NCBI GenBank assembly: GCA_937864535.1
Contig: CALMJS010000016.1
Coordinates: 124,001-188,000, forward strand
Source: an uncultured Paracoccaceae bacterium
GTDB lineage: Bacteria; Pseudomonadota; Alphaproteobacteria; Rhodobacterales; Rhodobacteraceae
Direction: 5' to 3'
Length of the DNA stretch: 64,000 nt
The notes under the pieces: model-generated
What the model was told of the DNA's origin: nothing
The model's input: only the letters and a program-made list of their open reading frames with translations
Database searches by the model: none
In this document: positions 1-64,000 of the stretch, in pieces
Layout: each line of letters starts with the position of its first letter
Position numbering within the stretch: the stretch's first letter is position 1
Translations under genes and position numbers: made by a program

Positions 1-1
1 G

Positions 2-340
2 ATCGTCACCATCGCCAGCGTCGCGGGCAAAGAGGGCAATCCCAACGCCAGCAGCTATTCCGCTGCCAAGGCGGGGATAATCGGCTTTACCAAATCGCTA
101 GGCAAGGAACTGGCGGCGACCGGCGTGCGGGCAAACTGTCTGGCACCCGGTTTGATCAATACCCCGCTGATGGAGCAGTTGCCGCCCGAGCAGGTCCAGT
201 TTTCGCTGTCGCGAATCCCTCAGGGCCGATTTGGCACGGTTGAGGAGTGCGCGGCGATGGTGGCCTTTATGGCGAGCGGGGAGTGTTCGTTCAATTCGGG
301 CGCGGTCTTTGACCTGTCGGGTGGTCGCGCCACGTATTGA
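2..340 (+). CDS. SDR family oxidoreductase, 3' part (5' end outside window)
   Basis: C-terminal 112 residues of a classical short-chain dehydrogenase/reductase. The catalytic Tyr-x3-Lys is visible as YSAAK, preceded by the usual serine-containing strand (TIASVAG). It is followed by the conserved N-C-L-A-P-G-L-I-N-T-P segment and a C-terminal GAVFDLSGG stretch, which in this family closes the NAD(P)-binding fold. The N-terminal TGxxxGxG cofactor motif lies to the left of the window, so cofactor preference and substrate cannot be judged. The TGA stop sits inside the first copy of a palindromic operator that precedes the next operon, so the gene ends immediately before a new transcription unit. 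Its placement before an aromatic/ketone catabolic operon makes a catabolic alcohol dehydrogenase likely, but this is inference. Confidence 0.88.
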   Translation: MVTIASVAGKEGNPNASSYSAAKAGIIGFTKSLGKELAATGVRANCLAPGLINTPLMEQLPPEQVQFSLSRIPQGRFGTVEECAAMVAFMASGECSFNSGAVFDLSGGRATY

Positions 341-495
341 GTCCAACAATTGGACTCTTGTAGATGCAAGAGTCCAAAATATTGACATAGATCAAATCGA
401 ATTAACTATTTGATATTGATGTTAAAAATTTCTAAATGCAGAAAAATAGATGGAATTTCCAGAAAAAAGTTGCTGTAAAGTCCGATAAATGGACT
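339..495 (+). promoter_or_regulatory. Operator cluster (GTCC-N7-GGAC) with overlapping promoter
   Basis: Three sites share the form GTCC-N7-GGAC. Site 1 at 339-357 is GAGTCC-N7-GGACTC with perfect arms. Site 2 at 372-386 is GTCC-N7-TGAC, one mismatch. Site 3 at 480-494 is GTCC-N7-GGAC inside AGTCC-N7-GGACT. Sites 1 and 2 also form an 11-bp hairpin (350-360 with 367-377). A TTGACA -35 hexamer at 382-387 overlaps site 2, with a weak -10 (CTATTT, 406-411). This arrangement suggests repression of the operon starting at 662 by a dimeric regulator not encoded in the window. The rest of the 341-661 gap is an AT-rich leader with a GGGGAGG ribosome site just before 662; I see no gene in it. Confidence 0.55.
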
Positions 496-661
496 CTGAA
501 AGTTGACCCTTTTGGCGAAAAAATCCAGCATGACAGCATGGATGAGCAGGGCTGAGGGCCGCTCGGACAGAGAGGAAAGCTGAACCGCAAAAGGGGCCCG
601 TTCGGGTGGCCAAGGCATTGTCCTGGCGCGGGAGGCGTGTGTCGGAAGGGGAGGAAAACCG

Positions 662-1894
662 ATGTATAAGACTTGTGTGGCGTCCGTATTGGCGCTGATG
701 TCGGCTGGCGTGGCGATGGCCGAGGATACGTTCAAGATTGCGATGATCGACCCGTTTTCGGGTCCGGCCGCTGTGGTGACCGAGCGGATCGAGCATGTGT
801 TGCGCTTTGCCGTGGATGATTTGAACGCACGCGGCGGTCTGAATGGTCAGCAGATCGAAATCCTGACCTTTGACAACCAGATGTCGCCTGCCGAAACCGC
901 CATTCAGGCGCAAAAGGCCATCGACGCCGGTGCAACGATCCTGCAGACCTCGGTGTCGTCGGGCAATACCTTTGCGCTGGTTGAATTCGTGCAGAAATAC
1001 AACCGCCGCAACCCTGACCATCAGGTTATCGTGTTCGACGGCGCCTCGCATGATCCGGCGATCACCGGCGAAAAATGCAGCTACTTCAGCTTCTCGTGGG
1101 TGCTGAACGCCCAGATGAAGACCGCAGGTCTGGCAAGCTATCTGGCCAGCCGCACCGATATCACCAAGGTCTATCTGATGAACGCCGAAGGGTCCTCTGG
1201 CACCACAACCCGCCAAGCGGTGATCGATATGGTCGGCGCGGCCCGCCCGGATATCGAATGGGTCGGCGACGATGTGCACCCGCTGCAAAAAATCACCGAC
1301 TTTACCCCCTATATCGCCAAGATCGAAGCCTCTGGCGCGCAGGCAGTCATCACCTCCGACTGGGGTGCCGATCTGGCGCTGGAACTCAAGGCCGCAGGCG
1401 AGGCGGGTCTGGACGCGGAATGGTTCACCTATTTCTCGACCGGGCCGGGCGCTCCGACCGCTATGGCACAATCGGGCCTGAACGGTTTGGTGTATTCGGC
1501 CTTTGACGGCGATGCCGGTATCCAAAACGAAGAGTTGCACGCCTACGAGGCGGCCTATCGCGCGGCGACGGGCGGTCTGTCGGCCAGCGCCTTCCCGGGG
1601 GATACCTCGGCCATTCGCGCGCTGGAACTGGCCGCCAATGCCGCAGGTTCGAACGAGGTTGACGCGCTGATTGCCGCGCTCGAAGGCGTGTCGTTCAAGA
1701 CCGTCTACGGCGCAGATGCGCATTCGCGCCCCGACGATCACCAGATCATCAGCCAGATGGCGATCTCGCGCTTTGTCGATGTGCCGGATGGCGCACTGGA
1801 CGAAGAAGGCACCGGCTGGGGCTGGGAAAACGTCGCGATTATTCCCGCTGACGTGATCACGCTGCCCAATACCTGTGAAATGGAACGTCCCTGA
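662..1894 (+). CDS. Liv-type ABC transporter substrate-binding protein
   Basis: A 410-residue periplasmic binding protein of the branched-chain amino acid (LivJ/type I) class. An N-terminal signal peptide (about residues 1-20, ending AMA-ED) is followed by the family opening KIAMIDPFSGPAA, a binding-lobe segment with ETAIQAQKAIDAGA, and a C-terminal ENVAIIPADVITLP. The length is normal for the family. It is the first gene of an operon that also encodes both Liv-type permeases and both ATPases, so it is the capture component of a complete importer. Liv-type importers in Proteobacteria often carry aromatic acids or amides rather than amino acids. The downstream monooxygenase, lactonase and dehydrogenases point that way, but the ligand is not deducible. 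The start is well supported by GGGGAGG eight bases upstream. Confidence 0.92.
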   Translation: MYKTCVASVLALMSAGVAMAEDTFKIAMIDPFSGPAAVVTERIEHVLRFAVDDLNARGGLNGQQIEILTFDNQMSPAETAIQAQKAIDAGATILQTSVSSGNTFALVEFVQKYNRRNPDHQVIVFDGASHDPAITGEKCSYFSFSWVLNAQMKTAGLASYLASRTDITKVYLMNAEGSSGTTTRQAVIDMVGAARPDIEWVGDDVHPLQKITDFTPYIAKIEASGAQAVITSDWGADLALELKAAGEAGLDAEWFTYFSTGPGAPTAMAQSGLNGLVYSAFDGDAGIQNEELHAYEAAYRAATGGLSASAFPGDTSAIRALELAANAAGSNEVDALIAALEGVSFKTVYGADAHSRPDDHQIISQMAISRFVDVPDGALDEEGTGWGWENVAIIPADVITLPNTCEMERP

Positions 1895-1902
1895 TCTCTC
1901 CC

Positions 1903-1955
1903 TGCGGCAGTTTTTCCTGCCGCAATGCGTCGGGCCGGTCGTAGGATCGGCCCGA
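1903..1955 (+). other. Twin stem-loops after the binding-protein gene
   Basis: Two hairpins occupy the gap between the binding-protein gene and the SMP-30 gene. The first is TGCGGCAG (1903-1910) pairing with CTGCCGCA (1917-1924). The second is TCGGGCCG (1930-1937) pairing with CGGCCCGA (1948-1955). Neither has a following U-run. Stem-loops placed directly after a binding-protein gene commonly stabilise that part of the message or limit read-through, giving more binding protein than permease. That role is inferred here. Confidence 0.5.
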
Positions 1956-1978
1956 ACAGTCGAACTAACAGGTGGGCT

Positions 1979-2908
1979 ATGACCAATTATCCCTATCGCG
2001 TCCTGACCGACGGTCTGGAATTTCCCGAAGGCCCCGTGGTGCGGCCGGACGGCTCGCTCATCGTGTGCGAAATTAAGAAACGCTGCCTGACCCGGATTTA
2101 TCCCGATGGCCGCAAAGAGTTGTTTGTGCAGCTCAGCGGTGCGCCCAATGGCGCTGCGGTCGGGGCCGATGGCGCGCTCTATATTTGCAACAACGGCGAC
2201 GGGTTTGCTTGGGGCGATCCGGGCGGTTGGACGCAGCCTGTCGGCGGCAATCCAGACTTTAGCGGTGGCCGCATCGAACGGGTCGATCTGGACACTGGCG
2301 AGGTGCGCGAGCTCTACCGCGTGATCGACGGCGAACCGCTGCTGATGCCCAACGATATCGTTGTGGATCGCGACGGCGGTCTGTGGTTCACCGATCACGG
2401 CATGCGCACCGCCCGCAGTTTCCTGCATGGTGGCCTGTATTACGGGCGGCCCGACGGCAGCTTTGCCTGCACGGTGGCCTATCCGATCACCACGGCCAAC
2501 GGGGTTGGCCTGTCCCCCGACGAACGCACTGTCTATGTGGCGGAAACCGAGACCGGGCGGCTCTATTCTTATGACATCACCGGACCGGGGCAAATTCGTC
2601 CCCTCGATCCGGCGGCACCGGGCATGTCGGTTTTTGCCCAGCTCGAAGGGTTCAAACGCTATGACAGCCTCGCTGTCGAGGCCTGTGGCAATATCGCGGT
2701 GGCGGGGCTGACGCCCGGCTGCATCACGGTGATTTCCCCCGATGGGCGCGAGGTCGAAACCGTCGAGATGCCGGACCCGTTTTCGACCAATATCGCTTTT
2801 GGCGGGCCGGATATGCGTACCGCCTATATCACCTTGTCCGGCGGTGGGCAGGTGATCGCGATGGACTGGCCGCGTCCGGGTCTCAAGCCGAACTTCTCGG
2901 GGCTCTGA
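1979..2908 (+). CDS. SMP-30/gluconolactonase/LRE family protein
   Basis: A 309-residue six-bladed beta-propeller hydrolase of the SMP-30/gluconolactonase family. The N-terminal F-P-E-G-P metal-ligand motif (about residues 13-17), a central P-N-D-I-V-V-D-R-D-G-G-L-W-F-T-D block and a late N-G-V-G-L-S-P-D-E block are the family's characteristic propeller segments carrying the Glu/Asn/Asp metal ligands. Such enzymes hydrolyse sugar lactones or the lactones formed by Baeyer-Villiger oxidation. A Baeyer-Villiger-type monooxygenase is encoded in the same operon (8373-9839), so lactone ring-opening is a reasonable role. I chose the ATG at 1979, preceded by AGGTGGG, because an upstream in-frame ATG at 1925 lies within the intergenic hairpins. 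No signal peptide is seen, so it should act in the cytoplasm. Confidence 0.87.
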   Translation: MTNYPYRVLTDGLEFPEGPVVRPDGSLIVCEIKKRCLTRIYPDGRKELFVQLSGAPNGAAVGADGALYICNNGDGFAWGDPGGWTQPVGGNPDFSGGRIERVDLDTGEVRELYRVIDGEPLLMPNDIVVDRDGGLWFTDHGMRTARSFLHGGLYYGRPDGSFACTVAYPITTANGVGLSPDERTVYVAETETGRLYSYDITGPGQIRPLDPAAPGMSVFAQLEGFKRYDSLAVEACGNIAVAGLTPGCITVISPDGREVETVEMPDPFSTNIAFGGPDMRTAYITLSGGGQVIAMDWPRPGLKPNFSGL

Positions 2909-2909
2909 G

Positions 2910-3869
2910 ATGGGGATCGAGGTCGTCACATTTTCCGTCGTGAACAGTATTCTCTATGGGATGTTGCTGTTCTTGTTGGCCTCCGGGCTGACGCTGATTT
3001 TCTCGATGATGGGCGTTCTGAACTTTGCCCATGCCAGTTTTTTCATGGTGGGCGCCTATTTCGGGTTCGAAATCTCCCGCCGAGTGGGGTTTTTCCCGGC
3101 GCTGGTGCTGGCACCGGTCGCGGTGGGGCTACTTGGGGCGCTGGTGGAACGCTTTGGTCTGCGGCGGGTGCATAAATTCGGGCATCTGGGCGAATTGCTG
3201 TTCACCTTTGGTCTGGCCTTTGTGATCGAAGAGGCCGTGCAGATGATCTGGGGCCGTAGCCCGCAGGACTTTCAGGTGCCTGCCGCGCTGAATTTTACCG
3301 CCTTTACGCTGTTTGGCACCGGCTATCCGGCGTTCCGGCTGTTCATGTTGGTGGTGGCAGTGGCGGTCTTTGCGGCGCTGGCGCTGCTGCTGGCGCGCAC
3401 GCGGATCGGCCTAATAGTTAAGGCGTCACTGACCCACCCAGAGATGGTGTCGATGCTGGGCCATGACGTTCCGCTGGTGTTCATGTCGGTCTTTGGCGTC
3501 GGGTCTGCGCTGGCGGGGCTCGCGGGGGTGATCGCAGGGCCGGTTCTGGTCACACAGCCGTCGATGGCGGCGGCGCTGGGGCCGATCCTGTTCGTGATCG
3601 TGGTGGTTGGCGGGCTGGGTTCGCTGGCGGGGGCCTTTGTTGCCTCGCTCTTAATCGGGTTCATCCAGACCTTTGCCGTCGCGATCAACCTCAAGGTCGC
3701 CGATGTCTTTGGCCTGATCGGCGTGACCCAGCCCCCTGCGGCCTTTGGCGCGCTGCTGTCCGATATCTGGAACGTCAGCGTGGCGCAGGTTGGCCCGGTT
3801 ATTCCCTATCTGCTGCTGGTCGCGATGCTGATGTTCCGCCCGATGGGCCTGTTTGGCAAACGTGCCTGA
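2910..3869 (+). CDS. Liv-type ABC transporter permease (LivH family)
   Basis: A 319-residue integral membrane permease of the LivH family. About eight hydrophobic segments are visible, with the family hallmarks L-N-F-A-H-A-S-F-F-M-V-G-A-Y near residues 35-48 and the late G-G-L-G-S-L-A-G-A-F cytoplasmic loop (about 230-239), which contacts the ATPase. It lies one base after the SMP-30 gene and nine bases before the second permease, so the transporter genes are co-translated or nearly so. It should form one half of the membrane channel with the product of 3879-5162. Substrate specificity comes from the binding protein encoded at 662-1894. Confidence 0.92.
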   Translation: MGIEVVTFSVVNSILYGMLLFLLASGLTLIFSMMGVLNFAHASFFMVGAYFGFEISRRVGFFPALVLAPVAVGLLGALVERFGLRRVHKFGHLGELLFTFGLAFVIEEAVQMIWGRSPQDFQVPAALNFTAFTLFGTGYPAFRLFMLVVAVAVFAALALLLARTRIGLIVKASLTHPEMVSMLGHDVPLVFMSVFGVGSALAGLAGVIAGPVLVTQPSMAAALGPILFVIVVVGGLGSLAGAFVASLLIGFIQTFAVAINLKVADVFGLIGVTQPPAAFGALLSDIWNVSVAQVGPVIPYLLLVAMLMFRPMGLFGKRA

Positions 3870-3878
3870 GGATTTGAT

Positions 3879-5162
3879 ATGACGTTTCCAATGACTGACA
3901 CCAAACTTGCGGATCGATCGGCGGCTCTGTCCGTTGCGATGCCGGTGCTGACGGTCGCGGTGGTGCTGATCCTGCTGCCGAACCTGTTTGGCAGCAATGC
4001 GATGATCTCGACCCTGAACTATCTGGGCACGATGGCGATTTTCGCCCTGAGCTATAACGTGCTGCTGGGTCAGACCGGCCTGTTGTCGCTGGGCCACGGC
4101 ACGTTTTTCGGGCTGGGCGGGTTCATCGCCACCCATGCGGTATTGCGGTTTGTCGAGGCCGATATTGCCTTTCCGCTGGCGCTGATCCCGCTGATCGGCG
4201 GGGTAGGGTCTTTTGCGCTGGGGAGCGTCGGGGGCTGGCTGGCCTCGGGGCGGGGCGGAATGCCCTTTGCGATGATCACGCTGGGTCTGGCCGAACTGGT
4301 GGCCGCCGCCGCGACGCTATTTCCCTCGATCTACGGCTCCGAAGAGGGCGTGTCGATGGACCGTATGGATCTGGGATCGTCCTTTGGCCTGAGCTATGGC
4401 CCCAATGTCGATATCTACTGGGTGATCGCGGTCTGGTTTGCGATCTGCGCGGGGCTGCTGTTTTTCCTGTCGCGCACGCCGCTGGGGCTGTTGCAAAACG
4501 CGGTGCGCGACAATGCCGAACGGGTCGAATTCTTGGGATTTTCCGCCCGCCGTGTCCGCATGTCGGCCTATGCCATTGCCGCAGGGATCGCAGGCGTGGC
4601 CGGTTCGCTGGCTGCTCTGAACGTCGAAATCACCACCGTGCATGCGCTGGGGGCCAGCACCTCGACGCTGGTTTTGCTGATGACCTATATCGGGGGCACA
4701 CGGCATTTCTTTGGCCCGGTTCTAGGCGCTATCGTGATCGGCCTGATGAAGATCTGGCTGTCCGACATTAGCCCGGCTTGGATGATGTACTTTGGCCTGA
4801 TGTTCATCTTTGTGGTGATGGTCGCACCGGGGGGACTGGCGGGGATTTTGGCGAATGGCCGGGCCTTGGTCCGGTCAGCGGGGTTCGCGCCGCAGTCGCC
4901 GATCCTGGCGGGGATTGCCATTGCCGGCGGTCTGTCGGTGGCGGGCCTGATCATTGTGATCGAACTGGCCTACCGCGCCGGTCTGGACGCGGCCAAGGGC
5001 GCAGAGATTTCGGTACTGGGGCTGCCGCTGAATGCGGAGTCCGGTCTGTCGTGGGCAACGGGGGGCGTGATGCTAATCATCGGTGTGATCGCCCTGCGTC
5101 CTCTGCTGGACCGGCTCGACGGCAAACGCCACGCTATTGCGCAGGCAGGAGGGGCAAAATGA
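3879..5162 (+). CDS. Liv-type ABC transporter permease (LivM family)
   Basis: A 427-residue LivM-family permease. The N-terminal half has the typical N-Y-L-G-T-M-A-I-F-A-L-S-Y-N-V-L-L-G-Q-T-G sequence and L-S-L-G-H-G-T-F-F-G-L-G-G. The coupling region Y-I-G-G-T-R-H-F-F-G-P-V-L-G-A sits near residues 267-281. The protein runs about 80 residues beyond that core, adding two or three hydrophobic segments (about 345-365 and 395-415), so it is longer than compact LivM proteins of about 330 residues. It partners the LivH-type permease. Its TGA overlaps the ATG of the first ATPase gene (ATGA), showing translational coupling. Confidence 0.92.
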   Translation: MTFPMTDTKLADRSAALSVAMPVLTVAVVLILLPNLFGSNAMISTLNYLGTMAIFALSYNVLLGQTGLLSLGHGTFFGLGGFIATHAVLRFVEADIAFPLALIPLIGGVGSFALGSVGGWLASGRGGMPFAMITLGLAELVAAAATLFPSIYGSEEGVSMDRMDLGSSFGLSYGPNVDIYWVIAVWFAICAGLLFFLSRTPLGLLQNAVRDNAERVEFLGFSARRVRMSAYAIAAGIAGVAGSLAALNVEITTVHALGASTSTLVLLMTYIGGTRHFFGPVLGAIVIGLMKIWLSDISPAWMMYFGLMFIFVVMVAPGGLAGILANGRALVRSAGFAPQSPILAGIAIAGGLSVAGLIIVIELAYRAGLDAAKGAEISVLGLPLNAESGLSWATGGVMLIIGVIALRPLLDRLDGKRHAIAQAGGAK

Positions 5163-5917
5163 CCGACGCGCTAGAGCTACGCGATCTGCGGAAATCCTTT
5201 GGGCCGGTGGACATTATCCGCGGTGTGAACCTGAGCGTGAAAAAGGGCGAACGACACGCGCTGATCGGGCCGAACGGGGCGGGGAAATCGACGCTGTTTC
5301 ACCTGATTTCCGGCCGGATCACCCCAACCTCGGGTCAGATTCTGTTCGAGGGGCAGAACATCGCCGGCCAAGAGCCCGCGCAGATCGTACGGGCTGGACT
5401 GTCGCGCAGTTTCCAGATCACCAATATCTTTCCGCAGATGACGGTTCTGGAAAACCTGCGCTGCGCGGTGCTGTGGAAGCTGGGCCATCGCTATACGTTC
5501 TGGAAACGGACGCTGGGGCTGGTCGATGTGGCCGAGGATTGCGAACGGCTGCTGCACGAACTGGGTCTGACGCATCGACGCAACGATACCGCCGATAGCC
5601 TGACCTATCCCGAACAGCGGGCGCTGGAACTGGGGCTGGCGGTGGCCTCTGGTGCGCATACGCTGCTGCTGGATGAACCGATGGCAGGGATGAGCCACTC
5701 TGAAACCGAGGCCGCGCTGCGCCTGATCATGCGGGTCACCGAAGGGCGCACGCTCTTGATGGTGGAACACGACATGGGCGTGATCTTTGAGATGGCGGAC
5801 CGGATTTCGGTGCTGGTCTATGGCCAGATCATCGCCACCGGCACGCCCGAAGAGATCCGCGCCAACCCGGCGGTCCAAGAGGCCTATCTGGGCACCGCCA
5901 AGGAGGAGGCAGCATGA
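5159..5917 (+). CDS. Liv-type ABC transporter ATP-binding protein (LivG family), degenerate signature motif
   Basis: A 252-residue ABC ATPase of the LivG subfamily. Walker A is intact (GPNGAGKST, about residues 38-46) and Walker B reads LLLDEP. The family's Q-loop (SRSFQITNIFP) and switch histidine (MVEHDM) are present. The ABC signature, usually LSxGQ or LSYGQ, reads LTYPEQ: a proline replaces the critical glycine. In a LivG-LivF heterodimer this signature faces the partner's Walker A, and the partner encoded at 5914-6642 has Arg for the Walker A lysine. One of the two ATP sites is therefore probably non-hydrolytic. The start ATG overlaps the permease stop, and an ATGA overlap joins it to the next gene. 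Confidence 0.92.
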   Translation: MTDALELRDLRKSFGPVDIIRGVNLSVKKGERHALIGPNGAGKSTLFHLISGRITPTSGQILFEGQNIAGQEPAQIVRAGLSRSFQITNIFPQMTVLENLRCAVLWKLGHRYTFWKRTLGLVDVAEDCERLLHELGLTHRRNDTADSLTYPEQRALELGLAVASGAHTLLLDEPMAGMSHSETEAALRLIMRVTEGRTLLMVEHDMGVIFEMADRISVLVYGQIIATGTPEEIRANPAVQEAYLGTAKEEAA

Positions 5918-6642
5918 CCCATCACGATCAATCCTTGGTCACCGCGCCGCTGCTGTCGGTCGAGAACCTTCAGGCGTGGTATGGCAAGAGCCACATCCTG
6001 CACGGCGTGACGCTCACTGTCGGGCAGGGGGAAATCGTGTCCCTGCTGGGCCGCAATGGCGCGGGCCGGTCAACGCTGCTCAAATCCATCATGGGCGCGG
6101 TCACGACCAAGGGCGCGGTTCGGCTGTCGGGCCGCGACCTGGCGGGACAAAGGCCGCATAAGATCGCCCATGCCGGGATCGGCTATGTCCCGGAGAGCCG
6201 CGATATTTTCCCTGACCTGACGGTGCGGGAAAACCTGATCCTCGGCCAGAAACCGGGCGGGGCAGGGCTCTGGTCGATGGAGGATATCTTTGATCTGTTC
6301 CCGGTGCTGCGCACCCGCGCCGATACCCGTGCGGGGGTTTTGTCGGGCGGCGAACAGCAAATGCTGACGATCTGCCGGACGCTGATCGGTGATCCCGATC
6401 TGATCATGATCGACGAGCCGACCGAAGGGCTGGCCCCGAAAATGGTCGCCGCCGTCGGGCAATTGCTGGAACGGATCGCGGCGCGGGGCGTGTCGATCCT
6501 GCTGGTCGAGCAGAAACTGGTGATCGCGCTGGATATTTCCCATCGGCTTTATGTGATGGGCCACGGCGAGATCGTGTTCGAGGGCACGCCGCAGGCGCTG
6601 CTCGATGCGCCAGAGGTGCGTGCCGAATGGCTGGAGGTATAG
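5914..6642 (+). CDS. Liv-type ABC transporter ATP-binding protein (LivF family), Walker A Lys to Arg
   Basis: A 242-residue ABC ATPase of the LivF subfamily with GYVPESRDIFPDLTV, signature LSGGEQQ, Walker B LIMIDEP and switch histidine region VEQKLVIAL (Gln-Lys in place of the usual His, as is normal in LivF). Walker A is GRNGAGRST at residues 46-54: codon CGG at 6067-6069 puts Arg52 where the catalytic lysine belongs. This is a base-clean substitution in an otherwise intact gene, not a decaying one. The canonical signature here would serve the intact Walker A of the partner ATPase. The gene ends two bases before the next start, so it is in the same operon. Confidence 0.92.
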   Translation: MTHHDQSLVTAPLLSVENLQAWYGKSHILHGVTLTVGQGEIVSLLGRNGAGRSTLLKSIMGAVTTKGAVRLSGRDLAGQRPHKIAHAGIGYVPESRDIFPDLTVRENLILGQKPGGAGLWSMEDIFDLFPVLRTRADTRAGVLSGGEQQMLTICRTLIGDPDLIMIDEPTEGLAPKMVAAVGQLLERIAARGVSILLVEQKLVIALDISHRLYVMGHGEIVFEGTPQALLDAPEVRAEWLEV

Positions 6643-6644
6643 AG

Positions 6645-7412
6645 ATGAGCCGACCTGTTGCCATCGTGACCGGAGCCCGCCAGGGCCTGGGTCGCGGTAT
6701 CGCGCTGGCCTTGGCCAAGGCGGGGTTCGATCTGGGGGTGCTGGATCTGGTCCACGATGAAAAGGCCGACAGCCTGACCGGGGACCTGACGGCGCTGGGC
6801 GCCAAATCCGCCTTTGCGGTCATGGATTTGGCCGATCTGTCGTCTCATGCGGCGGCGCTGGACCAGCTTGAGGCCGCGCTGGGGCCGGTCGATGCGCTGG
6901 TGAACAACGCAGGCATCGCGGCACGTCCGTTGACGGACCTGCTGGATCTCGGGCCAGAGGCCTTTGACCGCAATCTGGGCGTCAATCTGCGCGGGACGTT
7001 CTTTTTTACGCAGGCAGTGGCGCGGCGGATGGTGGCCCGCCAGACCGAAGGGTACCGGTCGATCACCTTTATCACCTCGATCGCGGCGGCGCATGTGTCC
7101 ACCGATCGCAGCCCCTATTGCATCAGCAAGGCGGGCCTGTCGATGACGGCGCAGCTGTTTGCCGACCGGCTGGGGGCCAGCGGCATTGCTGTGCATGAAA
7201 TCCGCCCCGGATTTATTCGCACAGAGATGACCGGATCGGCCCCGACCGGAAAAATTGACGACTACATCGCGTCCGGCGCGGTGACCCAGCGGCGCTGGGG
7301 CCAGACCCAGGATATTGGCGCTGTTGCGGCGGCGCTGGCCTCGGGGGCGCTGCCCTATGTGACCGGACAACCCATTTACGTCGACGGTGGCTATCACATC
7401 CCCACCGCCTGA
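6645..7412 (+). CDS. SDR family oxidoreductase (FabG-like, 3-ketoacyl reductase type)
   Basis: A 255-residue classical short-chain dehydrogenase. The cofactor motif TGARQGLG is at about residues 9-16, N-N-A-G follows strand 4, and the catalytic serine region FITSIAAAH precedes YCISK. The C-terminus reads PYVTGQPIYVDGGYHIP, typical of the family. The annotation '3-ketoacyl-ACP reductase-like' reflects sequence type only; within this operon it is more likely an alcohol dehydrogenase or ketoreductase for the imported substrate. The ATG at 6645 follows GGAGGTATAGAG and is preferred over an in-frame ATG 18 bases upstream that lies inside the preceding gene. Confidence 0.88.
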   Translation: MSRPVAIVTGARQGLGRGIALALAKAGFDLGVLDLVHDEKADSLTGDLTALGAKSAFAVMDLADLSSHAAALDQLEAALGPVDALVNNAGIAARPLTDLLDLGPEAFDRNLGVNLRGTFFFTQAVARRMVARQTEGYRSITFITSIAAAHVSTDRSPYCISKAGLSMTAQLFADRLGASGIAVHEIRPGFIRTEMTGSAPTGKIDDYIASGAVTQRRWGQTQDIGAVAAALASGALPYVTGQPIYVDGGYHIPTA

Positions 7413-7520
7413 CCTGACGACCTGAACCCTGATTTAGACCCCCGACCGGCCCACCGGATCGGCACCGAGGCAGCCTGCCCCGGCCAGCAGAGGTCTGCCC
7501 AATTGAGAGAGGAGAAAGAC

Positions 7521-8363
7521 ATGCTCGACACTCAGCCATATCGCCAAGGGGCGGTGACGGTGGACGGCGTGACCGTCCGGTACCGCGTCGCGGGGCCTGA
7601 CAATGCCCGTGCGCCTCTGGTGCTGGTCCATGGCACCGCCGGAAGCATCGACGGCCATTACGGCTATATTTTCCCGATGATGGCCTATCGGCAGCGGGTG
7701 ATCGCGCTCGATTTCACCGACCCCGGCCATGACCGTCTGGACCTGGCGCATCTGGTGGCGCAGGTTCGCGCCGTGATCGAGGCAGAGGTGCCGACCGGCC
7801 CGGTGACCCTGATGGGGTATTCGCTGGGCGCTGTTGTTGCCGCGCAAACGGCGGCCGAAATGGGCGACAGGATCACCAATCTGATCCTCGCGGCGGGATG
7901 GCTGAAAACCGATACCCATCAGCGGATGCGTGGCCGTGTCTGGCGTGCGCTGCGCGATCAGGGCAGCGAAAACCTGACGGAATATATGACGTTCTGCGCG
8001 TTTTCCCCGGCCTTTATGAATGCCCGCACGCTCGACGACATGGTCAAGGCTGCGGGGATGCTGACCATCACGCCCTTTGTCGAAAAACAGATGGACCTGA
8101 ATGCGCGGATCGACATTGCGGTGGCCTGTGAAACCATCACCGCTAAAACGCTGGTCATCGGCTGCACCTATGACATGATGGTGCCCCGCCATCATTCCAA
8201 GCAGTTGTTCGGCGCCATCGAGGATGCCCGCTATACCGAAATCCCCTCGGGCCATGCGGTCGTGCACGAACGTGCGGCCGAGCTGTTCTATCACGTCGAT
8301 CGCTTTGCCGCGCAGCCCGATGGCTTTGCCGCTGGCACGATCATTCCCGCCCAGAAACCATAA
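7521..8363 (+). CDS. Alpha/beta-fold hydrolase
   Basis: A 280-residue alpha/beta hydrolase. The oxyanion segment VLVHGTAGS lies at residues 34-42, and the nucleophile elbow G-Y-S-L-G places Ser101. The acid is probably in TYDMMVP and the histidine in SGHAVVHE near residue 249. Such enzymes hydrolyse esters, lactones or C-C bonds in ring-cleavage pathways. The gene lies just before a Baeyer-Villiger-type monooxygenase, so its likely substrate is the ester or lactone that enzyme makes, in parallel with the SMP-30 lactonase. The start at 7521 is chosen because GAGAGGAGAAAGAC precedes it directly; an earlier in-frame ATG would leave that ribosome site inside the gene. Confidence 0.88.
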   Translation: MLDTQPYRQGAVTVDGVTVRYRVAGPDNARAPLVLVHGTAGSIDGHYGYIFPMMAYRQRVIALDFTDPGHDRLDLAHLVAQVRAVIEAEVPTGPVTLMGYSLGAVVAAQTAAEMGDRITNLILAAGWLKTDTHQRMRGRVWRALRDQGSENLTEYMTFCAFSPAFMNARTLDDMVKAAGMLTITPFVEKQMDLNARIDIAVACETITAKTLVIGCTYDMMVPRHHSKQLFGAIEDARYTEIPSGHAVVHERAAELFYHVDRFAAQPDGFAAGTIIPAQKP

Positions 8364-8372
8364 GAGGCCGCT

Positions 8373-9839
8373 ATGACGACAACGACTCCGATCCTGATTA
8401 TTGGCGCCGGGTTTGCCGGTCTGGGCATGGCGATCCGGCTGAAACAAACCGGGCGCGATGATTTCCTGATCATCGAACGTGCAGGCGATGTAGGCGGCAC
8501 GTGGCGCGACAACCACTATCCGGGCATTGCCTGTGATGTGCCTTCTCACCTCTATTCCTACAGCTACCTGCCGAACCCCGATTGGACGCGGGTGTTTTCA
8601 CCCGGCGGGGAAATTCAGGCCTACATCCGCAAATGTGCGGAGGACGAAGGCATCCTGCCGCACATCCATTTCCACACCGATATGCAAGAGAGCCGCTGGG
8701 ACGCCGAGGCTGCGGAATGGGTCGTCACCACCGACAAGGGCGTCTATCGCTGCAAAATCCTGATCACCGGCACGGGCCATTTGGCGGATGGTCATATGCC
8801 CGATATTCCGGGGCTGGACGGGTTCACGGGCGAGGTGTTCCACTCCGCAGCCTGGGACCACTCGGCGGACCTGAACGGCAAACGGATCGGGGTTGTCGGC
8901 ACCGGGGCCAGCGCCATCCAGATCGTGCCGGAGATGCAGAAAATCGCCAGCGAACTGGTCGTGTTCCAACGCTCTGCCCCCTACATGATCCCGCGCTGGG
9001 ATCGCGCCTATACCGAGGGCGAACGGCGGATGTGCGCTCGCGATCCGCAGGTGGTCGAAGATCTGCGCTCTGAGATTTTCTGGTCGGGCGAGTTCAACTT
9101 TGCCCAGCGGCGCAACATCCCCCGGTTCCTCAACGAGGCCAAGGCCTTGGCGCTGGGGCATCTGGAGACGCATATCGCAGACCCGGATTTGCGTGCTAAA
9201 TTGACGCCGGACTATGAAATCGGCTGCAAACGTCTGCTGATTTCCAACACCTATTATCCGGCGGTCGCAGCCGCGAACGCCACGGTCGAACCTTCGGCGC
9301 TGGCGCGGATCGAGAACGGGCAGGCGGTTGCGGCCTCTGGTGCGATCTATGATCTGGATGTGCTGGTCTTTGCCACGGGCTTCGAGGCCGTCCGTCCGCC
9401 CTTTGCCGCGCGTATTTTCGGCACCGAAGGCATCAGTCTGGACGCGCATTGGGATCGCGGAATGCAGGCCTACGACAGCATCGCCGTCAATGGCTATCCC
9501 AACCTGTTCATCATCAACGGTCCGAACACCGGCCTTGGGCATAATTCGGTCGTCTACATCATCGAGGCGCAGGTGGATTACATCCTCGGGGCGCTGGATC
9601 ATATCGCCGCGCAATACGTCGAGGTGATCGAGGTCCGCCCCGAGGCCGAAGAGGCCTATATGCAAAAGCTGGACGGGATGGCCGCTGGCACGGTCTGGTT
9701 GGCAGGCGGCTGCAAGAGCTGGTACGTCGATCAGCGCTCTGGCCGCCTGACGCTGGTCTGGCCCGACTTTGCCCATTCCTTCCGAGAAGAAAACGGCACC
9801 TTCCATCCCGAAGGCTATGCAACGGTCGCGGCGGAGTAA
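8373..9839 (+). CDS. Flavin-containing monooxygenase, Baeyer-Villiger type
   Basis: A 488-residue class B flavoprotein monooxygenase. It has two dinucleotide-binding motifs, FAD GAGFAG at 11-16 and NADPH GTGASA at 177-182. Between them is the Baeyer-Villiger fingerprint F-x-G-x3-H-x3-W-[PD], here FTGEVFHSAAWD at 151-162. The family's W-R-D-N-H-Y-P-G-I-A-C-D-V-P-S-H block follows the FAD motif. Members convert ketones to esters or lactones using NADPH and oxygen. The alpha/beta hydrolase and SMP-30 lactonase in the same operon would cleave the product, and the SDR and aldehyde dehydrogenase could finish alcohol oxidation. The substrate (cyclic ketone, terpenoid or aryl ketone) is not determined. 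The gene is ten bases after the hydrolase. Confidence 0.92.
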   Translation: MTTTTPILIIGAGFAGLGMAIRLKQTGRDDFLIIERAGDVGGTWRDNHYPGIACDVPSHLYSYSYLPNPDWTRVFSPGGEIQAYIRKCAEDEGILPHIHFHTDMQESRWDAEAAEWVVTTDKGVYRCKILITGTGHLADGHMPDIPGLDGFTGEVFHSAAWDHSADLNGKRIGVVGTGASAIQIVPEMQKIASELVVFQRSAPYMIPRWDRAYTEGERRMCARDPQVVEDLRSEIFWSGEFNFAQRRNIPRFLNEAKALALGHLETHIADPDLRAKLTPDYEIGCKRLLISNTYYPAVAAANATVEPSALARIENGQAVAASGAIYDLDVLVFATGFEAVRPPFAARIFGTEGISLDAHWDRGMQAYDSIAVNGYPNLFIINGPNTGLGHNSVVYIIEAQVDYILGALDHIAAQYVEVIEVRPEAEEAYMQKLDGMAAGTVWLAGGCKSWYVDQRSGRLTLVWPDFAHSFREENGTFHPEGYATVAAE

Positions 9840-9842
9840 CCC

Positions 9843-10625
9843 ATGATGCTGTCAGGAAAAACCATTATCATTACGGGCGTGTCCTCGGGGATAGGCGCCG
9901 AAACGGCGCGGGTCGTCCGGGCCGCCGGGGCGCGGGTTGTCGGCGTTGATCGCAACCCTGCCAGTGTCGAACTCGATGCGTTTCATCAGGTTGATCTGAC
10001 CGACGCCGGGGCGGTGGAGGCGCTGATCGGGGATCTGCGCACCTATCGCGCCGACGGTCTGGCCAATATCGCCGGTGTGCCGCCGACCGCGCCGCCAGCG
10101 GTGGTGCTGACGGTCAACCTCGTCGCCCTCAAACGCCTCACGCTGGGCGTTGTGGAGAGCCTGACCCCCGGGGCCTCCATCGTGAACCTCGCCTCGCTGG
10201 CCGGGATCGGCTGGCAGGGCGAGGTCGAGCGGATCAAGGCCGCCGCCGATCTGACCCTTGAGGGCGTTGCCGGGTTCTGTGCAGAGCAGCGGATCACGGC
10301 AGAGAACTGCTACTTTTTCAGCAAACAGGCGCTGATTGCCTGGACGCATGAAAACCGCTGGACGTGGCGCGATCGCGGCATTCGCATGAACGCCGTGAGC
10401 CCCGGCCCGGTCGACACGCCGATTTTGGGCGATTTTCTGGAAACGCTGGGCGAACGCGCGGCCGAGGATGCGCGGATCATGGATCGTCCGGGGCGTCCGA
10501 CCGACATCGCGCCGGTCGTGGCGTTTCTGCTGTCGGATGGGGCGGGCTGGCTCAGGGGGGTGAATATCGCCACCGACGGCGGCATGCGCGCCCATATCGA
10601 AGCCACCAGCAACGGTTTGAACTAA
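9843..10625 (+). CDS. Coniferyl-alcohol dehydrogenase-like SDR
   Basis: A 260-residue short-chain dehydrogenase of the subgroup that includes coniferyl-alcohol dehydrogenase and 3-alpha-hydroxysteroid dehydrogenase. The N-terminal ITGVSSGIG motif (10-18) is followed by V-G-V-D-R-N, where the acidic residue favours NAD. A short central region leads to NLASLAG and then a long insert before YFFSK (catalytic Tyr and Lys). The long insert between the serine and tyrosine motifs is characteristic of this subgroup. The tail FLLSDGAGWLRGVNIATDGG is also typical. With the aldehyde dehydrogenase encoded immediately downstream it could oxidise an aryl or terpenoid alcohol to the acid. The substrate is inferred from subgroup and neighbours only. 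Confidence 0.88.
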   Translation: MMLSGKTIIITGVSSGIGAETARVVRAAGARVVGVDRNPASVELDAFHQVDLTDAGAVEALIGDLRTYRADGLANIAGVPPTAPPAVVLTVNLVALKRLTLGVVESLTPGASIVNLASLAGIGWQGEVERIKAAADLTLEGVAGFCAEQRITAENCYFFSKQALIAWTHENRWTWRDRGIRMNAVSPGPVDTPILGDFLETLGERAAEDARIMDRPGRPTDIAPVVAFLLSDGAGWLRGVNIATDGGMRAHIEATSNGLN

Positions 10626-10634
10626 GGGGAAAAT

Positions 10635-12080
10635 ATGTCTTTGGATCTCTTGATTGGCGGGGTGGAAACCCCAGCGCAGGATGGCCGCCAGTTCGCGCGG
10701 GTCGATCCCGTGACCGGACAGGTCGCCACCACCGCCGCCGCTGCGGGCGTGGCCGATGCCTTGGCGGCTGTGGCTGCCGCGCAGGCTGCGTTTGAGGACT
10801 GGAGCGCCACCGGGCCCGAGGCGCGGCGCGCCGTTCTGATGCGGGCTGCCGATATCATGGACAGCCGCGCGGCCGAGTTTATCGACGCGATGGTGTCCGA
10901 GACCGGCGCGACCACCGTTTGGGCGGGGTTCAACGTCCATCTGGCGGCGGGCATGCTGCGCGAAGCTGCTGCGATGACCACCCAGATCGGCGGCGAGGTG
11001 ATCCCGGCGAACAAGCCCGGCACCTTGGCGCTGGCAGTGGCCAAACCGCGCGGGGTCTGTCTGGGCATCGCGCCGTGGAATGCGCCGATCATCCTGGGCA
11101 CCCGGGCAGTCGCGATGCCCTTGGCCTGCGGGAATACGGCGGTGCTCAAGGCTTCGGAGATGTGTCCGCGCACCCATCGCCTGATCGGCGATTGCCTGAC
11201 AGAGGCAGGTCTGCCCAAGGGGGCGGTGAACGTCATCACCAATGCCCCCGAGGATGCCGCCGCCGTGGTCAAGGCCCTGATCGAAGCGCCAGAGGTCCGG
11301 CATGTGAACTTTACCGGATCGACCGGTGTTGGCCGGATCATCGGCGGGTTGGCGGGGCAGAACCTCAAACCTTCGCTGTTGGAGCTGGGCGGCAAGGCTC
11401 CGCTCTTGGTGCTGGCGGATGCCGATCTGGACGGGGCGGTGAACGCTGCGATCTTTGGGGCCTTTATGAACCAAGGTCAGATCTGCATGTCCACCGAGCG
11501 GATCATCGTCGTGGATGCGATTGCGGACGAATTTGTCCGCCGGTTTGCGGCCCGTGCCGCGGCGCTGCCCTTTGGCAATCCGCGCGACAAGGTCGTGCTG
11601 GGATCGCTGGTAACGCTGGCCTCCGCCGAAAAAATGGACGTGCTGATCGCAGATGCCACCGCCAAGGGTGCCAAGATCGTTGCAGGCGGGATACGCAACG
11701 GGTCGATGCACGCGGCGACGTTGCTGGACGGGGTAACGGCAGACATGCGGATTTACCGCGAAGAGAGCTTTGGCCCGGTTAAATCGATCATCCGCGTGGC
11801 CGATACCGATGCCGCGGTCGCTGTGGCCAATGACACGGAATATGGCCTCTCGGCTGCGGTATTTACCCAGGACATCGCCCGCGCCTTTGACGTGGCCAAT
11901 CGGCTGCAATCGGGCATTTGCCATATCAACGGCCCGACGGTGTCAGATGAACCGCAAATGCCCTTTGGCGGGGTCAAGGCCTCGGGCTATGGCCGGTTTG
12001 GCGGCAAGGCGGGGATCGCGGAATTCACCACGCTGCGCTGGATCACCGTCGAGGATCCGGCCCAGCATTATCCGTTCTAA
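10635..12080 (+). CDS. NAD(P)-dependent aldehyde dehydrogenase (vanillin/salicylaldehyde dehydrogenase-like)
   Basis: A 481-residue aldehyde dehydrogenase. The catalytic cysteine is Cys284 in NQGQICMST and the general base is Glu250 in LLELGGKAP. The cofactor segment NFTGSTGVG lies at 225-233, and the catalytic Asn is in PWNAP. The sequence style, with a short N-terminus starting L-I-G-G and AVAKPRGVCLGIAPWNAP, resembles vanillin and salicylaldehyde dehydrogenases, which suits an aromatic-degradation setting. It ends the operon. Only five bases separate its stop from that of the convergent kinase-binding-protein fusion gene, and an inverted repeat sits at the junction. Confidence 0.92.
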   Translation: MSLDLLIGGVETPAQDGRQFARVDPVTGQVATTAAAAGVADALAAVAAAQAAFEDWSATGPEARRAVLMRAADIMDSRAAEFIDAMVSETGATTVWAGFNVHLAAGMLREAAAMTTQIGGEVIPANKPGTLALAVAKPRGVCLGIAPWNAPIILGTRAVAMPLACGNTAVLKASEMCPRTHRLIGDCLTEAGLPKGAVNVITNAPEDAAAVVKALIEAPEVRHVNFTGSTGVGRIIGGLAGQNLKPSLLELGGKAPLLVLADADLDGAVNAAIFGAFMNQGQICMSTERIIVVDAIADEFVRRFAARAAALPFGNPRDKVVLGSLVTLASAEKMDVLIADATAKGAKIVAGGIRNGSMHAATLLDGVTADMRIYREESFGPVKSIIRVADTDAAVAVANDTEYGLSAAVFTQDIARAFDVANRLQSGICHINGPTVSDEPQMPFGGVKASGYGRFGGKAGIAEFTTLRWITVEDPAQHYPF

Positions 12081-12085
12081 TCAGT

Positions 12086-14554
12086 CTAGGGTGCCGCCGG
12101 ATAATAAATCGGCGGCACCTGCACCGCGTCGAGCCAGCTATTGAGGAACCTCTCCATTTTGAGACGGTCCAGATAGGTCAACAGGCTGGGACGCAACGGG
12201 ATCGGCAAAAAGGTCCCGTCATGTTCCGCGATCAGATCCAGCGCGGGCGTGTGCAGATAGGCCGAGGGGCGGATCGGGATCAACTCGCTCTCTGTGGCCA
12301 TCAGGTTCTGACCTTCTGCGGAAATCAGAAAATCGATGAACTCGGCCGCCTCCAGTGGGTGCGCAGCCCCGCGCGGGATAAAGGCCGATCGCGACATGAC
12401 GAGGTTATAATCGTCCATCAGACCGATCTTGATCCGCGGATCCTTGGTGGCATAGGCCAGCGCATAGGATCCGATGACATTGGTGGCCAGCACCAGATCG
12501 CCCCGGGCGACGGCATCCAGCATTTCCGAGGTGCAGCAATAGACCTGCGCCCCGGCACGGCCCAACACTTCGGTCATGCGCTGCCCCTCTAGGCCTTGCA
12601 CCAATTCCTGGGTGGCATAGAGATAGCCGATCCCCGACCGACCGACGTTATAGGTGCCGACCCGGCCAAAGAGCGTGTCCTGGTTGCCACGGATATAACT
12701 GGCCAAGGCCTGGTGCGTGCGCGGGAAATCGGCATCCGACAGCAGGGAAGGGTTATAGGCAATCGCCGCCGGTTCAAAAGTGAACCCGAACAGTTCCGAG
12801 CGCCAGTGCGACCAATCCGGCAGACGCCCCAGATTGGTGAGGTCCGCCGCCTGCGCCAGTCCGCGATTGACCAAATCCACCTGTAGATCCATGGCCGAGC
12901 TAATCACGATATCGGGCACGGGGTCCGGGTCTGCCACCATCAGCTCATAGAGGTCGCGGGTATGAAACTCGCGATAGGTGATCGGCTGGTCTGGATGCGT
13001 CGCCTGATAATGGTTGAGCAGGGGCGCAATCGCCGCCGTATCCGTTGCGCTATAGATGACCAGACTGTTGTCTTGGGCCTGTGCTGGCTGCGGCGAGCCG
13101 ACCAAGGCCAAGATGCCGAACATGATGCTGGCCAATGTGCCACGGCCGGGCAGAGTGCGGGCCGGTTTGTAGCGAGGAAAGGCGATAATGGCGCGCAGGC
13201 CGCCCTTTTTTCCGGTTTCCAGCTGCAGCGCGGCGCGGTGGCTGGTGGCGACCGCCTGCACAATCGCCAGCCCGAGGCCCGATCCGCCGGTTTGCGCCGC
13301 CAGCGAGACGAACCGCTCTGTCGCCTTGGCCCGCAGGTGCGGCGGAATGCCGGGCCCGGCGTCCGAAACCGACAGCAGCAGTGTGTCGTTGTTTTCAACC
13401 CGCAAATCGATGTCCACATCGACCGAGGGTGCCCCGTGACGCAGCGCGTTGTCGATCAGGTTGCGCAGCGCCTCGCGGATCGAGACTGTATCGCCAAGGA
13501 TGAGGTCCATCGCCTCGGGAATTTCGGCATCGAGGGTGAAGTTGGCGTTGCGGGCGGCGCTGTCTTTGATCAATTCGGTCATCAGGTCGCGGACAATCGG
13601 GGTGAGGGCAATGGGCGTGAGATTGGCCACTTCGGAGCGGTGGATCACCATCGCATTGGCCAAGAGTTGATTGGTCAGGCGGACGGATCGCTGCGCCTGC
13701 GCCTCGGCCTTGGTGACGCGGGCGGCCATGGTGTCAAAATCGCTGCAATCGCTGGCCAGCGACAGTTGCCCCTGTAGCGCGGACAGGGACGTGCGCAATT
13801 GATGCGCCACATCGGCGATAAAGCTCTCGTTCAGGCTCCGGCTGGCAGAGAGGCGGGCGATGAATGAATTGATCGCATCAAAGAGCGACCTGACCTCTCG
13901 CGGGGGATGCCCGCCGATCGGGGTCAGGTCGGACGGCAACCGTGCCGCAAGGTCGGTTTCAATATCCTGTAACGGGCGCAGCGCGGTGTTGATCGCCAGC
14001 CAGACCGCGGCAAGGCCGATGAGCGAGACAAAGGCCAGACCGGCCAGACCATAGGACAACAGCGCGAATTGCTGGTCATTGCGCGCCTCGCGGGTTTGGC
14101 CGACCTGCACGGCGATCCATTCGCGCATGTCGCCAACGGTAACTGGCCGTGACTGGACGATGAACCGGAAATCCGTCCCCTGATACTGCGCATCGAAATA
14201 GGCGGGCTCTGCCTGAGGGGCGGACCCCGTCGGCAAGGGCAGGTCGGTCGCGCCGGTGATATTGCCGCGCCGATAGGAAAAGACCGAATAGACCAGACGG
14301 TCGCGAGGAGAGAGGCCCAAAATCTCCATCGCGGAGGAGGGGATATCGACCGTCGCGCCCTCGGTTCCGGCAGAGACGCGTTCGAGGATCGATAGTGCGG
14401 CCCCGGACAACAAGAGGTCGTAGGTTTTGTTCGCGGCCGTGCGGGAATAGTTCCACAGCAGGACCGAAATGATCAATAGCAGCCCGCAAAATCCGGCAGC
14501 CATCAGCGCCAACAGGCGCAGCCGAATGGATGGGGCAGGGGCGTCAGAGATCAT
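12086..14554 (-). CDS. Fusion: TctE-type sensor histidine kinase + periplasmic solute-binding domain
   Basis: An 822-residue single reading frame. Residues 14-34 and 164-188 are membrane helices flanking a periplasmic 2CSK_N-type sensor. A HAMP-like linker leads to the HisKA box DVAHQLRTSL with His251. The ATPase domain has the N-box (NLIDNALRHG), G1 (DAGPGIP) and G2 (GGSGLGLAIV). At residue 461 a basic stretch RYKPARTLPGR leads into a hydrophobic segment (473-491) ending in an AQA-Q signal-peptidase-like site. From about 497 to 822 runs a type-2 binding protein of the AfuA/PgtC class (LVIYSATD, DIVISSAMDLQVDLVNRGLA). Salmonella PgtB and PgtC are a separate kinase and periplasmic sensor of this pairing; here they are joined. 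The gene overlaps the response regulator by 11 bases and diverges from tctCBA. Confidence 0.9.
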   Translation of the reverse strand: MISDAPAPSIRLRLLALMAAGFCGLLLIISVLLWNYSRTAANKTYDLLLSGAALSILERVSAGTEGATVDIPSSAMEILGLSPRDRLVYSVFSYRRGNITGATDLPLPTGSAPQAEPAYFDAQYQGTDFRFIVQSRPVTVGDMREWIAVQVGQTREARNDQQFALLSYGLAGLAFVSLIGLAAVWLAINTALRPLQDIETDLAARLPSDLTPIGGHPPREVRSLFDAINSFIARLSASRSLNESFIADVAHQLRTSLSALQGQLSLASDCSDFDTMAARVTKAEAQAQRSVRLTNQLLANAMVIHRSEVANLTPIALTPIVRDLMTELIKDSAARNANFTLDAEIPEAMDLILGDTVSIREALRNLIDNALRHGAPSVDVDIDLRVENNDTLLLSVSDAGPGIPPHLRAKATERFVSLAAQTGGSGLGLAIVQAVATSHRAALQLETGKKGGLRAIIAFPRYKPARTLPGRGTLASIMFGILALVGSPQPAQAQDNSLVIYSATDTAAIAPLLNHYQATHPDQPITYREFHTRDLYELMVADPDPVPDIVISSAMDLQVDLVNRGLAQAADLTNLGRLPDWSHWRSELFGFTFEPAAIAYNPSLLSDADFPRTHQALASYIRGNQDTLFGRVGTYNVGRSGIGYLYATQELVQGLEGQRMTEVLGRAGAQVYCCTSEMLDAVARGDLVLATNVIGSYALAYATKDPRIKIGLMDDYNLVMSRSAFIPRGAAHPLEAAEFIDFLISAEGQNLMATESELIPIRPSAYLHTPALDLIAEHDGTFLPIPLRPSLLTYLDRLKMERFLNSWLDAVQVPPIYYPAAP
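12090..12119. terminator. Inverted repeat at convergent gene junction
   Basis: GGTGCCGCCG (12090-12099) and CGGCGGCACC (12110-12119) form a perfect 10-bp stem with an AT-rich 10-base loop. It lies between the convergent aldehyde dehydrogenase and kinase genes, within the last codons of the kinase gene. There is no U-run on either side, so if it ends transcription it is not a standard intrinsic terminator; it may instead protect 3' ends. Confidence 0.4.
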
Positions 14555-15218
14555 CCTGAACCACGACCATATATCCCAGCCCTCGCGCCGTGCGGATGGT
14601 CAGGGGTGTGCCGTCCAGTTTACGCCGCAGCCGCGTGACCAGTTGTTCGATCGCATTGAGGGACGGCGTTTCGTCAAAGGTATAGAGGCGGTCCGCCACC
14701 TGTTCCTTGGTCAGCATTTTACCAAGGTTGTCAATCAGGATTTCCAGCAACTGCACCTCTCGGGCGCGCAATTCGGCATCCACCCCGCCGATCATCAACC
14801 GTTTGGCCGCACGATCAAAGGTCAGATCGCCAGACACAAACAGATTTGTCGCCAGACCGGAGCGGCGACGCACCAGAACCCGGCAGCGGGCCACCAATTC
14901 GCGGAAATCAAAGGGTTTGACCAGATAATCGTCGGCCCCGGCGTCCAGCCCGTTCACGCGGTCGTCCACCTCGGAGCGGGCGGTGAGGATCAGCACAGGG
15001 GTCTCATCCCCGCGCGAGCGCATGGACCGCAGGACCTCATAGCCGTTTCGACCCGGCAGGTTCACGTCCAGAATGATCACGTCGAATGACATATGGCGCA
15101 AGAGATCATTGGCCTGATCGCCGTTCGATTCACGATCGACGGCATGACCTTCGGCCCGCAAACGATCAAGGATCGTTTCGGCCAGATCGTCGTTATCTTC
15201 TACCAACAGGATGCGCAT
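14544..15218 (-). CDS. tctD: OmpR-family response regulator (TctD-like)
   Basis: A 224-residue two-domain response regulator. The receiver has the acidic pocket E7-D8, phospho-acceptor Asp51 in IILDVNLPG, Thr79 and Lys101 (YLVKPFDF). The C-terminal winged helix (about 125-220) ends with L-V-T-R-L-R-R-K-L and IRTARGLGYM, the OmpR/PhoB recognition helix and wing. It is first in a two-gene operon with the kinase-binding-protein fusion and diverges from tctCBA, as in the known TctDE arrangement. Five 11-bp tandem repeats in the divergent promoter (15298-15352) are the obvious binding site. The name is by similarity and position; the inducer may not be citrate. Confidence 0.9.
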   Translation of the reverse strand: MRILLVEDNDDLAETILDRLRAEGHAVDRESNGDQANDLLRHMSFDVIILDVNLPGRNGYEVLRSMRSRGDETPVLILTARSEVDDRVNGLDAGADDYLVKPFDFRELVARCRVLVRRRSGLATNLFVSGDLTFDRAAKRLMIGGVDAELRAREVQLLEILIDNLGKMLTKEQVADRLYTFDETPSLNAIEQLVTRLRRKLDGTPLTIRTARGLGYMVVVQDDL

Positions 15219-15297
15219 GAGAGTGCATAGTACGACGGCAGAAAAAAACCAAAAGCCGAATTGATGGCCGCTAGTCGAATGGGCTTCATGTCAGCCC

Positions 15298-15352
15298 CGG
15301 GTCAGGTTCGGGTCCGCTTCCGGTCAGTTTCGGATCAGAATTCGGTCAGCGA
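15298..15352 (+). promoter_or_regulatory. Five 11-bp direct repeats, likely TctD binding array
   Basis: Five consecutive 11-base units start at 15298, 15309, 15320, 15331 and 15342. They read CGGGTCAGGTT, CGGGTCCGCTT, CCGGTCAGTTT, CGGATCAGAAT and TCGGTCAGCGA, with a shared core of CGG-TCAG. An 11-bp period puts every unit on the same DNA face, as OmpR-family dimers require. The array lies 79-133 bases before the tctC start and on the same side of the divergent regulator gene, so it suits activation of tctCBA. Confidence 0.6.
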
Positions 15353-15430
15353 GCATCGTTAACACCGTCCCACCAGCCGCCAAGCGGCGGGAATCGAATT
15401 GGCCCCATGTGGGCATTGGGAGGAAACACG

Positions 15431-16396
15431 ATGAAATTCACCAGCCTGTGGGCTGCGCCGTTCGCGCTCGCCCTGACCGTCACTGCCGCATCTGCCGAAG
15501 TCAACAGCCCCGAATGTGTGGCCCCGGCGAACCCCGGCGGCGGTTTCGACCTGACCTGCCGCGTGGCGCAGACCGGCCTCGAGGCTGCCTTTGGCACGCC
15601 GATGCAGGTGACCTTTATGCCCGGCGGTATCGGCGCTGTGGCCTATAACCTGTTCAACACCACCCGCACCGATGACGGCAACGCGATTGTCGCTTGGTCG
15701 ACCGGGTCGCTGCTGAACATCGCGACTGGCAAATACGGCGAGTTCACCGAGAATGACGTGCGTTGGGTCGGCACCGCTGGCGCTGACTTTGGTGCCGTGG
15801 TTGTGCGCGCTGACAGCCCCTATCAGGACCTCGAAGACGTGATGACCGCGCTGACCGGCGATGCCGGTTCGGTCGTTGTCGGCGCCGGTGGTTCGGTCGG
15901 CTCGCAGGACTGGATGAAGGCCGCTCTGCTGATCCGCGAAGCCGGCGGCTCGCCGATGGATATGCGCTACGTGGCCTTTGATGGCGGCGGCGATGCGATT
16001 GCGGCCCTGCTGGGCGGCTCGATCGCGGTCTACACCGGCGACGTGGGCGAAATGACCCCCCACCTCGAAGCTGGCACCATGCGCGTTCTGGCCACCATGT
16101 CCGACGAACGTCTGGGCGGCGCATTCGCCGAAATCCCGACCGCCAAGGAACAGGGCTATGACGTCGAATGGACGATCATGCGCGGTTTCTACATGGGCGG
16201 CGATGTCTCGGACGCCGACTACCAGACCTGGGTTGACGCGTTCAACGCAGCCTACGCAACCCCCGAGTTCGCAGCACTGCAGGCTGAAAAAGGCCTCCTG
16301 CCGCTGAACCTGGCTGGCGATGAGCTGACCGCTGCCGTTGCCGAAAACATGGCGACCCTGCGTGAAATCGCAACCGAAGCTGGTCTGATCCAGTAA
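15431..16396 (+). CDS. tctC: Tripartite tricarboxylate transporter substrate-binding protein (TctC family)
   Basis: A 321-residue periplasmic binding protein of the TctC/BUG family. The signal peptide spans about residues 1-22 (ending SAE). It is followed by the family's pocket loop A-N-P-G-G-G-F-D-L-T and then M-P-G-G-I-G-A-V-A-Y-N, and later by the D-W-M-K segment typical of carboxylate ligands. Length is standard. It is the first gene of tctC-tctB-tctA and should deliver a di- or tricarboxylate, or a similar anion, to the TctAB permease. The start at 15431 is set by GGGAGGAAACACG; an in-frame ATG 24 bases earlier would precede that ribosome site. Confidence 0.92.
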   Translation: MKFTSLWAAPFALALTVTAASAEVNSPECVAPANPGGGFDLTCRVAQTGLEAAFGTPMQVTFMPGGIGAVAYNLFNTTRTDDGNAIVAWSTGSLLNIATGKYGEFTENDVRWVGTAGADFGAVVVRADSPYQDLEDVMTALTGDAGSVVVGAGGSVGSQDWMKAALLIREAGGSPMDMRYVAFDGGGDAIAALLGGSIAVYTGDVGEMTPHLEAGTMRVLATMSDERLGGAFAEIPTAKEQGYDVEWTIMRGFYMGGDVSDADYQTWVDAFNAAYATPEFAALQAEKGLLPLNLAGDELTAAVAENMATLREIATEAGLIQ

Positions 16397-16413
16397 CCTC
16401 TCCTCCTGGTGGC

Positions 16414-16438
16414 GGGGGGCCGTGTGTGGCGGCCCCCC
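16414..16438 (+). other. GC-rich intercistronic stem-loop between tctC and tctB
   Basis: GGGGGGCCG (16414-16422) pairs perfectly with CGGCCCCCC (16430-16438) around a 7-base loop. No U-run follows, and the downstream permease genes need transcription through it. It probably stabilises the upstream tctC message or attenuates read-through, raising binding protein relative to permease. Confidence 0.5.
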
Positions 16439-16483
16439 TGTCCGCTATGGGTCCCCCCTTTCCTGACATCGAAGGACAATCGA

Positions 16484-16939
16484 ATGGCAGACCGGATTTT
16501 CTCCGGGGTGCTGTTTCTGGTGACTTTGGCCTATGCGGTCATCGCCTTCACCAGCATCAAGGCCCCGTTCCAATACGACCCGCTTGGCCCCGAAACCTGG
16601 CCGCAATTGCTGTCCGTTGTTGCGCTCTTGTGTATCGCGCATGTGTTCTGGCGCCCCGATGTGCATGATGCCGGCGTGCCGCGCATGATGTGGGTTCGGC
16701 TGGGCTACATGGTGCTGCTGATGCTGGCCTATGCCGAGCTCTATGAACGTTTGGGCTTTGTCGTCTCGACCATGCTCTATGCAGGAACCGCGTCGCGCAT
16801 GCTGGGTGCAAAACTGGTGAACGCGGCAATCTTTGCCGGTGTTGCGGGCATTGGTGGCTACCTGCTGTGCTCTGTGATCTTGGACATGAACCTGCCGTTC
16901 GGTGAGTGGTTCGAAGTCCTGCTCTCGTCGGGAGAATAA
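16484..16939 (+). CDS. tctB: Tripartite tricarboxylate transporter small permease (TctB family)
   Basis: A 151-residue membrane protein with four predicted helices (about residues 5-24, 42-58, 70-90 and 115-140) and little else, which is the TctB pattern. The F-Q-Y-D-P-L-G-P-E-T-W-P segment after the first helix is a recognisable family feature: TctB proteins carry a D-P-x-G-P stretch there. It lies between tctC and tctA, two bases before tctA, and is the small membrane subunit of the transporter. The ATG at 16484 follows GAAGGACAATCG. Confidence 0.88.
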   Translation: MADRIFSGVLFLVTLAYAVIAFTSIKAPFQYDPLGPETWPQLLSVVALLCIAHVFWRPDVHDAGVPRMMWVRLGYMVLLMLAYAELYERLGFVVSTMLYAGTASRMLGAKLVNAAIFAGVAGIGGYLLCSVILDMNLPFGEWFEVLLSSGE

Positions 16940-16941
16940 CG

Positions 16942-18453
16942 ATGGATACCATTTTTTCCGGTCTGGCGACCGGCTTTATGGTCGCGCTGACCCCGTTCAA
17001 CCTGATGCTGGTGATGGGCGGCTGTTTCTTTGGGACGCTGATCGGGGCGTTGCCGGGCATTGGTCCGATCAACGGCGTCGCGATCCTGTTGCCGATTGCC
17101 TACTCCCTCGGATTTCCGCCGGAATCGGCGCTGATCCTCTTGGCCGGTATCTACTATGGCGCGGAATATGGCGGACGGATTTCGTCCATCCTGCTGAACG
17201 TGCCCGGGGACGCTGGCGCGGTGATGACCACGCTCGACGGCAACCCTATGGCGCGCAAGGGCGAGGCCGGGCGGGCGCTGTCGCTCTCTGCGGTGGCGTC
17301 GTTCATCGGGGGCACAGTTTCGATCGTGCTGATGACCCTGTTTGCGCCTGTCCTGTCGAAATTCGCTGTGACCTTTAGCCCTGCCGACTATGTGGCGCTG
17401 ATGGTTTTCGCCTTTGCATCGCTTGCGTCGCTGGTGGGTAAAAACCCGACCAAGACCCTGTTGGGGGCGTTGATCGGTCTGATGCTCGCGACTATCGGGA
17501 TTGATGCGAACACCGGCGTGGCGCGCTATGCCTTTGGCATTCCTGACTTACTGGCGGGCATCGACTTCCTGATCGTTGTGGTTGGCCTGTTCGGGATGGC
17601 CGAACTGCTTTCGCTGGTCGAAGAGCAACTGTCGGGCAGGCTCAAGACGCTGCCGGTGGACAAATCCTTTGTGCGCTGGGCAGATATGGCCAAGGCGAAA
17701 TGGACGATCCTGCGTTGCTCGATCATCGGGTTCATTATCGGTGTTCTGCCGGGGACCGGCGCGTCTGTTGCCTCTGCGGTGGCCTATGGCACTGAAAAGC
17801 GTCTGGCCGGAGAAGACGGCAAACTGTTCGGCACCGGCGATGTCCGCGGTCTGGCCGCTCCGGAATCCGCCAACAACGCGGCGGCCGGCGGTGCGATGGT
17901 CCCGATGCTGACGCTGGGTATCCCGGGTTCGGGCACCACGGCGATCCTGCTGGGTGCGCTCTTGATGTTCAACATCCAGCCCGGTCCGCTGCTGTTCACC
18001 CAGCATCCGGAAATCGCTTGGGGCCTGATCGCGTCCATGTACGTGGGCAACGTTGCGCTGCTCTTGATCAACCTGCCGCTGGTTGGCCTCTTTGCCCGCC
18101 TGCTGCTGATCCCGCAGCACTATCTGACGCCGCTGATCGCGATCCTGTCGTTCGTTGGCATCTACTCCATCGTCGGCAACCCGTTCGACCTGTTCCTGAT
18201 CGTCGGACTGGGCGTGTTCGGCTGGTTCCTGAAGAAGATGCAGTTCTCGCTGGCACCGATCATCCTCGGGTTCGTCCTTGGTGGCCTGTTCGAAGGCAAC
18301 CTGCGCCGCGCCCTGTCGATTTCGGGCGGTGACTGGGGCATCCTGTTCGAGGACTATCAGTCGCTTCTGCTCTACGGGCTGGCTATTCTGGTTGTCGTCG
18401 GACCGGCCTACGTGTCCTACCGCAACCGCAAGGCGGCGAAACTGAATGCCTAA
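16942..18453 (+). CDS. tctA: Tripartite tricarboxylate transporter large permease (TctA family)
   Basis: A 503-residue polytopic membrane protein. The family's two sequence repeats both show: G-A-L-P-G-I-G-P-I-N-G-V-A near residues 37-49 and V-L-P-G-T-G-A-S-V-A-S-A in the second half. Y-Y-G-A-E-Y-G-G and A-P-E-S-A-N-N-A-A-A-G-G are also TctA signatures. It is the main transport subunit and depends on TctC for ligand. The start at 16942 follows GGGAGAATAACG. Its stop overlaps the following AbrB-family gene by eight bases, so that gene is probably co-translated with the transporter. Confidence 0.94.
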   Translation: MDTIFSGLATGFMVALTPFNLMLVMGGCFFGTLIGALPGIGPINGVAILLPIAYSLGFPPESALILLAGIYYGAEYGGRISSILLNVPGDAGAVMTTLDGNPMARKGEAGRALSLSAVASFIGGTVSIVLMTLFAPVLSKFAVTFSPADYVALMVFAFASLASLVGKNPTKTLLGALIGLMLATIGIDANTGVARYAFGIPDLLAGIDFLIVVVGLFGMAELLSLVEEQLSGRLKTLPVDKSFVRWADMAKAKWTILRCSIIGFIIGVLPGTGASVASAVAYGTEKRLAGEDGKLFGTGDVRGLAAPESANNAAAGGAMVPMLTLGIPGSGTTAILLGALLMFNIQPGPLLFTQHPEIAWGLIASMYVGNVALLLINLPLVGLFARLLLIPQHYLTPLIAILSFVGIYSIVGNPFDLFLIVGLGVFGWFLKKMQFSLAPIILGFVLGGLFEGNLRRALSISGGDWGILFEDYQSLLLYGLAILVVVGPAYVSYRNRKAAKLNA

Positions 18454-19459
18454 GATCGCAGCCGTCTTTTGGACGCTTGCAGCCGGAGCGGCGGGGGCCT
18501 TTGCCCTTGCCGCTCTTGGCGTTCCGGCGGGCGCCCTGATCGGGTCGAGCCTCGCGGTTGCGGTGCTCGGGGCCCTGACCGGACTGGGGCAGGTGCCCGA
18601 GCGCCTGCGCGACCTCGGGTTCATCGTGATCGGCGTGTCGCTGGGCAGCGGGATCGACACCTCCTTCGGGGCGCATGTGGTGGACTGGGCGCTCAGCCTG
18701 ACGCTTTTGTCGCTGTCGCTGGCTGTCACCTTGGGGCTGGGGGCGTGGATCCTGATGCGCGGCTTTGGCATGGACCGGCAAACGGCGGTCCTGGCCTCGA
18801 GCCCGGGCACCATGTCGAACGCCATCGCCTTGGCGATCGAGGGCAAGGGCGATGTTGCGGCGATCATGGCGCTACAGGTGTTGCGCCTGTTGGTTCTGGT
18901 AATGCTGGTGCCGCCGTTGGCCGCCGTTCTCGACAGTGCGCCCGTCACCGTGCCCAAGGCACAGGTGGCACAATTGCCGGTGTTGCTGGGGCTACTGCTG
19001 GCCTCCTATGGTGCGGGTTGGCTGGGCCAGAGGGCCAAGGTTCCCGCCGCCTGTCTCTTGGCCGGATTGATCCTCAGCGCGACGGCGCATGGCACAGGGC
19101 TGGTCCATGGTGCGGTGCCATCATGGGCGATTTTCGCGGGTTTTGCCGTCACCGGCGCGACGCTCGGCACTCGCATGACCAAGGTGGGCGTGAAATCGCT
19201 GGCCAAGGCGATGCGGGCCGGGGCGGCCTTGCTCTGTGTGACGATGGGTGTGTCGTTCGGCTTTGCGCTGATCACCGCCTTTGTCTCTGGCCTGCCCTTG
19301 CCGCAGGTCTGGATCGCCTTTGCCCCCGGCGGGGTCGAGGCGATGGCCGCGATCGGGCTGTCGCTGGGCTATGATCCTGCCTTTGTGGCGCTGCATCATT
19401 TCGTGCGGATCGTCGTGCTGGTCGCCTTGGTGCCTGTGGCGCTCGGGCGGCGGCGCTAG
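18446..19459 (+). CDS. AbrB family membrane transporter (duplicated AbrB domain)
   Basis: A 337-residue hydrophobic protein of the AbrB duplication family (sometimes labelled ammonia monooxygenase regulator, a name without functional support). Two related halves each carry G-[AF]-L-x-G and S-P-G-[TG]-M/V-type loops: ASSPGTMSNAI in the first half and FAPGGVEAMAA in the second. That internal duplication defines the family. Roughly nine or ten helices are visible. It overlaps tctA by eight bases, so it probably works with the tricarboxylate transporter, perhaps as an exporter or accessory channel. The function of this family is not established. A bidirectional terminator follows. Confidence 0.85.
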   Translation: MPKIAAVFWTLAAGAAGAFALAALGVPAGALIGSSLAVAVLGALTGLGQVPERLRDLGFIVIGVSLGSGIDTSFGAHVVDWALSLTLLSLSLAVTLGLGAWILMRGFGMDRQTAVLASSPGTMSNAIALAIEGKGDVAAIMALQVLRLLVLVMLVPPLAAVLDSAPVTVPKAQVAQLPVLLGLLLASYGAGWLGQRAKVPAACLLAGLILSATAHGTGLVHGAVPSWAIFAGFAVTGATLGTRMTKVGVKSLAKAMRAGAALLCVTMGVSFGFALITAFVSGLPLPQVWIAFAPGGVEAMAAIGLSLGYDPAFVALHHFVRIVVLVALVPVALGRRR

Positions 19460-19467
19460 GCAAAACA

Positions 19468-19502
19468 AAACCCCGGCACCGCGCGGCGGTCCGGGGTTTT
19501 TG
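19468..19502. terminator. Bidirectional intrinsic terminator
   Basis: AACCCCGG and CCGGGGTT form the stem around a GC-rich loop, followed by TTTTT on the plus strand. The minus strand also has a U-rich tail (GTTTTGTTTTG). It lies between the convergent AbrB-family gene and a small reverse gene and should end both. Confidence 0.8.
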
Positions 19503-19525
19503 CGACCAAATCGTCTGATCCGTGA

Positions 19526-19672
19526 TCAGATATGGTATCCGGCGCGGCGCAGTTCAATCGCGGCGCGGCGTTGGCCATAGGCCTCTAGCACGGTCAACAG
19601 CTTTTGCGCGAAACGGCTGAGTGCCCCCTGTGCGGCGGTGACTTGCGACCCAAATGTAGCTGCGTTTGCCAT
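19526..19672 (-). CDS. Small hypothetical protein (48 aa)
   Basis: A 48-residue reading frame beginning M-A-N-A-A-T-F-G-S and ending R-R-A-G-Y-H-I. A good ribosome site (AGGAGAG) lies eight bases before the ATG at 19672, and a strong terminator follows the stop; both support a real gene. The second half (L-L-T-V-L-E-A-Y-G-Q-R-R-A-A-I-E-L) is amphipathic, basic and helical. It resembles the short DUF1127-like proteins common in Rhodobacteraceae, but I cannot assign it to that family with certainty. It is the last gene of a reverse unit after the FAD-binding dehydrogenase, 121 bases away. No function can be given. Confidence 0.6.
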   Translation of the reverse strand: MANAATFGSQVTAAQGALSRFAQKLLTVLEAYGQRRAAIELRRAGYHI

Positions 19673-19793
19673 GTCATCTCTCCTACGGACATCAAATTCT
19701 ATAGGGGTTAGATGGCATCGCGGCGGTTCAGACGCCACCGCCAATGCGGAATTGCTGCTATGCAGCATGCGCAAGCCGGACAAGGGGGGCGTT

Positions 19794-21437
19794 TTAGGCG
19801 TTCTGTCCGGCGATCCGTCCAGACAGCAGACAGCCGCCCAGAAACGTTCCCTCGAGCGCGTTATAGCCATGATAGCCACCACCGCCAAATCCCGCGGCCT
19901 CGCCACAGGCGAACAGGCCGGGGATGGGGGCGCCGCCGGGCGCGAGAACCCGCCCGCTCAGGTTTGTCTCAAGTCCGCCCAAGGACTTACGGGTCAAAAT
20001 CCGCAATTGCACGGCCACCAATGGTCCCGCTCTCGGATCGAGGATCGCGTGGGGTTTCGCGGTGCGCAGCAAACGATCCCCCAGATAGGACCGCGCTTGC
20101 CGCAGTGCGGTGACCTGATGATCCTTGCCAAAGGGGTTGGTCAACTGGCTATCGCGCGCCTCGATCTGGGCGCGGATGCGGGCCGGGTCGAGCGGGCGGT
20201 CCGCGATGGCATTCATTTGCTTGATCAGGTCGTCAAGGTCGTGGGCCACCACAAAATCCTGTCCGGACCGCTTGAAGGCCTCCACCGGCGGCGCGGCCTT
20301 GCGTCCCAAACGACTGCGCAGCAACAGCGCGATGGACTTGCCGGTCAGGTCCGGGTTCTGCTCTGATCCCGAGAGAGCGAATTCCTTTTTCAGGATGCTC
20401 TGCGTCGTGATGAACCATGAATAGGGCTGGCCCGACTGACATAGGTGGCGCAGCGTCCCCAAGGTGTCAAAGCCGGGCATAAACGGGCCGGGCAGGCGGT
20501 TGCCATCGGCATCGAACCACAGCGATGACGGCCCCGGCAAGATCCGGATACCGTGATTGGGCCAGATCGGGTCCCAGTTGCGGATACCTTCGGTATAATG
20601 CCACATCCGGTCGCGGTTGATCACGCTGGCGCCGGCGCGGATGGCATGGTCGATCATCAGGCCATCGACGTGATCGGGCACCCCGCAGACCATGTCCTTC
20701 GGGGCGGGGCCAAGTCGATGGCTGGGCCAATAGCGCCGGACAAGGTCGATATTGCCGCCGATGCCGCCGCTGGCGATCACCACCGAATTGGCCAGCATGC
20801 GGAAATCGCCGCGGATGGTACGGTTCGATTTTTGTCCGCGCGCGACGCTGTCAGCCTCCAGAACCTCGCCGGCAACCCCGGCGACGCCGCTGGCTCCGCC
20901 GATCAGTTCGGTGACGCGGTGGCGAAACCGGAATTTCAGGCGTCCGTCGGCCTCGGCGGCCAAGGCCTTGGCCACAAAGGGTTCCAGTACACCCGGCCCG
21001 GTGCCCCATGTCACATGGAACCGTGGGACAGAATTGCCGTGACCGTCCGCGCTGCCGCCTCCGCGTTCCGCCCAGCCAACCACCGGGAACCACTTGACGT
21101 TCATCGCCCGCAGCCAACTGCGCATCGGACCGGCGGCAAAGTTCAGGTATTCCTCGGCCCATTTGGCAGGCCAATGATCTTCGGCGCGGTCGAATTGCGC
21201 AGAGCCCAGCCAGTCCTGCCGCGCAAGGTCGAGACTGTCGCGGATACCCATCCGGCGCTGTTCGGGCGTGTCGATCATGAACAAACCGCCAAGCGACCAA
21301 TGTGCCTGTCCGCCAAGGCTGGCTCGCGGTTCCTGGTCTACAATGGTCACGCGGCAGCCGCGATCCACGGCCTCTGTCGCGGCGACCAGTCCGGCCAGAC
21401 CCGCCCCGATGACCAAGACATCTGTCGTTTCAGCCAT
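19794..21437 (-). CDS. FAD-binding dehydrogenase (fumarate reductase/KstD-like flavoprotein)
   Basis: A 547-residue flavoprotein. The N-terminal FAD motif is VIGAGLAGLVAATE (about residues 9-22), followed by V-D-Q-E-P-R-A-S-L-G-G-Q-A. The C-terminal GLFACGEAAGFGGGGYHGYNALEG closes the FAD site. Between them is a fumarate-reductase-type catalytic domain. The sequence matches the conserved 'putative FAD-binding dehydrogenase' group of about 550 residues, related to 3-ketosteroid delta-1-dehydrogenases, which desaturate a C-C bond next to a carbonyl. It follows the ridA-like gene on the same strand and diverges from the ABC-amidohydrolase operon, suggesting a desaturation or reduction step in that pathway. 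Start 21437 is chosen for GGGGGAGGTCGAGC upstream. Confidence 0.87.
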   Translation of the reverse strand: MAETTDVLVIGAGLAGLVAATEAVDRGCRVTIVDQEPRASLGGQAHWSLGGLFMIDTPEQRRMGIRDSLDLARQDWLGSAQFDRAEDHWPAKWAEEYLNFAAGPMRSWLRAMNVKWFPVVGWAERGGGSADGHGNSVPRFHVTWGTGPGVLEPFVAKALAAEADGRLKFRFRHRVTELIGGASGVAGVAGEVLEADSVARGQKSNRTIRGDFRMLANSVVIASGGIGGNIDLVRRYWPSHRLGPAPKDMVCGVPDHVDGLMIDHAIRAGASVINRDRMWHYTEGIRNWDPIWPNHGIRILPGPSSLWFDADGNRLPGPFMPGFDTLGTLRHLCQSGQPYSWFITTQSILKKEFALSGSEQNPDLTGKSIALLLRSRLGRKAAPPVEAFKRSGQDFVVAHDLDDLIKQMNAIADRPLDPARIRAQIEARDSQLTNPFGKDHQVTALRQARSYLGDRLLRTAKPHAILDPRAGPLVAVQLRILTRKSLGGLETNLSGRVLAPGGAPIPGLFACGEAAGFGGGGYHGYNALEGTFLGGCLLSGRIAGQNA

Positions 21438-21606
21438 GCTCGACCTCCCCCGATCCGGCGCATGTCCAGACATTAACTTCGGCGGGGTGGGGGCCTGTCT
21501 ACGCTGACGTAGCGTCGGCAGCGCGGGATAAGTCAACGAGTCTGAGATTTTCCCGCGCTATGCTATTTTGACGTTTTTTTCCTGCGGGTTATTCTACCAT
21601 ATGATG

Positions 21607-21996
21607 TTATGCGCGAACGGCGGTCGCCTCGACCTCGACCAGAAACTCGGCGCGGGTATATCCGCTGACGATCATCAGGGTCGAGGCCGGCTTGACCGCG
21701 ACCCCTGCCAGCCACAGATCGCGCTGCGCCATGTAGTCCGCAAAATGCGCGCGGTCGGTGACATAGGCATTCAGCCGGATGACCGCATCGCGGCCCAGTC
21801 CGGCCTCTTGCAGAATGGCGTCTATATTGGCGAGGCACTGCGCTGCCTGACCGGCGACATCGGGCGCAAGGCTGCCATCCGCCGCGAGCCCCAATTGCCC
21901 GGAGGTCACGACGATCTGGGTCGTTTGGGCGGAAATGCCATGGCTGTAGGCACCAAATGGCGGTGCGATCGTAGCGGGGCTGAGGCTGGTCTTCAT
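21607..21996 (-). CDS. RidA (YjgF/YER057c/UK114) family protein lacking the catalytic arginine
   Basis: A 129-residue Rid-family protein. The N-terminal P-F-G-A-Y-S-H-G segment, G-Q-L-G-L, the central Q-A-A-Q-C-L-A-N-I and the C-terminal F-L-V-E-V-E-A-T-A-V all match the trimeric Rid fold. In RidA proper, the imine/enamine deaminase uses the Arg of a P-A-R-S motif. Here that position reads K-P-A-S-T, so the arginine is absent and the protein probably belongs to one of the other Rid subgroups. These are often encoded beside amidohydrolases and amine-oxidising flavoproteins, as here, and may handle reactive imine intermediates or act as ligand-binding proteins. It is the first gene of the reverse unit facing the ABC operon. 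Confidence 0.88.
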   Translation of the reverse strand: MKTSLSPATIAPPFGAYSHGISAQTTQIVVTSGQLGLAADGSLAPDVAGQAAQCLANIDAILQEAGLGRDAVIRLNAYVTDRAHFADYMAQRDLWLAGVAVKPASTLMIVSGYTRAEFLVEVEATAVRA

Positions 21997-22014
21997 GTCT
22001 GCTGTCCTTTTGAC

Positions 22015-22114
22015 TTTGGTCCAGTGGGCCAGAGTCGCGCATTTGGTCCAGATAAACCGCGTGATTCACCCGCCGATGAAAATCGCAATGCGTGTTTGTT
22101 GATCGTTTGATCAA
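22015..22114. promoter_or_regulatory. Divergent control region with TTTGGTCCAG repeats and a TTGATC palindrome
   Basis: In the gap between the ridA-like gene and the ABC operon, TTTGGTCCAG occurs twice in direct orientation (22015-22024 and 22042-22051, 27 bases apart). A palindrome TTGATC-N4-GATCAA spans 22099-22114, with another TTGATC half-site starting at 22130. Spacing and position between divergent genes suit a shared regulator. No regulator gene for it is obvious nearby apart from the LysR gene at the far end of the cluster. Confidence 0.45.
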
Positions 22115-22230
22115 TTCTTAGCCCGGTTTTTGATCTTTTTCGCAGTTGCAGCATGGATGCCCATACGTCAGCGCCCCTCAACCGGAACCGGGGGTGATTA
22201 ACCTGTCGTTATTGCTTTCCCCCGGAGAAG

Positions 22231-23250
22231 ATGATGACCAAAGCCTATAAGACTTCGATTGTTGCGCTGATGTCCGTGGCGGGTGCCGCGGCTCAGGCCC
22301 AAGACCTTATCCCTGTGAAATTCGGCACCAACTGGGTGCCAGAGGCCGAACATGGCGGCTATTATCAGGGGGTCGCCAACGGCTATTACGCTGCCTGTGG
22401 TCTGGATGTGGAGATCGTGCCGGGTGGCCCGCAGGTGAACAACCGCGCCATGATGATGGCGGGCAAGATCGACTTTAACATGGCCGGTTCGCTGCTTGAG
22501 CCGTTCAATGCCGCCGTCGAAGGCATCCCGGTCAAGATCGTCGCCGCCCATTTCCAAAAAGAACCTCAGGTGCTGATGACCCATCCGGGTGCTGCCGCCA
22601 GCTTTGAGGATATCAAGGGGCTAAACCAGATTTTCGTCGCCGACGCGGGCTATCAGTCGTTCTATCAGTGGATGATTTCGGCCTATGGCTTTGCGCCGGA
22701 ACTGCGGGTGCCCTATACGTTCAACCCCGCCCCGTTCGTCGCTGACCCACTCAGCGCGCAGCAGGGCTATATCACCTCTGAACCCTTTGCCGTCGAACAG
22801 GCGGGCGGGTTCAAACCCGATATCTGGGTTCTGGCCGACCTCGGGTTCAGCACCTACGCGACACTGGTCGAAACCATGGCGCCGACGGTCGAGGAAAAGC
22901 CCGAGGTGGTGAAATGTTTTGTCGAGGCCTCGTCGCTTGGCTGGGCCAGCTATCTCTATGGCGATCCAGCGCCGGGCAACGCGCTGATCCAGACGGCCAA
23001 CCCCGATATGAGCAGCGAACAGATCGCATTCTCGATCCAGATGATGAAGGACTACGGCATCGTCGATAGCGGCACCTCGCTCGAGCTGGGGATCGGGGCG
23101 ATGGACCCGGCCACCATTCAGGACTTCTACGACAAAATGGTCGCCGCTGGCGTGATCGGCGAAGGTCTGGACCTGACCACGATCTACACCACCGAGTTTT
23201 CCAACACGGGCGTCGCGCTGGCGCTGAAAAAGGAACTGACGGGCGAGTGA
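22231..23250 (+). CDS. ABC transporter substrate-binding protein (NMT1/THI5-like)
   Basis: A 339-residue periplasmic binding protein of the SsuA/TauA/ThiY superfamily. The signal peptide spans about residues 1-23 (ending AQA-QD). It is followed by F-G-T-N-W-V-P-E-A-E-H-G-G-Y-Y-Q-G, the NMT1/THI5 opening in which thiamine-precursor (formylaminopyrimidine) and pyrimidine binders carry the ligand tryptophan and glutamate. The tail I-G-A-M-D-P-A-T-I-Q-D-F-Y is also typical. Together with a cytosine-deaminase-like enzyme encoded three genes downstream, this hints at a pyrimidine-like or other small N-heterocyclic ligand. It begins a tightly coupled operon; its TGA overlaps the GTG of the ATPase gene. 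The ATG three bases on is an equally possible start. Confidence 0.9.
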   Translation: MMTKAYKTSIVALMSVAGAAAQAQDLIPVKFGTNWVPEAEHGGYYQGVANGYYAACGLDVEIVPGGPQVNNRAMMMAGKIDFNMAGSLLEPFNAAVEGIPVKIVAAHFQKEPQVLMTHPGAAASFEDIKGLNQIFVADAGYQSFYQWMISAYGFAPELRVPYTFNPAPFVADPLSAQQGYITSEPFAVEQAGGFKPDIWVLADLGFSTYATLVETMAPTVEEKPEVVKCFVEASSLGWASYLYGDPAPGNALIQTANPDMSSEQIAFSIQMMKDYGIVDSGTSLELGIGAMDPATIQDFYDKMVAAGVIGEGLDLTTIYTTEFSNTGVALALKKELTGE

Positions 23251-24092
23251 CACAGATGGATGGTAGCGCCGTGATAACGGACCCCAAAACCGCCAGCGCG
23301 GCGCTACTGCCCTTGGGGCAGAGGCCCCGGCTGCTGGAAATGTCGGCGGTCGATAAGATATTCAATGGCGACGTGGTCGCGCTGCGGGGCATGTCCCTGT
23401 CGGTCCATCAGGGCGATTTCATCTCGCTGCTGGGGCCGTCGGGCTGTGGCAAATCCACCGCGCTGCGTCTGATCGCTGGCCTGATGCGGCCAACCAGCGG
23501 CGCGATCCGCTGGGAGGGCGGGCAACAAAAGGGCGATCTGGGCGTGGTGTTTCAGGAACCGACCCTGATGCCCTGGGCCACGGTGGCGCAGAATGTCTGG
23601 CTGCCGTTCCGGCTACGCGGTCGGTCGTTCAGTTCCGTTCGTGACGACGTGCTCTGGGCGCTCAAGTTGGTCGGTCTGGAGAAATTCCAGACCGCCTATC
23701 CGCGCGAATTGTCCGGCGGCATGAAGATGCGGGCCTCTATCGCGCGGGCCTTGGTGACCCAGCCGCGGCTGATCCTGATGGACGAACCCTTTGCGGCCTT
23801 GGACGAAATCACGCGGCACCGGCTGAACAATGACCTGCTGGAACTGCGCGATAAACTGAATTGCACGGTGATCTTTGTCACGCATTCGGTGTTTGAATCG
23901 GTGTTTCTGTCGGACCGGATCGTCGTCATGGCCGCCCGTCCGGGTCGTGTCAGCCGCGAATTGACGGTCGATGCCCCCTATCCGCGCGGCGAGGTATTTC
24001 GCACCTCCGCCGCCTATGCCGAACTGTGCCGCGCAGCCTCGGACGCGCTGCATGGCGCGATGAACGAACATGGCGAGAGGGATCGGGCATGA
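23247..24092 (+). CDS. ABC transporter ATP-binding protein (SsuB/TauB-like)
   Basis: A 281-residue ABC ATPase with Walker A GPSGCGKST (about residues 62-70), Q-loop VVFQEPTLMPW, signature LSGGM, Walker B LILMDEP and switch His in VTHSVFES. The Q-loop form Q-E-x-x-L-M-P-W is characteristic of nitrate/sulfonate/taurine-type importers. The N-terminus carries about 30 extra residues before the nucleotide domain. The GTG start overlaps the binding-protein stop as GTGA; an ATG nine bases on is an alternative. It is coupled by ATGA to the permease gene. Confidence 0.92.
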   Translation: MTQMDGSAVITDPKTASAALLPLGQRPRLLEMSAVDKIFNGDVVALRGMSLSVHQGDFISLLGPSGCGKSTALRLIAGLMRPTSGAIRWEGGQQKGDLGVVFQEPTLMPWATVAQNVWLPFRLRGRSFSSVRDDVLWALKLVGLEKFQTAYPRELSGGMKMRASIARALVTQPRLILMDEPFAALDEITRHRLNNDLLELRDKLNCTVIFVTHSVFESVFLSDRIVVMAARPGRVSRELTVDAPYPRGEVFRTSAAYAELCRAASDALHGAMNEHGERDRA

Positions 24093-24937
24093 GCGTGAGC
24101 GAGATGTCGCATGTCATCGACCAGGAAGAGCTGGCCATCGCCCGCGCCGAACGGTTTGAACGGATCGGCAAGTGGGCGCTGCCCGCGATAGTGCTGATCG
24201 CCGTTCTGGTGCTGTGGGACCGTGTGGTGGTGTGGAACGGGATTCCTCATTACATCCTGCCGGGCCCCGGTCTGGTGCTGCAAACCCTGATCGAGGATTG
24301 GGCGACCCTGTTTGACAGCCTGATGGTGACGTTGAAAATTACGCTGATGGCGCTGGGAGTTGCGGTCGTCGGCGGCGTTGGGCTGGCGGTTCTGTTTACC
24401 CAGTCGCGGTTCGTTGAAATGTCGTTCTACCCCTTTGCGGTGATCTTGCAGGTGACGCCTGTGGTGTCGATCGCGCCGCTGATCTTCATCTATGTGGATA
24501 GCAAACTGACGGCGCTCTTGCTCTGCGCGTGGCTGGTGGCGTTTTTCCCGATCCTGTCGAACACGACGCTGGGGCTGAATTCCACCGATCACAACCTGCG
24601 CGATCTCTACCGGATCTATGGTGCCACCCGCTGGCAGCGGCTGCGGTTCCTGCAATTGCCCGCCGCGCTGCCCTATTTTCTGGGCGGCCTGCGGATAGCG
24701 GGCGGCCTGAGCCTGATTGGCGCGGTGGTGGCCGAATATGTCGCGGGCACCGGCGGCATCGGTTCGGGTCTGGCGTTCCGTATCCTAGAGGCAGGCTATC
24801 GCCTGAATATTCCCCGCATGTTCGCCGCGCTTTTGTTGATCGCGGCGACGGGGGTTCTGATTTTTGCAGCGACGTCGCTGCTCAGCCATCTGCTGCTCCG
24901 CAAATGGCACGAAAGCGCAATCAAAAAAGAGGGTTAA
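24089..24937 (+). CDS. ABC transporter permease (SsuC/TauC-like)
   Basis: A 282-residue permease of the binding-protein-dependent type. The N-terminal cytoplasmic segment (about 30 residues) leads into helix 1, then H-Y-I-L-P-G-P-G-L-V, a typical periplasmic loop of this family. The ATPase-contact EAA-like loop is D-L-Y-R-I-Y-G-A-T-R-W-Q-R-L-R-F-L-Q-L-P. The later G-L-S-L-I-G-A-V-V-A-E-Y segment is also conserved. As there is one permease gene, the transporter should form a homodimeric channel. Start 24089 overlaps the ATPase stop as ATGA, and the stop TAA overlaps the next ATG by one base. Confidence 0.92.
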   Translation: MSVSEMSHVIDQEELAIARAERFERIGKWALPAIVLIAVLVLWDRVVVWNGIPHYILPGPGLVLQTLIEDWATLFDSLMVTLKITLMALGVAVVGGVGLAVLFTQSRFVEMSFYPFAVILQVTPVVSIAPLIFIYVDSKLTALLLCAWLVAFFPILSNTTLGLNSTDHNLRDLYRIYGATRWQRLRFLQLPAALPYFLGGLRIAGGLSLIGAVVAEYVAGTGGIGSGLAFRILEAGYRLNIPRMFAALLLIAATGVLIFAATSLLSHLLLRKWHESAIKKEG

Positions 24938-26199
24938 TGGACTTCCGCGCTCTGCCCAGCGGCACGTTTACTTTGGACAATGTGACGGTTCCGGCCTGCC
25001 TGATCGGTCAAGCCGGGGACTTGATAACCACCAGCCTGACCATCGCGGATGGCCGTATCGCTACGGATCGTTCTGATACGGTGGTCGATACGCGCGGCGC
25101 GATGGTGTTGCCCGGCTTTGTCGATATGCACACCCATCTGGACAAGGGGCATATCTGGCCCCGTGCCAGCAATCCGGACGGGACCTTTATGGGGGCGCTG
25201 ACCACGGTGGGCGCGGACCGCCTCGCCAACTGGAGTGCCGAGGATGTCGCGGCCCGGATGGAATTTTCGCTGCGCTGCGCCTATGCGCACGGCACCCGCG
25301 CCATTCGCACCCATCTGGACAGTTTGCCGCCGCAGGATGCCATCAGCTTTCCGGTGTTCCGGCAGATGCGCGAGGCGTGGAAAGGCCGGATCGAGTTGCA
25401 GGCCTCCTGCCTTGTGGCGATTGATAAGGTCTTTCGCACGGGCGAATTCGCGAAAACCGCCCAGATCGTCGCCGAGAGTGGTGGCGTGCTGGGGGCGGTG
25501 ACCTATCCGGTGCCGGACCTGCGCGAACGGCTGCTGGATTTCTTTGCCCTAGCGCAAGAGTATGACCTGCACGTCGATTTTCACGTCGATGAAACCGAAG
25601 ACCCCAAGAGCGACACCCTGCGTACCGTGGCAGAGGTGGTGCTGCAAACCGGCTTTGCCCGGCCGGTGACGGTGGGGCATTGCTGTTCGTTGGCGCGGAT
25701 GGATGATGAAACCGCCGAAACGGTGATTGATCTGGTCGCGGCGGCGGATCTGAACGTGGTCAGCCTGCCGATGTGCAACATGTATCTTCAGGATCGCCAC
25801 GCCGGACGCACGCCGCGTTGGCGCGGGGTGACCATGGTGCATGAACTGGCCGCGGCAAGGGTGAACGTGTCCTTTGCCTCGGACAACACCCGCGATCCGT
25901 TTTACGCCTACGGCGATCTGGACATGGTCGAGGTCCTGCGCGAGGCGACGCGGATTTGCCATCTGGACCACGCCCGCGGGGACTGGGTGCAATCGGTGTT
26001 TGCGAACCCGGCGCGGGCCTGCGGATTTGAGGCGCCCAGCCTGCTGCCCGGTGCGCCCGCCGATCTGACCCTGTTTCGCGCCCGTAGCTGGACCGAGTTT
26101 TTCGCCCGTCCGCAGTCCGACCGCATCGTGATGGGCGGCGGCCAAGCGATTGATCGCCGCCTGCCTGACTATTCCGAACTTGATCCTTTGATGAGCTAA
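24937..26199 (+). CDS. Cytosine deaminase-like amidohydrolase
   Basis: A 420-residue metal-dependent amidohydrolase. The first metal ligands are H65 and H67 in HTHLDKGH. Next come the HVDE histidine (DFHVDET), GHCCSLA, and the catalytic aspartate in FASDNTRDPF. The order and motifs match the cytosine deaminase/N-isopropylammelide hydrolase branch (HTHLDK; HxDE; GH; SDN), which hydrolyses C-N bonds in N-heterocycles. A short N-terminal beta-sandwich segment (about residues 1-60) is normal. It starts inside the permease stop codon (TAATG). The neighbouring importer, flavoenzymes and creatininase-family gene suggest it acts within a pathway for one N-ring compound, which the sequence does not name. 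Confidence 0.9.
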   Translation: MDFRALPSGTFTLDNVTVPACLIGQAGDLITTSLTIADGRIATDRSDTVVDTRGAMVLPGFVDMHTHLDKGHIWPRASNPDGTFMGALTTVGADRLANWSAEDVAARMEFSLRCAYAHGTRAIRTHLDSLPPQDAISFPVFRQMREAWKGRIELQASCLVAIDKVFRTGEFAKTAQIVAESGGVLGAVTYPVPDLRERLLDFFALAQEYDLHVDFHVDETEDPKSDTLRTVAEVVLQTGFARPVTVGHCCSLARMDDETAETVIDLVAAADLNVVSLPMCNMYLQDRHAGRTPRWRGVTMVHELAAARVNVSFASDNTRDPFYAYGDLDMVEVLREATRICHLDHARGDWVQSVFANPARACGFEAPSLLPGAPADLTLFRARSWTEFFARPQSDRIVMGGGQAIDRRLPDYSELDPLMS

Positions 26200-26202
26200 G
26201 CC

Positions 26203-27615
26203 ATGACCGCCAATATTGCCGCCGCCAAAGCCGCCCTGAGCCATATCGAAGTGGACGAAAACCCCGTGGTGATTAAGTCCAAGAGCCGCGATTTCTTTTG
26301 GTATTCGCCGATCCTCAAGGCGCGTCTGGACCATCTGGAGGCCGATTTCGTCGTCAACCCCAAGACCGAGGCAGAGGTCATCGACGTTTTGCGGGTCTGC
26401 TACCAGCATGATGTGCCTGTCACGGTGCGCGGGGCAGGGACGGGAAATTATGGACAGGCCATGCCGCTGGCGGGGGGCTGTCTGATGCATATGGCCCAGT
26501 TCAACAAGGTCAAGGAAATCCACCCCGGACGGGCGATCGCCGAACCGGGCTGTGTCGTCCGCGATCTGGATGCCGAGTGCAAGGCCAAGTCCGGCCAAGA
26601 GCTGCGGATGATGCCATCGACAGCCGCGACCGCGACCATCGGCGGCTTTGTTGCGGGCGGGTCGGGCGGCGTCGGGTCGGTCCGCTGGGGGGCGCTGCGC
26701 GATCTGGGCAACATCATCCGGCTGCGCGTCATCACGATGGAGCAAGAGCCCCGCGTTCTGGAATTTCGCGGCGAGGAACTGCACCGCGTGTCCCATGCCT
26801 ATGGCACCAACGGGATCATCACCGAGGTCGAGATGCCGCTGGCTCCGGCCTATGACTGGGTCGATATGTTCGTCGCCTTCGATGATTTCGCAGACGCCGC
26901 GCAATATGCGGCGGATCTGGCGAATGAGTCGGGGATCGTCATCAAACTGGCCAGCGTATACGAGGCGCCGATTGCCCATAGCTATTTCCAGCGGGTCAAG
27001 GCGCATGTGTCCGAGGGCGATCATCTGGTCGGCCTGATGGTCGCGCCGCATTCGCTGGACGGGTTCGACACCTTTACCGCCCGCCGTCCGGCCGCGCGGG
27101 TGATCTATCGCAGCGATACGATGCCGTGGGATCGTGAACCGGGCGCGGTCTATGAACATGGCTGGAACCATACGACTCTGCGCGCGCTGAAATTCGATAA
27201 AACCGTGACCTATTTGCAGGTGCGCTATTCCTACCCGCAGCACATGGAGCTGGTGCAAAAGGTGCGCGACACCTTTGGCGCAGAGGTTCTGCAACACCTC
27301 GAGGTGATGAAGGAGAGCGGCAAGGTCATGTTCGCGGGCCTGCCGATCGTCAGATACACCACCGATGAGCGGCTCGAAGAGATTGTGCGCCTGCACGAAG
27401 AGATGGGCTGCATGATCTTTAACCCGCATCGCTACACGCTAGAAGAGGGCGGGCGGCAAGCGACGGACCAGCGGCAGTTGGATTTCAAACGGCAGGCCGA
27501 TCCCAAGGGGCTGCTCAATCCCGGCAAGATGATCGCATGGGACGAGCCGGAGTTCGATTACAGCACCATCTATTCGTACAAATATATCAAGCCCTTGCCA
27601 GAGGCCGCCGAATGA
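26203..27615 (+). CDS. FAD-binding oxidoreductase (GlcD/VAO-type)
   Basis: A 470-residue flavoprotein of the vanillyl-alcohol-oxidase/GlcD superfamily. The FAD-binding PCMH domain begins near residue 40 with N-P-K-T-E-A-E-V, then V-T-V-R-G-A-G-T-G-N-Y-G-Q and M-P-S-T-A-A-T-A-T-I-G-G-F-V-A-G-G-S-G-G. This pyrophosphate-binding block is diagnostic for the superfamily. The C-terminal cap ends with a L-L-N-P-G-K-M-I segment, as in lactate and glycolate dehydrogenases. It oxidises a hydroxy or amine carbon of its substrate. It is coupled on both sides: three bases after the amidohydrolase gene, and overlapping the next gene as ATGA. Confidence 0.89.
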   Translation: MTANIAAAKAALSHIEVDENPVVIKSKSRDFFWYSPILKARLDHLEADFVVNPKTEAEVIDVLRVCYQHDVPVTVRGAGTGNYGQAMPLAGGCLMHMAQFNKVKEIHPGRAIAEPGCVVRDLDAECKAKSGQELRMMPSTAATATIGGFVAGGSGGVGSVRWGALRDLGNIIRLRVITMEQEPRVLEFRGEELHRVSHAYGTNGIITEVEMPLAPAYDWVDMFVAFDDFADAAQYAADLANESGIVIKLASVYEAPIAHSYFQRVKAHVSEGDHLVGLMVAPHSLDGFDTFTARRPAARVIYRSDTMPWDREPGAVYEHGWNHTTLRALKFDKTVTYLQVRYSYPQHMELVQKVRDTFGAEVLQHLEVMKESGKVMFAGLPIVRYTTDERLEEIVRLHEEMGCMIFNPHRYTLEEGGRQATDQRQLDFKRQADPKGLLNPGKMIAWDEPEFDYSTIYSYKYIKPLPEAAE

Positions 27616-28196
27616 AGCGCGCATTGGTTCTATTCGCCCATCCCTGTCCGGAGAGCTTTGACGCTGCCGTTCACCGCGTGGTCGTCGATACCCTGACCCT
27701 CGGCGGCTGGCAGGTGGATGATTGCGACCTCAACGCCGAAGGGTTCGACCCTGTGCTGTCAGAAACCGGGCGTCGCGGCTATCATGACGAACCCGCCAAT
27801 ATCGCGCCGGTGCAGTCCTATGTGGACAGGCTGCGGGCGGCGGACGCGCTGGTGATGGTGTTTCCGGTCTGGAATTTCGGCTATCCGGCGATCCTCAAGG
27901 GCTTTCTCGACCGGGTGTTCTTGCCGGGTGTGAGTTTCAAACTGGGCGAAGACGGCAAGGTCCGTCCGAACCTGACGAACATCCGCAAACTGGTCGCCTG
28001 TACCACCTATGGCGGCAATCGGCTGCGCGCGATCACGGCGGGCGATCCGCCGCGCAAATGCGTGACGCGGGCCGTCTGGCATGTCTGCCGCCCGGAAAAA
28101 ATGCGCTATCTGGCGCTCTATGACATGAACCTGAACACCCAAGCCAAGCTGACCGCGCATCTGGACCGGGTCCGCCGGGAAATGGAGGCGCTATGA
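27612..28196 (+). CDS. NAD(P)H-dependent oxidoreductase, flavodoxin fold (copy 1)
   Basis: A 194-residue flavodoxin-like reductase of the NQO1/KefF/MdaB family. The N-terminal A-L-V-L-F-A-H-P-C-P-E-S-F is the FMN/FAD phosphate-binding loop. F-P-V-W-N-F-G-Y-P-A-I-L-K-G-F-L-D-R-V is the family's central flavin-stacking and dimer motif, and T-T-Y-G-G sits in the next loop. It is a close relative of the next gene, sharing the A-E-G-F-D-P-V-L-S segment, so the two arose by tandem duplication. In this operon it might recycle flavin or reduce a quinone or imine intermediate. ATGA overlaps occur at both ends. Confidence 0.88.
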   Translation: MKRALVLFAHPCPESFDAAVHRVVVDTLTLGGWQVDDCDLNAEGFDPVLSETGRRGYHDEPANIAPVQSYVDRLRAADALVMVFPVWNFGYPAILKGFLDRVFLPGVSFKLGEDGKVRPNLTNIRKLVACTTYGGNRLRAITAGDPPRKCVTRAVWHVCRPEKMRYLALYDMNLNTQAKLTAHLDRVRREMEAL

Positions 28197-28792
28197 GGGC
28201 GCTGGTCGTCTATTCCCATCCCCGCGAGAGCAGCTTTAACGCGGCGATCCGTGATCTGGTGCTAGAGCGTCTGCGACGGGCCGGAGCAGAGGTGCGGCTG
28301 CGCGATCTCTATGCCGAAGGCTTTGATCCCGTGTTGTCGGCCAATGATCATGAAACCTATGAACAGGTGCCCACCAATCGCCAGCGCGTCGAGGATCACT
28401 GTGCGGACCTGCAATGGTGCGACACGCTGATCTTTGTCTACCCGACATGGTGGTATGGTCTGCCCGCCATGCTCAAGGGCTGGCTGGACCGGGTGATGCT
28501 GCCCGATGTCGCCTTTATCATGCCGCAGGGCGAGGGTGACACGATCAAGGCGGGGCTGACACATATCACCAAGCTCGCGGTTTTCACGACCTGCGGGGCC
28601 AGTCGCTGGCTGACGTTTTTTGTCGGCGCACCGGGTAAACGGACGCTGCTGCGCGGGGTGCGGCTGATCCTGAACCGCCGGGTCAAATCCACCTTTGCGG
28701 CGCATTTTCTCATGGACAGTTCGACCCCGGACAGCCGCGAACGTCATCTGCGCGATGTGCGGCGGCGGCTGGACATGTTGATAGAGGCCTGA
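28193..28792 (+). CDS. NAD(P)H-dependent oxidoreductase, flavodoxin fold (copy 2)
   Basis: A 199-residue paralogue of the preceding protein. It opens A-L-V-V-Y-S-H-P-R-E-S-S-F, shares A-E-G-F-D-P-V-L-S, and has the core motif P-T-W-W-Y-G-L-P-A-M-L-K-G-W-L-D-R-V. The change from W-N-F-G-Y to W-W-Y-G-L at the flavin-facing loop, together with different C-terminal halves, suggests the two copies bind different substrates or form a heterodimer. It overlaps the first copy by four bases and abuts the oxygenase gene directly, so all are co-translated. Confidence 0.88.
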   Translation: MRALVVYSHPRESSFNAAIRDLVLERLRRAGAEVRLRDLYAEGFDPVLSANDHETYEQVPTNRQRVEDHCADLQWCDTLIFVYPTWWYGLPAMLKGWLDRVMLPDVAFIMPQGEGDTIKAGLTHITKLAVFTTCGASRWLTFFVGAPGKRTLLRGVRLILNRRVKSTFAAHFLMDSSTPDSRERHLRDVRRRLDMLIEA

Positions 28793-29710
28793 ATGATCCC
28801 GATCCTCGATTTCCAACGTTTTGACAGTGACCCTGCCGGATTTGCCGCCGATCTGGGGCGGGCCTGCCGCGATACGGGGTTTTCCCTGCTGACCGGCCAC
28901 GGGATCGATCCCTGCGCGATCCAGTCGGTGTTCGATCAGGCGGATCGGTTCTTTGCGCTACCGCTGCCGGATAAGGCGAAACTGGACATTCGTCTGAACC
29001 CGCATAATCGCGGCTGGGCGGCCCAAGGCACCGAAGCCTTGGATGAAAAGAGCGGCCTCTTGGACCGCAAAGAGGCATTCAACGTCGGGCTGGACCTAGA
29101 GCCAACCGATCCGCGCGTTCTGGCCGAGGAGCCGTTTCGCGGCGTCAATGTCTGGCCCGATTTGCCAGAGTTTCGGGGCGTGATGCTGCGGTATTTCAAC
29201 GCCGCCCTGCGACTGGGGCGGCGGATTCACCGCGCGTTCGAGGCGGATCTCAACCTGCCGACCGGATATTTCGACCCGCATTTCACCGCGCCGATGGCGA
29301 CCTTGCGGGTGCTGCGCTATCCGCCGGCACCCGATGGCCAAGGGATCGGGGCAGGGGCGCATAGCGACTATGGTTCGATCACCCTGCTGATGACCGACGG
29401 GGTGGCGGGGCTGCAGGTGCGTCCACGCGGCGGCGACTGGGTTGACGTGCCGCATGTGCCGGGGGCCTTTGTGGTCAATATCGGCGATTGTCTGATGCGC
29501 TGGTCGAACGACATCTACGTATCGACCCCGCACCGCGTGTTGCCGCCCAAGGGCGAGCGGCGCTCTATTGCATTCTTTCTCGATCCGAACCCGGAGAGCG
29601 TGATTTCCGCGCTGCCGGGAACCGGAGAGGCCAAATATCCCCCCGTCAGCGGCGCCGATTATCTGCGGTCCCGACTGGACGCGACCTATATGCCAGCAGG
29701 TGCCGCATGA
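28793..29710 (+). CDS. 2-oxoglutarate/Fe(II)-dependent oxygenase (isopenicillin N synthase family)
   Basis: A 305-residue double-stranded beta-helix oxygenase. The iron ligands are H190 and D192 (AHSDYGSITLL) and H247 (TPHRVL). The 2-oxoglutarate-binding R-x-S is R256-R257-S258. The N-terminal DIOX_N region (I-P-I-L-D-F, then C-R-D-T-G-F-S-L-L-T-G-H-G) is intact. Members hydroxylate, desaturate or demethylate small molecules, and bacterial ones often act on amino acids, nucleobases or N-methyl groups. In this operon it could hydroxylate or N-dealkylate the imported ring compound. Its start directly follows the previous stop, and it overlaps the creatininase-family gene as ATGA. Confidence 0.9.
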   Translation: MIPILDFQRFDSDPAGFAADLGRACRDTGFSLLTGHGIDPCAIQSVFDQADRFFALPLPDKAKLDIRLNPHNRGWAAQGTEALDEKSGLLDRKEAFNVGLDLEPTDPRVLAEEPFRGVNVWPDLPEFRGVMLRYFNAALRLGRRIHRAFEADLNLPTGYFDPHFTAPMATLRVLRYPPAPDGQGIGAGAHSDYGSITLLMTDGVAGLQVRPRGGDWVDVPHVPGAFVVNIGDCLMRWSNDIYVSTPHRVLPPKGERRSIAFFLDPNPESVISALPGTGEAKYPPVSGADYLRSRLDATYMPAGAA

Positions 29711-30498
29711 GACGACTGAACTGGGCCGACTATCGGACCACCGAATTTGCCGCGATGGACCCGGCGCGCACGATTGCCATCCTGCCGACTGCCGCAATCG
29801 AACAGCACGGACCCCATCTGCCGGTGGGCGTCGATACAATGATCAACAGCGGAATGCTGGACCAGTTGCGGGCCGAATGCCCCGATGATCTGGATATTCT
29901 GATCCTGCCGGTTCAGGCGGTGGGCAAATCGAACGAACACATCCACGCCGCCGGAACGCTGACCCTGACCGCCCATACGGCGCTGGATGTCTGGACGGAA
30001 ATCGGCCTGTCGGTGGCGCGGGCAGGGCTGCGCAAGATGCTGATCGTCAATTCGCACGGCGGCAATCTGGACCTGATTTCCATCGTGGGCCGCGAATTGC
30101 GGGTGCGGGCAGGGATGCTGGTCGCCAAATGCCAGTGGGGCAATTTCGGCACGCCCGAGGGGCTCTTTTCCGCGCAGGAAAAAAACTACGGTATCCATGG
30201 TGGCGATCTGGAGACTTCGCTGATGCTGCATTTCGCGCCGCATCTGGTGGACATGGCTGCGGCGAGGGACTTTAGATCCTCTGCGGAAACCGCCCCAATC
30301 GCGCCGGTCGGGCCGATCAATCTGGCGTGGGTGTCCTCGGACCTGAACCCCGCCGGGACCGTCGGCGAGGCGCATCTGGCCACTGCTGCCAAGGGCGCGG
30401 CGACCTGTCGTCATCAGGTCGCCGGTTTCATCGATCTGCTGCGAAGCCTGCGCGATCTGCCGCTGGACGGCTATGCGCCGACACAGCCGCCCCTGTGA
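29707..30498 (+). CDS. Creatininase family protein
   Basis: A 263-residue metal-dependent hydrolase of the creatininase family. The metal ligands are complete: E32 and H34 in IEQHGPHLP, D43 in VGVD, H117 in NSHGGN, and E169 in HGGDLETS. The family includes creatininase (opening a cyclic N-methyl imidazolinone), formamide hydrolases of flavin/deazaflavin biosynthesis and MftE. A cyclic-amide or formamide hydrolysis fits the pathway proposed for this operon. The ATG at 29707 overlaps the oxygenase stop; a longer in-frame reading upstream lies wholly inside the oxygenase gene. The last 71 bases overlap the 3' end of the convergent LysR gene. Confidence 0.9.
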   Translation: MRRLNWADYRTTEFAAMDPARTIAILPTAAIEQHGPHLPVGVDTMINSGMLDQLRAECPDDLDILILPVQAVGKSNEHIHAAGTLTLTAHTALDVWTEIGLSVARAGLRKMLIVNSHGGNLDLISIVGRELRVRAGMLVAKCQWGNFGTPEGLFSAQEKNYGIHGGDLETSLMLHFAPHLVDMAAARDFRSSAETAPIAPVGPINLAWVSSDLNPAGTVGEAHLATAAKGAATCRHQVAGFIDLLRSLRDLPLDGYAPTQPPL

Positions 30499-31408
30499 CC
30501 GGAACGGACATATCGGCCCCGCGGCAAATCTCGGTCAGAAAATCCAGAAACACCCGCGTGCGTCCGGACATCAGGCGCCGCGATGGAAAAATCGCCGAGA
30601 GGGTGGCAGCCGACATGTCAAAGGCGATATGGCGCGCGATCTCGATCAGCTCTCCGGTGGCGATCTGGCTCTTGCAATAACGTTCGGGCAGGAACGATAC
30701 GCCGCCACCGTTCAGAATGGCCGCGCGCACCGCGATAGGGTTGTTCAGCCTGATTGCGGTTCTGGGAATGGCCAGCGTCTGATGATGGCCGTTCACGGTG
30801 ACGGGCACTTGCCGCAAGGCATAGCGTTTCTCGCAGATCTGGATGTGACGGGGCAGGTCCTCGGTGTCGTCCTCGAGCCCATGCCGCAGGGCATAGTCCG
30901 GTGTTGTCACCCAGATCAGGCGGCCCCCCATCAGCACACGCTGACCCAAGGTCGAGTCGGGCTGTTCCCCCACGACAATCGCCAGATCGTATCCTTCGGC
31001 CAACAGATCGACCGGACGGTTGTTGACGGTCAGGTCGAGTTCGATCTTTGGATGGCGGGCATGAAAGCCCGGCAACTGCGGGGCCAGAATTTCCTGGCAG
31101 AACGCTTCGGGGAGCGCGACCGAGAGGCTGCCGCTGGGCTGCGCCGTCAGGCCGGTCATGATCGCGTCGGCCTCGGCGACCTGATCCATGATCAGCGCGC
31201 ATTGCGCGTGAAAAGTCTCGCCTTCGGGGGTCAGGCGCATCTGGCGACTGGTGCGTTCGATCAGCTTGATCCCGACCGCCTGTTCCAGCCGTGTAAGGGC
31301 GGTGGAAAGGGTCGATTTAGGCCTGCCCAGAGCCTCGGCCGCGGCGGAAATCCCACCTTGATCGACGATGGCCATAAACATCGGGACATCATCCAAGGTC
31401 CATTTCAT
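30428..31408 (-). CDS. LysR family transcriptional regulator
   Basis: A 326-residue LysR-type regulator. The N-terminal winged helix-turn-helix spans about residues 5-62 (FMAIVDQGGISAAAEALGRP, then ALTRLEQAVGIKLIERT). The effector-binding domain begins near residue 90 (GSLSVALPEAF). The C-terminal 25 residues or so are a low-complexity tail, and this tail produces the antisense overlap with the creatininase-family gene. It diverges from the gallate dioxygenase gene with a 95-base gap holding two inverted repeats, the standard layout for a LysR activator of its neighbour. It could also sense a compound of the convergent N-ring cluster, but the divergent target is the better guess. Confidence 0.9.
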   Translation of the reverse strand: MKWTLDDVPMFMAIVDQGGISAAAEALGRPKSTLSTALTRLEQAVGIKLIERTSRQMRLTPEGETFHAQCALIMDQVAEADAIMTGLTAQPSGSLSVALPEAFCQEILAPQLPGFHARHPKIELDLTVNNRPVDLLAEGYDLAIVVGEQPDSTLGQRVLMGGRLIWVTTPDYALRHGLEDDTEDLPRHIQICEKRYALRQVPVTVNGHHQTLAIPRTAIRLNNPIAVRAAILNGGGVSFLPERYCKSQIATGELIEIARHIAFDMSAATLSAIFPSRRLMSGRTRVFLDFLTEICRGADMSVPVTGAAVSAHSRPAADRAGFAADR

Positions 31409-31409
31409 T

Positions 31410-31456
31410 GTTCAAAATCCTGAACGAAGGTTTCGATATGTGATTATTGTTCGAAA
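31410..31456. promoter_or_regulatory. LysR-type dyads between lysR and gallate dioxygenase genes
   Basis: GTTCA-N6-TGAAC spans 31410-31425 and contains a T-N11-A spacing typical of LysR boxes. A second dyad TTTCGA-N14-TCGAAA spans 31431-31456. Both lie between the divergent lysR and dioxygenase starts, the usual recognition and activation site pair for a LysR regulator. Confidence 0.5.
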
Positions 31457-31503
31457 TATTCCGCCGTGGCAATCCTCGGACAACCAGACAATCGGAGGAC
31501 AAC

Positions 31504-32781
31504 ATGGCTATTATCGTTGGCGGCATCGGGGCATCGCATTCGCCCACCATCGGATTTGCGAAAGACACGCATAAACAGAATGATCCGGCATGGGCACCGA
31601 TTTTCGACGGGTTTGCCGAGGTGCGCAATTGGGTGCAACGCCAAGAGATCGACGTGCTGTTCATGATCTATAACGACCACATCACGTCGTTCTTTTTCGA
31701 CCATTACTCTGCTTTTGCTCTGGGGATCGACGATCACTATGTCCCCGCGGACGAAGGCGGCGGGCCGCGCGACGTGGCTCCGGCCAAGGGGCACCTCGGG
31801 CTGGCGCATCATGTTGGCGCCTGTCTGGTAGCAGATGAATTCGATATGTCGTTCTTCCAGGGCAAGCCCCTGGATCACGGGGTGTTGTCGCCGCTTTCGA
31901 TGCTCGGGGATGAGCGCGGCGTCTGGGGTGGTACGATCGTGCCGCTTCAGGTCGGGGTGCTGCAACTCCCGATTCCGAATGCGAAACGCTGCTACAAACT
32001 GGGCAAATCGCTGCGCAAGGCGATCCAGTCCTATCCTGAAAACCTGCGGGTTGCGATCGTCGCCACGGGCGGTCTGTCACATCAGGTGCATGGTGAACGC
32101 GCCGGCTTTGTGAACGAAGCATGGGACCAGGAGTTCCTGACGCTGATCGAAACCGCGCCCGAAGAGTTGGTGAACATGCGCTTGGCCGAATATGTCGTCA
32201 AAGGCGGCATGGAGGGGGCCGAGGTCATCATGTGGCTGATCATGCGCGGGGCGTTGTCGGAGAAGGTCAACATGGTGCATTGTGCGACCTACGCGCCCTC
32301 TGTCACCAATATTGCCACCGTGGTGTTCGAAGATACCGGCGATCAGCTGACCAAGGCCGAGGTCGAAGCCTACACAGCCCACGTCGGCCACGAACTGGCC
32401 GGGGCTGATACGCTGGAGGGGACATATCCCTTTACGCTGGCTCAATCGCAGAAAAATTTCCGGATCAACACCTTCTTGCACGATCTGATCCATCCCGCAC
32501 ATCGGCAACGGTTCTTGACCGACTTTGATGCCTTGGCGGCAGAGCGGTACCTGACCGCAGAGGAATGCGATCTGATCAAAGGGCGCAAATGGATCGAGAT
32601 GATCCGCCGCGGCGTGTCGTTCTTTGTGCTGGAAAAGATGGCGGCTGTCGTCGGCGTGTCCAACCCCGAGGTCTACGCGGCGTTCCGCGGCGAGACGCTG
32701 GACCAGTTCATGGCCACGCGCAAGGTCGCGATGCATTATTCCGTCGCCGGCAAGGGAAGGGTAGAGGCGCTGGATCACTAG
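31504..32781 (+). CDS. galA: Gallate dioxygenase (LigB-LigA fused extradiol dioxygenase)
   Basis: A 425-residue type II extradiol dioxygenase with catalytic and alpha-like parts in one chain, the architecture of gallate dioxygenases GalA and DesB (about 420 residues). The N-terminal LigB domain (1-280) has iron ligands H12 (GASHSP) and H59 (NDH), the catalytic His in GGLSHQVHG and the Glu in EGAEVIMWLIMRGAL. The C-terminal LigA-like domain runs from about 310 to 410. It opens the gallate ring with oxygen to give 4-oxalomesaconate, the syringate branch of lignin catabolism. Start 31504 follows GGAGGACAAC. The divergent LysR gene is the likely regulator, and a strong terminator follows. Confidence 0.9.
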   Translation: MAIIVGGIGASHSPTIGFAKDTHKQNDPAWAPIFDGFAEVRNWVQRQEIDVLFMIYNDHITSFFFDHYSAFALGIDDHYVPADEGGGPRDVAPAKGHLGLAHHVGACLVADEFDMSFFQGKPLDHGVLSPLSMLGDERGVWGGTIVPLQVGVLQLPIPNAKRCYKLGKSLRKAIQSYPENLRVAIVATGGLSHQVHGERAGFVNEAWDQEFLTLIETAPEELVNMRLAEYVVKGGMEGAEVIMWLIMRGALSEKVNMVHCATYAPSVTNIATVVFEDTGDQLTKAEVEAYTAHVGHELAGADTLEGTYPFTLAQSQKNFRINTFLHDLIHPAHRQRFLTDFDALAAERYLTAEECDLIKGRKWIEMIRRGVSFFVLEKMAAVVGVSNPEVYAAFRGETLDQFMATRKVAMHYSVAGKGRVEALDH

Positions 32782-32803
32782 ACGACACCGCCGGATGGTG
32801 TCG

Positions 32804-32838
32804 GGGCCGGAGATCGCTCTCCGGCCCTGTTTTATTTT
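32804..32838 (+). terminator. Intrinsic terminator after gallate dioxygenase gene
   Basis: GGGCCGGAGA (32804-32813) and TCTCCGGCCC (32818-32827) form a perfect 10-bp stem with a TCGC tetraloop, followed by TGTTTTATTTTT. It separates the dioxygenase gene from the convergent flavin reductase gene. Confidence 0.85.
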
Positions 32839-32844
32839 TCGAGG

Positions 32845-33357
32845 CTAGGACAGATCCTCCTCGCTCAGGCGGACCATTTTGCCACCATAAAACGCGAGAG
32901 GCGTGCCGCTGCGATAGGTGGCGCGCAGGATTTGACCGACAACGATGGCGTGATCGCCGCCGTCGTGGACCGCATACCGCGCGCAGTCAAACCGTGCGAG
33001 GCAATCGGCAAGGATTGGAACGCCATTCTCGTTCCGGCCCAAGGTATCCATATCGAACCCTTGGCGATCCTTGGCCACGGACCAGCACAGATCATGCTGA
33101 TCCGCCGCCAGCACGTGGATCGCGTAATGGGTGACATTGGTAAACAGATCAAAGCGCCGCGAGGTCCGGCTGGGCGACCAGAGCACCAGCGCCGGATCGA
33201 GTGACACGCTGGCAAAGCTGTTTGCCGTGATTGCAGAGGGACCGTCCGGCCCTTGCGCCGTCACAACGGTCACGCCGGTGGCAAACCGGCCAAAGGCATC
33301 GCGCAGTTGGCGACCCGTGTCCCCAGTCGGCACAAAGCTGATCGGTGCGTCTGTCAT
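32845..33357 (-). CDS. Flavin reductase-like domain protein
   Basis: A 170-residue protein of the HpaC/flavin reductase-like FMN-binding family. G-R-F-A-T-G-V-T-V-V-T (about residues 22-32), I-T-A-N-S-F-A-S-V-S-L-D-P (43-55) and H-A-I-V-V-G-Q-I near the C-terminus are the family's hallmark blocks. Such proteins supply reduced flavin to two-component monooxygenases; no oxygenase partner is encoded next to it, so its partner is elsewhere. It converges on the gallate dioxygenase gene and diverges from the feruloyl-CoA synthase-like gene. The ATG at 33357 is preferred; a TTG nine bases upstream is also in frame. Confidence 0.87.
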   Translation of the reverse strand: MTDAPISFVPTGDTGRQLRDAFGRFATGVTVVTAQGPDGPSAITANSFASVSLDPALVLWSPSRTSRRFDLFTNVTHYAIHVLAADQHDLCWSVAKDRQGFDMDTLGRNENGVPILADCLARFDCARYAVHDGGDHAIVVGQILRATYRSGTPLAFYGGKMVRLSEEDLS

Positions 33358-33566
33358 GTTTCCCAATTTCTAGTGGCAGTGCCTGTCGGGCTCAGAGGTA
33401 GGGTTCCTCGCGCCATGTGCAACAAGAAATCGAGAGAACCGTTAGAAAAAGTCCCTCCTGCTGCGGACCTGGCTGGGGCGCAGGGCGCAGATCTGCGGTC
33501 TGCGGCGGGTTTGACTGCTGGCACTTGTCGGGTTTCTCCCTAAACTTGCGCCGGGGAGGATGCAAA

Positions 33567-35393
33567 ATGACAAAAACAGGGATTCGGCCTGTCCAATTGT
33601 GGCAGCCAGAGGTCCGCGTGGATCATCGTGCCGACGGATCGGTGCTGGTGTGGCAGGCAGGCGATCTGCCGACCTATCCCGACCGCTTGTCGGATCGGAT
33701 CGCGCATTGGGTCAGCGCGGCGCCGGATCGGCTGTGGATGGCCGAGCGGGGCGCGGACGGCGCATGGCAGGGCCTGACCTACAGCGAACTGTGGCAGCAG
33801 ATGCGGGCGGTGGGACAGGTCTTGCTGGACCTCGATCTGTCGGTTGATCGTCCGTTGATCATTCTGTCGGGCAATTCCGTCGCCCATGCGGTGGTCGCGC
33901 TGGCGGCGCAATATGTTGGCATCCCGTCTGCGGCGATTGCCCCGGCCTATAGCTTTGTCGGGGCGGGGTATGAAAAGCTGCGCGATATTCGCGCTCAGAT
34001 CACCCCCGGCGCGGTGTTTGTGGATCGGATGGCCCCCTTTGCTACGGCGATTGCGGCGGTGTTTCCCGATTTGCCGGTGCTGTCGCAGGATGGCGCGTTG
34101 CGCTGGTCCGATATCGTGCAGACCGTAGCGACGCCCGCCGTGGATCGGGCCAATGCGGCGACCGGACCCGTTACGGTGGCCAAGTTCATGTTCACCTCCG
34201 GCACCACCGGATCGCCCAAGGCTGTCATCCAGACCCAGCGGATGCTTTGCGCCAATCAGGTGATGGTCGCCGATTGTTTCCAGTATTTTCAGAGCCAGCC
34301 GCCGGTCGTGCTGGACTGGGCACCGTGGAACCACGTCGCGTCCGGGTCCAAGGTGTTCAACATGGTTCTGTATAACGGCGGTACGTTCTACATCGACGGA
34401 GGCAAGCCGACCGCCCAGCATATCGGCCAGACGATTGCCAACCTCAAATCGGTCTCGCCGACGTGGTATTTCAACGTGCCCGCCGGATTTGACATGCTGA
34501 TCGAGGCGATGAAGGCGGATCGTGATCTGGCAGAGGGCTTCTTTCGCGAGGTGCAGGTGCTGATGTACGCCGGTGCGTCGATGGCGGCGCATACCTGGGC
34601 CGAGCTAGAAGAGCTGGCAGTTCAAACCGTCGGGCATCGGATCTTGATGTGCAGCGGGCTGGGGGCGACAGAAACCGCACCGGCGGCTCTCTATTCCACC
34701 TTGCCTCAATCCGGGCCGGGCAATATCGGTATTCCGGTCAAGGGGTTGACGCTAAAACTCGTGCCGACCGATGGCAAGTGGGAGGCGCGGGTCAAAGGTC
34801 CGTCCGTCACGCCGGGGTACTGGCGCAATCCCGATCTGACGGGGCAGGCGTTCGACGACGAAGGCTACTATTGCCTCGGCGATGCGCTGCGCTGGGCTGA
34901 TCCGCAAAACGCCGGGGCCGGGTTCTTTTTCGATGGCCGTGTTGCCGAGAATTTCAAGATGTCCACCGGCACGTGGGTCGCGGTGGGGGCGCTGCGGGCG
35001 GCGGTGACCAATGCCTTGGCCGGTCTGGCGCGCGATGTGGTGATCGCGGGCGAGGGCAGAGGGGAACTCGCGGCCTTGATTGTGCCCTTCCGTCCGGCCT
35101 GCGAGAGGGTGATCGCCGACGGCGCGGCAATGCCGGACGAGGCGGTGTTCGATCACCCGGCGGTCAGGGCGCGGCTTGCAGAGCTGCTGTCGGACTACAA
35201 TGCCGGAGCGGGCGGTGCATCGCTGCGCATCGGGCGGGCAGCGGTGCTGATGCGGCCCCTGTCCATCGATCTGGGCGAGGTCACGGATAAAGGATCGGTG
35301 AACCAGCGCGCGGTGCTGCGGCATCGGGCGGATCTGGTCGAGGCGCTCTATGCCACAGAGGGCGGAAACCTGGTTGTGACCTCTGCAGGCTAG
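33567..35393 (+). CDS. Feruloyl-CoA synthase-like AMP-binding ligase
   Basis: A 608-residue adenylate-forming ligase. The phosphate-binding loop FTSGTTGSPKAV (about residues 211-222), the acyl-recognition region SGLGATETAPA and the YCLGD-A core A7-like motif are present. The overall form with GKWEARVKGPSVTPGYWRNP matches the feruloyl-CoA synthase (Fcs) family. This would activate a hydroxycinnamate or other aryl acid to its CoA ester. No enoyl-CoA hydratase/lyase gene accompanies it, so chain-shortening genes must lie elsewhere or the substrate differs. Start 33567 follows GGGGAGGATGCAAA; an in-frame extension upstream to 33417 has an unrelated Cys-rich sequence and is rejected. A GntR gene follows. 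Confidence 0.85.
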   Translation: MTKTGIRPVQLWQPEVRVDHRADGSVLVWQAGDLPTYPDRLSDRIAHWVSAAPDRLWMAERGADGAWQGLTYSELWQQMRAVGQVLLDLDLSVDRPLIILSGNSVAHAVVALAAQYVGIPSAAIAPAYSFVGAGYEKLRDIRAQITPGAVFVDRMAPFATAIAAVFPDLPVLSQDGALRWSDIVQTVATPAVDRANAATGPVTVAKFMFTSGTTGSPKAVIQTQRMLCANQVMVADCFQYFQSQPPVVLDWAPWNHVASGSKVFNMVLYNGGTFYIDGGKPTAQHIGQTIANLKSVSPTWYFNVPAGFDMLIEAMKADRDLAEGFFREVQVLMYAGASMAAHTWAELEELAVQTVGHRILMCSGLGATETAPAALYSTLPQSGPGNIGIPVKGLTLKLVPTDGKWEARVKGPSVTPGYWRNPDLTGQAFDDEGYYCLGDALRWADPQNAGAGFFFDGRVAENFKMSTGTWVAVGALRAAVTNALAGLARDVVIAGEGRGELAALIVPFRPACERVIADGAAMPDEAVFDHPAVRARLAELLSDYNAGAGGASLRIGRAAVLMRPLSIDLGEVTDKGSVNQRAVLRHRADLVEALYATEGGNLVVTSAG

Positions 35394-35409
35394 GCTTGGG
35401 CAATGATGT

Positions 35410-35421
35410 AATGTATACATT
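35410..35421 (+). promoter_or_regulatory. GntR operator copy 1 (AATGTATACATT)
   Basis: A 12-bp perfect palindrome AATGTATACATT lies 24 bases before the GntR start. The same core occurs within an 18-bp palindrome upstream of the O-demethylase gene, giving one regulator two sites: autoregulation and operon control. The GTATAC centre fits FCD-type GntR operators. Confidence 0.65.
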
Positions 35422-35445
35422 GTTAAAACGGGGCGAGGATGACAG

Positions 35446-36180
35446 ATGGCCGAAGCAAAGGGCAGCAACCATACAAGGCGGGCCACATATGATCTGCGGC
35501 AAAAGATTATCCACGGAGAATATCCCGGTGGAACCCGTCTGTTAGAGGTCGCACTGGCCGAGCAGATGGGGATTTCCCGCACCCCTGTGCGCGAGGCAAT
35601 GTCGCGTCTGGCCGAAGAAGGGTTGTTGGAACGGGCGCGCGGCGGCGGCTTTGTCGTGCGGTCGTTTTCCTACAGTGATGTGGTCGATGCGATTGAAATT
35701 CGCGGCGTGCTAGAGGGGACCGCTGCCCGCTTGGCCGCAGAGCGTGGCGCACCCGAGGGTAAACTTCGACAGATCAAGGCGGTGGTCGCGCAGATCGACA
35801 CCTGTTTCGAGCCATCCGGGCAATTGCGGGCCTTTGATGCCTATAGCGAATTAAACAGTGAATTCCATGACTTGATGGCCGCTCTGTGTGGGAGCGCGAT
35901 TGTTCAGCGCGAACTGGAGCGGGTCAAGTCGCTGCCCTTTGCCTCTCCCGCTGCCTTTGTCTTGGGTGGTCATCGCGATGATCCGTCGGATCGGTCACTC
36001 TTGATGGCGCAGGCCCAGCACCGGGCGATCGTCAGTGCCATTGAAAACCGCGAAGGCGCGCGGGCCGAGGCGCTGGCGCGTGAGCATGCCCGATTTGCCC
36101 GCGGAAGTCTGGAGGCCACCTTTATCAAGGGTGCGACAGAGGCCGAGGGTTTGCCGGGTATGGCGCTGATCGTCCGCTAA
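35446..36180 (+). CDS. GntR family transcriptional regulator (FCD domain)
   Basis: A 244-residue GntR regulator of the FadR/VanR (FCD) subgroup. The winged helix-turn-helix (about 10-75) includes L-R-Q-K-I-I-H-G-E-Y-P-G-G-T-R-L, M-G-I-S-R-T-P-V-R-E-A and G-L-L-E-R-A-R-G-G-G-F. The all-helical effector domain (about 90-225) shows the E-I-R-G-V-L-E-G-T-A-A-R-L-A-A opening and a later A-Q-H-R-A-I-V-S-A-I-E-N-R metal/effector helix. FCD regulators typically bind carboxylic or aromatic acids and repress catabolic operons. Matching palindromes before its own gene and before the LigM-like gene mark the probable regulon. A terminator separates it from that operon. Confidence 0.92.
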   Translation: MAEAKGSNHTRRATYDLRQKIIHGEYPGGTRLLEVALAEQMGISRTPVREAMSRLAEEGLLERARGGGFVVRSFSYSDVVDAIEIRGVLEGTAARLAAERGAPEGKLRQIKAVVAQIDTCFEPSGQLRAFDAYSELNSEFHDLMAALCGSAIVQRELERVKSLPFASPAAFVLGGHRDDPSDRSLLMAQAQHRAIVSAIENREGARAEALAREHARFARGSLEATFIKGATEAEGLPGMALIVR

Positions 36181-36205
36181 GTCGGGTTTTGCATACAATT
36201 TTTAG

Positions 36206-36235
36206 AAAATGGGGTCCGTCGGGCCCCATTTTTTC
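36206..36235 (+). terminator. Intrinsic terminator after GntR gene
   Basis: AAAATGGGG (36206-36214) pairs with CCCCATTTT (36224-36232) and a T-run continues to 36234. It ends the GntR transcript before the separately promoted O-demethylase operon. Confidence 0.8.
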
Positions 36236-36260
36236 TTGCGCCGACTCAGTTTCCTCTGCA

Positions 36261-36278
36261 TCTAATGTATACATTAGA
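36261..36278 (+). promoter_or_regulatory. GntR operator copy 2, 18-bp palindrome before the O-demethylase operon
   Basis: TCTAATGTATACATTAGA is a perfect 18-bp palindrome sharing the 12-bp core found upstream of the GntR gene. It lies 17 bases before the O-demethylase start codon and just ahead of the ribosome site GGAGGAG. A bound repressor there would block initiation or early elongation. Confidence 0.72.
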
Positions 36279-36295
36279 GCCATCGGAGGAGAAAA

Positions 36296-37699
36296 ATGGC
36301 GATTTCCAGCCTGCAGGGCGTCATGGACGCGCGCGGTAATACCGTGCAAATGCTGCGCGATTCAAAAATTGGCATGTATGTGTATCCGGTGGTCGCACCG
36401 GAATTTCAGAACTGGCGGAATGAACAGGTGGCGTGGCGTCAATCTGCCGTCTTGTTCGACCAGTCGCACCATATGGATGAATTGATCGTCGAAGGTCCGC
36501 AGGCAGAAGAATTCCTTGCCTACCACGGGATCAACTCTTTCTCGAATTTCGACCTGAACCGCGCCAAGCACTTTGTGCCCGTCACCCCGGCCGGTCATGT
36601 GATCGGCGATCACATCATTTTCCGCGAACGTCAGGACAAATTCATTCTGGTAGGCCGTGCGCCGACCTCGAACTGGCTGATGTTCTGCGCGGCCTATGGC
36701 AAATGGAACGTGCGGATCAAACATGACCCGCGGTCCCCGTCCCGCCCCGAAGGCGAGCGCGTTCTGCGCACCCACTACCGCTTCCAGATTCAGGGTCCCG
36801 ATGCGGCGAAGATCTTTGAAAAGATGAACGGCGGTCCGGTTCAGGACATCAAGTTCTTCCATGTGGATTGGATCAATGTCGGGTCCAAGCGGGTGCAGGC
36901 GCTGCGTCACGGCATGTCCGGTGCGCCGGGTCTGGAAATCTGGGGCCCCTACGACGACAAACACTACATCCACTCGACGATCTTGCAGGCTGCCCGTGAT
37001 GCGGGCGTGAATCTGGTCCAGTGCGGAAGCCGCGCCTATTCGACCAACACGCTGGAATCCGGCTGGATTCCGTCGCCTCTGCCGGGGATTTACACCGGCG
37101 AGGGCATGCTGGCCGAATATCGTCAGTGGCTGGGCGCCGACAGCTATGAGGCCGCAGGCTCCATCGGCGGGTCCTTTGTGTCCGAGAATATCGAGGACTA
37201 CTACGTCAACCCGTTCGAACTGGGCTATGATTTCTACATCGGTTGGAAAAAGGCGGACTTTGTCGGCAAAGAGGCCCTGACCGCGATGAAGGGCGCCAAT
37301 AACCGCAAGAAGGTCACGTTCGAGTGGAACCGCGAGGATGTTCTCAAGGTGATCGCGTCGAACTTTGAGGATGGCATGCCGTGCAAGTGGCTCGACTTCC
37401 CGCAGCCGAACTATGCCTCGTCCAGTGCCGACATGATCACCCGCGATGGCAAGATGGTCGGCATGTCGATGTTTAACGGCTATTCCTACAACGAACGCTG
37501 CATGCTGTCGCTGGGTGTCGTGAATTCGGACGTCCAGATCGGCGACGTGCTGACGCTGGTCTGGGGCGAGCCGGAAACCACCGGCAAAACCTCGACCGAA
37601 CCGCACCGTCAGGCCGAGATCCGTGTGCGGATTGCCCCCACCCCCTACGCCAAGGAAGCGCGGGAAAACTACGCCGATAGCTGGCGGACCAAGTCCTAA
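36296..37699 (+). CDS. ligM: THF-dependent aromatic O-demethylase (LigM/DesA-like, GcvT fold)
   Basis: A 467-residue protein of the aminomethyltransferase (GcvT) superfamily. Its length and sequence pattern match LigM (vanillate/3-O-methylgallate O-demethylase, 471 residues) and its relatives DesA and DmdA, not the 370-residue glycine-cleavage T-protein. LigM-type enzymes move an aryl methoxy group to tetrahydrofolate, leaving a catechol. A MetF-like enzyme in the same operon can reoxidise the 5-methyl-THF, and a LigAB-type dioxygenase can cleave the demethylated ring, which supports this assignment. Segments such as V-L-F-D-Q-S-H-H-M-D-E-L (about 50-61) and the C-terminal barrel are intact. 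Vanillate, syringate or 3-O-methylgallate are candidate substrates. Confidence 0.82.
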   Translation: MAISSLQGVMDARGNTVQMLRDSKIGMYVYPVVAPEFQNWRNEQVAWRQSAVLFDQSHHMDELIVEGPQAEEFLAYHGINSFSNFDLNRAKHFVPVTPAGHVIGDHIIFRERQDKFILVGRAPTSNWLMFCAAYGKWNVRIKHDPRSPSRPEGERVLRTHYRFQIQGPDAAKIFEKMNGGPVQDIKFFHVDWINVGSKRVQALRHGMSGAPGLEIWGPYDDKHYIHSTILQAARDAGVNLVQCGSRAYSTNTLESGWIPSPLPGIYTGEGMLAEYRQWLGADSYEAAGSIGGSFVSENIEDYYVNPFELGYDFYIGWKKADFVGKEALTAMKGANNRKKVTFEWNREDVLKVIASNFEDGMPCKWLDFPQPNYASSSADMITRDGKMVGMSMFNGYSYNERCMLSLGVVNSDVQIGDVLTLVWGEPETTGKTSTEPHRQAEIRVRIAPTPYAKEARENYADSWRTKS

Positions 37700-37710
37700 G
37701 GGACGTGATC

Positions 37711-37754
37711 GGGGCGCGCGGAAGAGGAGCCGCGCGCCCCGTTTGATCTTTTGA
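37711..37754 (+). terminator. Hairpin/attenuator between O-demethylase and TRAP genes
   Basis: GGGGCGCGCGG (37711-37721) and CCGCGCGCCCC (37730-37740) form a perfect 11-bp stem followed by GTTTGATCTTTT. It has the shape of a terminator but lies inside an apparent operon, so it may attenuate. TGGTCC-N8-GGACCA at 37766-37785, just before the dctP ribosome site, is a second small dyad. Confidence 0.6.
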
Positions 37755-37803
37755 CTGATCACAACTGGTCCACGGGAGAGGACCACCAAGGGAGGAAGAC
37801 AAG

Positions 37804-38787
37804 ATGATGACCAAGACTTTGGCCCGACTGGGCAGTGCCGTCGCTGTTGCTGCCGTGATGGCCGCTCCGGCGATGGCCGAAACGCTGAAACTGGCGCATT
37901 GGGTGCCGCCGGCACACGTGCTGACCAGTTCTACGATTGAACCCCTGCAGGCGGCGATCGCGGGCAGCGGGCTGGAAATTCAGGTCTATCCCGGCGGCGA
38001 GCTGGGCGCAGGACCACTGGAACAATACGTCCGCGCCGTGCAGGGCGTGGCCGATATCACATGGGGGCTTCAGGGCTACACCTCGTCGCAGTTTCCGCTG
38101 ACGATGGTGTCGGAATTGCCGGGGGCGCTGCCCGAAGGAAAGACCGGCTATGATATGCTGTGGAACGCATGGGATGCCGGCCAGATCACAGGGGAATTCC
38201 CGGCGACTGTGCCGCTGGCGCTGTGGCTGTCCGAACCCAACATCTTTATCATGAAGGACCATGACGTCCGGACCCCGTCGGATGTTGCCGGGCTGAAAAT
38301 CCGGGTGTCCGGCTCTGCCGCGGCGGCGACGGTCGAAGCCCTTGGCGCGACGCCGGTGCAGATGCCCGCAGGCGAGATCTACAACGCCCTGCAAACCGGG
38401 CTGATCGACGGGGTGATCACCGGGGCCTCGGCTGTGGGCGATTTCAAACTGGACGAAGTGGCCAATAGCTATACCCTCGGCGCGCCGCTGGGGCGAATTT
38501 CGTTCTATCTGGTGATGAATGCCGCGAAATACGGCGCATTGCCCGAGGCGGAACGCGCCGCGCTCGATTCTATCGCGGGCCGTACCCTGTCCGCCCATGC
38601 CGAAGAGGGCTGGAACGCCCGTGCGACCACAGTCATCGAGACGCTGCGGGCCACTGGTGATAACACCGTGATCGATCTCTCTGCCGACGAAATTGCAGGC
38701 TTTGCCGCGATGACCCTGCCGGTGACGGATAAGATCGTCGGAGATTTGGGAGCCGAGGCCGTTCTGGCCACCATGCGCGGCGAATGA
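37804..38787 (+). CDS. TRAP transporter substrate-binding protein (DctP family)
   Basis: A 327-residue periplasmic binding protein of the DctP family. The signal peptide is about residues 1-22 (ending AMA-E). L-K-L-A-H-W-V-P-P-A-H begins the mature protein. G-L-K-I-R-V-S-G is the segment carrying the conserved arginine that binds the ligand carboxylate, and P-A-G-E-I-Y-N-A-L-Q-T-G-L-I-D-G-V is the family signature near residues 189-205. It delivers an organic acid to DctQM; in this operon the ligand is most likely a methoxylated or hydroxylated aromatic acid. GGGAGGAAGACAAG precedes the start. The gene overlaps dctQ by four bases. Confidence 0.9.
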   Translation: MMTKTLARLGSAVAVAAVMAAPAMAETLKLAHWVPPAHVLTSSTIEPLQAAIAGSGLEIQVYPGGELGAGPLEQYVRAVQGVADITWGLQGYTSSQFPLTMVSELPGALPEGKTGYDMLWNAWDAGQITGEFPATVPLALWLSEPNIFIMKDHDVRTPSDVAGLKIRVSGSAAAATVEALGATPVQMPAGEIYNALQTGLIDGVITGASAVGDFKLDEVANSYTLGAPLGRISFYLVMNAAKYGALPEAERAALDSIAGRTLSAHAEEGWNARATTVIETLRATGDNTVIDLSADEIAGFAAMTLPVTDKIVGDLGAEAVLATMRGE

Positions 38788-39287
38788 TGCTGACGCGGCT
38801 CAACGCACTCGCAGACAGGCTGATCGGCCTGTCTGCACTTCTCGGGACACTCGGCCTGTTGGCCGAGGTCGCGGTGATCCTGATCGACGTGGTCGGGCGC
38901 TATTTCGGCGCCCCGCTCAAAGGCGCGCAGGATGTCAGCCAGATGGCGATGACGCTGGTGGTGTTCGGCGGAATGGCGCTGTGTGACCGGATGGGCGGCC
39001 ACGTTGCCGTGGATGTGTTCGAAAACCGTCTGCCGACATGGGCGATCCTGCTGGGCGACCGGATTTCGGCCTTTCTGGGAGCGCTGATTTTCGCCGGGAT
39101 CGCATGGACCCTGGTCGAGAGCGCGGCCCTGTCGCGGCTGCTGAACCTGTCCACGAATATCATTTACCTGCCCAAGGCCCATTTCCAATACATCGTTGCG
39201 GCGATGTGTATGGTGACGGCGCTGGGCATGACGTTGCGGGGGATTGGCCTGATCGTATCGCCCGCCCAAAAGGGAATTACACCATGA
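38784..39287 (+). CDS. TRAP transporter small permease (DctQ family)
   Basis: A 167-residue membrane protein with four predicted helices (about residues 14-35, 50-66, 86-108 and 130-152). D-V-V-G-R-Y-F-G-A-P and G-G-M-A-L-C-D-R-M-G-G-H-V-A-V-D are typical DctQ blocks between helices. It is the small subunit of the DctPQM complex, coupled by ATGA overlaps to the genes on both sides. Confidence 0.88.
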   Translation: MMLTRLNALADRLIGLSALLGTLGLLAEVAVILIDVVGRYFGAPLKGAQDVSQMAMTLVVFGGMALCDRMGGHVAVDVFENRLPTWAILLGDRISAFLGALIFAGIAWTLVESAALSRLLNLSTNIIYLPKAHFQYIVAAMCMVTALGMTLRGIGLIVSPAQKGITP

Positions 39288-40588
39288 CCGCGATGACAGT
39301 GGGGACGATCGGCATGATCGTTCTGGTTGGCCTCTTGGCGGTGCGTGTGCCGGTGGCCTTTGCGATGTTCGCCGTCGGGTTTGTCGGCATCGCCGTGCTG
39401 AACGGCGCCGGTGCCGCGCTCAGCCTCTTGGCCTCCGAGAGCTTTACCCTCGGGTCCTCGGCCGAGCTGGTGGTGGTGCCGCTGTTCATCCTGATGGGCA
39501 ATCTGGCGACCGAAACCGGGATGAGCCGCCGTCTCTATGATGCGGCCTATGCGATCATCGGCTCGATCAGGGGTGGGCTCGCCTCGGCGACGGTGCTGGG
39601 CTGCGGCGGGTTCGCGGCGCTGGCCGGATCCTCGGTCGCCTCGGCGCTAACGATGGGCAAGGTGTCCTTGGCGGAAATGGACCGGTTTGACTATGACCCG
39701 CGCCTATCGACGGGTGTCGTGGCCGCAGGGGGGACGCTGGGCATCCTGATCCCGCCCTCTACCGGCTTTGTCATCTATGCGATTTTGACACAGCAGAGCA
39801 TTGGGCGGCTGTTTCTGGCCGGTGTTTTGCCGGGCCTGTTGCTGATGTCGATGTTTATCCTGACGGTGTCGATCCTGTGCTGGATCAATCCCAAATTGGG
39901 GCCGGCTGGCCCTAAAACCACTCTCAGCCAAAAGGCCCGCGCCCTGTCCGGCGCGGCACCGATCCTGTCGGTGATCGTGATCACCATCGGAGGGATCTAC
40001 AACGGCCTGTTTTCCCCGGTCGAGGCGGCAGCCGTCGGCGTGGGGCTGGTAATGATGATTGGCGCAGTGCAGCGTACCCTGACCTTGCGCAGCTTTTGGG
40101 AGGCCGCGAAATCCTCTGTGGTGACGACGGCGACGGTGATGCTGATCCTGATCGCCGCCCATATGATCAACCCCTTTCTGGCGCTGTCGCATATCCCTCA
40201 GGCGCTGGGAGAGGCGCTGACCAACCTTAACCTCGGGCCACTGGGCACGCTGGCGCTGATGCTGGCCGTCTATATGGTACTGGGCTGTTTCCTCGAAGGC
40301 TTTGCCATGCTGGTGCTGTCGATGCCGGTATTTTTTCCGGTGGTGCAGCAGCTGGGCATAGACCCGATCTGGTTTGGCGTCTTGGTGGTGCTGACGCTGG
40401 AAATGGGACTGATTTCGCCGCCTGTTGGGCTCAATGTGTTCATCGTCCGGTCGGTCGCGCCCAAGGTGTCCTTGGCCCAGATTTTCCGCGGGGTGATGCC
40501 GTTTTGGGTCGCGATGTTGGTCACGCTGATTCTGTTGGTGTTGATCCCGCAGATCGTATTGATCCTGCCAAATACGATGATTGGATAG
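39284..40588 (+). CDS. TRAP transporter large permease (DctM family)
   Basis: A 434-residue polytopic permease of the DctM family. V-P-V-A-F-A-M near the first helix, P-L-F-I-L-M-G-N-L-A, G-S-S-V-A-S-A, G-T-L-G-I-L-I-P-P-S and the C-terminal P-P-V-G-L-N-V-F are conserved family motifs. The last two belong to the hairpin loops that bind sodium in the elevator domain. It catalyses sodium-driven uptake with DctP and DctQ. The ATG at 39284 overlaps the dctQ stop; an in-frame extension upstream runs inside dctQ and is not used. Confidence 0.93.
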   Translation: MTAMTVGTIGMIVLVGLLAVRVPVAFAMFAVGFVGIAVLNGAGAALSLLASESFTLGSSAELVVVPLFILMGNLATETGMSRRLYDAAYAIIGSIRGGLASATVLGCGGFAALAGSSVASALTMGKVSLAEMDRFDYDPRLSTGVVAAGGTLGILIPPSTGFVIYAILTQQSIGRLFLAGVLPGLLLMSMFILTVSILCWINPKLGPAGPKTTLSQKARALSGAAPILSVIVITIGGIYNGLFSPVEAAAVGVGLVMMIGAVQRTLTLRSFWEAAKSSVVTTATVMLILIAAHMINPFLALSHIPQALGEALTNLNLGPLGTLALMLAVYMVLGCFLEGFAMLVLSMPVFFPVVQQLGIDPIWFGVLVVLTLEMGLISPPVGLNVFIVRSVAPKVSLAQIFRGVMPFWVAMLVTLILLVLIPQIVLILPNTMIG

Positions 40589-40592
40589 TGGT

Positions 40593-41603
40593 ATGACCGT
40601 CGTTTTGATTCCGGGTCTGCTGTGTGACGCCTATGTCTGGCAGCCCGTGTTGGCGCGTATCGGTGCGGCCAAGGTCGCGGACCTGACCACGCAACGCAGC
40701 ATAACCGAGATGGCGCAATCCTGTCTGGATGCCACGCCCGGACCATTGCAGGTCGTGGGGCATTCGATGGGGGCGCGGGTTGCGATGGAAATGGCGCGGC
40801 TGGCCCCGGACCGTGTGCGGCGACTGGCGCTCCTCGATACCGGGATACATCCCCTCAGACCGGGTGAGGCGGAAAAGCGCGCGGAGATCGTGAATTTCGC
40901 CAATGAACACGGGATGACAGCGCTGGCGCAGCGGTGGTTGCCGGGGATGGTACATCGGCAAACGCCCGAACTGATGGCCGATCTGACCCAGATGGTCGAA
41001 CGGATGACGCCCGCCATTCATGCCCGCCAGATCGAGGCATTGATCGGACGGCCCGTTGCTGCGGAATACCTGCCGCAGATCACCTGTCCGGTTCTGCTGG
41101 TCGTCGGCGAACAGGACCAGTGGAGCCCGGTGTCCCAACATCGGGATATGCTGGACTTGTTGCCGAATGCGCGGCTAGAGATCATCCCCGGCGCGGGCCA
41201 CTTTGCCCCGGTCGAGGCCCCCGATCAGCTGGCCGATCTACTGGCCGATTTCCTGACCCTCGCGCCCGAGGTGCCTGAAACGCCGCTCTACCGCCGTGAT
41301 CTGGCTGATCAGGGCTATGCGCTGAACAAAATGGCCAATTCGCTGGGTCGCCCCGACAACCGCGCCGCGTTCAAGGCGGATGAGGCGGCCTATCTGGACC
41401 GCTTTGACCTTAGCGCGGAACAAAAACAGGCGGTGCTGGACCGGGACTGGGCGCGGATGGTCGCGATGGGGGGTAACCTGTTCTATATCCTGAAAATTTC
41501 CGCTGTCGATCCGGTCCCAATCACTGCCATTGGGGCGGCGCAGGCCGGCATGGAGCATCTGGAATTTTTGCAAAAACGGTTGGGGAAGCAGATCAATGGC
41601 TAG
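40593..41603 (+). CDS. Fusion: alpha/beta-hydrolase + protocatechuate 4,5-dioxygenase alpha subunit (LigA)
   Basis: A 336-residue single frame with two domains. Residues 1-225 are an alpha/beta hydrolase with oxyanion loop LIPGLLCD, nucleophile S58 in GHSMGA, acid D175 in GEQDQW and H203 in GAGHFAP. Residues 232-334 are a LigA domain (RRDLADQGYALNKM, DRFDLSAEQKQAVLDRDW, MGGNLFYILK), matching the small alpha subunit of protocatechuate 4,5-dioxygenase, which is normally a separate protein of about 139 residues. No stop or frameshift separates them. The catalytic LigB gene follows with an 8-base overlap. The hydrolase may cleave an aryl ester to feed the dioxygenase, or act on a ring-cleavage product. 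ATG 40593 is chosen; a TTG 12 bases upstream is possible. Confidence 0.87.
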   Translation: MTVVLIPGLLCDAYVWQPVLARIGAAKVADLTTQRSITEMAQSCLDATPGPLQVVGHSMGARVAMEMARLAPDRVRRLALLDTGIHPLRPGEAEKRAEIVNFANEHGMTALAQRWLPGMVHRQTPELMADLTQMVERMTPAIHARQIEALIGRPVAAEYLPQITCPVLLVVGEQDQWSPVSQHRDMLDLLPNARLEIIPGAGHFAPVEAPDQLADLLADFLTLAPEVPETPLYRRDLADQGYALNKMANSLGRPDNRAAFKADEAAYLDRFDLSAEQKQAVLDRDWARMVAMGGNLFYILKISAVDPVPITAIGAAQAGMEHLEFLQKRLGKQING

Positions 41604-42444
41604 GCTGATCGGCGGGCTGGGCACCAGCCATGTACCATCCATCGGGGTCGCTCTGGACCGGGGATTGCGCGACACGCCTGATTGGAAACCGTTCTTTGAC
41701 GGCTACATTCCGGCGCAGGCGTGGGTCGCAGAGGCCAAGCCCGACATCGCCATCGTGATTTTCAATGACCACGGCAACGCGTTCTTTCTGGATCAGGTGC
41801 CAACTTTGGCGCTGGGCGTCGCGGATCGCTATCGACCTATCGACGAAGGCTGGGGGCCCCGCGCCATTCCGGACTTTGTCGGTGCTGCCGATCTCGCATG
41901 GCATCTGGCCGATCAGATGGTCGAGCGCCACTTTGACCCGATGATTTGCCGCGAGATCGAGGTGGACCATGGGCTACAGGTGCCGATGGAACTGGTCTTT
42001 GGCAGGCCAGAGCAGGCTTGGCCGGTCAAGGTCGTGCCGATCTTTGTGAACACCATCCAGTATCCGATCCCGACGCCAGAGCGGCTTTGGCAACTCGGCG
42101 CAGTGCTGCGCGACGCGATCGCGTCGTGGCCCGGTGACGAACGGGTGATCATTCTGGGGACCGGAGGGCTGTCGCATCAGTTGCAGGGCAGCCGGGCAGG
42201 GTTCATCAACCAACAGGCCGACCGTGACTGGATCGCGCAGATCGGCCCGAACCCCGATCGTTATCGCCGGATGTCGCGGCAGGATTACATTGAAACCTTT
42301 GGCTCCGAGGGGGCCGAATTGATCATGTGGCTGGCGATGCGCGGCGCGATGGACGCCGAGGTCCGCACTGTGATGACGCATTATTTCGCGCCCGCCAGCA
42401 TGACGGGGGCAGGGATGGTTCTGCTGGAAAATCTGGGGGCGTGA
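41596..42444 (+). CDS. ligB: Protocatechuate 4,5-dioxygenase beta subunit (LigB)
   Basis: A 282-residue type II extradiol dioxygenase catalytic subunit. The iron ligands H12 (GTSHVPS) and H59 (NDHGNAF) and E241 (SEGAELIMW), plus catalytic H194 (GGLSHQLQG), correspond to LigB H12, H61, E242 and H195. P-I-D-E-G-W-G-P-R and E-V-D-H-G-L-Q-V-P also match LigB closely. It should open protocatechuate, or gallate, between C4 and C5. Its alpha partner is the C-terminal domain of the preceding fusion protein, with which it overlaps by eight bases, so the complex is probably made in equal amounts. It is distinct from the gallate dioxygenase encoded at 31504-32781. Confidence 0.92.
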   Translation: MARLIGGLGTSHVPSIGVALDRGLRDTPDWKPFFDGYIPAQAWVAEAKPDIAIVIFNDHGNAFFLDQVPTLALGVADRYRPIDEGWGPRAIPDFVGAADLAWHLADQMVERHFDPMICREIEVDHGLQVPMELVFGRPEQAWPVKVVPIFVNTIQYPIPTPERLWQLGAVLRDAIASWPGDERVIILGTGGLSHQLQGSRAGFINQQADRDWIAQIGPNPDRYRRMSRQDYIETFGSEGAELIMWLAMRGAMDAEVRTVMTHYFAPASMTGAGMVLLENLGA

Positions 42445-42764
42445 TGTTTTTCCTGATGCAATGTCACCACCATCCGGGCCGCGACGCTGACCGCGACCGC
42501 CTGCGCCCGCTTCACCGCGATTGGGTCGCCGGTGGGGGCGGGGTTGCCTCGGTGCTGATCGGTAGCGCGATGTGGGCCGAGGATGGCACCGCGATTGGTC
42601 ATTGGGGCGTGATCGAGGCCACCACCCCTCATGCCGCCCGTGCCTTTGCCGAGGGGGACCCCTTCTACGCGGGCGGCGTTGTGGCGACGGTGAGCATGAC
42701 GCGGCTGGCGGACGGGTTTCAGGCGCATCGCATTTCTGACCGCATGACCAAGGAGGGGGTATAG
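42444..42764 (+). CDS. YciI-like (YCII-related) protein
   Basis: A 106-residue protein of the YCII superfamily, a ferredoxin-like alpha/beta-barrel fold that also includes muconolactone isomerase-like enzymes. The family pattern M-F-F-L-M-Q-C-H-H-H-P-G, then a R-P-L-H-R-D-W segment with the conserved His and Asp, and late A-E-G-D-P-F-Y-A-G-G are visible. In ring-cleavage operons, proteins of this group are thought to act on lactone or unsaturated diacid intermediates. Here it may process the product of the LigAB-type dioxygenase, but the reaction is unproven. Its ATG overlaps the ligB stop by one base. Confidence 0.85.
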   Translation: MFFLMQCHHHPGRDADRDRLRPLHRDWVAGGGGVASVLIGSAMWAEDGTAIGHWGVIEATTPHAARAFAEGDPFYAGGVVATVSMTRLADGFQAHRISDRMTKEGV

Positions 42765-42766
42765 CC

Positions 42767-43648
42767 GTGGCAATCTTGAATTTCAAAAAACAGAACGATC
42801 CCGCGTCGCTTACCGATTTTCTAAATGGCTTTTCCATCGAGGTAATGCCGCGAACTGCTGCCAAGATCGATGATTTTCGCCCTTTGTTACCTGCCGGAAC
42901 GCGGGTCTACATCGCCCATATCGATGGCACGCCGATTGATGACATGGTGGCGACGGCGAAACGGCTGAGTGATCAGGGCTTTGCCCCGATGCCGCATTTC
43001 CCGGCGCGCATTATCGCGGACGAGGCGACCTTGACCACATGGGCCACGCGCTATCGCGACGAGGCGGGCGTTTGCCAAGCCTTGGTTCTGGCGGGAGGCG
43101 TGGCGCAGCCTGTCGGGGCCTATCATTCGTCGATGCAGCTCTTGGACTCCGGCGTGTTCGACCGGTTGGGGTATCGGCGCCTGCACGTCGCTGGCCATCC
43201 CGAGGGCAATAAGGACATCGATCCGGACGGGTCGTCCGCGCAGGTCGATCAGGCGCTGATGTGGAAACAGTCCTTTGCCGCGCGGACGGATGCGGACATG
43301 GCGATCGTGACGCAGTTTGCCTTTGCTGCGCAGCCGATCATTGACTGGGCGAATCGCTTGGCCGCGATGGGGGTTACCCTGCCGATCCATGTCGGGGTGG
43401 CGGGTCCGGCGAAATTGCAGACGCTGATCAAATTCGCCATGGCCTGCGGCGTTGGTCCCTCGCTCAAGGTGCTGCAGAAACGCGCGCGGGACCTGTCGAA
43501 ACTGCTGCTGCCGTTCGAGCCGACAGAGGTGCTGACTGACCTTGCCGCGCATAAGGCCGCCCATCCCGATAGCCTGATTTCCGCCGGGCATTTCTTTCCT
43601 CTGGGCGGGATACAGGCCAACGCCGACTGGATCGCCCCGCATATCTGA
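42767..43648 (+). CDS. metF: Methylenetetrahydrofolate reductase family protein (MetF-like)
   Basis: A 293-residue TIM-barrel protein of the MetF family, similar in length to E. coli MetF (296). The N-terminal F-S-I-E-V-M-P-R-T-A replaces the usual S-F-E-x-x-P start. L-V-L-A-G-G, H-V-A-G-H-P-E-G-N-K-D-I and I-V-T-Q-F-A-F are the barrel strands that carry the FAD and substrate residues in MetF. Located last in the LigM-LigAB operon, it most likely oxidises the 5-methyl-THF produced by O-demethylation back to methylene-THF, as described for the ligM-metF-ligH arrangement in Sphingobium SYK-6. It starts with GTG behind a very strong AAGGAGGGGGT site. Confidence 0.85.
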   Translation: MAILNFKKQNDPASLTDFLNGFSIEVMPRTAAKIDDFRPLLPAGTRVYIAHIDGTPIDDMVATAKRLSDQGFAPMPHFPARIIADEATLTTWATRYRDEAGVCQALVLAGGVAQPVGAYHSSMQLLDSGVFDRLGYRRLHVAGHPEGNKDIDPDGSSAQVDQALMWKQSFAARTDADMAIVTQFAFAAQPIIDWANRLAAMGVTLPIHVGVAGPAKLQTLIKFAMACGVGPSLKVLQKRARDLSKLLLPFEPTEVLTDLAAHKAAHPDSLISAGHFFPLGGIQANADWIAPHI

Positions 43649-43687
43649 ACCCCCGCCCCTCAGGGACGTGCTGTCCGCTGGGGAACC

Positions 43688-43723
43688 GACCCTGCAAGTC
43701 TTTTGACTTGCAGGGTCTTTTTC
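43688..43723 (+). terminator. Strong intrinsic terminator after aromatic operon
   Basis: GACCCTGCAAGTC (43688-43700) and GACTTGCAGGGTC (43705-43717) form a perfect 13-bp stem with a TTTT loop, followed by TTTTTC. It ends the O-demethylase/TRAP/dioxygenase/MetF operon. Confidence 0.92.
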
Positions 43724-43738
43724 ATTTGTGGCACCTAT

Positions 43739-43757
43739 ATGTTCGTTAATGTTCGTT
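43739..43757 (+). promoter_or_regulatory. Direct repeats ATGTTCGTT upstream of glpD (possible GlpR site)
   Basis: ATGTTCGTT occurs at 43739-43747 and again at 43749-43757, a 10-bp period, with a related TTTCGTAAT at 43772-43780. TTCG-containing repeats are the usual recognition element of DeoR-family regulators such as GlpR, whose E. coli site includes ATGTTCG. They lie about 75-90 bases before glpD, in the only promoter region of the glp pair. No glpR gene is in the window. Confidence 0.5.
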
Positions 43758-43828
43758 TTTGCCAAAAATGATTTCGTAATCACGCCTTTTGCGGTAAACA
43801 GTCTTCGAATTCTAGGCAAAGGTGCGCG

Positions 43829-45421
43829 ATGTCCGATTCTGAAATGACTGACCTGTTCATCATAGGCGGTGGCATCAACGGATGCGGGATTGCCCGCGAT
43901 GCGGTTGGTCGGGGGCTATCGGTGGCGCTGGCCGAAATGGGGGATCTGGCCTCTGCGACCTCGTCCGCCTCGACCAAACTGTTCCACGGTGGTCTGCGCT
44001 ATCTGGAATATTTCGAGGTCCGCCTCGTCCGAGAGGCTCTGATCGAACGTGAAGTGCTGCTGCAAGCCATGCCGCATATCAGCTGGCCGATGCGATTTGT
44101 GTTGCCATATCATCGGGATATGCGGTTCGAGAGTTCGACGCCGACCTCGCGGCTGTTGACCCGCGTCATGCCATGGATGAAGGGGCGGCGGCCTGCGTGG
44201 CTGATCCGTCTGGGTCTGTTCATGTACGACCATCTGGGCGGGCGCAAGATTTTGCCGGGGACGGCGACCTTGGATTTGACGAAATTGCCCGAAGGCAGGC
44301 CGCTGCAAAAACGGTTTCAAAAGGCCTATGAATATTCGGATTGTTGGATCGAAGACGCGCGTCTGGTGGTTCTGAACGCGCGGGACGCCGAGGCCCGCGG
44401 CGCCCGTATCATGGTGCGCACCAAGGTGATCGCAGCCGAGCGTCTGGCCGACCATTGGGTCATCACGACCCAGACCGCCGATGGTGCGACCCAGACCCAT
44501 AAGGCCAAGATGATCGTCAACGCCGCCGGACCTTGGGTCGGGGACGTGATCAAGTCAAAAATACATCTGAAAACCAAGGAAAACGTACGGCTAGTGCGCG
44601 GTAGCCATATCGTGACGCGCCGTCTGTTCGATCACGACAAATGCTATTTCTTTCAGGGAACCGACGGGCGGATTAACTTTGCGATCCCCTATGAGACCGA
44701 TTTTACCCTGATAGGGACCACGGACGCCGATCATGTGGATGCCGCGACGCGCCCTGTCTGCACGGACAAAGAGCGGGACTATCTGATTGCTTTCATTAAT
44801 AAATACATTCAGGACCCTATTGGTCCGTCCGATGTGGTCTGGAGCTATTCCGGCGTGCGCCCGCTCTATGACGACGGGGCCGCGAGCGCCTCTGCCGCGA
44901 CGCGGGATTATGTGCTGACGCTGGACCGAGAGGCGGCGCCGGTTCTCAATATCTTTGGCGGCAAGATCACCACCTACCGCAAGCTGGCGGAGAGTGCGCT
45001 CGAGAAAATCGCGACGGTGTTTCCGGGGGTGCAGCCCGACTGGACGGCGGGTGTGACACTGCCGGGCGGCGATTTCCGGGTGCAGGACTTTGATGCAATG
45101 GTCGCTAGGCTGGCCGCAGAACATGGATATTTGCCGTCCGGCCTTGCCCGGCGTCTGGTGCGCGCCTACGGGACCGAGGCGTGGCAGGTACTGGCGGGGG
45201 CGAGGCGGCTGGCCGACCTCGGTCGCGATTTTGGCGCCGGTCTCTATGAGGTCGAGGTCCGATGGCAGATGGCCCGCGAATATGCCCTGCGGGCCGAGGA
45301 TGTGGTGTGGCGGCGCACCAAATTGGGTCTGCGTCTGACCCCGGATCAGATCGAAGCGCTGGACCTCTGGATGCTGTCCGAGGCACAACAGGCGCAGGTT
45401 GAGGAGGAGATCACCGCATGA
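43829..45421 (+). CDS. glpD: Aerobic glycerol-3-phosphate dehydrogenase
   Basis: A 530-residue membrane-associated FAD enzyme that oxidises glycerol-3-phosphate to dihydroxyacetone phosphate and passes electrons to quinone. The FAD motif is [13 protein letters not shown] (residues 9-21). It is followed by [20 protein letters not shown], a signature unique to GlpD. The C-terminal D-V[10 protein letters not shown] domain is complete and the length is normal. It overlaps glpK by four bases (ATGA). Repeats resembling a GlpR site lie upstream. The glycerol kinase product feeds this enzyme directly, and no glycerol facilitator gene is present. Confidence 0.95.
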
Positions 45422-46905
45422 CCTATGTTTTGGCTATCGACCAAGGCACCACCAGTTCGCGCACCTTGGTGTTTGATCAGGACATGCGCATCGTTGCCAG
45501 CGCACAGCAAGAGTTCGCGCAGCATTTCCCGGACTCGGGTTGGGTCGAACATGATCCGGCCGATCTGTGGCAGACGGTCCTGACCACCGCCCGCGAGGCG
45601 ATGGCCAAGGCCGCGATCACCGCCGCCGATGTTGCGGCGATCGGGATCACCAACCAGCGAGAAACCACGATCATTTGGGACCGGCTGACCGGAGAACCGA
45701 TTTATCCGGCGATTGTCTGGCAGGACCGGCGGACCGCCGACTATTGCGCAACGCTGCGCGAGGCGGGCTTTGATCAGGTGATCACCGCGAAAACCGGGCT
45801 GTTGGCGGACCCGTATTTTTCCGGCACCAAGGTGAAATGGATCCTCGACCATGTTGAGGGGGCCCGCACACGGGCGGCTGCGGGAGAGTTGCTGTTCGGC
45901 ACCGTCGATAGCTGGCTGATCTGGAACCTGACCGGCGGCGCGGTCCATGCGACCGACGCAACCAATGCGGCCCGCACCATGCTCTATGACATCCACAAAG
46001 GTCGCTGGAGCACGCAGATTTGCGCTGAGTTCGACATCCCGATGCAGATGCTGCCCGAGGTCAAGGATTGTGCCGCGGATTTTGGCACCACGGTTGCCGA
46101 TCATCTGGGGGGCGCGATCGCGATCCTTGGCGTGGCGGGGGATCAGCAGGCGGCGACGGTGGGGCAGGCCTGTTTCACATCCGGAATGATGAAATCGACC
46201 TATGGCACCGGCTGCTTTGCGCTGATGAACACCGGCGAGGTGGCCGTGCAATCGACGAACCGTCTGCTGACCACGATTGCCTATCAGTTGGACGGCAAGC
46301 CGACCTATGCTCTGGAAGGGGCGATTTTCATCGCGGGTGCAGTGGTGCAGTGGCTGCGTGATGGGCTCGGGATTATCGACAGCGCCGGCGAGACCCAAGC
46401 GCTGGCCGAGCGGGCGGACCCGCATCAGCAGCTATACATGGTGCCCGCCTTTGTCGGATTGGGCGCGCCCTATTGGAATGCCGAATGTCGCGGCGCGGTG
46501 TTCGGCCTGACGCGCAATTCGGGGCCAGCGGAATTTGCCAAGGCCGCGCTGCAAAGCGTCGGCTATCAGACCCGCGATCTGTGGCAAGCGATGCAGGCGG
46601 ATTGGGGGCGCGAGGTCGAAACGACGCTGCGAGTCGATGGCGGGATGACCCGCAGCGACTGGACCATGCAATTTTTGTCCGATGTGCTGGGCGCACCGGT
46701 TGACCGCACGCCGATTGCGGAAACGACGGCACTGGGAGCGGCGTGGCTGGCAGGGCAGCGGGCAGGGATTTATCCGGGCATGGAGGCCTTTGCACAGTCT
46801 TGGGCATTGGAGCGTCGGTTCCAGCCGCAGATGGCGGCGACAGAGGCGGATCGGCTCTATGCAGGGTGGCAAAAGGCGGTTGCCGCGACAATCGCTGCGG
46901 CCTGA
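45418..46905 (+). CDS. glpK: Glycerol kinase
   Basis: A 495-residue FGGY-family kinase that phosphorylates glycerol with [13 protein letters not shown] begins the N-terminal actin-like domain. [22 protein letters not shown] and [10 protein letters not shown] are all GlpK-specific blocks, and the catalytic aspartate lies in D-A-T-N-A-A-R-T. The length is standard. GAGGAGGAGA precedes the start inside the end of glpD. The two genes form a complete route from glycerol to dihydroxyacetone phosphate. A repeat-like intergenic element follows. Confidence 0.96.
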
Positions 46906-46915
46906 GGAGAAAAAA

Positions 46916-46977
46916 GGGGGGGCGCTGCCCCCTCGGCCCTTACGGGCCTCACCCCCGGGATATTTTTGGCACAAAGG
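46916..46977. repeat. Palindromic intergenic element between glpK and helicase genes
   Basis: This stretch has a G7/C5 hairpin around CGCT (46916-46932), a second hairpin GGCCC-TTAC-GGGCC (46935-46948), and then CCCCCGGGATATTTTTGGCAC. From memory, the CCCGGGATATTT tail with a GC-rich stem is a frequent extragenic repeat in Rhodobacteraceae. Only this copy is in the window, so the repeat status rests on prior knowledge. It probably also ends the convergent transcripts. Confidence 0.5.
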
Positions 46978-46988
46978 CAGGAGGGCGG

Positions 46989-49394
46989 TCAGCCCAGTCC
47001 GGCCTGTTTCATCAGGGCCTCGGCCTTTTGCAGTTCCAGCCTTTCGCGGCCCTGACCGATCACCGGAACCTTGCCCACCTCGAGGATCAGCGGGGCGGCG
47101 AGAGGGGTGAGGCGGCCGGGGTGCACATGGTCAATGTGCCCGTGCGTGCGGTCGAGCATGTCGATGATGCGTCCGAAATCGACGAGGCCGCGCAGGGCTT
47201 CGGTTTGGGTGATGCGTAGCAAGAGGTGATCGGGGTCGTAGCGGCGCAGGGTGTCGTAGAGGATATCGCTGGAAAAGCTGGCCTGTCGTCCGGTTTTGCG
47301 GGCAGCGACCGAGAGGCGTTCGGTCAGCATGGCGATATTGGCGGCGCTGCGGAAGGTGCGTTTCATCACCGCATTGCCTGCCAGCCAATGGTCGAGCCCG
47401 TCGCGCAAGATAGGTTCGGAGAGAAGGGAGGCCGCGTCGGGAATGGCGTCGAGGCTCCAGATCAGGGTGGCGTAGTCACTGGCGACGAAGCCCAGGGGGC
47501 CAAGGCCGGTGGTTTCCATCTGTTGTGTGACGAGGAGGCCGAGGGTCTGCTGGGCGTTGCGGCCAGCAAAGCCATAGATGCAGGTATGCGGGCGACCATC
47601 GAAAGGAAAGCTCTCGACCAGGAGGCGGTCACGACTGGGCATTTTGGACCAGTCGCGCTGGAGCGCGAGCCAATCGGCGATATCGGCGGGCAGGTCGGGC
47701 CAGCCGGGCTGGTTCAACAGCGCCAGAATCCGGTCTGTGAGCCGGGTCGAGGTGGCGAATTTGGTGCCGCCAAAGACGGCGATCCGGGGTTTGTCGGCGC
47801 CGGATCTGGTGACCTCGACCGTCAGATCCTTGAGCGCGTGATAGCGCACGATCTGGCCCCCGATCAGAAAGGTGTCGCCGGGCGAGAGGGTGGCGGCAAA
47901 GGCCTCTTCGATTTCGCCCAAGGGTTTGGGGGCACCGCGCAGCCGGACGGCGAGCGTGTCGGTGTCCTGGATGGTGCCGATGTTCATGCGGATGCGGGCA
48001 TCAGTGCGAGGGTCGCGCAGTTGCCACAAGCCGTCCGGGCGCTGTTTCAGGCGTTGCCAGCGATCATAGGCCCGCAGCGCGTAGCCGCCGGTCGCGACGA
48101 AATCCAGACATTCGTCAAAGGCGGCGCGGGTCAGTTCCGCATAGGGGCCGGCGGTGCGGACCTCTTGGAACAGGCTGCCCGCGTCGAAAGGACCGTTGCA
48201 GGCGCAGATCAGGATATGCTGGCATAGAACGTCGAGGGGGCCATCCCCGCGTGGGTCGCCATCGAGGTCCCCGGCTAGGGCGGCCGCGATCGCCGCATGG
48301 CATTCGAGTACCTCGAACCGGTTTGCAGGGACGAGCAGAGCCTTGCTCGGGGCGTTGTAGCGGTGGTTGGCGCGGCCGATCCGCTGGACCAACCGCTTGA
48401 CGTTTTTCGGTGCGCCGACCTGGATGACCAGATCGACGTTGCCCCAGTCGATCCCGAGGTCGAGGCTGCCGGTACAGACGACTGCCCGCAGGTCGCCGCG
48501 CACCATCGCGGCCTCGACCGCCTCGCGCTGGTCGCGACTAAGGCTGCCGTGGTGGATGCCGATGGGAAGGTCGGCGGTGTTTTCCAGCCAGAGCCGATGG
48601 AAAAAGATTTCGGCCTGTGCCCGGGTGTTGTGAAAAATCAGCGTGGTTCGATGGGCGGCAATCTGGTCCAGAATGGCGGGGATCGCATAGGTGCCGCCGC
48701 CGCCCGCCCAAGGTGGCGGGGCGTTGGTGGTGAGCATCGAAATCTGCGGCGCGGGGCCGGGATCGGCCCGAAAGATGGTACACCCGCGCGGGTCCAGCAG
48801 GCGGGCCAAGGCCGGGGGATCGTCGACCGTCGCCGACAGGCCGACCCGTCGCATACCAGGGGCCAGCGTTTCCAGCCGCGACAGTGCCAGCATGAGCTGA
48901 TCGCCGCGCTTACTCTCGGCCAGTGCGTGGATTTCGTCGATGACCACCCGTTTCAGACCGGCGAACATGTGGGCGGCCTCTGGATAACTGATCAGCAGCG
49001 CCAGCGATTCCGGGGTGGTCAGCAGGATTTGCGGCGGATCGACGCGCTGACGTTTCTTGGCAAGGGCGCTGGTGTCGCCTGTACGATCCTCGATCCGGAT
49101 CGAGAGGCCCATTTGTTCGACAGGGCGGCGCAGGTTGCGGCGGATGTCGGCGGCCAGCGCCTTGAGAGGGGAGATATAGAGCGTATGCAGGCCACTCTGC
49201 GGGGATTGGATCAGATCGGCCAGTGTGGGCAGAAACCCGGCCAGCGTTTTGCCGCCACCAGTAGGCGCGATCAACAGCGTGGCGGGGTCGTCGGCCGCCG
49301 CAAGCATGGCCATCTGATGCGGGTGCACTGTCCAGTTCTGGTCTGCGAACCACTGGGACAACACAAAAGGAAGGACGGCGGCGGGATGCGACAT
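46989..49394 (-). CDS. Lhr-type DEXH helicase (ligase-associated DNA damage response type)
   Basis: An 801-residue superfamily 2 helicase. Walker A is APTGGGKT (about residues 43-50) and the DEXH box is VVIDEIHALAESKRG. Helicase motif III/SAT-like VGLSATVDDP and motif VI QRIGRANHR are present. An Lhr-specific C-terminal region of about 400 residues follows, ending I-D-H-V-H-P-G-R-L-T-P-L-A-A-P. The opening F-A-D-Q-N-W-T-V-H-P-H-Q-M matches the short Lhr group that usually clusters with an ATP-dependent ligase, a metallo-beta-lactamase exonuclease and a phosphoesterase. None of those partners is next to it here. It probably remodels DNA during repair. Confidence 0.92.
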   Translation of the reverse strand: MSHPAAVLPFVLSQWFADQNWTVHPHQMAMLAAADDPATLLIAPTGGGKTLAGFLPTLADLIQSPQSGLHTLYISPLKALAADIRRNLRRPVEQMGLSIRIEDRTGDTSALAKKRQRVDPPQILLTTPESLALLISYPEAAHMFAGLKRVVIDEIHALAESKRGDQLMLALSRLETLAPGMRRVGLSATVDDPPALARLLDPRGCTIFRADPGPAPQISMLTTNAPPPWAGGGGTYAIPAILDQIAAHRTTLIFHNTRAQAEIFFHRLWLENTADLPIGIHHGSLSRDQREAVEAAMVRGDLRAVVCTGSLDLGIDWGNVDLVIQVGAPKNVKRLVQRIGRANHRYNAPSKALLVPANRFEVLECHAAIAAALAGDLDGDPRGDGPLDVLCQHILICACNGPFDAGSLFQEVRTAGPYAELTRAAFDECLDFVATGGYALRAYDRWQRLKQRPDGLWQLRDPRTDARIRMNIGTIQDTDTLAVRLRGAPKPLGEIEEAFAATLSPGDTFLIGGQIVRYHALKDLTVEVTRSGADKPRIAVFGGTKFATSTRLTDRILALLNQPGWPDLPADIADWLALQRDWSKMPSRDRLLVESFPFDGRPHTCIYGFAGRNAQQTLGLLVTQQMETTGLGPLGFVASDYATLIWSLDAIPDAASLLSEPILRDGLDHWLAGNAVMKRTFRSAANIAMLTERLSVAARKTGRQASFSSDILYDTLRRYDPDHLLLRITQTEALRGLVDFGRIIDMLDRTHGHIDHVHPGRLTPLAAPLILEVGKVPVIGQGRERLELQKAEALMKQAGLG

Positions 49395-49513
49395 GCGCCT
49401 AATCTGGTCGCGGGGCTGGTAAGGTCAAGCCCCGACAACGTGTTTGGCCGGCTGCGACGATCCGCCGGGAGCAGGAGGCTGGACAGGAGGCATCCAGCCG
49501 CTAAACAGAGGCT

Positions 49514-50497
49514 ATGAGACAGCCCATCGATATAAACGACCTCGCAAAAAATTTGGCAGCCGGCGACCGCCGAGCCCTCGCACGGGCGATCACCTTGGTC
49601 GAGAGTGGCCGGGCGGATCATCGCCAGCAGGCGATCGAACTGGCCGAGACGCTGGGAACGGCGCGGCAGGCGCTGCGGATCGGGCTGTCGGGGACGCCGG
49701 GGGTGGGCAAATCCACGTTTATCGAGAGTTTTGGGCTGTCATTGACCGGGCAGGGGATGCGCGTGGCGGTCTTGGCGGTCGATCCGTCTTCGGCACGGTC
49801 GGGCGGGTCTATTCTGGGCGACAAGACGCGGATGGAACGGCTGAGCCGCGATCCGAGCGCGTTTATCCGTCCGTCGCCCAGTCAGGCGCAGATGGGCGGT
49901 GTCGCCCGCCGGACCCGCGAGGCGGTCGCCCTGTGCGAGGCGGCGGGGTACGATGTGATCCTGATCGAAACCGTGGGCGTCGGGCAGTCCGAAACCATGG
50001 TTGCCGAGATGTGTGACCTGTTCGTGCTCTTGCTCGCGCCGGCGGGCGGGGACGAGCTGCAGGGGGTCAAGCGCGGGATCATGGAAATTGCCGATCTGAT
50101 CCTCGTGAACAAGGCGGATGGCGATCTGAAACTACAGGCGATGCGGACCTGCGCGGATTATGCTGGCGCGCTGCGACTGTTGCGCAGGCGGCCCGCTGAC
50201 CCCGCCGATTTCCCCAAGGCGATGACCGTCTCGGCGGTCGAACAGACCGGGCTGGTCACCGCATGGGAGGAAATGCAGACCTTGGCCAATTGGCGGCGGG
50301 CAGAGGGGTATTTTGATCAGCGGCGCGCCGAGCAGGCCCGCTATTGGTTCCACGAAGAGGTGCGTTTGCAATTGCTGGAACGCCTGTCGCGTGACCCGCA
50401 GTTGGGTGCGCGGCTGGCGCAGGAAGAGTCCGATGTTGCCGCAGGGCTGACCTCTCCGACCCGTGCGGCTGCCCGGGTGATAGCGGCGATGGGCTAG
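49514..50497 (+). CDS. meaB: Methylmalonyl-CoA mutase-associated GTPase MeaB
   Basis: A 327-residue G3E-family P-loop GTPase. Walker A GTPGVGKST lies at about residues 60-68, and V-D-P-S-S-A-R-S-G-G-S-I-L-G-D-K-T-R-M follows as the switch region. E-T-V-G-V-G-Q-S-E is the G3E switch II motif, and N-K-A-D provides guanine specificity. MeaB guards loading and repair of the cobalamin cofactor of methylmalonyl-CoA mutase. The mutase gene is not in the window, but propionyl-CoA synthetase (51734-53623) feeds the same propionate/methylmalonyl route. The start is 119 bases from the divergent helicase gene. Confidence 0.93.
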   Translation: MRQPIDINDLAKNLAAGDRRALARAITLVESGRADHRQQAIELAETLGTARQALRIGLSGTPGVGKSTFIESFGLSLTGQGMRVAVLAVDPSSARSGGSILGDKTRMERLSRDPSAFIRPSPSQAQMGGVARRTREAVALCEAAGYDVILIETVGVGQSETMVAEMCDLFVLLLAPAGGDELQGVKRGIMEIADLILVNKADGDLKLQAMRTCADYAGALRLLRRRPADPADFPKAMTVSAVEQTGLVTAWEEMQTLANWRRAEGYFDQRRAEQARYWFHEEVRLQLLERLSRDPQLGARLAQEESDVAAGLTSPTRAAARVIAAMG

Positions 50498-50512
50498 GTT
50501 CGGCCTTTTTTC

Positions 50513-50539
50513 TTGACGGAATCGTGCTGGCTGCATAAT
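50513..50539 (+). promoter_or_regulatory. Candidate sigma-70 promoter of rpmB
   Basis: TTGACG (50513-50518) and CATAAT (50534-50539) lie upstream of rpmB, with a 15-bp spacer that is shorter than ideal but next to strong hexamers. The placement 114 bases before the gene, right after meaB, and the need for high rpmB expression make this the probable start of the L28 transcript. Confidence 0.5.
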
Positions 50540-50629
50540 GACCCGCTCTGTGACGGGTCCTGCATCGCATGGCCCGCGCCGTGCGTTGTCTAAACAGCGC
50601 GCGTTTTTCAAACCGGCCCCGGTGGCCGG
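50540..50629 (+). other. Structured rpmB 5' leader
   Basis: Two stems are visible in the leader. GACCCG-N8-CGGGTC at 50540-50559 lies at the probable transcript start. CCGGCC-N5-GGCCGG at 50613-50629 lies just before the ribosome-binding region. The second could influence access to the L28 start and may be an autoregulatory or translation-control element; this is inference. Confidence 0.4.
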
Positions 50630-50652
50630 AACCAACAAGATAGGATGATCCC

Positions 50653-50937
50653 ATGTCGCGTAAATGCGAATTGACTGGCAAAGGCCCGATGTCGGGCAAC
50701 AACGTCAGCCACGCCAACAACAAGACCCGTCGCCGTTATCTGCCGAACCTGCAGGACATCACCCTGCAATCGGACACTCTCGGCCGTTCGTACCGCTTCC
50801 GTATCACCGCTGCCGCCCTGCGCTCGGTTGATCACCGCGGTGGTCTGGACGCTTTCCTGCTCAAGGCCAAGGACGCTGACCTGTCGGCTGCGGCCCTGAA
50901 GATCAAGAAAGAACTCCAGAAGGCCACTGCCGCCTGA
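50653..50937 (+). CDS. rpmB: 50S ribosomal protein L28
   Basis: A 94-residue L28 protein. [20 protein letters not shown] is the family opening, followed by a basic [11 protein letters not shown] and a C-terminal helix rich in lysine and alanine. The alphaproteobacterial form is longer than the 78-residue E. coli protein, as seen here. It binds 23S rRNA in the large subunit and is needed for assembly. Zinc-ligand cysteine pairs are absent apart from Cys5, so it is not the C+ type. It is a single-gene unit with its own candidate promoter and an intrinsic terminator. Confidence 0.97.
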
Positions 50938-50958
50938 TTTCTGGATCCTTTGTGATCT

Positions 50959-50988
50959 AAGCCCGGTCAGAAATGGCCGGGCTTTTTC
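50959..50988 (+). terminator. Intrinsic terminator of rpmB
   Basis: AAGCCCGG (50959-50966) and CCGGGCTT (50977-50984) form the stem, followed by TTTC. It directly follows rpmB. Confidence 0.85.
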
Positions 50989-51123
50989 GTATTTGATGAT
51001 TCTACTTTTGCGAGAATTGATCCTTAATCAACACGCTTTTAACGCAACTTTAATCAACTCTCTCTATCAGATTGAAATTGATGATTGGGCCAATCGCTGC
51101 CCATTCAGGTCAACAGACAGGAG

Positions 51124-51690
51124 ATGACGTTGAAAACCTCTACAAAATTGGCCGCTGCATTGGCGGCGATGACACTTGCGACCTCGGCTGAGGCGGTGAC
51201 ATTCGATACATGGTCGATTTCGGGGCCGGGGACGACCTCGGTCACCTCGTCGAATGCCGACAACACGGATGTGACCTTTAGCTATAACACGATGGCCTTT
51301 TCCGGCACGTGGTCCGCAACAACCACGGTTCTGGCTGGTGGCACATATGATTTTTCGTGGCTCTACAATGGGATGCACGCGTGGTTCGCGGCGCAGGAAT
51401 ATCTGAACGTGACCTCGCCCACGTCGCAGGCGCTGGTGTCCAGCAGCAGCTTTGGCGGATTCAGCTATTCCGGAACCTCGGTGCTGTCGCTGGTCGCCGG
51501 GGATGTGCTGACCTTTACCTTTGGTGGCAGCAACGGCGATTATAACAATTTCCTCAATGGCACGATTGCCCTGACCGAAAATCTGCCAGCCGTGCCGCTG
51601 CCCGCGACGGGTGCGGCTTTGCTGGGCGCGATCGGGGCAATGGCGGTGGTGCGCCGCCGCAAAACGGCTTTGGCCTCGATGGCGGCCTGA
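51124..51690 (+). CDS. VPLPA-CTERM sorting domain-containing protein
   Basis: A secreted protein of about 188 residues. The N-terminal signal peptide ends near A-T-S-A-E-A. The middle (about 25-155) is rich in Thr, Ser and Gly with beta-strand character and no recognised catalytic domain. The C-terminus is V-P-L-P-A-T-G, a short hydrophobic helix and R-R-R-K: a VPLPA-CTERM sorting signal recognised by an exosortase-type system in Rhodobacteraceae. It is therefore probably displayed on or released from the cell surface. The AGGAG touches the ATG at 51124, leaving no spacing. A TTG at 51130, six bases beyond AGGAG, gives the standard N-terminus M-K-T-S-T-K-L-A-A-A and may be the true start. Confidence 0.82.
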   Translation: MTLKTSTKLAAALAAMTLATSAEAVTFDTWSISGPGTTSVTSSNADNTDVTFSYNTMAFSGTWSATTTVLAGGTYDFSWLYNGMHAWFAAQEYLNVTSPTSQALVSSSSFGGFSYSGTSVLSLVAGDVLTFTFGGSNGDYNNFLNGTIALTENLPAVPLPATGAALLGAIGAMAVVRRRKTALASMAA

Positions 51691-51703
51691 TCTCCGGATG
51701 CGA

Positions 51704-51737
51704 AAACGGCGCCACATGGGCGCCGTTTCTGGTTTAT
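51704..51737. terminator. Bidirectional terminator between VPLPA-CTERM gene and prpE
   Basis: AAACGGCGCC (51704-51713) and GGCGCCGTTT (51719-51728) form a 10-bp stem. The plus strand continues CTGGTTTATTT and the minus strand GTTTTCGC. It lies at a convergent junction and touches the prpE stop codon. Confidence 0.75.
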
Positions 51738-53623
51738 TTCGCGTAGCCCATCGCTTGGAGAGCGGTGCGGATTTCGTCGAGGATCACGGGGTCGTCGATC
51801 GTCGCAGGCATCTTGAAGTCTTGGCTGTCCGCAATCTTGACCATCGTGGCGCGCAGGATTTTGCCGGACCGGGTTTTCGGCAGGCGGTCCACCACGGTGG
51901 CCAGCTTGAACGCCGCGACCGGCCCGATCTGGTCGCGCACCAGCTTTACGACTTCCTTGACGATCTGGTCATGGTCGCGGTTACACCCCTTGTTCAGGCA
52001 CAGGAACCCCAGTGGCAACTGCCCCTTGAGATCGTCCCCGACGCCGATGACAGCACATTCGGCCACGTCGGGATGGCTGGCAAGGACCTCTTCCATCGCG
52101 CCGGTGGACAGGCGGTGACCGGCGACGTTGATCACGTCATCGGTGCGCGCCATGATGTAGAGATAGCCGTCCTCGTCGATCATGCCCGCATCGCCGGTTT
52201 CATAATAACCGGGGAAGGTGGTCAGATAGGATTTGCGATACCGCGCCTCGGCGTTCCACAGCGTCGGTAGGGTGCCGGGGGGCAGGGGCAGCGGCGTCAC
52301 AATGGCGCCCAAGGTGTTGGGCGGCAGCGTGTTGCCGCCTTCGTCGACGATCTTGAACTCGTATCCCGGCATCGCCACCGCAGGCGAACCATGTTTCACC
52401 GGCAGCAATTCGTTTCCGACCGGGTTTGCCACCGCCGGATAGCCCAGTTCGGTCTGCCACCAGTGGTCGATGACCGGAACGTTCAGGTGCTGCTCTGCCC
52501 ACCTGATCGTCTCCGGATCGGCCCGTTCCCCGGCGAGGTAGAGCGCGCGCAGGCAGGACAGATCGTACTTGGTGACATATTCGCCAGTTGGGTCCTCGCG
52601 CTTGATTGCGCGGAAGGCGGTCGGCGCGGTAAAGAAACTGCGGACGTTCCATTCCGAAATCACCCGCCAGAAGGTGCCCGGATCGGGGGTGCCGACCGGC
52701 TTGCCTTCGAACACGATGGTGGTGTTGCCGTGGATCAACGGGCCATAGGTGATATAGCTGTGCCCGACGACCCAACCCACGTCCGACGCGGCCCAGAACA
52801 CATCGCCCGGATCGACGTTGTAGATGTTCTTCATCGTCCAGTTCAGCGCGACCAAATGGCCGGCGGTCGGGCGCACGACGCCCTTGGGCTGGCCGGTGGT
52901 GCCGGAGGTGTAGAGGATGTAGGCGGGGTGATTGCCCTCGACCGGCACGCATTCCGCCGGCTCAACACCATATTGGAACCCGTGCCAGTTATAGTCGCGA
53001 CCTTCGATCAGCCGAGCAACCTCTTGTTCACGCTGGAAAATAACGCAAAAATCGGGCTTGTGCGTCGCCTGATCGATCGCCGAGTCCAGCAGGGGTTTGT
53101 AATGCACGACCCGCCCCGGTTCCAACCCGCAGGAGGCAGCAATGATCGCCTTGGGCGTGGCGTCGTCGATACGGACCGCCAGTTCATGCGCGGCAAAGCC
53201 GCCAAACACCACCGAGTGCACCGCGCCGAGGCGGGCGCAGGCCAGCATCGCCTCTAGGGCTTCGGGGATCATCGGCATATAGATGATGACGCGGTCGCCC
53301 TTTTCGATCCCCTTGGCCCGCAGCGCCCCGGCCAGATTGGCCACGCGATTGCGCAGTTCCATATAGGAAATCGTCCGTTTGGTATGGGTGATCGGGCTGT
53401 CGTAGATGATCGCGGTCTGTTCGCCGCGACCCGCTTCGACGTGCCGGTCGACGGCGTTCCAGCAGGTGTTGACCTTGGCATCCGAAAACCATTCGTAAAT
53501 CGGGGCGTTGTCGTCAAAGAGAGCCTTTGTCGGGGCTTCGACCCAATCAATCGCCTTGGCCTGTTCCATCCAGAACCCCTCGGGGTCTGCTTTCCAGGCG
53601 TTATAGACGTCCTTGTATGCCAT
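51734..53623 (-). CDS. prpE: Propionyl-CoA synthetase
   Basis: A 629-residue AMP-forming acyl-CoA synthetase. The phosphate loop is Y-T-S-G-T-T-G-Q-P-K-G-V-V-R, A-S-D-V-G-W-V-V-G-H-S-Y is in the acyl pocket, and T-R-S-G-K-I-L-R near the C-terminus carries the catalytic, acetylatable lysine. An ACAS_N region at the start (Y-N-A-W-K-A-D-P-E-G-F-W) and the length match PrpE, not AcsA. It converts propionate to propionyl-CoA, which meets the MeaB-supported mutase route. The start at 53623 follows AGAGGAGGATCCGATAC. TTTGCAAA-type sites upstream suggest control by a short-chain fatty acyl-CoA regulator. Confidence 0.94.
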   Translation of the reverse strand: MAYKDVYNAWKADPEGFWMEQAKAIDWVEAPTKALFDDNAPIYEWFSDAKVNTCWNAVDRHVEAGRGEQTAIIYDSPITHTKRTISYMELRNRVANLAGALRAKGIEKGDRVIIYMPMIPEALEAMLACARLGAVHSVVFGGFAAHELAVRIDDATPKAIIAASCGLEPGRVVHYKPLLDSAIDQATHKPDFCVIFQREQEVARLIEGRDYNWHGFQYGVEPAECVPVEGNHPAYILYTSGTTGQPKGVVRPTAGHLVALNWTMKNIYNVDPGDVFWAASDVGWVVGHSYITYGPLIHGNTTIVFEGKPVGTPDPGTFWRVISEWNVRSFFTAPTAFRAIKREDPTGEYVTKYDLSCLRALYLAGERADPETIRWAEQHLNVPVIDHWWQTELGYPAVANPVGNELLPVKHGSPAVAMPGYEFKIVDEGGNTLPPNTLGAIVTPLPLPPGTLPTLWNAEARYRKSYLTTFPGYYETGDAGMIDEDGYLYIMARTDDVINVAGHRLSTGAMEEVLASHPDVAECAVIGVGDDLKGQLPLGFLCLNKGCNRDHDQIVKEVVKLVRDQIGPVAAFKLATVVDRLPKTRSGKILRATMVKIADSQDFKMPATIDDPVILDEIRTALQAMGYAK

Positions 53624-53744
53624 GTATCGGATCCTCCTCTGGATTGGACCTAGGTCTAAAGGAGGCAGCGCAGATCGGGCAAGTTTGTTAGCGCAGAACG
53701 CGACGGTTTGGCGCAGAAAATTTGCAGATTTGGGGCTAGAGGGG

Positions 53745-53811
53745 TTGCAAATTTTTGCAAACCAGCCAAAATTATAACGGATACTGTAAAATTCGCATGT
53801 GTTTTGCAAAA
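53745..53811 (-). promoter_or_regulatory. TTTGCAAA sites upstream of prpE (ScfR/PccR-type operator)
   Basis: TTGCAAA (53745-53751) and TTTGCAAA (53754-53761) sit side by side, with a further palindrome TTTTGCAAAA (53802-53811) and a partial copy near 53720. TTTGCAAA repeats are the known recognition motif of short-chain fatty acyl-CoA regulators such as PccR of Rhodobacter sphaeroides, which controls propionyl-CoA metabolism. Their location 120-190 bases before prpE fits. No such regulator gene is in the window. Confidence 0.62.
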
Positions 53812-53844
53812 TTGCTAAGTCGATTTGTAAATCGACCAGAGAAT

Positions 53845-54543
53845 CTACTGCGTCGCCATCAACTCTTGGATTTGACCTAGGACCAGTTCAGGGCGGGCGT
53901 GGTGAATGTAATGATCCGCCTCCACAAAGGTTAGCCGCGTTTGCGCGTAGGGGGCGCTAAATTCGACCGCAGCGTTTTGCCACGCATCGCGGTAATTCGC
54001 GGATACGCCCATCGGGTTTTGGTTGGAGATCAGCATCCACAGGGGGATAGTGCCGAGGGTCCTAGGGTCCGGCCAGTTCGTCGCGTCAAAGCCGCGAATT
54101 TCGGCCTTTTGCGCCCGTCCCATGAGCATCATCATCGCCGAGGGTATTTTGCAGGGCCGTGCGCCGTCTAATTCGCAGCGCTGTTTGAAATTGGGCATCC
54201 GCCCGTCAACCAACAGAATACCGCCGGTTTCATTCGGGTGCGCGGCGGCAAAGCTCAGTGCGGTCATCGACCCAATCGAATGGGCGACGAGGTAATAGGG
54301 CGGCTTGGCACCTGCCGCCTGCAGTTGGCTGTACAGATAATCCGCCGTCTCATTGCCTGTGCGTAGCCCGTCATTGTCCGTGGGCATCCGCCGTGGGCGT
54401 TGGTTTAGAAAAACCGGGACCGATAGGCGATCCGCAATAGCTTGGAAACTCTCTCGGCCATCGCCGAGTCCGGGTTCAAAGACCACGGTTTCGGCCAAAA
54501 CAGGGGCTGATAGGAGAAGGAAAACAACACTCAGAAAACGCAT
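53845..54543 (-). CDS. Secreted alpha/beta-fold hydrolase
   Basis: A 232-residue protein with a signal peptide (about 1-17, ending V-L-A-E) and an alpha/beta hydrolase fold. E-P-G-L-G-D-G is the oxyanion region and A-H-S-I-G-S the nucleophile elbow. A late H-Y-I-H-H-A region supplies the catalytic histidine. Its location should be the periplasm or outside the cell. No lid domain is evident, so a small esterase or lipase-like role is plausible. The ATG at 54543 lies behind AGGAG and within a hairpin; a GTG nine bases upstream is in frame but less favoured. It lies between prpE and maeB on the same strand but is separated from both by structured gaps. Confidence 0.82.
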   Translation of the reverse strand: MRFLSVVFLLLSAPVLAETVVFEPGLGDGRESFQAIADRLSVPVFLNQRPRRMPTDNDGLRTGNETADYLYSQLQAAGAKPPYYLVAHSIGSMTALSFAAAHPNETGGILLVDGRMPNFKQRCELDGARPCKIPSAMMMLMGRAQKAEIRGFDATNWPDPRTLGTIPLWMLISNQNPMGVSANYRDAWQNAAVEFSAPYAQTRLTFVEADHYIHHARPELVLGQIQELMATQ

Positions 54544-54575
54544 GGGCGGCACTCCTGACCGGAACTGCCGCCCAT
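54542..54575 (-). other. Hairpin covering the start codon of the secreted hydrolase gene
   Basis: ATGGGCGGCA (54542-54551) and TGCCGCCCAT (54566-54575) are a perfect 10-bp inverted repeat. On the message, the ribosome site AGGAG falls in the loop and part of the ATG in the stem, so folding could reduce translation. A smaller dyad GGTAAC-N13-GTTACC (54588-54612) at the maeB stop codon is next to it and may end that transcript. Confidence 0.45.
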
Positions 54576-54607
54576 CTAAGGCATCTAGGTAACGTCTGTA
54601 AGTCAGG

Positions 54608-56887
54608 TTACCCGTAGTGTGCGACCGGGGTTCCGGCGATGGCTGACATATTCAGCAGGCCGCGCGGGGTGATCGACGAGGTGACGATATGTGCCTTGTT
54701 GCCCATGCCCATCAGGATCGGACCGACCTCTAGCCCGCCGCCCTTCATTTTCAGGATGTTACGCACGCCAGAGGCAGCGTCGGTATTCGCGAACACCAGC
54801 GCGTTTGCCATGCCCTTCATCCGGTTGCCCGGGAAGATCCGTTCGCGCAGGACCGGATCAAAGGCCGAGTCGATGTGCATCTCGCCCTCGTAGCAGAAGT
54901 CGCGGGGCTGGCTGTCCAGAATTCGCAGCGCCTCGCGCATCCGGCGGCCCGAGTCAGAGTCGAGGTTGCCGAACTGCGAATGCGAACACAGCGCGATGTT
55001 GGGCGTCAGGCCAAAGCGGCGGATATGCCGTGCGGTGCCGACCACGGTTTCGGCGATCTGTTCCGGCGTTGGTTCGGCGTGTACCTGCGTATCGGCCACG
55101 AAAAGCGGCCCATCCTCGAGGATCATCATCGACAAGGCCCCCACCGGGTGCAGCCCGTCGCGGCCCAGCACCTCGTTGACGTATTTCAGGTGCCACAGGA
55201 ACTGGCCAAAGGTGCCGCAGATCATGCTGTCGGCTTCGCCGCGATGGACCATGACCGCCGCAATCGCGGTGGTATTGGTGCGCATGATCGCCTTGGCCAG
55301 ATCGGGGGTGATGCCATTGCGGGCCATCAGCCCGTGATAGGTGGACCAGTAATCGTAATAGCGAGGATCGTTTTCGGGGTTCACGATCTCGAAATCGGTG
55401 CGGGGGCGGATTTTCAGGCCGGCGCGTTCACAGCGGGCCTCTATCACCTCGGGGCGGCCGATCAGGATCGGCGTGTCGGTGGTCTCTTCCATGATCGCCT
55501 GAGCGGCGCGCAGGACGCGTTCGTCTTCGCCCTCGGCAAACACGATGCGCCGTTCGGCGGTGCGGGCTGCCTCGAACACCGGACGCATCAACAGCGCGGA
55601 TTTGAACACGCTGCCGTCCAGTTTCTTCTTGTATTCGTCCATGTTTTCAATGGGACGGGTCGCGACGCCGGTTTCCATCGCGGCCTTGGCCACGGCGCTG
55701 GCAACCACGCCGATCAGGCGCGGATCGAACGGTTTGGGGATCAGGTAATCCGCGCCAAAGGCCAGTTTTTCGCCCTGATAGGCGGCAGCGGCCTCGGCGC
55801 TGGTGGTCTGACGGGCGAGGGCGGCGATGCCTTCGACACAGGCGATCTCCATCTCGTCATTGATGGTGGTCGCGCCGACATCCAGGGCCCCGCGGAAAAT
55901 AAACGGGAAGCACAGGACGTTGTTCACCTGGTTCGGATAATCGCTGCGGCCGGTGGCGATGATCGCGGTCGGGGCGACCTCTCGGGCGGCCTCGGGGGTG
56001 ATTTCCGGATTTGGGTTGGCCAATGCGAAAATAATCGGCCGATCGGCCATTTTCGCGACCATCTCGGGCTTGAGCACGCCGGGGCCAGACAGGCCAAGGA
56101 ACAGGTCCGCGCCCTCGATCACGTCCAGCAGGCTACGGGGTTGGTCGCCCTGCGCATAGGCGGCCTTTTGCGGGGTCATGTCTTCGGTGCGGCCATTGTA
56201 GACCAGACCTTGCAAGTCGCAGAGCCAGACGTTTTCGCGTTTGACGCCCAGTTTCAGCAGCATGTCCAGACAGGCGATCCCGGCTGCGCCGCCGCCGGTC
56301 GAAACGACCTTGATCTCGGCCCAGTCCTTGCCTGCGACATGCAGCGCGTTGGTGGCTGCCGCGCCGACAACGATCGCGGTGCCATGCTGGTCGTCGTGGA
56401 AGACCGGGATATTCATCCGCTCGCGGCAGAGTTTTTCCACGATAAAGCAGTCGGGGGCCTTGATGTCTTCGAGGTTGATCGCGCCAAAGGTCGGTTCTAG
56501 CGCGCAGACGATATCGGCCAGCTTGTGCGGGTCACTCTCGTTCACTTCGATGTCAAAGCAGTCGATATTGGCGAATTTCTTGAACAGAACCGCCTTGCCT
56601 TCCATCACCGGCTTTGACGCCAGAGCGCCGATATTGCCCAGACCCAGAACCGCCGTCCCGTTCGACACCACCGCCACGAGGTTGCCGCGCGCGGTATAAT
56701 CGCGGGCGGTATCGGCGTTCGCCTTGATCTCCAGGCATGCCTCGGCAACGCCGGGGCTATAGGCGCGGGCCAGATCGCGGCCATTGGCCAGCGGCTTGGT
56801 CGCGCGAATTTCCAGTTTGCCGGGTTTGGGGAACTGGTGGTAATCCAGTGCCGCCTGCCGCAGGTTGTCTTTGGTCGTGTCGGTCAT
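54608..56887 (-). CDS. maeB: NADP-dependent malic enzyme with C-terminal phosphotransacetylase-like domain
   Basis: A 759-residue two-domain protein. The N-terminal malic enzyme part (about 1-430) has [23 protein letters not shown], the catalytic F-H-D-D-Q-H-G-T-A and the cofactor motif [10 protein letters not shown]. The C-terminal part (about 440-759) is a phosphotransacetylase fold, in MaeB proteins a regulatory domain that senses acetyl-CoA rather than a working enzyme. It decarboxylates malate to pyruvate with NADP, giving pyruvate and NADPH during growth on C4 acids or compounds degraded to them. A 20-bp palindrome lies immediately upstream of the start. Length is typical of alphaproteobacteria. 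Confidence 0.96.
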
Positions 56888-56903
56888 GGGTGCCTCCCTG
56901 GGG

Positions 56904-56923
56904 ATGGTTTAACGTTAAACCAT
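56904..56923. promoter_or_regulatory. 20-bp palindrome before maeB (LacI-type operator)
   Basis: ATGGTTTAACGTTAAACCAT is a perfect 20-bp palindrome with a central CG, lying 17 bases before the maeB start. A central-CG palindrome of this type is typical of LacI-family operators. Position over the promoter or early leader suggests repression of maeB. The divergent cdd operon begins 179 bases beyond it, so effects on that operon are less likely. Confidence 0.6.
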
Positions 56924-57101
56924 ATTTCGGGCTTTGTCGTGTTCTATGGGGGTCCTTATCTGCATTCGTCGATGACTTGCAAATCTTATCGGCTGGGATC
57001 AGGCTGAAATCAGGCTGGAGTCAGCAAAGCGAGCCTTGCATCTCGGGCGCTGGCGCGGCACATTTTACCAACTGATAAAACTTTGACCCATGAGGGCCCG
57101 C

Positions 57102-57494
57102 ATGTCACTGATCGACCACGCCACCAAGGTTCGCGAACGGGCCTATGCCCCCTATTCGAATTTCAAGGTCGGGGCGGCCCTGATCACCACGACAGGGACG
57201 ATCTACGTTGGCTGCAATGTCGAAAACGTCGCCTATCCAGAAGGCACCTGCGCCGAGGCGGGCGCCATCGCGGCGATGATTGCGGGCGGGGATGCGCAAA
57301 TCGCTGAAATCGCTGTGATTGCCGACAGTCCGATGCCCGTCAGCCCCTGTGGCGGCTGTCGTCAGAAAATCGCGGAATTCGCCGCCCCGGACGTGCCGGT
57401 GATCATGGCGACGACGGATGGACTGCGGGTGCAAACCACCGTGCGCGATCTGCTGCCGGGGGTGTTTACCCCCGACCACATGAGCCGCACCTGA
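57102..57494 (+). CDS. cdd: Cytidine deaminase
   Basis: A 130-residue homotetramer-type cytidine deaminase. The zinc site is C50-A-E52 (catalytic Glu) and C83-x2-C86 in SPCGGCRQ. The family's Y-A-P-Y-S-N-F-K-V-G-A-A-L segment, which contacts the ribose, lies at 15-27. It turns cytidine and deoxycytidine into uridine forms, which the next enzymes split and salvage. I chose the ATG at 57102, which has GAGGG five bases upstream and gives the usual 130-residue length; an ATG 12 bases earlier also works. Its stop overlaps the deoA start by one base. Confidence 0.94.
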   Translation: MSLIDHATKVRERAYAPYSNFKVGAALITTTGTIYVGCNVENVAYPEGTCAEAGAIAAMIAGGDAQIAEIAVIADSPMPVSPCGGCRQKIAEFAAPDVPVIMATTDGLRVQTTVRDLLPGVFTPDHMSRT

Positions 57495-58798
57495 TGGACG
57501 CACGTGCGATCATCGCCAAGGTTCGCGACGGAACCACGCCCAGCGTTGACGAATTGCGCTGGTTTGCCGCGGGCCTTGCCTCTGGTGCGGTGTCGGATGC
57601 GCAGGCCGGTGCCTTTGCCATGGGCGTTTTGCTCAATGGATTGGCAGAGGAGGGACGCGTCGCGCTGACCTTGGGGATGCGTGATTCTGGCGATGTGTTG
57701 TCGTGGCGGCTGGATGGACCGGTGATCGACAAACATTCCACCGGCGGAGTGGGGGACTGCGTGTCGCTAATCCTTGCTCCGGCCTTGGCGGCCTGCGGGG
57801 TCTATGTGCCGATGATTTCGGGCCGGGGTCTGGGTCATACTGGCGGCACGCTCGACAAGATGGAGGCGATACCCGGTGTCACCGCGCAATTGCCAGAGTC
57901 CGAGTTGCGCCGGATCGTGGCCAAGGTCGGCTGCGCCGTTGTCGGTGCGACAGGCAGCATCGCGCCTGCGGACCGGCGGCTCTATGCGATCCGCGACGTC
58001 AGCGCCACGGTCGAGAGCATTGATCTGATCACCGCCTCGATCCTGTCCAAGAAACTGGCGGCGGGGCTGGACGGGTTGGTGCTGGACGTCAAGGTCGGCA
58101 CCGGCGCGTTCATGAAATCCGCCGAGGATGCCCGCGCACTGGCGCAATCGCTGGTGACGACTGCGAACGGTGCGGGTTGCAAAACGGCGGCCATGATCAC
58201 CGATATGAACGAACCTCTGGCCCCGACGCTGGGCAACGCGCTCGAGGTTGCGACCTGCATGGAGGTTCTCTCGGGCGACAGGCTGGCCGCGCCGCGTCTG
58301 CATGATCTGACCGTCGCCTTGGGCGGGCGCTGTCTGGCCTTGGCGGGCGGGGCCGAGGGCGAGGGCGAGGAAAAAATCGCCGAGGCGATTGCCTCGGGAG
58401 CCGCGATGGAGAGGTTCGCCCAGATGGTCTATGAAATGGGCGGGCCGCCGGATATGGACCGCGATTGGCGGACGCATTTGCCCAAGGCGCCGGTTGTTTT
58501 GCCGGTCACCGCGCCGACCTCGGGGCTGCTGTCCGGCTGGGACGGGCAGGCGCTGGGGCTAGCGGTGGTGGACTTGGGCGGCGGGCGCAGGGTCGAAACC
58601 GATCGGATCGATCCGGCGGTCGGGATCACCGATGTGCTGCCGATCGGTCGAGGGGTCGAGGCGGGGCAGGTGATCGCCACGGTCCATGCGCGTAATGCCG
58701 CCGATGCGCAGGCTGCCGCGCAAACGGTGCTGGATGCGGTGTCGCTGGGCGGCGCGGATCCGGATTATCCCTTGTTACATGATCGGATAGACCCATGA
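57494..58798 (+). CDS. deoA: Thymidine phosphorylase
   Basis: A 434-residue pyrimidine nucleoside phosphorylase. The signature S-G-R-G-L-G-H-T-G-G-T-L-D-K-M-E is near residues 110-125, and K-H-S-T-G-G-V-G-D binds phosphate. The C-terminal PYNP domain is complete. It splits thymidine (and deoxyuridine made by Cdd) into base plus deoxyribose-1-phosphate, which DeoB then isomerises. It overlaps cdd by one base and deoB by four bases, making a coupled salvage operon. Confidence 0.96.
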   Translation: MDARAIIAKVRDGTTPSVDELRWFAAGLASGAVSDAQAGAFAMGVLLNGLAEEGRVALTLGMRDSGDVLSWRLDGPVIDKHSTGGVGDCVSLILAPALAACGVYVPMISGRGLGHTGGTLDKMEAIPGVTAQLPESELRRIVAKVGCAVVGATGSIAPADRRLYAIRDVSATVESIDLITASILSKKLAAGLDGLVLDVKVGTGAFMKSAEDARALAQSLVTTANGAGCKTAAMITDMNEPLAPTLGNALEVATCMEVLSGDRLAAPRLHDLTVALGGRCLALAGGAEGEGEEKIAEAIASGAAMERFAQMVYEMGGPPDMDRDWRTHLPKAPVVLPVTAPTSGLLSGWDGQALGLAVVDLGGGRRVETDRIDPAVGITDVLPIGRGVEAGQVIATVHARNAADAQAAAQTVLDAVSLGGADPDYPLLHDRIDP

Positions 58799-59973
58799 GC
58801 CGTGCGTTTTTGGTGGTGATGGACTCTGTCGGGATCGGCGGCGCGCCGGACGCGGCGCAGTTCTTTAATGCAGGCCAGCCCGATACCGGGGCCAACACCA
58901 TCGGCCATATCGCCGCGGATCTCGGGGGCTTGTCCTTGCCGGTGCTGGACGGTCTGGGTCTGGGCGCAGCCTTGACGCTTGCGTCTGGCGTGCAGGCGGC
59001 AGGTCTGGGCGCGCTCCCTACGGGCGCATGGGGCGCAGCGACCGAAGTATCGAACGGCAAGGATACCCCCTCGGGCCACTGGGAACTGGCCGGGGTGCCA
59101 GTGCCGTGGAACTGGGGCTATTTCCCGGTCAAAACACAGTCTTTCCCCGCGGATTTGCTGCGAACGGTGATGGACATCGCTGGGGTCGGGGGCGTGCTGG
59201 GCAACTGTCACGCCTCGGGGACGGACATCATTTCGCTGCTGGGCCAAGAGCATCAGAAAACCGGTTGGCCGATCTGCTACACCAGTATCGACAGCGTGTT
59301 CCAGATCGCCGCGCACGAGGACAGCTTTGGCCTCGATCGGCTGCTCGATCTGTGCAAACGGCTGGCACCGACGCTGCACGACCGTAAAATCGGTCGGGTG
59401 ATCGCCCGCCCGTTCGTGGGTGCGCCGGGCGATTATCATCGCACCGCCAACCGCAAGGATTTCGCCATCGCTCCGCCCGCGCCGACGCTGTGTGACTGGG
59501 CGCATCAGGCGGGTCGCCGGGTCCATGCCGTGGGCAAGATCGGCGACATTTTTTCGATGCAGGGGATCGACGATGTGGCCAAGGGTCGTGATGTCGATCT
59601 GATGGGGCATCTCTCCGATCTGGTCGATGCAGCCGAAGATGGCTCGCTCACCTTTGCCAATTTTGTCGAGTTTGACAGTGAATATGGCCACCGCCGGGAT
59701 GTGGCGGGCTATGCGCGGCATTTGCAGTGGTTTGACGCGGCGATTGGCCAGATTATCCCCCGACTGCGGCCGGGGGATCTGCTGGTGATCACCGCCGATC
59801 ACGGCAACGATCCGACGTGGATCGGAACCGACCACACCCGCGAACGGGTGCCGGTTTTGATGCACGGTGTGGGTCCGCGCGCGCTGGGCCATATGGGTTT
59901 TGTCGATGTCGCGGCCAGCGTCGCGGCCCATCTGGGCCTTCCCGCCCAAGGAACCGGAGTGTCCCGCCTATGA
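58795..59973 (+). CDS. deoB: Phosphopentomutase
   Basis: A 392-residue alkaline-phosphatase-superfamily mutase. V-V-M-D-S-V-G-I-G-G-A-P-D-A at the N-terminus gives the first metal aspartate. S-G-H-W-E-L-A-G appears in the cap, and I-T-A-D-H-G-N-D-P gives the late Asp-His metal ligands. The phospho-acceptor threonine lies in G-A-N-T-I-G-H. It interconverts (deoxy)ribose-1- and -5-phosphate, linking nucleoside phosphorolysis to the pentose phosphate pathway. The ATG overlaps the deoA stop, and the stop overlaps the add start (ATGA). Confidence 0.96.
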   Translation: MSRAFLVVMDSVGIGGAPDAAQFFNAGQPDTGANTIGHIAADLGGLSLPVLDGLGLGAALTLASGVQAAGLGALPTGAWGAATEVSNGKDTPSGHWELAGVPVPWNWGYFPVKTQSFPADLLRTVMDIAGVGGVLGNCHASGTDIISLLGQEHQKTGWPICYTSIDSVFQIAAHEDSFGLDRLLDLCKRLAPTLHDRKIGRVIARPFVGAPGDYHRTANRKDFAIAPPAPTLCDWAHQAGRRVHAVGKIGDIFSMQGIDDVAKGRDVDLMGHLSDLVDAAEDGSLTFANFVEFDSEYGHRRDVAGYARHLQWFDAAIGQIIPRLRPGDLLVITADHGNDPTWIGTDHTRERVPVLMHGVGPRALGHMGFVDVAASVAAHLGLPAQGTGVSRL

Positions 59974-60947
59974 TGCCAAAGATCGAACTCCACCTTCACC
60001 TGGAGGGCGCGGCCCCGCCCGCGTTTATTCGTGGCTTGGCCAAGGAAAAGCACGTCGATATCAGCGGGATTTTCGACGAGCGCGGCAACTATGTCTATAA
60101 CGGGTTCGAAGAGTTTCTGGCCGTCTACGAGGCGGCGACATCGGTGCTGCAAACGCCCGACGATTTTGCCCGTCTGGTCACGGCGGTGCTGGACCAGAGC
60201 GCCGAACAGGGCGTCATCTATTCCGAAACCTTTCTGTCGCCGGATTTTTGCGGCAATGCCGATGTCGCCGCTTGGCGCGAATATCTGCACGCCATGCAAG
60301 AGGCCGCAGACCGTGCCGAACGTTTGAACGGGATCACTCTGCGCGGGATCGTGACGGCCATCCGTCATTTCGGGCCGGAACGGGCCAAGCCTGTGGCGCT
60401 CTGCGCGGCGGAAACCGTTGGCGGGTTTATCACCGGCTTTGGCATCGCCGGGGCGGAACTGATGGGGCGGCCGCGCGATTTTGCCTATAGTTTCGATCTG
60501 GCGCGCGAGGCGGGGCTGCGCCTGACCGCCCATGCCGGGGAATGGGGCGGGCCGGATATGGTTGCCGATACGATTCGCGATCTGGGCGTCGAACGCATCG
60601 GCCACGGGATCAACGCGATCAAGGACCTCGCGCTGTGCGAACAGATTGCCGAGGCGGGGATCACGCTCGAGGTTTGTCCGGGGTCCAACGTGGCGCTGGG
60701 CGCGGTCAAGGGCTGGAAACATCACCCGATCCGCAAACTGCGCGAACGCGGCGTGCGTGTCACCGTCTCGACCGACGATCCGCCGTTTTTCCACACGACC
60801 ATGACCCGCGAATATCAAATGCTGGCCGAGGTGCTGGGATTTGAGGATGAAGAACTCATGGACATGAACCGCATCGCGCTAGAGGCAGCGTTCTGCGACC
60901 CCGAAACCCGCGCCCGTATCGCCAAGAAACTGGAGCCCGCCACATGA
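59970..60947 (+). CDS. add: Adenosine deaminase
   Basis: A 325-residue TIM-barrel deaminase. The zinc ligands are H8 and H10 in ELHLHLEGA, the catalytic glutamate is in T-A-H-A-G-E-W-G-G, and S-T-D-D-P-P-F-F carries the last metal aspartate with its neighbour. R-I-G-H-G-I-N-A supplies the histidine. It turns adenosine or deoxyadenosine (or adenine-type relatives of the same family) into inosine forms. The purine-side member fits a general nucleoside salvage operon. The start overlaps deoB; a longer in-frame reading upstream lies inside deoB and is excluded. It is coupled to upp by ATGA. Confidence 0.94.
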
Positions 60948-61576
60948 CCCAACACCTCACCGTCGTGAACCACCCGCTGGTGCAGCACAAACTGACATTG
61001 ATGCGGGAAAAGGACACCTCGACCGCGTCTTTCCGCCAGTTGCTGCGCGAGATTTCGTTGCTCTTGGCCTATGAAATCACCGCCGAGTTGCCGATGACAA
61101 CCAAGCGGATCGAAACGCCGCTGACCGAAATGGATGCGCCGACCATCGAGGGCAAAAAACTCGCGCTGATTTCGATCCTGCGGGCGGGGAACGGCTTGCT
61201 CGATGGGATTTTGGAATTGATCCCTGCTGCCCGTGTCGGCTTTGTCGGGCTCTACCGCGATCATGAAACGCTGCAACCGGTGCAGTACTATTTCAAGGTC
61301 CCGCAAAACCTCGAAGACCGGACGGTCATCGTCGTGGACCCGATGCTGGCGACGGGCAATTCCTCGGCTGCGGCGATTGACCTGATCAAACAGGCCGGGG
61401 CCAAGGACATCCGGTTCATGTGTCTGCTCGCCGCGCCCGAGGGCGTTGCACGAATGAAAGAGGCGCATCCCGATGTGCCGATTGTCACCGCCTCGCTCGA
61501 CAGCCATTTGAACGAACTGGGCTATATCGTCCCCGGTCTGGGCGATGCGGGTGACAGGATGTTCGGCACAAAATAG
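60944..61576 (+). CDS. upp: Uracil phosphoribosyltransferase
   Basis: A 210-residue type I phosphoribosyltransferase. The PRPP-binding loop is [14 protein letters not shown] (about 125-138), and the uracil-binding C-terminal [13 protein letters not shown] is intact. [10 protein letters not shown] is the catalytic-region strand. It makes UMP from uracil and PRPP, completing the base side of the cdd-deoA-deoB-add-upp salvage operon. It is the last gene of that operon; a 96-base gap follows with no clear terminator. Confidence 0.97.
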
Positions 61577-61672
61577 CGTCTTTTTTCACGAGCGGCCCGC
61601 TAGGTCTGGTCCGCCCCGCTTTACACTGTGGCGGGACTGCGGCATTGTCGTGGCATAACACGGGGGAAGTGG

Positions 61673-63196
61673 ATGCGTCGGTCTGACATTGTTGCGGCAG
61701 GGGTCGTTGCGGTCTTGGGGCAATCTGTAGCTGTGCTGGCAGAGGGCGCAGCCCCGATCGCCATTCCGGCAGAATTTCCACCCGCCAGCTACACGGCAAA
61801 CCAGTATGTCGACAGCACAGGCTGCGTTTTTGTGCGCGCGGTGCTGGCTGGCACGGTGGACTGGGTTCCGCGCGTGACGCGGCAACGCGAACAGCTTTGC
61901 GGTTTTACCCCCAGCCTCGCGCCGGGACAGGGGCTGGCCTATAATCCGCAGACGACCTCTCTCGAGGGGGTGACGATTATCGGCGCTCCCGTCGCTGCGC
62001 CCGCCGCTGTAGACGCGCCGATCCAGACGGTCGCCTCGCTCATGGCCAGCCAGCCTGTCACCGCGCCCATCGCCCAGCCGTTACCAGCGATTGCAGAGGC
62101 GACCCCTGTCGTCACCGCGCCAGAGCCGCGCCGGATCACCATGGCAGAGGCCTGTGAGGGGAAATTCGGCATCCAGCCCGGATTGGTGAATGCGGAAACC
62201 CGTGCGCCGATTGACTGTGGTCCGGCCCCGATGATCGCCACGCAAACCGCCCCGATTATCGTACCGGAGGTCGGAGAGGTTCTGACCGCTGCCGCCATCT
62301 GCGCCAGCATTAGCGAAACCGGACAACGGTATATCACCAACACCGGGGACGAGGTCCGCTGTGGCCCGCAAACCCAGCCGATCGCCAGCTACGGTGCGCC
62401 GGTCTACGGGACCACGACCACCATCGCGACGATTGCGCCGGTGGCCGCCCCGGTCACGGTGCCGCTGGCCGGATCGGTCGCTGCGGAAACCATCGCCGCG
62501 GCCTCTGGCGTGCCGCTGTCCACCGCCGCGCCGATCGTGATCAACCCGATCATCGTTCCGGCTATGGCGATGGGCGACTTGACCTCTTGTCCAGCCCTCG
62601 ATCCGCTGAGTGCGCAGTATATGATGGGGGACGATGTACGCTGTGGTCCGCAGTCGCAATCGCCGTCCGGAACGACGGGCGCGATCCGCGTGATGACGGA
62701 TAGTGTCGCGACATCGACCGCGCCTGTCGGCTTGCAAAATGGGGTGTTCGGGGCCACCGTACCCGCCTCGAACGCCTATGGCCCCATCGCGGATATTCCC
62801 CTGCCCGCCGGCTATGAACCCGCGTGGAGCGACGATCGTCTGAACCCTTATCGCGGTCTGTCGAAATACGCCGTGTCCGCCACCGTGGTGTCGGCGCCTG
62901 CCGCGACCTCGGTGTCCACCCGGAGCGTGGCGCCTGTTACTGCGGCTGTTACACCTGCCGCTGGCACATCGCACCACTTTGTGCAGGTCGGAACCTTTGC
63001 CCAGCCCGCCAATGCCGACGCGACGATTGCGCGGTTGCAGGCTATGGGGCTGCCGGTATCGCAGGGGACCGTGCGCCGCAATGGTCAGGTTCTACAGGTG
63101 ATCGCTGCCGGTCCGTTTGCCTCTGCCGAGGCATTGCGGGCCGCGCTGCAAGCGGCCAAGGCGGCGGGCTACGCCGACGCCTTTACCCGCGGCTAA
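61673..63196 (+). CDS. SPOR domain-containing protein
   Basis: A 507-residue exported protein. A signal peptide or anchor (about 8-24) is followed by Y-V-D-S-T-G-C-V-F-V-R-A, a motif I associate with Rhodobacteraceae SPOR proteins. Next comes a long Ala/Pro/Thr/Val-rich linker with three Cys-x18-20-Cys-G-P modules (C161/C182, C210/C230, C306/C324). Residues 430-505 form the SPOR domain (H-F-V-Q-V-G-T-F-A-Q, then V-I-A-A-G-P-F), which binds peptidoglycan denuded of stem peptides and targets proteins to the division site. A role in cell-envelope or septal wall organisation is likely. It converges on the last gene with three bases between the stops. Confidence 0.87.
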   Translation: MRRSDIVAAGVVAVLGQSVAVLAEGAAPIAIPAEFPPASYTANQYVDSTGCVFVRAVLAGTVDWVPRVTRQREQLCGFTPSLAPGQGLAYNPQTTSLEGVTIIGAPVAAPAAVDAPIQTVASLMASQPVTAPIAQPLPAIAEATPVVTAPEPRRITMAEACEGKFGIQPGLVNAETRAPIDCGPAPMIATQTAPIIVPEVGEVLTAAAICASISETGQRYITNTGDEVRCGPQTQPIASYGAPVYGTTTTIATIAPVAAPVTVPLAGSVAAETIAAASGVPLSTAAPIVINPIIVPAMAMGDLTSCPALDPLSAQYMMGDDVRCGPQSQSPSGTTGAIRVMTDSVATSTAPVGLQNGVFGATVPASNAYGPIADIPLPAGYEPAWSDDRLNPYRGLSKYAVSATVVSAPAATSVSTRSVAPVTAAVTPAAGTSHHFVQVGTFAQPANADATIARLQAMGLPVSQGTVRRNGQVLQVIAAGPFASAEALRAALQAAKAAGYADAFTRG

Positions 63197-63199
63197 GGA

Positions 63200-64000
63200 T
63201 CAGTTTCCGCAAATCCCCTGAAGCGCGACCCAGTCGCCATCGGTCAGGATTTGCGGGGCATCAGCGGGATTGACCGGATCGGCCTCGATCAGCGGAAGAG
63301 TCGTTTCACCCGTGATATCAACGGCATAGGCATAGGGGCGGGTCGAAATCTGCGCCTCTGCGAATTTGCCGATCAACGCATCAGGTGCCAAAGCGGTGGG
63401 CGCACGGGCGGCGATCACCTCGGCGTAGCGCCGCAATGCATCCGAAGGGAAATCTCCGGTGGTCAGCAGGTGCACCGTGGCGCGCAACCCCGTCTCTCGG
63501 AGCAGGCTGTCCAGAGGGTCCACCTCGCCGCGTTCCGCGACTGCGGCGATCATATAGCCGGCGGCGACGGCGGGGTCCTCGTAATCCTCGACGACAGAGC
63601 GGTTCATCACAATGATCTGCCCCGGCAACATCAGCGTGCCCTGCACAACATCCGGCACCACGACAACCTGACCGGGATAATCGCGCCCAAGCGCACGGGT
63701 GGTCAGCCGACCCAGTGCCTGAACAGAGCGGGGATTGCGGCAGGCATTGCCGGTCAGCCGCTGCAAATGGCCGAGGATCGTCGCGCCAATCTCGGCCCTC
63801 TTGGTCTCCGGGACGGCCTCTAGCGTCCGTTCGCGCAACGCTCCGGGCAGCCAGAGCGCCCCGGCCACCAGAGCCACACCCAGAACCACGGAAATACCCG
63901 CTCCGCGCACGCGGCCTTCGCGCGGGCGGCGGCGGGCGATGGATTTGCGCACCTTTTCGATCGAGGACACCATCAGGTCGTCTTCGATCTCGAGGGTTTC
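63200..64000 (-). CDS. Membrane protein of unknown function, 3' part (5' end outside window)
   Basis: The frame stays open to the right edge, and the codons before the first ATG (63973) read E-T-L-E-I-E-D-D-L, so the true start is probably outside. A basic region (R-R-R-P-R-E-G-R) is followed by one hydrophobic segment (I-S-V-V-L-G-V-A-L-V-A-G-A-L-W-L). After it lies a soluble, extracytoplasmic part of about 210 residues. That part has M-L-P-G-Q-I-I-V-M-N-R-S-V-V-E-D-Y-E-D-P-A-V-A-A-G-Y, laid out like the start of an M48 peptidase core, but without an HExxH. It may be a degenerate, non-catalytic relative; I do not recognise it with certainty. Confidence 0.7.
   Translation of the reverse strand, partial: ETLEIEDDLMVSSIEKVRKSIARRRPREGRVRGAGISVVLGVALVAGALWLPGALRERTLEAVPETKRAEIGATILGHLQRLTGNACRNPRSVQALGRLTTRALGRDYPGQVVVVPDVVQGTLMLPGQIIVMNRSVVEDYEDPAVAAGYMIAAVAERGEVDPLDSLLRETGLRATVHLLTTGDFPSDALRRYAEVIAARAPTALAPDALIGKFAEAQISTRPYAYAVDITGETTLPLIEADPVNPADAPQILTDGDWVALQGICGN

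Follow-up and report, generated by a model that had tools for sequence, protein, structure and literature searches.

We identified, in a window of 64,000 nucleotides (the whole stretch of DNA analyzed here), a gene that encodes a sensor histidine kinase and a periplasmic solute-binding protein (SBP) in a single frame, and this fusion is real and conserved. Comparison of the sequence with those of its relatives suggests that the product is probably a polyprotein precursor, which signal peptidase I would cut into a kinase and a free periplasmic SBP, rather than a tethered sensor.

The fused gene and its locus

Our reading of the ORFs of the window gives an uninterrupted frame of 822 codons, from ATG to TAG, at 12086-14554 of the minus strand. 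The Pfam analysis of its 822-residue product found the domains 2CSK_N (25-160), HisKA (243-298), and HATPase_c (354-461), followed by SBP families at about 499-768. The kinase has H251 and the N and G motifs, which are invariant or nearly so in an alignment of 30 rows. The gene, its parts, and its neighbors are the following.

12086-14554, minus strand: fused gene of 822 aa, with kinase, putative internal signal peptide, and SBP (ORF reading, Pfam)
13172-14554, minus strand: histidine kinase part, residues 1-461, with 2CSK_N sensor domain, HisKA with H251, and HATPase_c (Pfam, conserved boxes)
14453-14515, minus strand: TM1, about residues 14-34 (hydrophobic stretch by reading; helix 10-57 in the model)
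13991-14065, minus strand: TM2, about residues 164-188 (hydrophobic stretch by reading; helix 156-204 in the model)
13076-13171, minus strand: junction, residues 462-493, with basic n-region, h-region, and AQA; putative signal-peptidase-I cut after A493 (alignments, motif)
12089-13075, minus strand: SBP part, residues 494-822, MctA/AfuA-like (Pfam, structure relatives, comparison with the MctA site)
14544-15218, minus strand: OmpR/TctD-type response regulator, with an overlap of 11 nt with the kinase start (ORF reading, Pfam, NCBIfam)
15407-16396, plus strand: TctC, the transporter's own binding protein, divergent (Pfam)
16409-16939, plus strand: TctB, start uncertain (Pfam)
16906-18453, plus strand: TctA, start uncertain, overlapping TctB as listed (Pfam)
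18446-19459, plus strand: AbrB-family membrane protein, a frequent neighbor (Pfam, locus comparison)

The locus thus has the hallmarks of TctD/TctE-type systems, i.e., a 2CSK_N domain with HisKA and HATPase_c, an adjoining OmpR-type regulator, and neighboring tctCBA genes. The best NCBIfam model of the regulator is TctD, with a score (186.8 bits) below the cut-off of 337. The original prediction is supported in its in-frame fusion, its domain order, and its placement of the kinase in the cytoplasm ahead of an exported SBP. The TctD-type regulator and the TctCBA transporter that it described next to the kinase were also recovered by Pfam, in a locus that is kept in fused and split relatives. 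On the other side, a set of genes at 6627-12080 of the window converges on the kinase gene: it includes an aldehyde dehydrogenase, tested by Pfam, and, from the reading of translations, look-alikes of two short-chain dehydrogenases, an alpha/beta hydrolase, and a flavin monooxygenase.

Relatives and origin of the fusion

Matches at E 1e-30 or better occur in 246 of the 394 genomes of the window's family. At least seven matches in these 394 genomes are full length and in a single frame, namely the window's own, five at 51-56% identity, and one at 35%. At E 1e-60 or better, 14 of 385 genomes of the class match, two of them with full-length single frames besides the window's own (59% and 41%), and 14 of 398 genomes of the phylum match, with a full-length frame only in the window's own genome. 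The loci read do not include two weak matches with long frames (G431 and G483). A separate genome collection returned 53 loci. True relatives make up 46 of these: 30 have both domains in one frame (29 at full length and one degraded), 15 do not, and one is a fragment. Since four loci of this collection duplicate family loci and one class locus duplicates a collection locus, there are 31 distinct intact members of the clade, counting the window, although the rows counted were selected as single-frame and are therefore "in frame" partly by construction.

The existence of these 31 distinct members, from many assemblies and with their catalytic boxes kept, argues that the fusion is neither an error nor a chance event. 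We thus give a negligible probability to a sequencing or assembly error, or to a decaying gene, even if such accidents are visible among the relatives: the SBP frame is broken in L066 and L067, and L084 carries a deletion as well as frame changes in its kinase. A sequencing error at the junction, which the original prediction had named as a possible refutation, is hereby excluded. L066 and L067, counted among the 15 loci above, are members of the fused kind in which the kinase and the first ~78 residues of the SBP share one frame and the break lies inside the SBP. Together with L087, they represent frame-broken or fragmentary loci (Sulfitobacter MAG, Roseisalinus antarcticus, and Kangsaoukella pontilimi), perhaps through decay or assembly errors. 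L084 is a degraded copy in Roseovarius gaetbuli, with kinase pieces in several frames, shortened neighboring matches, and a deletion reaching from the ATPase domain through the signal peptide. Large open frames at three SBP matches (L022, L023, and L027) were considered as extra fusions and rejected, as these loci proved to be split.

In the split relatives that we examined, kinase and SBP usually lie side by side as two genes. The second refutation that had been named, homologues consistently split at this point with overlapping genes, applies only outside the fused clade: in G175, kinase and SBP genes share an ATGA overlap, and the start of the SBP is an ordinary-looking signal peptide. In Poseidonocella (L086), kinase and SBP overlap in different frames, and the kinase match is diverged and short.

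We built a quick tree with SH-aLRT supports only, which contains 83 rows (82 different). It left out repeats of the same locus (L061, L065, L068, L072, L095, L108-L112, L125-L128), rows that were partial or nearly identical to others (L078, L080, L103, L120, L121), broken rows (L066, L067, L084), rows with one hit on each strand (L099, L106, L122), and loci that do not have both domains (L087-L094, L107); it kept L086 despite its short kinase match and L113 despite its identity to L075. The window groups with 30 other fused proteins in a single clade, with an SH-aLRT support of 100. The neighboring clade comprises 13 split rows (SH-aLRT 100), from Jiella, Fulvimarina, Hoeflea, Pseudohoeflea, G175, G691, and G1111 (the latter identical to Jiella mangrovi), and the fork that joins both clades has a support of 84. 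Two more single-frame fusions, L018 and L096, fall outside the main clade at weakly supported positions (48). The label fused or split requires three changes on this tree, two of which are forced by well supported branches. Judging from these sequences, the kinase gene and the downstream SBP gene were most likely fused once in the main lineage, and once or twice more elsewhere.

The surroundings of the gene are conserved. TctA-TctB-TctC faces the regulator, kinase, and SBP in 28 of the 29 intact fused loci of the separate collection, the exception being L056, where the contig ends within tctC, and in all 12 split loci of the Aurantimonadaceae/Hoeflea type. Within the fetched flank, AbrB is found beyond tctA in 25/29 fused and 12/12 split loci. 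The identity is 79-85% for TctA in fused loci and 75-80% in split ones, with values of 70-78% and 61-69%, respectively, for the regulator.

The junction and the release of the binding protein

The junction of the window reads FPRYKPARTLPGRG-TLASIMFGILALVG-SPQPAQA/Q, the slash marking the putative cut. Signal-peptidase-I sites follow the (-3,-1) rule, and our motif call rests on this rule and on comparison. In an alignment of six rows, no column between R461 and S502 is invariant other than those of A491 and A493 (positions -3 and -1). Across the 31 members of the clade, with sites anchored by eye, position -1 is Ala in all. With the same eye-picked sites, position -3 is small (A, G, S, T, or V) in 30 members (A 23, G 2, S 2, V 2, L 1, T 1), the remaining one being L047, whose Leu is a poor fit to the motif, and position +1 is Q, E, or D in 25 (Q 17, E 5, D 3, R 3, A 1, S 1, M 1). 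Picking the best-matching string by eye in each member favors finding the motif. In the automatic alignment of 30 rows, the same columns are Ala in 20/30 (-3) and 24/30 (-1), and neither is among the invariant or nearly invariant ones; we ascribe these lower values to rows shifted by indels. The distance from the GG motif of the kinase to position -1 takes nine values in the 31 members, from 26 to 42 residues, and that from the site to the TD motif of the SBP differs by up to three residues. The junction thus looks like a former signal peptide, whose signal-peptidase-I motif would have been kept while the remainder was scrambled. In the two fusions outside the main clade, L018 and L096, the joint also resembles an export signal by eye, with ARA and AFA as its respective ends.

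The original prediction took as its main reading a sensor tethered by a third membrane helix. In such an uncleaved single chain, the SBP would stay beside the periplasmic domain of the kinase. The retention of a single frame in 31 distinct members is in line with this, as is the resemblance, by eye, of several SBPs of the split sister group to uncleaved signal anchors, which suggests that a membrane-held SBP can be compatible with function. However, the junction is signal-peptide-like, and its cleavage motif is present in 31/31 members (eye-anchored sites) despite the variable remainder of the linker, whereas a tether would need neither the Ala at -1 nor the small residue at -3. The hydrophobicity is also modest (KD19 mean of 1.98, range 1.45-2.39, in 31 members), and the AlphaFold model (30 rows, mean pLDDT of 81.2, pTM of 0.62) has a junction helix of 13 residues, 472-484, between stretches of pLDDT <50, which is short for a membrane-spanning helix. 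We therefore regard a permanent tether as rather unlikely. The release at AQA-Q by signal peptidase, a side remark of the original prediction, would be the better model.

The main argument for release is comparative. Many split SBPs next to the kinase start, by eye, with a short signal-peptide-like segment. In Jiella, Fulvimarina, Hoeflea, and Pseudohoeflea (L073-L077, L079-L083, and L085), the separate SBP has by eye a long, anchor-like hydrophobic start with no clear AxA after it. The motif thus seems dispensable in a separate SBP and is retained in the fused one, which suggests that it serves the release from the kinase. It is the combination of one frame with a conserved cleavage motif that bears on the SBP as a separate periplasmic polypeptide. 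Yet the motif can be kept without efficient cleavage.

A free SBP could also arise without any cut at the junction if an in-frame GTG, TTG, or ATG just before the signal peptide also initiated a separate pre-SBP, in which case the fusion would be partly incidental. Val is found at a favorable spot in 16 of the 31 members, encoded by GTG in 13 of these 16 (expected frequency of 0.41, p 0.0014, ignoring relatedness), and in 8 of 33 fused genes the best combined score of start and Shine-Dalgarno is matched by at most 10% of synonymous shuffles. In addition, GGAGGA precedes the site in L015-L017. But 10 of the 33 genes have no scored candidate (among them L017, which was mis-scored), and GGA is used at the GG pair in 11/66 codons, to be compared with 199/2024 in whole genes. 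The best candidate of the window is a TTG within the h-region, which lacks a basic n-region and is weak (-1.7 kcal/mol, shuffle P 0.49); the synonymous-shuffle test found no credible internal start in the window. We thus consider an internal start very unlikely as the general explanation, while some members may add free SBP in this way. A conserved internal Shine-Dalgarno was rejected, being absent across the clade as a whole. In L015-L017, the conserved Gly-Gly of the kinase is encoded by tandem rare GGA GGA codons, and a possible in-frame start codon comes after them.

Proposed function and known systems

The nearest solved relatives of the SBP are 3c9h and MctA (PDB 7f6e and others, titled metal-citrate-binding protein). 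The "AfuA/PgtC-type" label of the original prediction is roughly right in fold, as judged from these two relatives and not from AfuA and PgtC themselves. With the numbering offset of MctA fixed from the mutant names of the depositors, five of the six positions mutated in MctA (S26, D28, S79, S164, T199, and Y221) are kept in the window, as D505, S553, S640, T675, and Y697, with S26 replaced by A503, although this may be general for the SBP family. TctD-TctE of P. aeruginosa is reported to respond to citric acid (PMC6403454). Given this response, the similarity to MctA, and the kept positions, citrate or metal-citrate is the ligand that we favor, with about an even chance of being right.

Under the favored model of a precursor cut by signal peptidase I, the kinase would insert through TM1 and TM2, and what was once the SBP's own signal peptide would, from its internal position, send the C-terminal SBP across the membrane. 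The cut after AQA (A493) would yield a soluble SBP and leave a C-terminal hydrophobic stub on the kinase. As the h-region begins 2-3 residues past the last kinase strand in many members, this stub would hold the ATPase domain near the membrane; the anchor-like SBPs of the sister split group (Jiella, Fulvimarina, Hoeflea, Pseudohoeflea) suggest that membrane attachment is compatible with function. The SBP, loaded with its likely ligand (citrate, metal-citrate, or a related tricarboxylate), would dock on the periplasmic 2CSK_N domain, and the kinase would phosphorylate the adjoining regulator, which would turn on the divergent tctCBA operon. We infer the cleavage, the docking, the ligand, and the regulation of tctCBA. 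Thanks to the fusion, sensor and kinase would share one start and be made in equal amounts. On balance, this alphaproteobacterial clade seems to make a three-component nutrient sensor as one polyprotein, with one start, a split by signal peptidase I, a fixed ratio, and a membrane stub on the catalytic domain of the kinase. With the fusion, the stoichiometry of SBP co-sensors and their placement become open to direct tests. It also calls for caution, since a domain layout read from the frame (kinase, helix, SBP) need not be that of the mature protein.

TctD/TctE and BctD/BctE share with the locus of the window the Tct-type kinase, the regulator, and the nearby tctCBA. In Bordetella, BctC is a binding protein that signals through BctE, a kinase of the Tct type (PMC5812351): there, it is the transporter's own TctC-type SBP that signals, and bctDE are co-directional with bctCBA, whereas the window has another, unrelated SBP fused in frame to the kinase, and the kinase gene and tctCBA are divergent. 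In P. aeruginosa, periplasmic SBPs act, or are proposed to act, as co-sensors of kinases, namely the SBPs encoded near AgtS and AruS (PMC11113362) and GltB for GtrS (PMC7927077); these pairs are separate proteins, unlike the single frame of the window. Proximity of an SBP gene to a kinase gene does not imply that the proteins bind, as illustrated by the failure to observe an interaction between PA4985 and AruS (PMC11113362). The gene arrangement that marks SBP-assisted kinases, an SBP gene beside the kinase gene, is found as adjacent genes in our split relatives and as a fusion in the window. The Venus flytrap kinases of the BvgS type also join an SBP-like fold and a kinase in one chain, but their periplasmic SBP-like domains precede the kinase (PMC2737282), whereas the SBP of the window comes after HATPase_c and has its own export signal. 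This position, given by Pfam, led us to reject the assignment of the protein to the BvgS type. MctA and 3c9h share with the SBP of the window the fold and most of the positions mutated in MctA; they are titled ABC-transporter proteins, while the SBP of the window is in a signaling context beside TctCBA.

A non-exhaustive search of the open-access literature found no single chain with kinase and SBP in this order. SBP-assisted kinases and FbcH-like polyproteins are the kinds already known, and their combination was not found in the literature searched. FbcH, the cytochrome b-c1 precursor of Bradyrhizobium, is a bacterial polyprotein cut by signal peptidase, and its cleavage was demonstrated experimentally. 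To our knowledge, bacterial polyproteins are rare, and we know of none in two-component signaling. For comparison, cytochrome c1 was found in 77 of 96 genomes. Of nine loci read for their long open frames, seven are out-of-frame artefacts and two are in-frame cytochrome b-c1 fusions. The latter (L161 and L162), from two small-genome alphaproteobacteria, have an FbcH-like layout with a hydrophobic joint and no AxA motif, and thus support the layout, not the motif. As a signal-transduction polyprotein, the protein described here would have up to three fusion origins (the 31-member clade, L018, and L096), all with an export-signal-like joint, and, if it is cut in two, it would represent a rare polyprotein-like route to a nutrient sensor. 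As in FbcH, two proteins that are otherwise separate are joined in a frame that includes an internal signal peptide; FbcH is respiratory, with cleavage known from experiment, and the protein described here belongs to signaling, with a cleavage suggested by sequence comparison.
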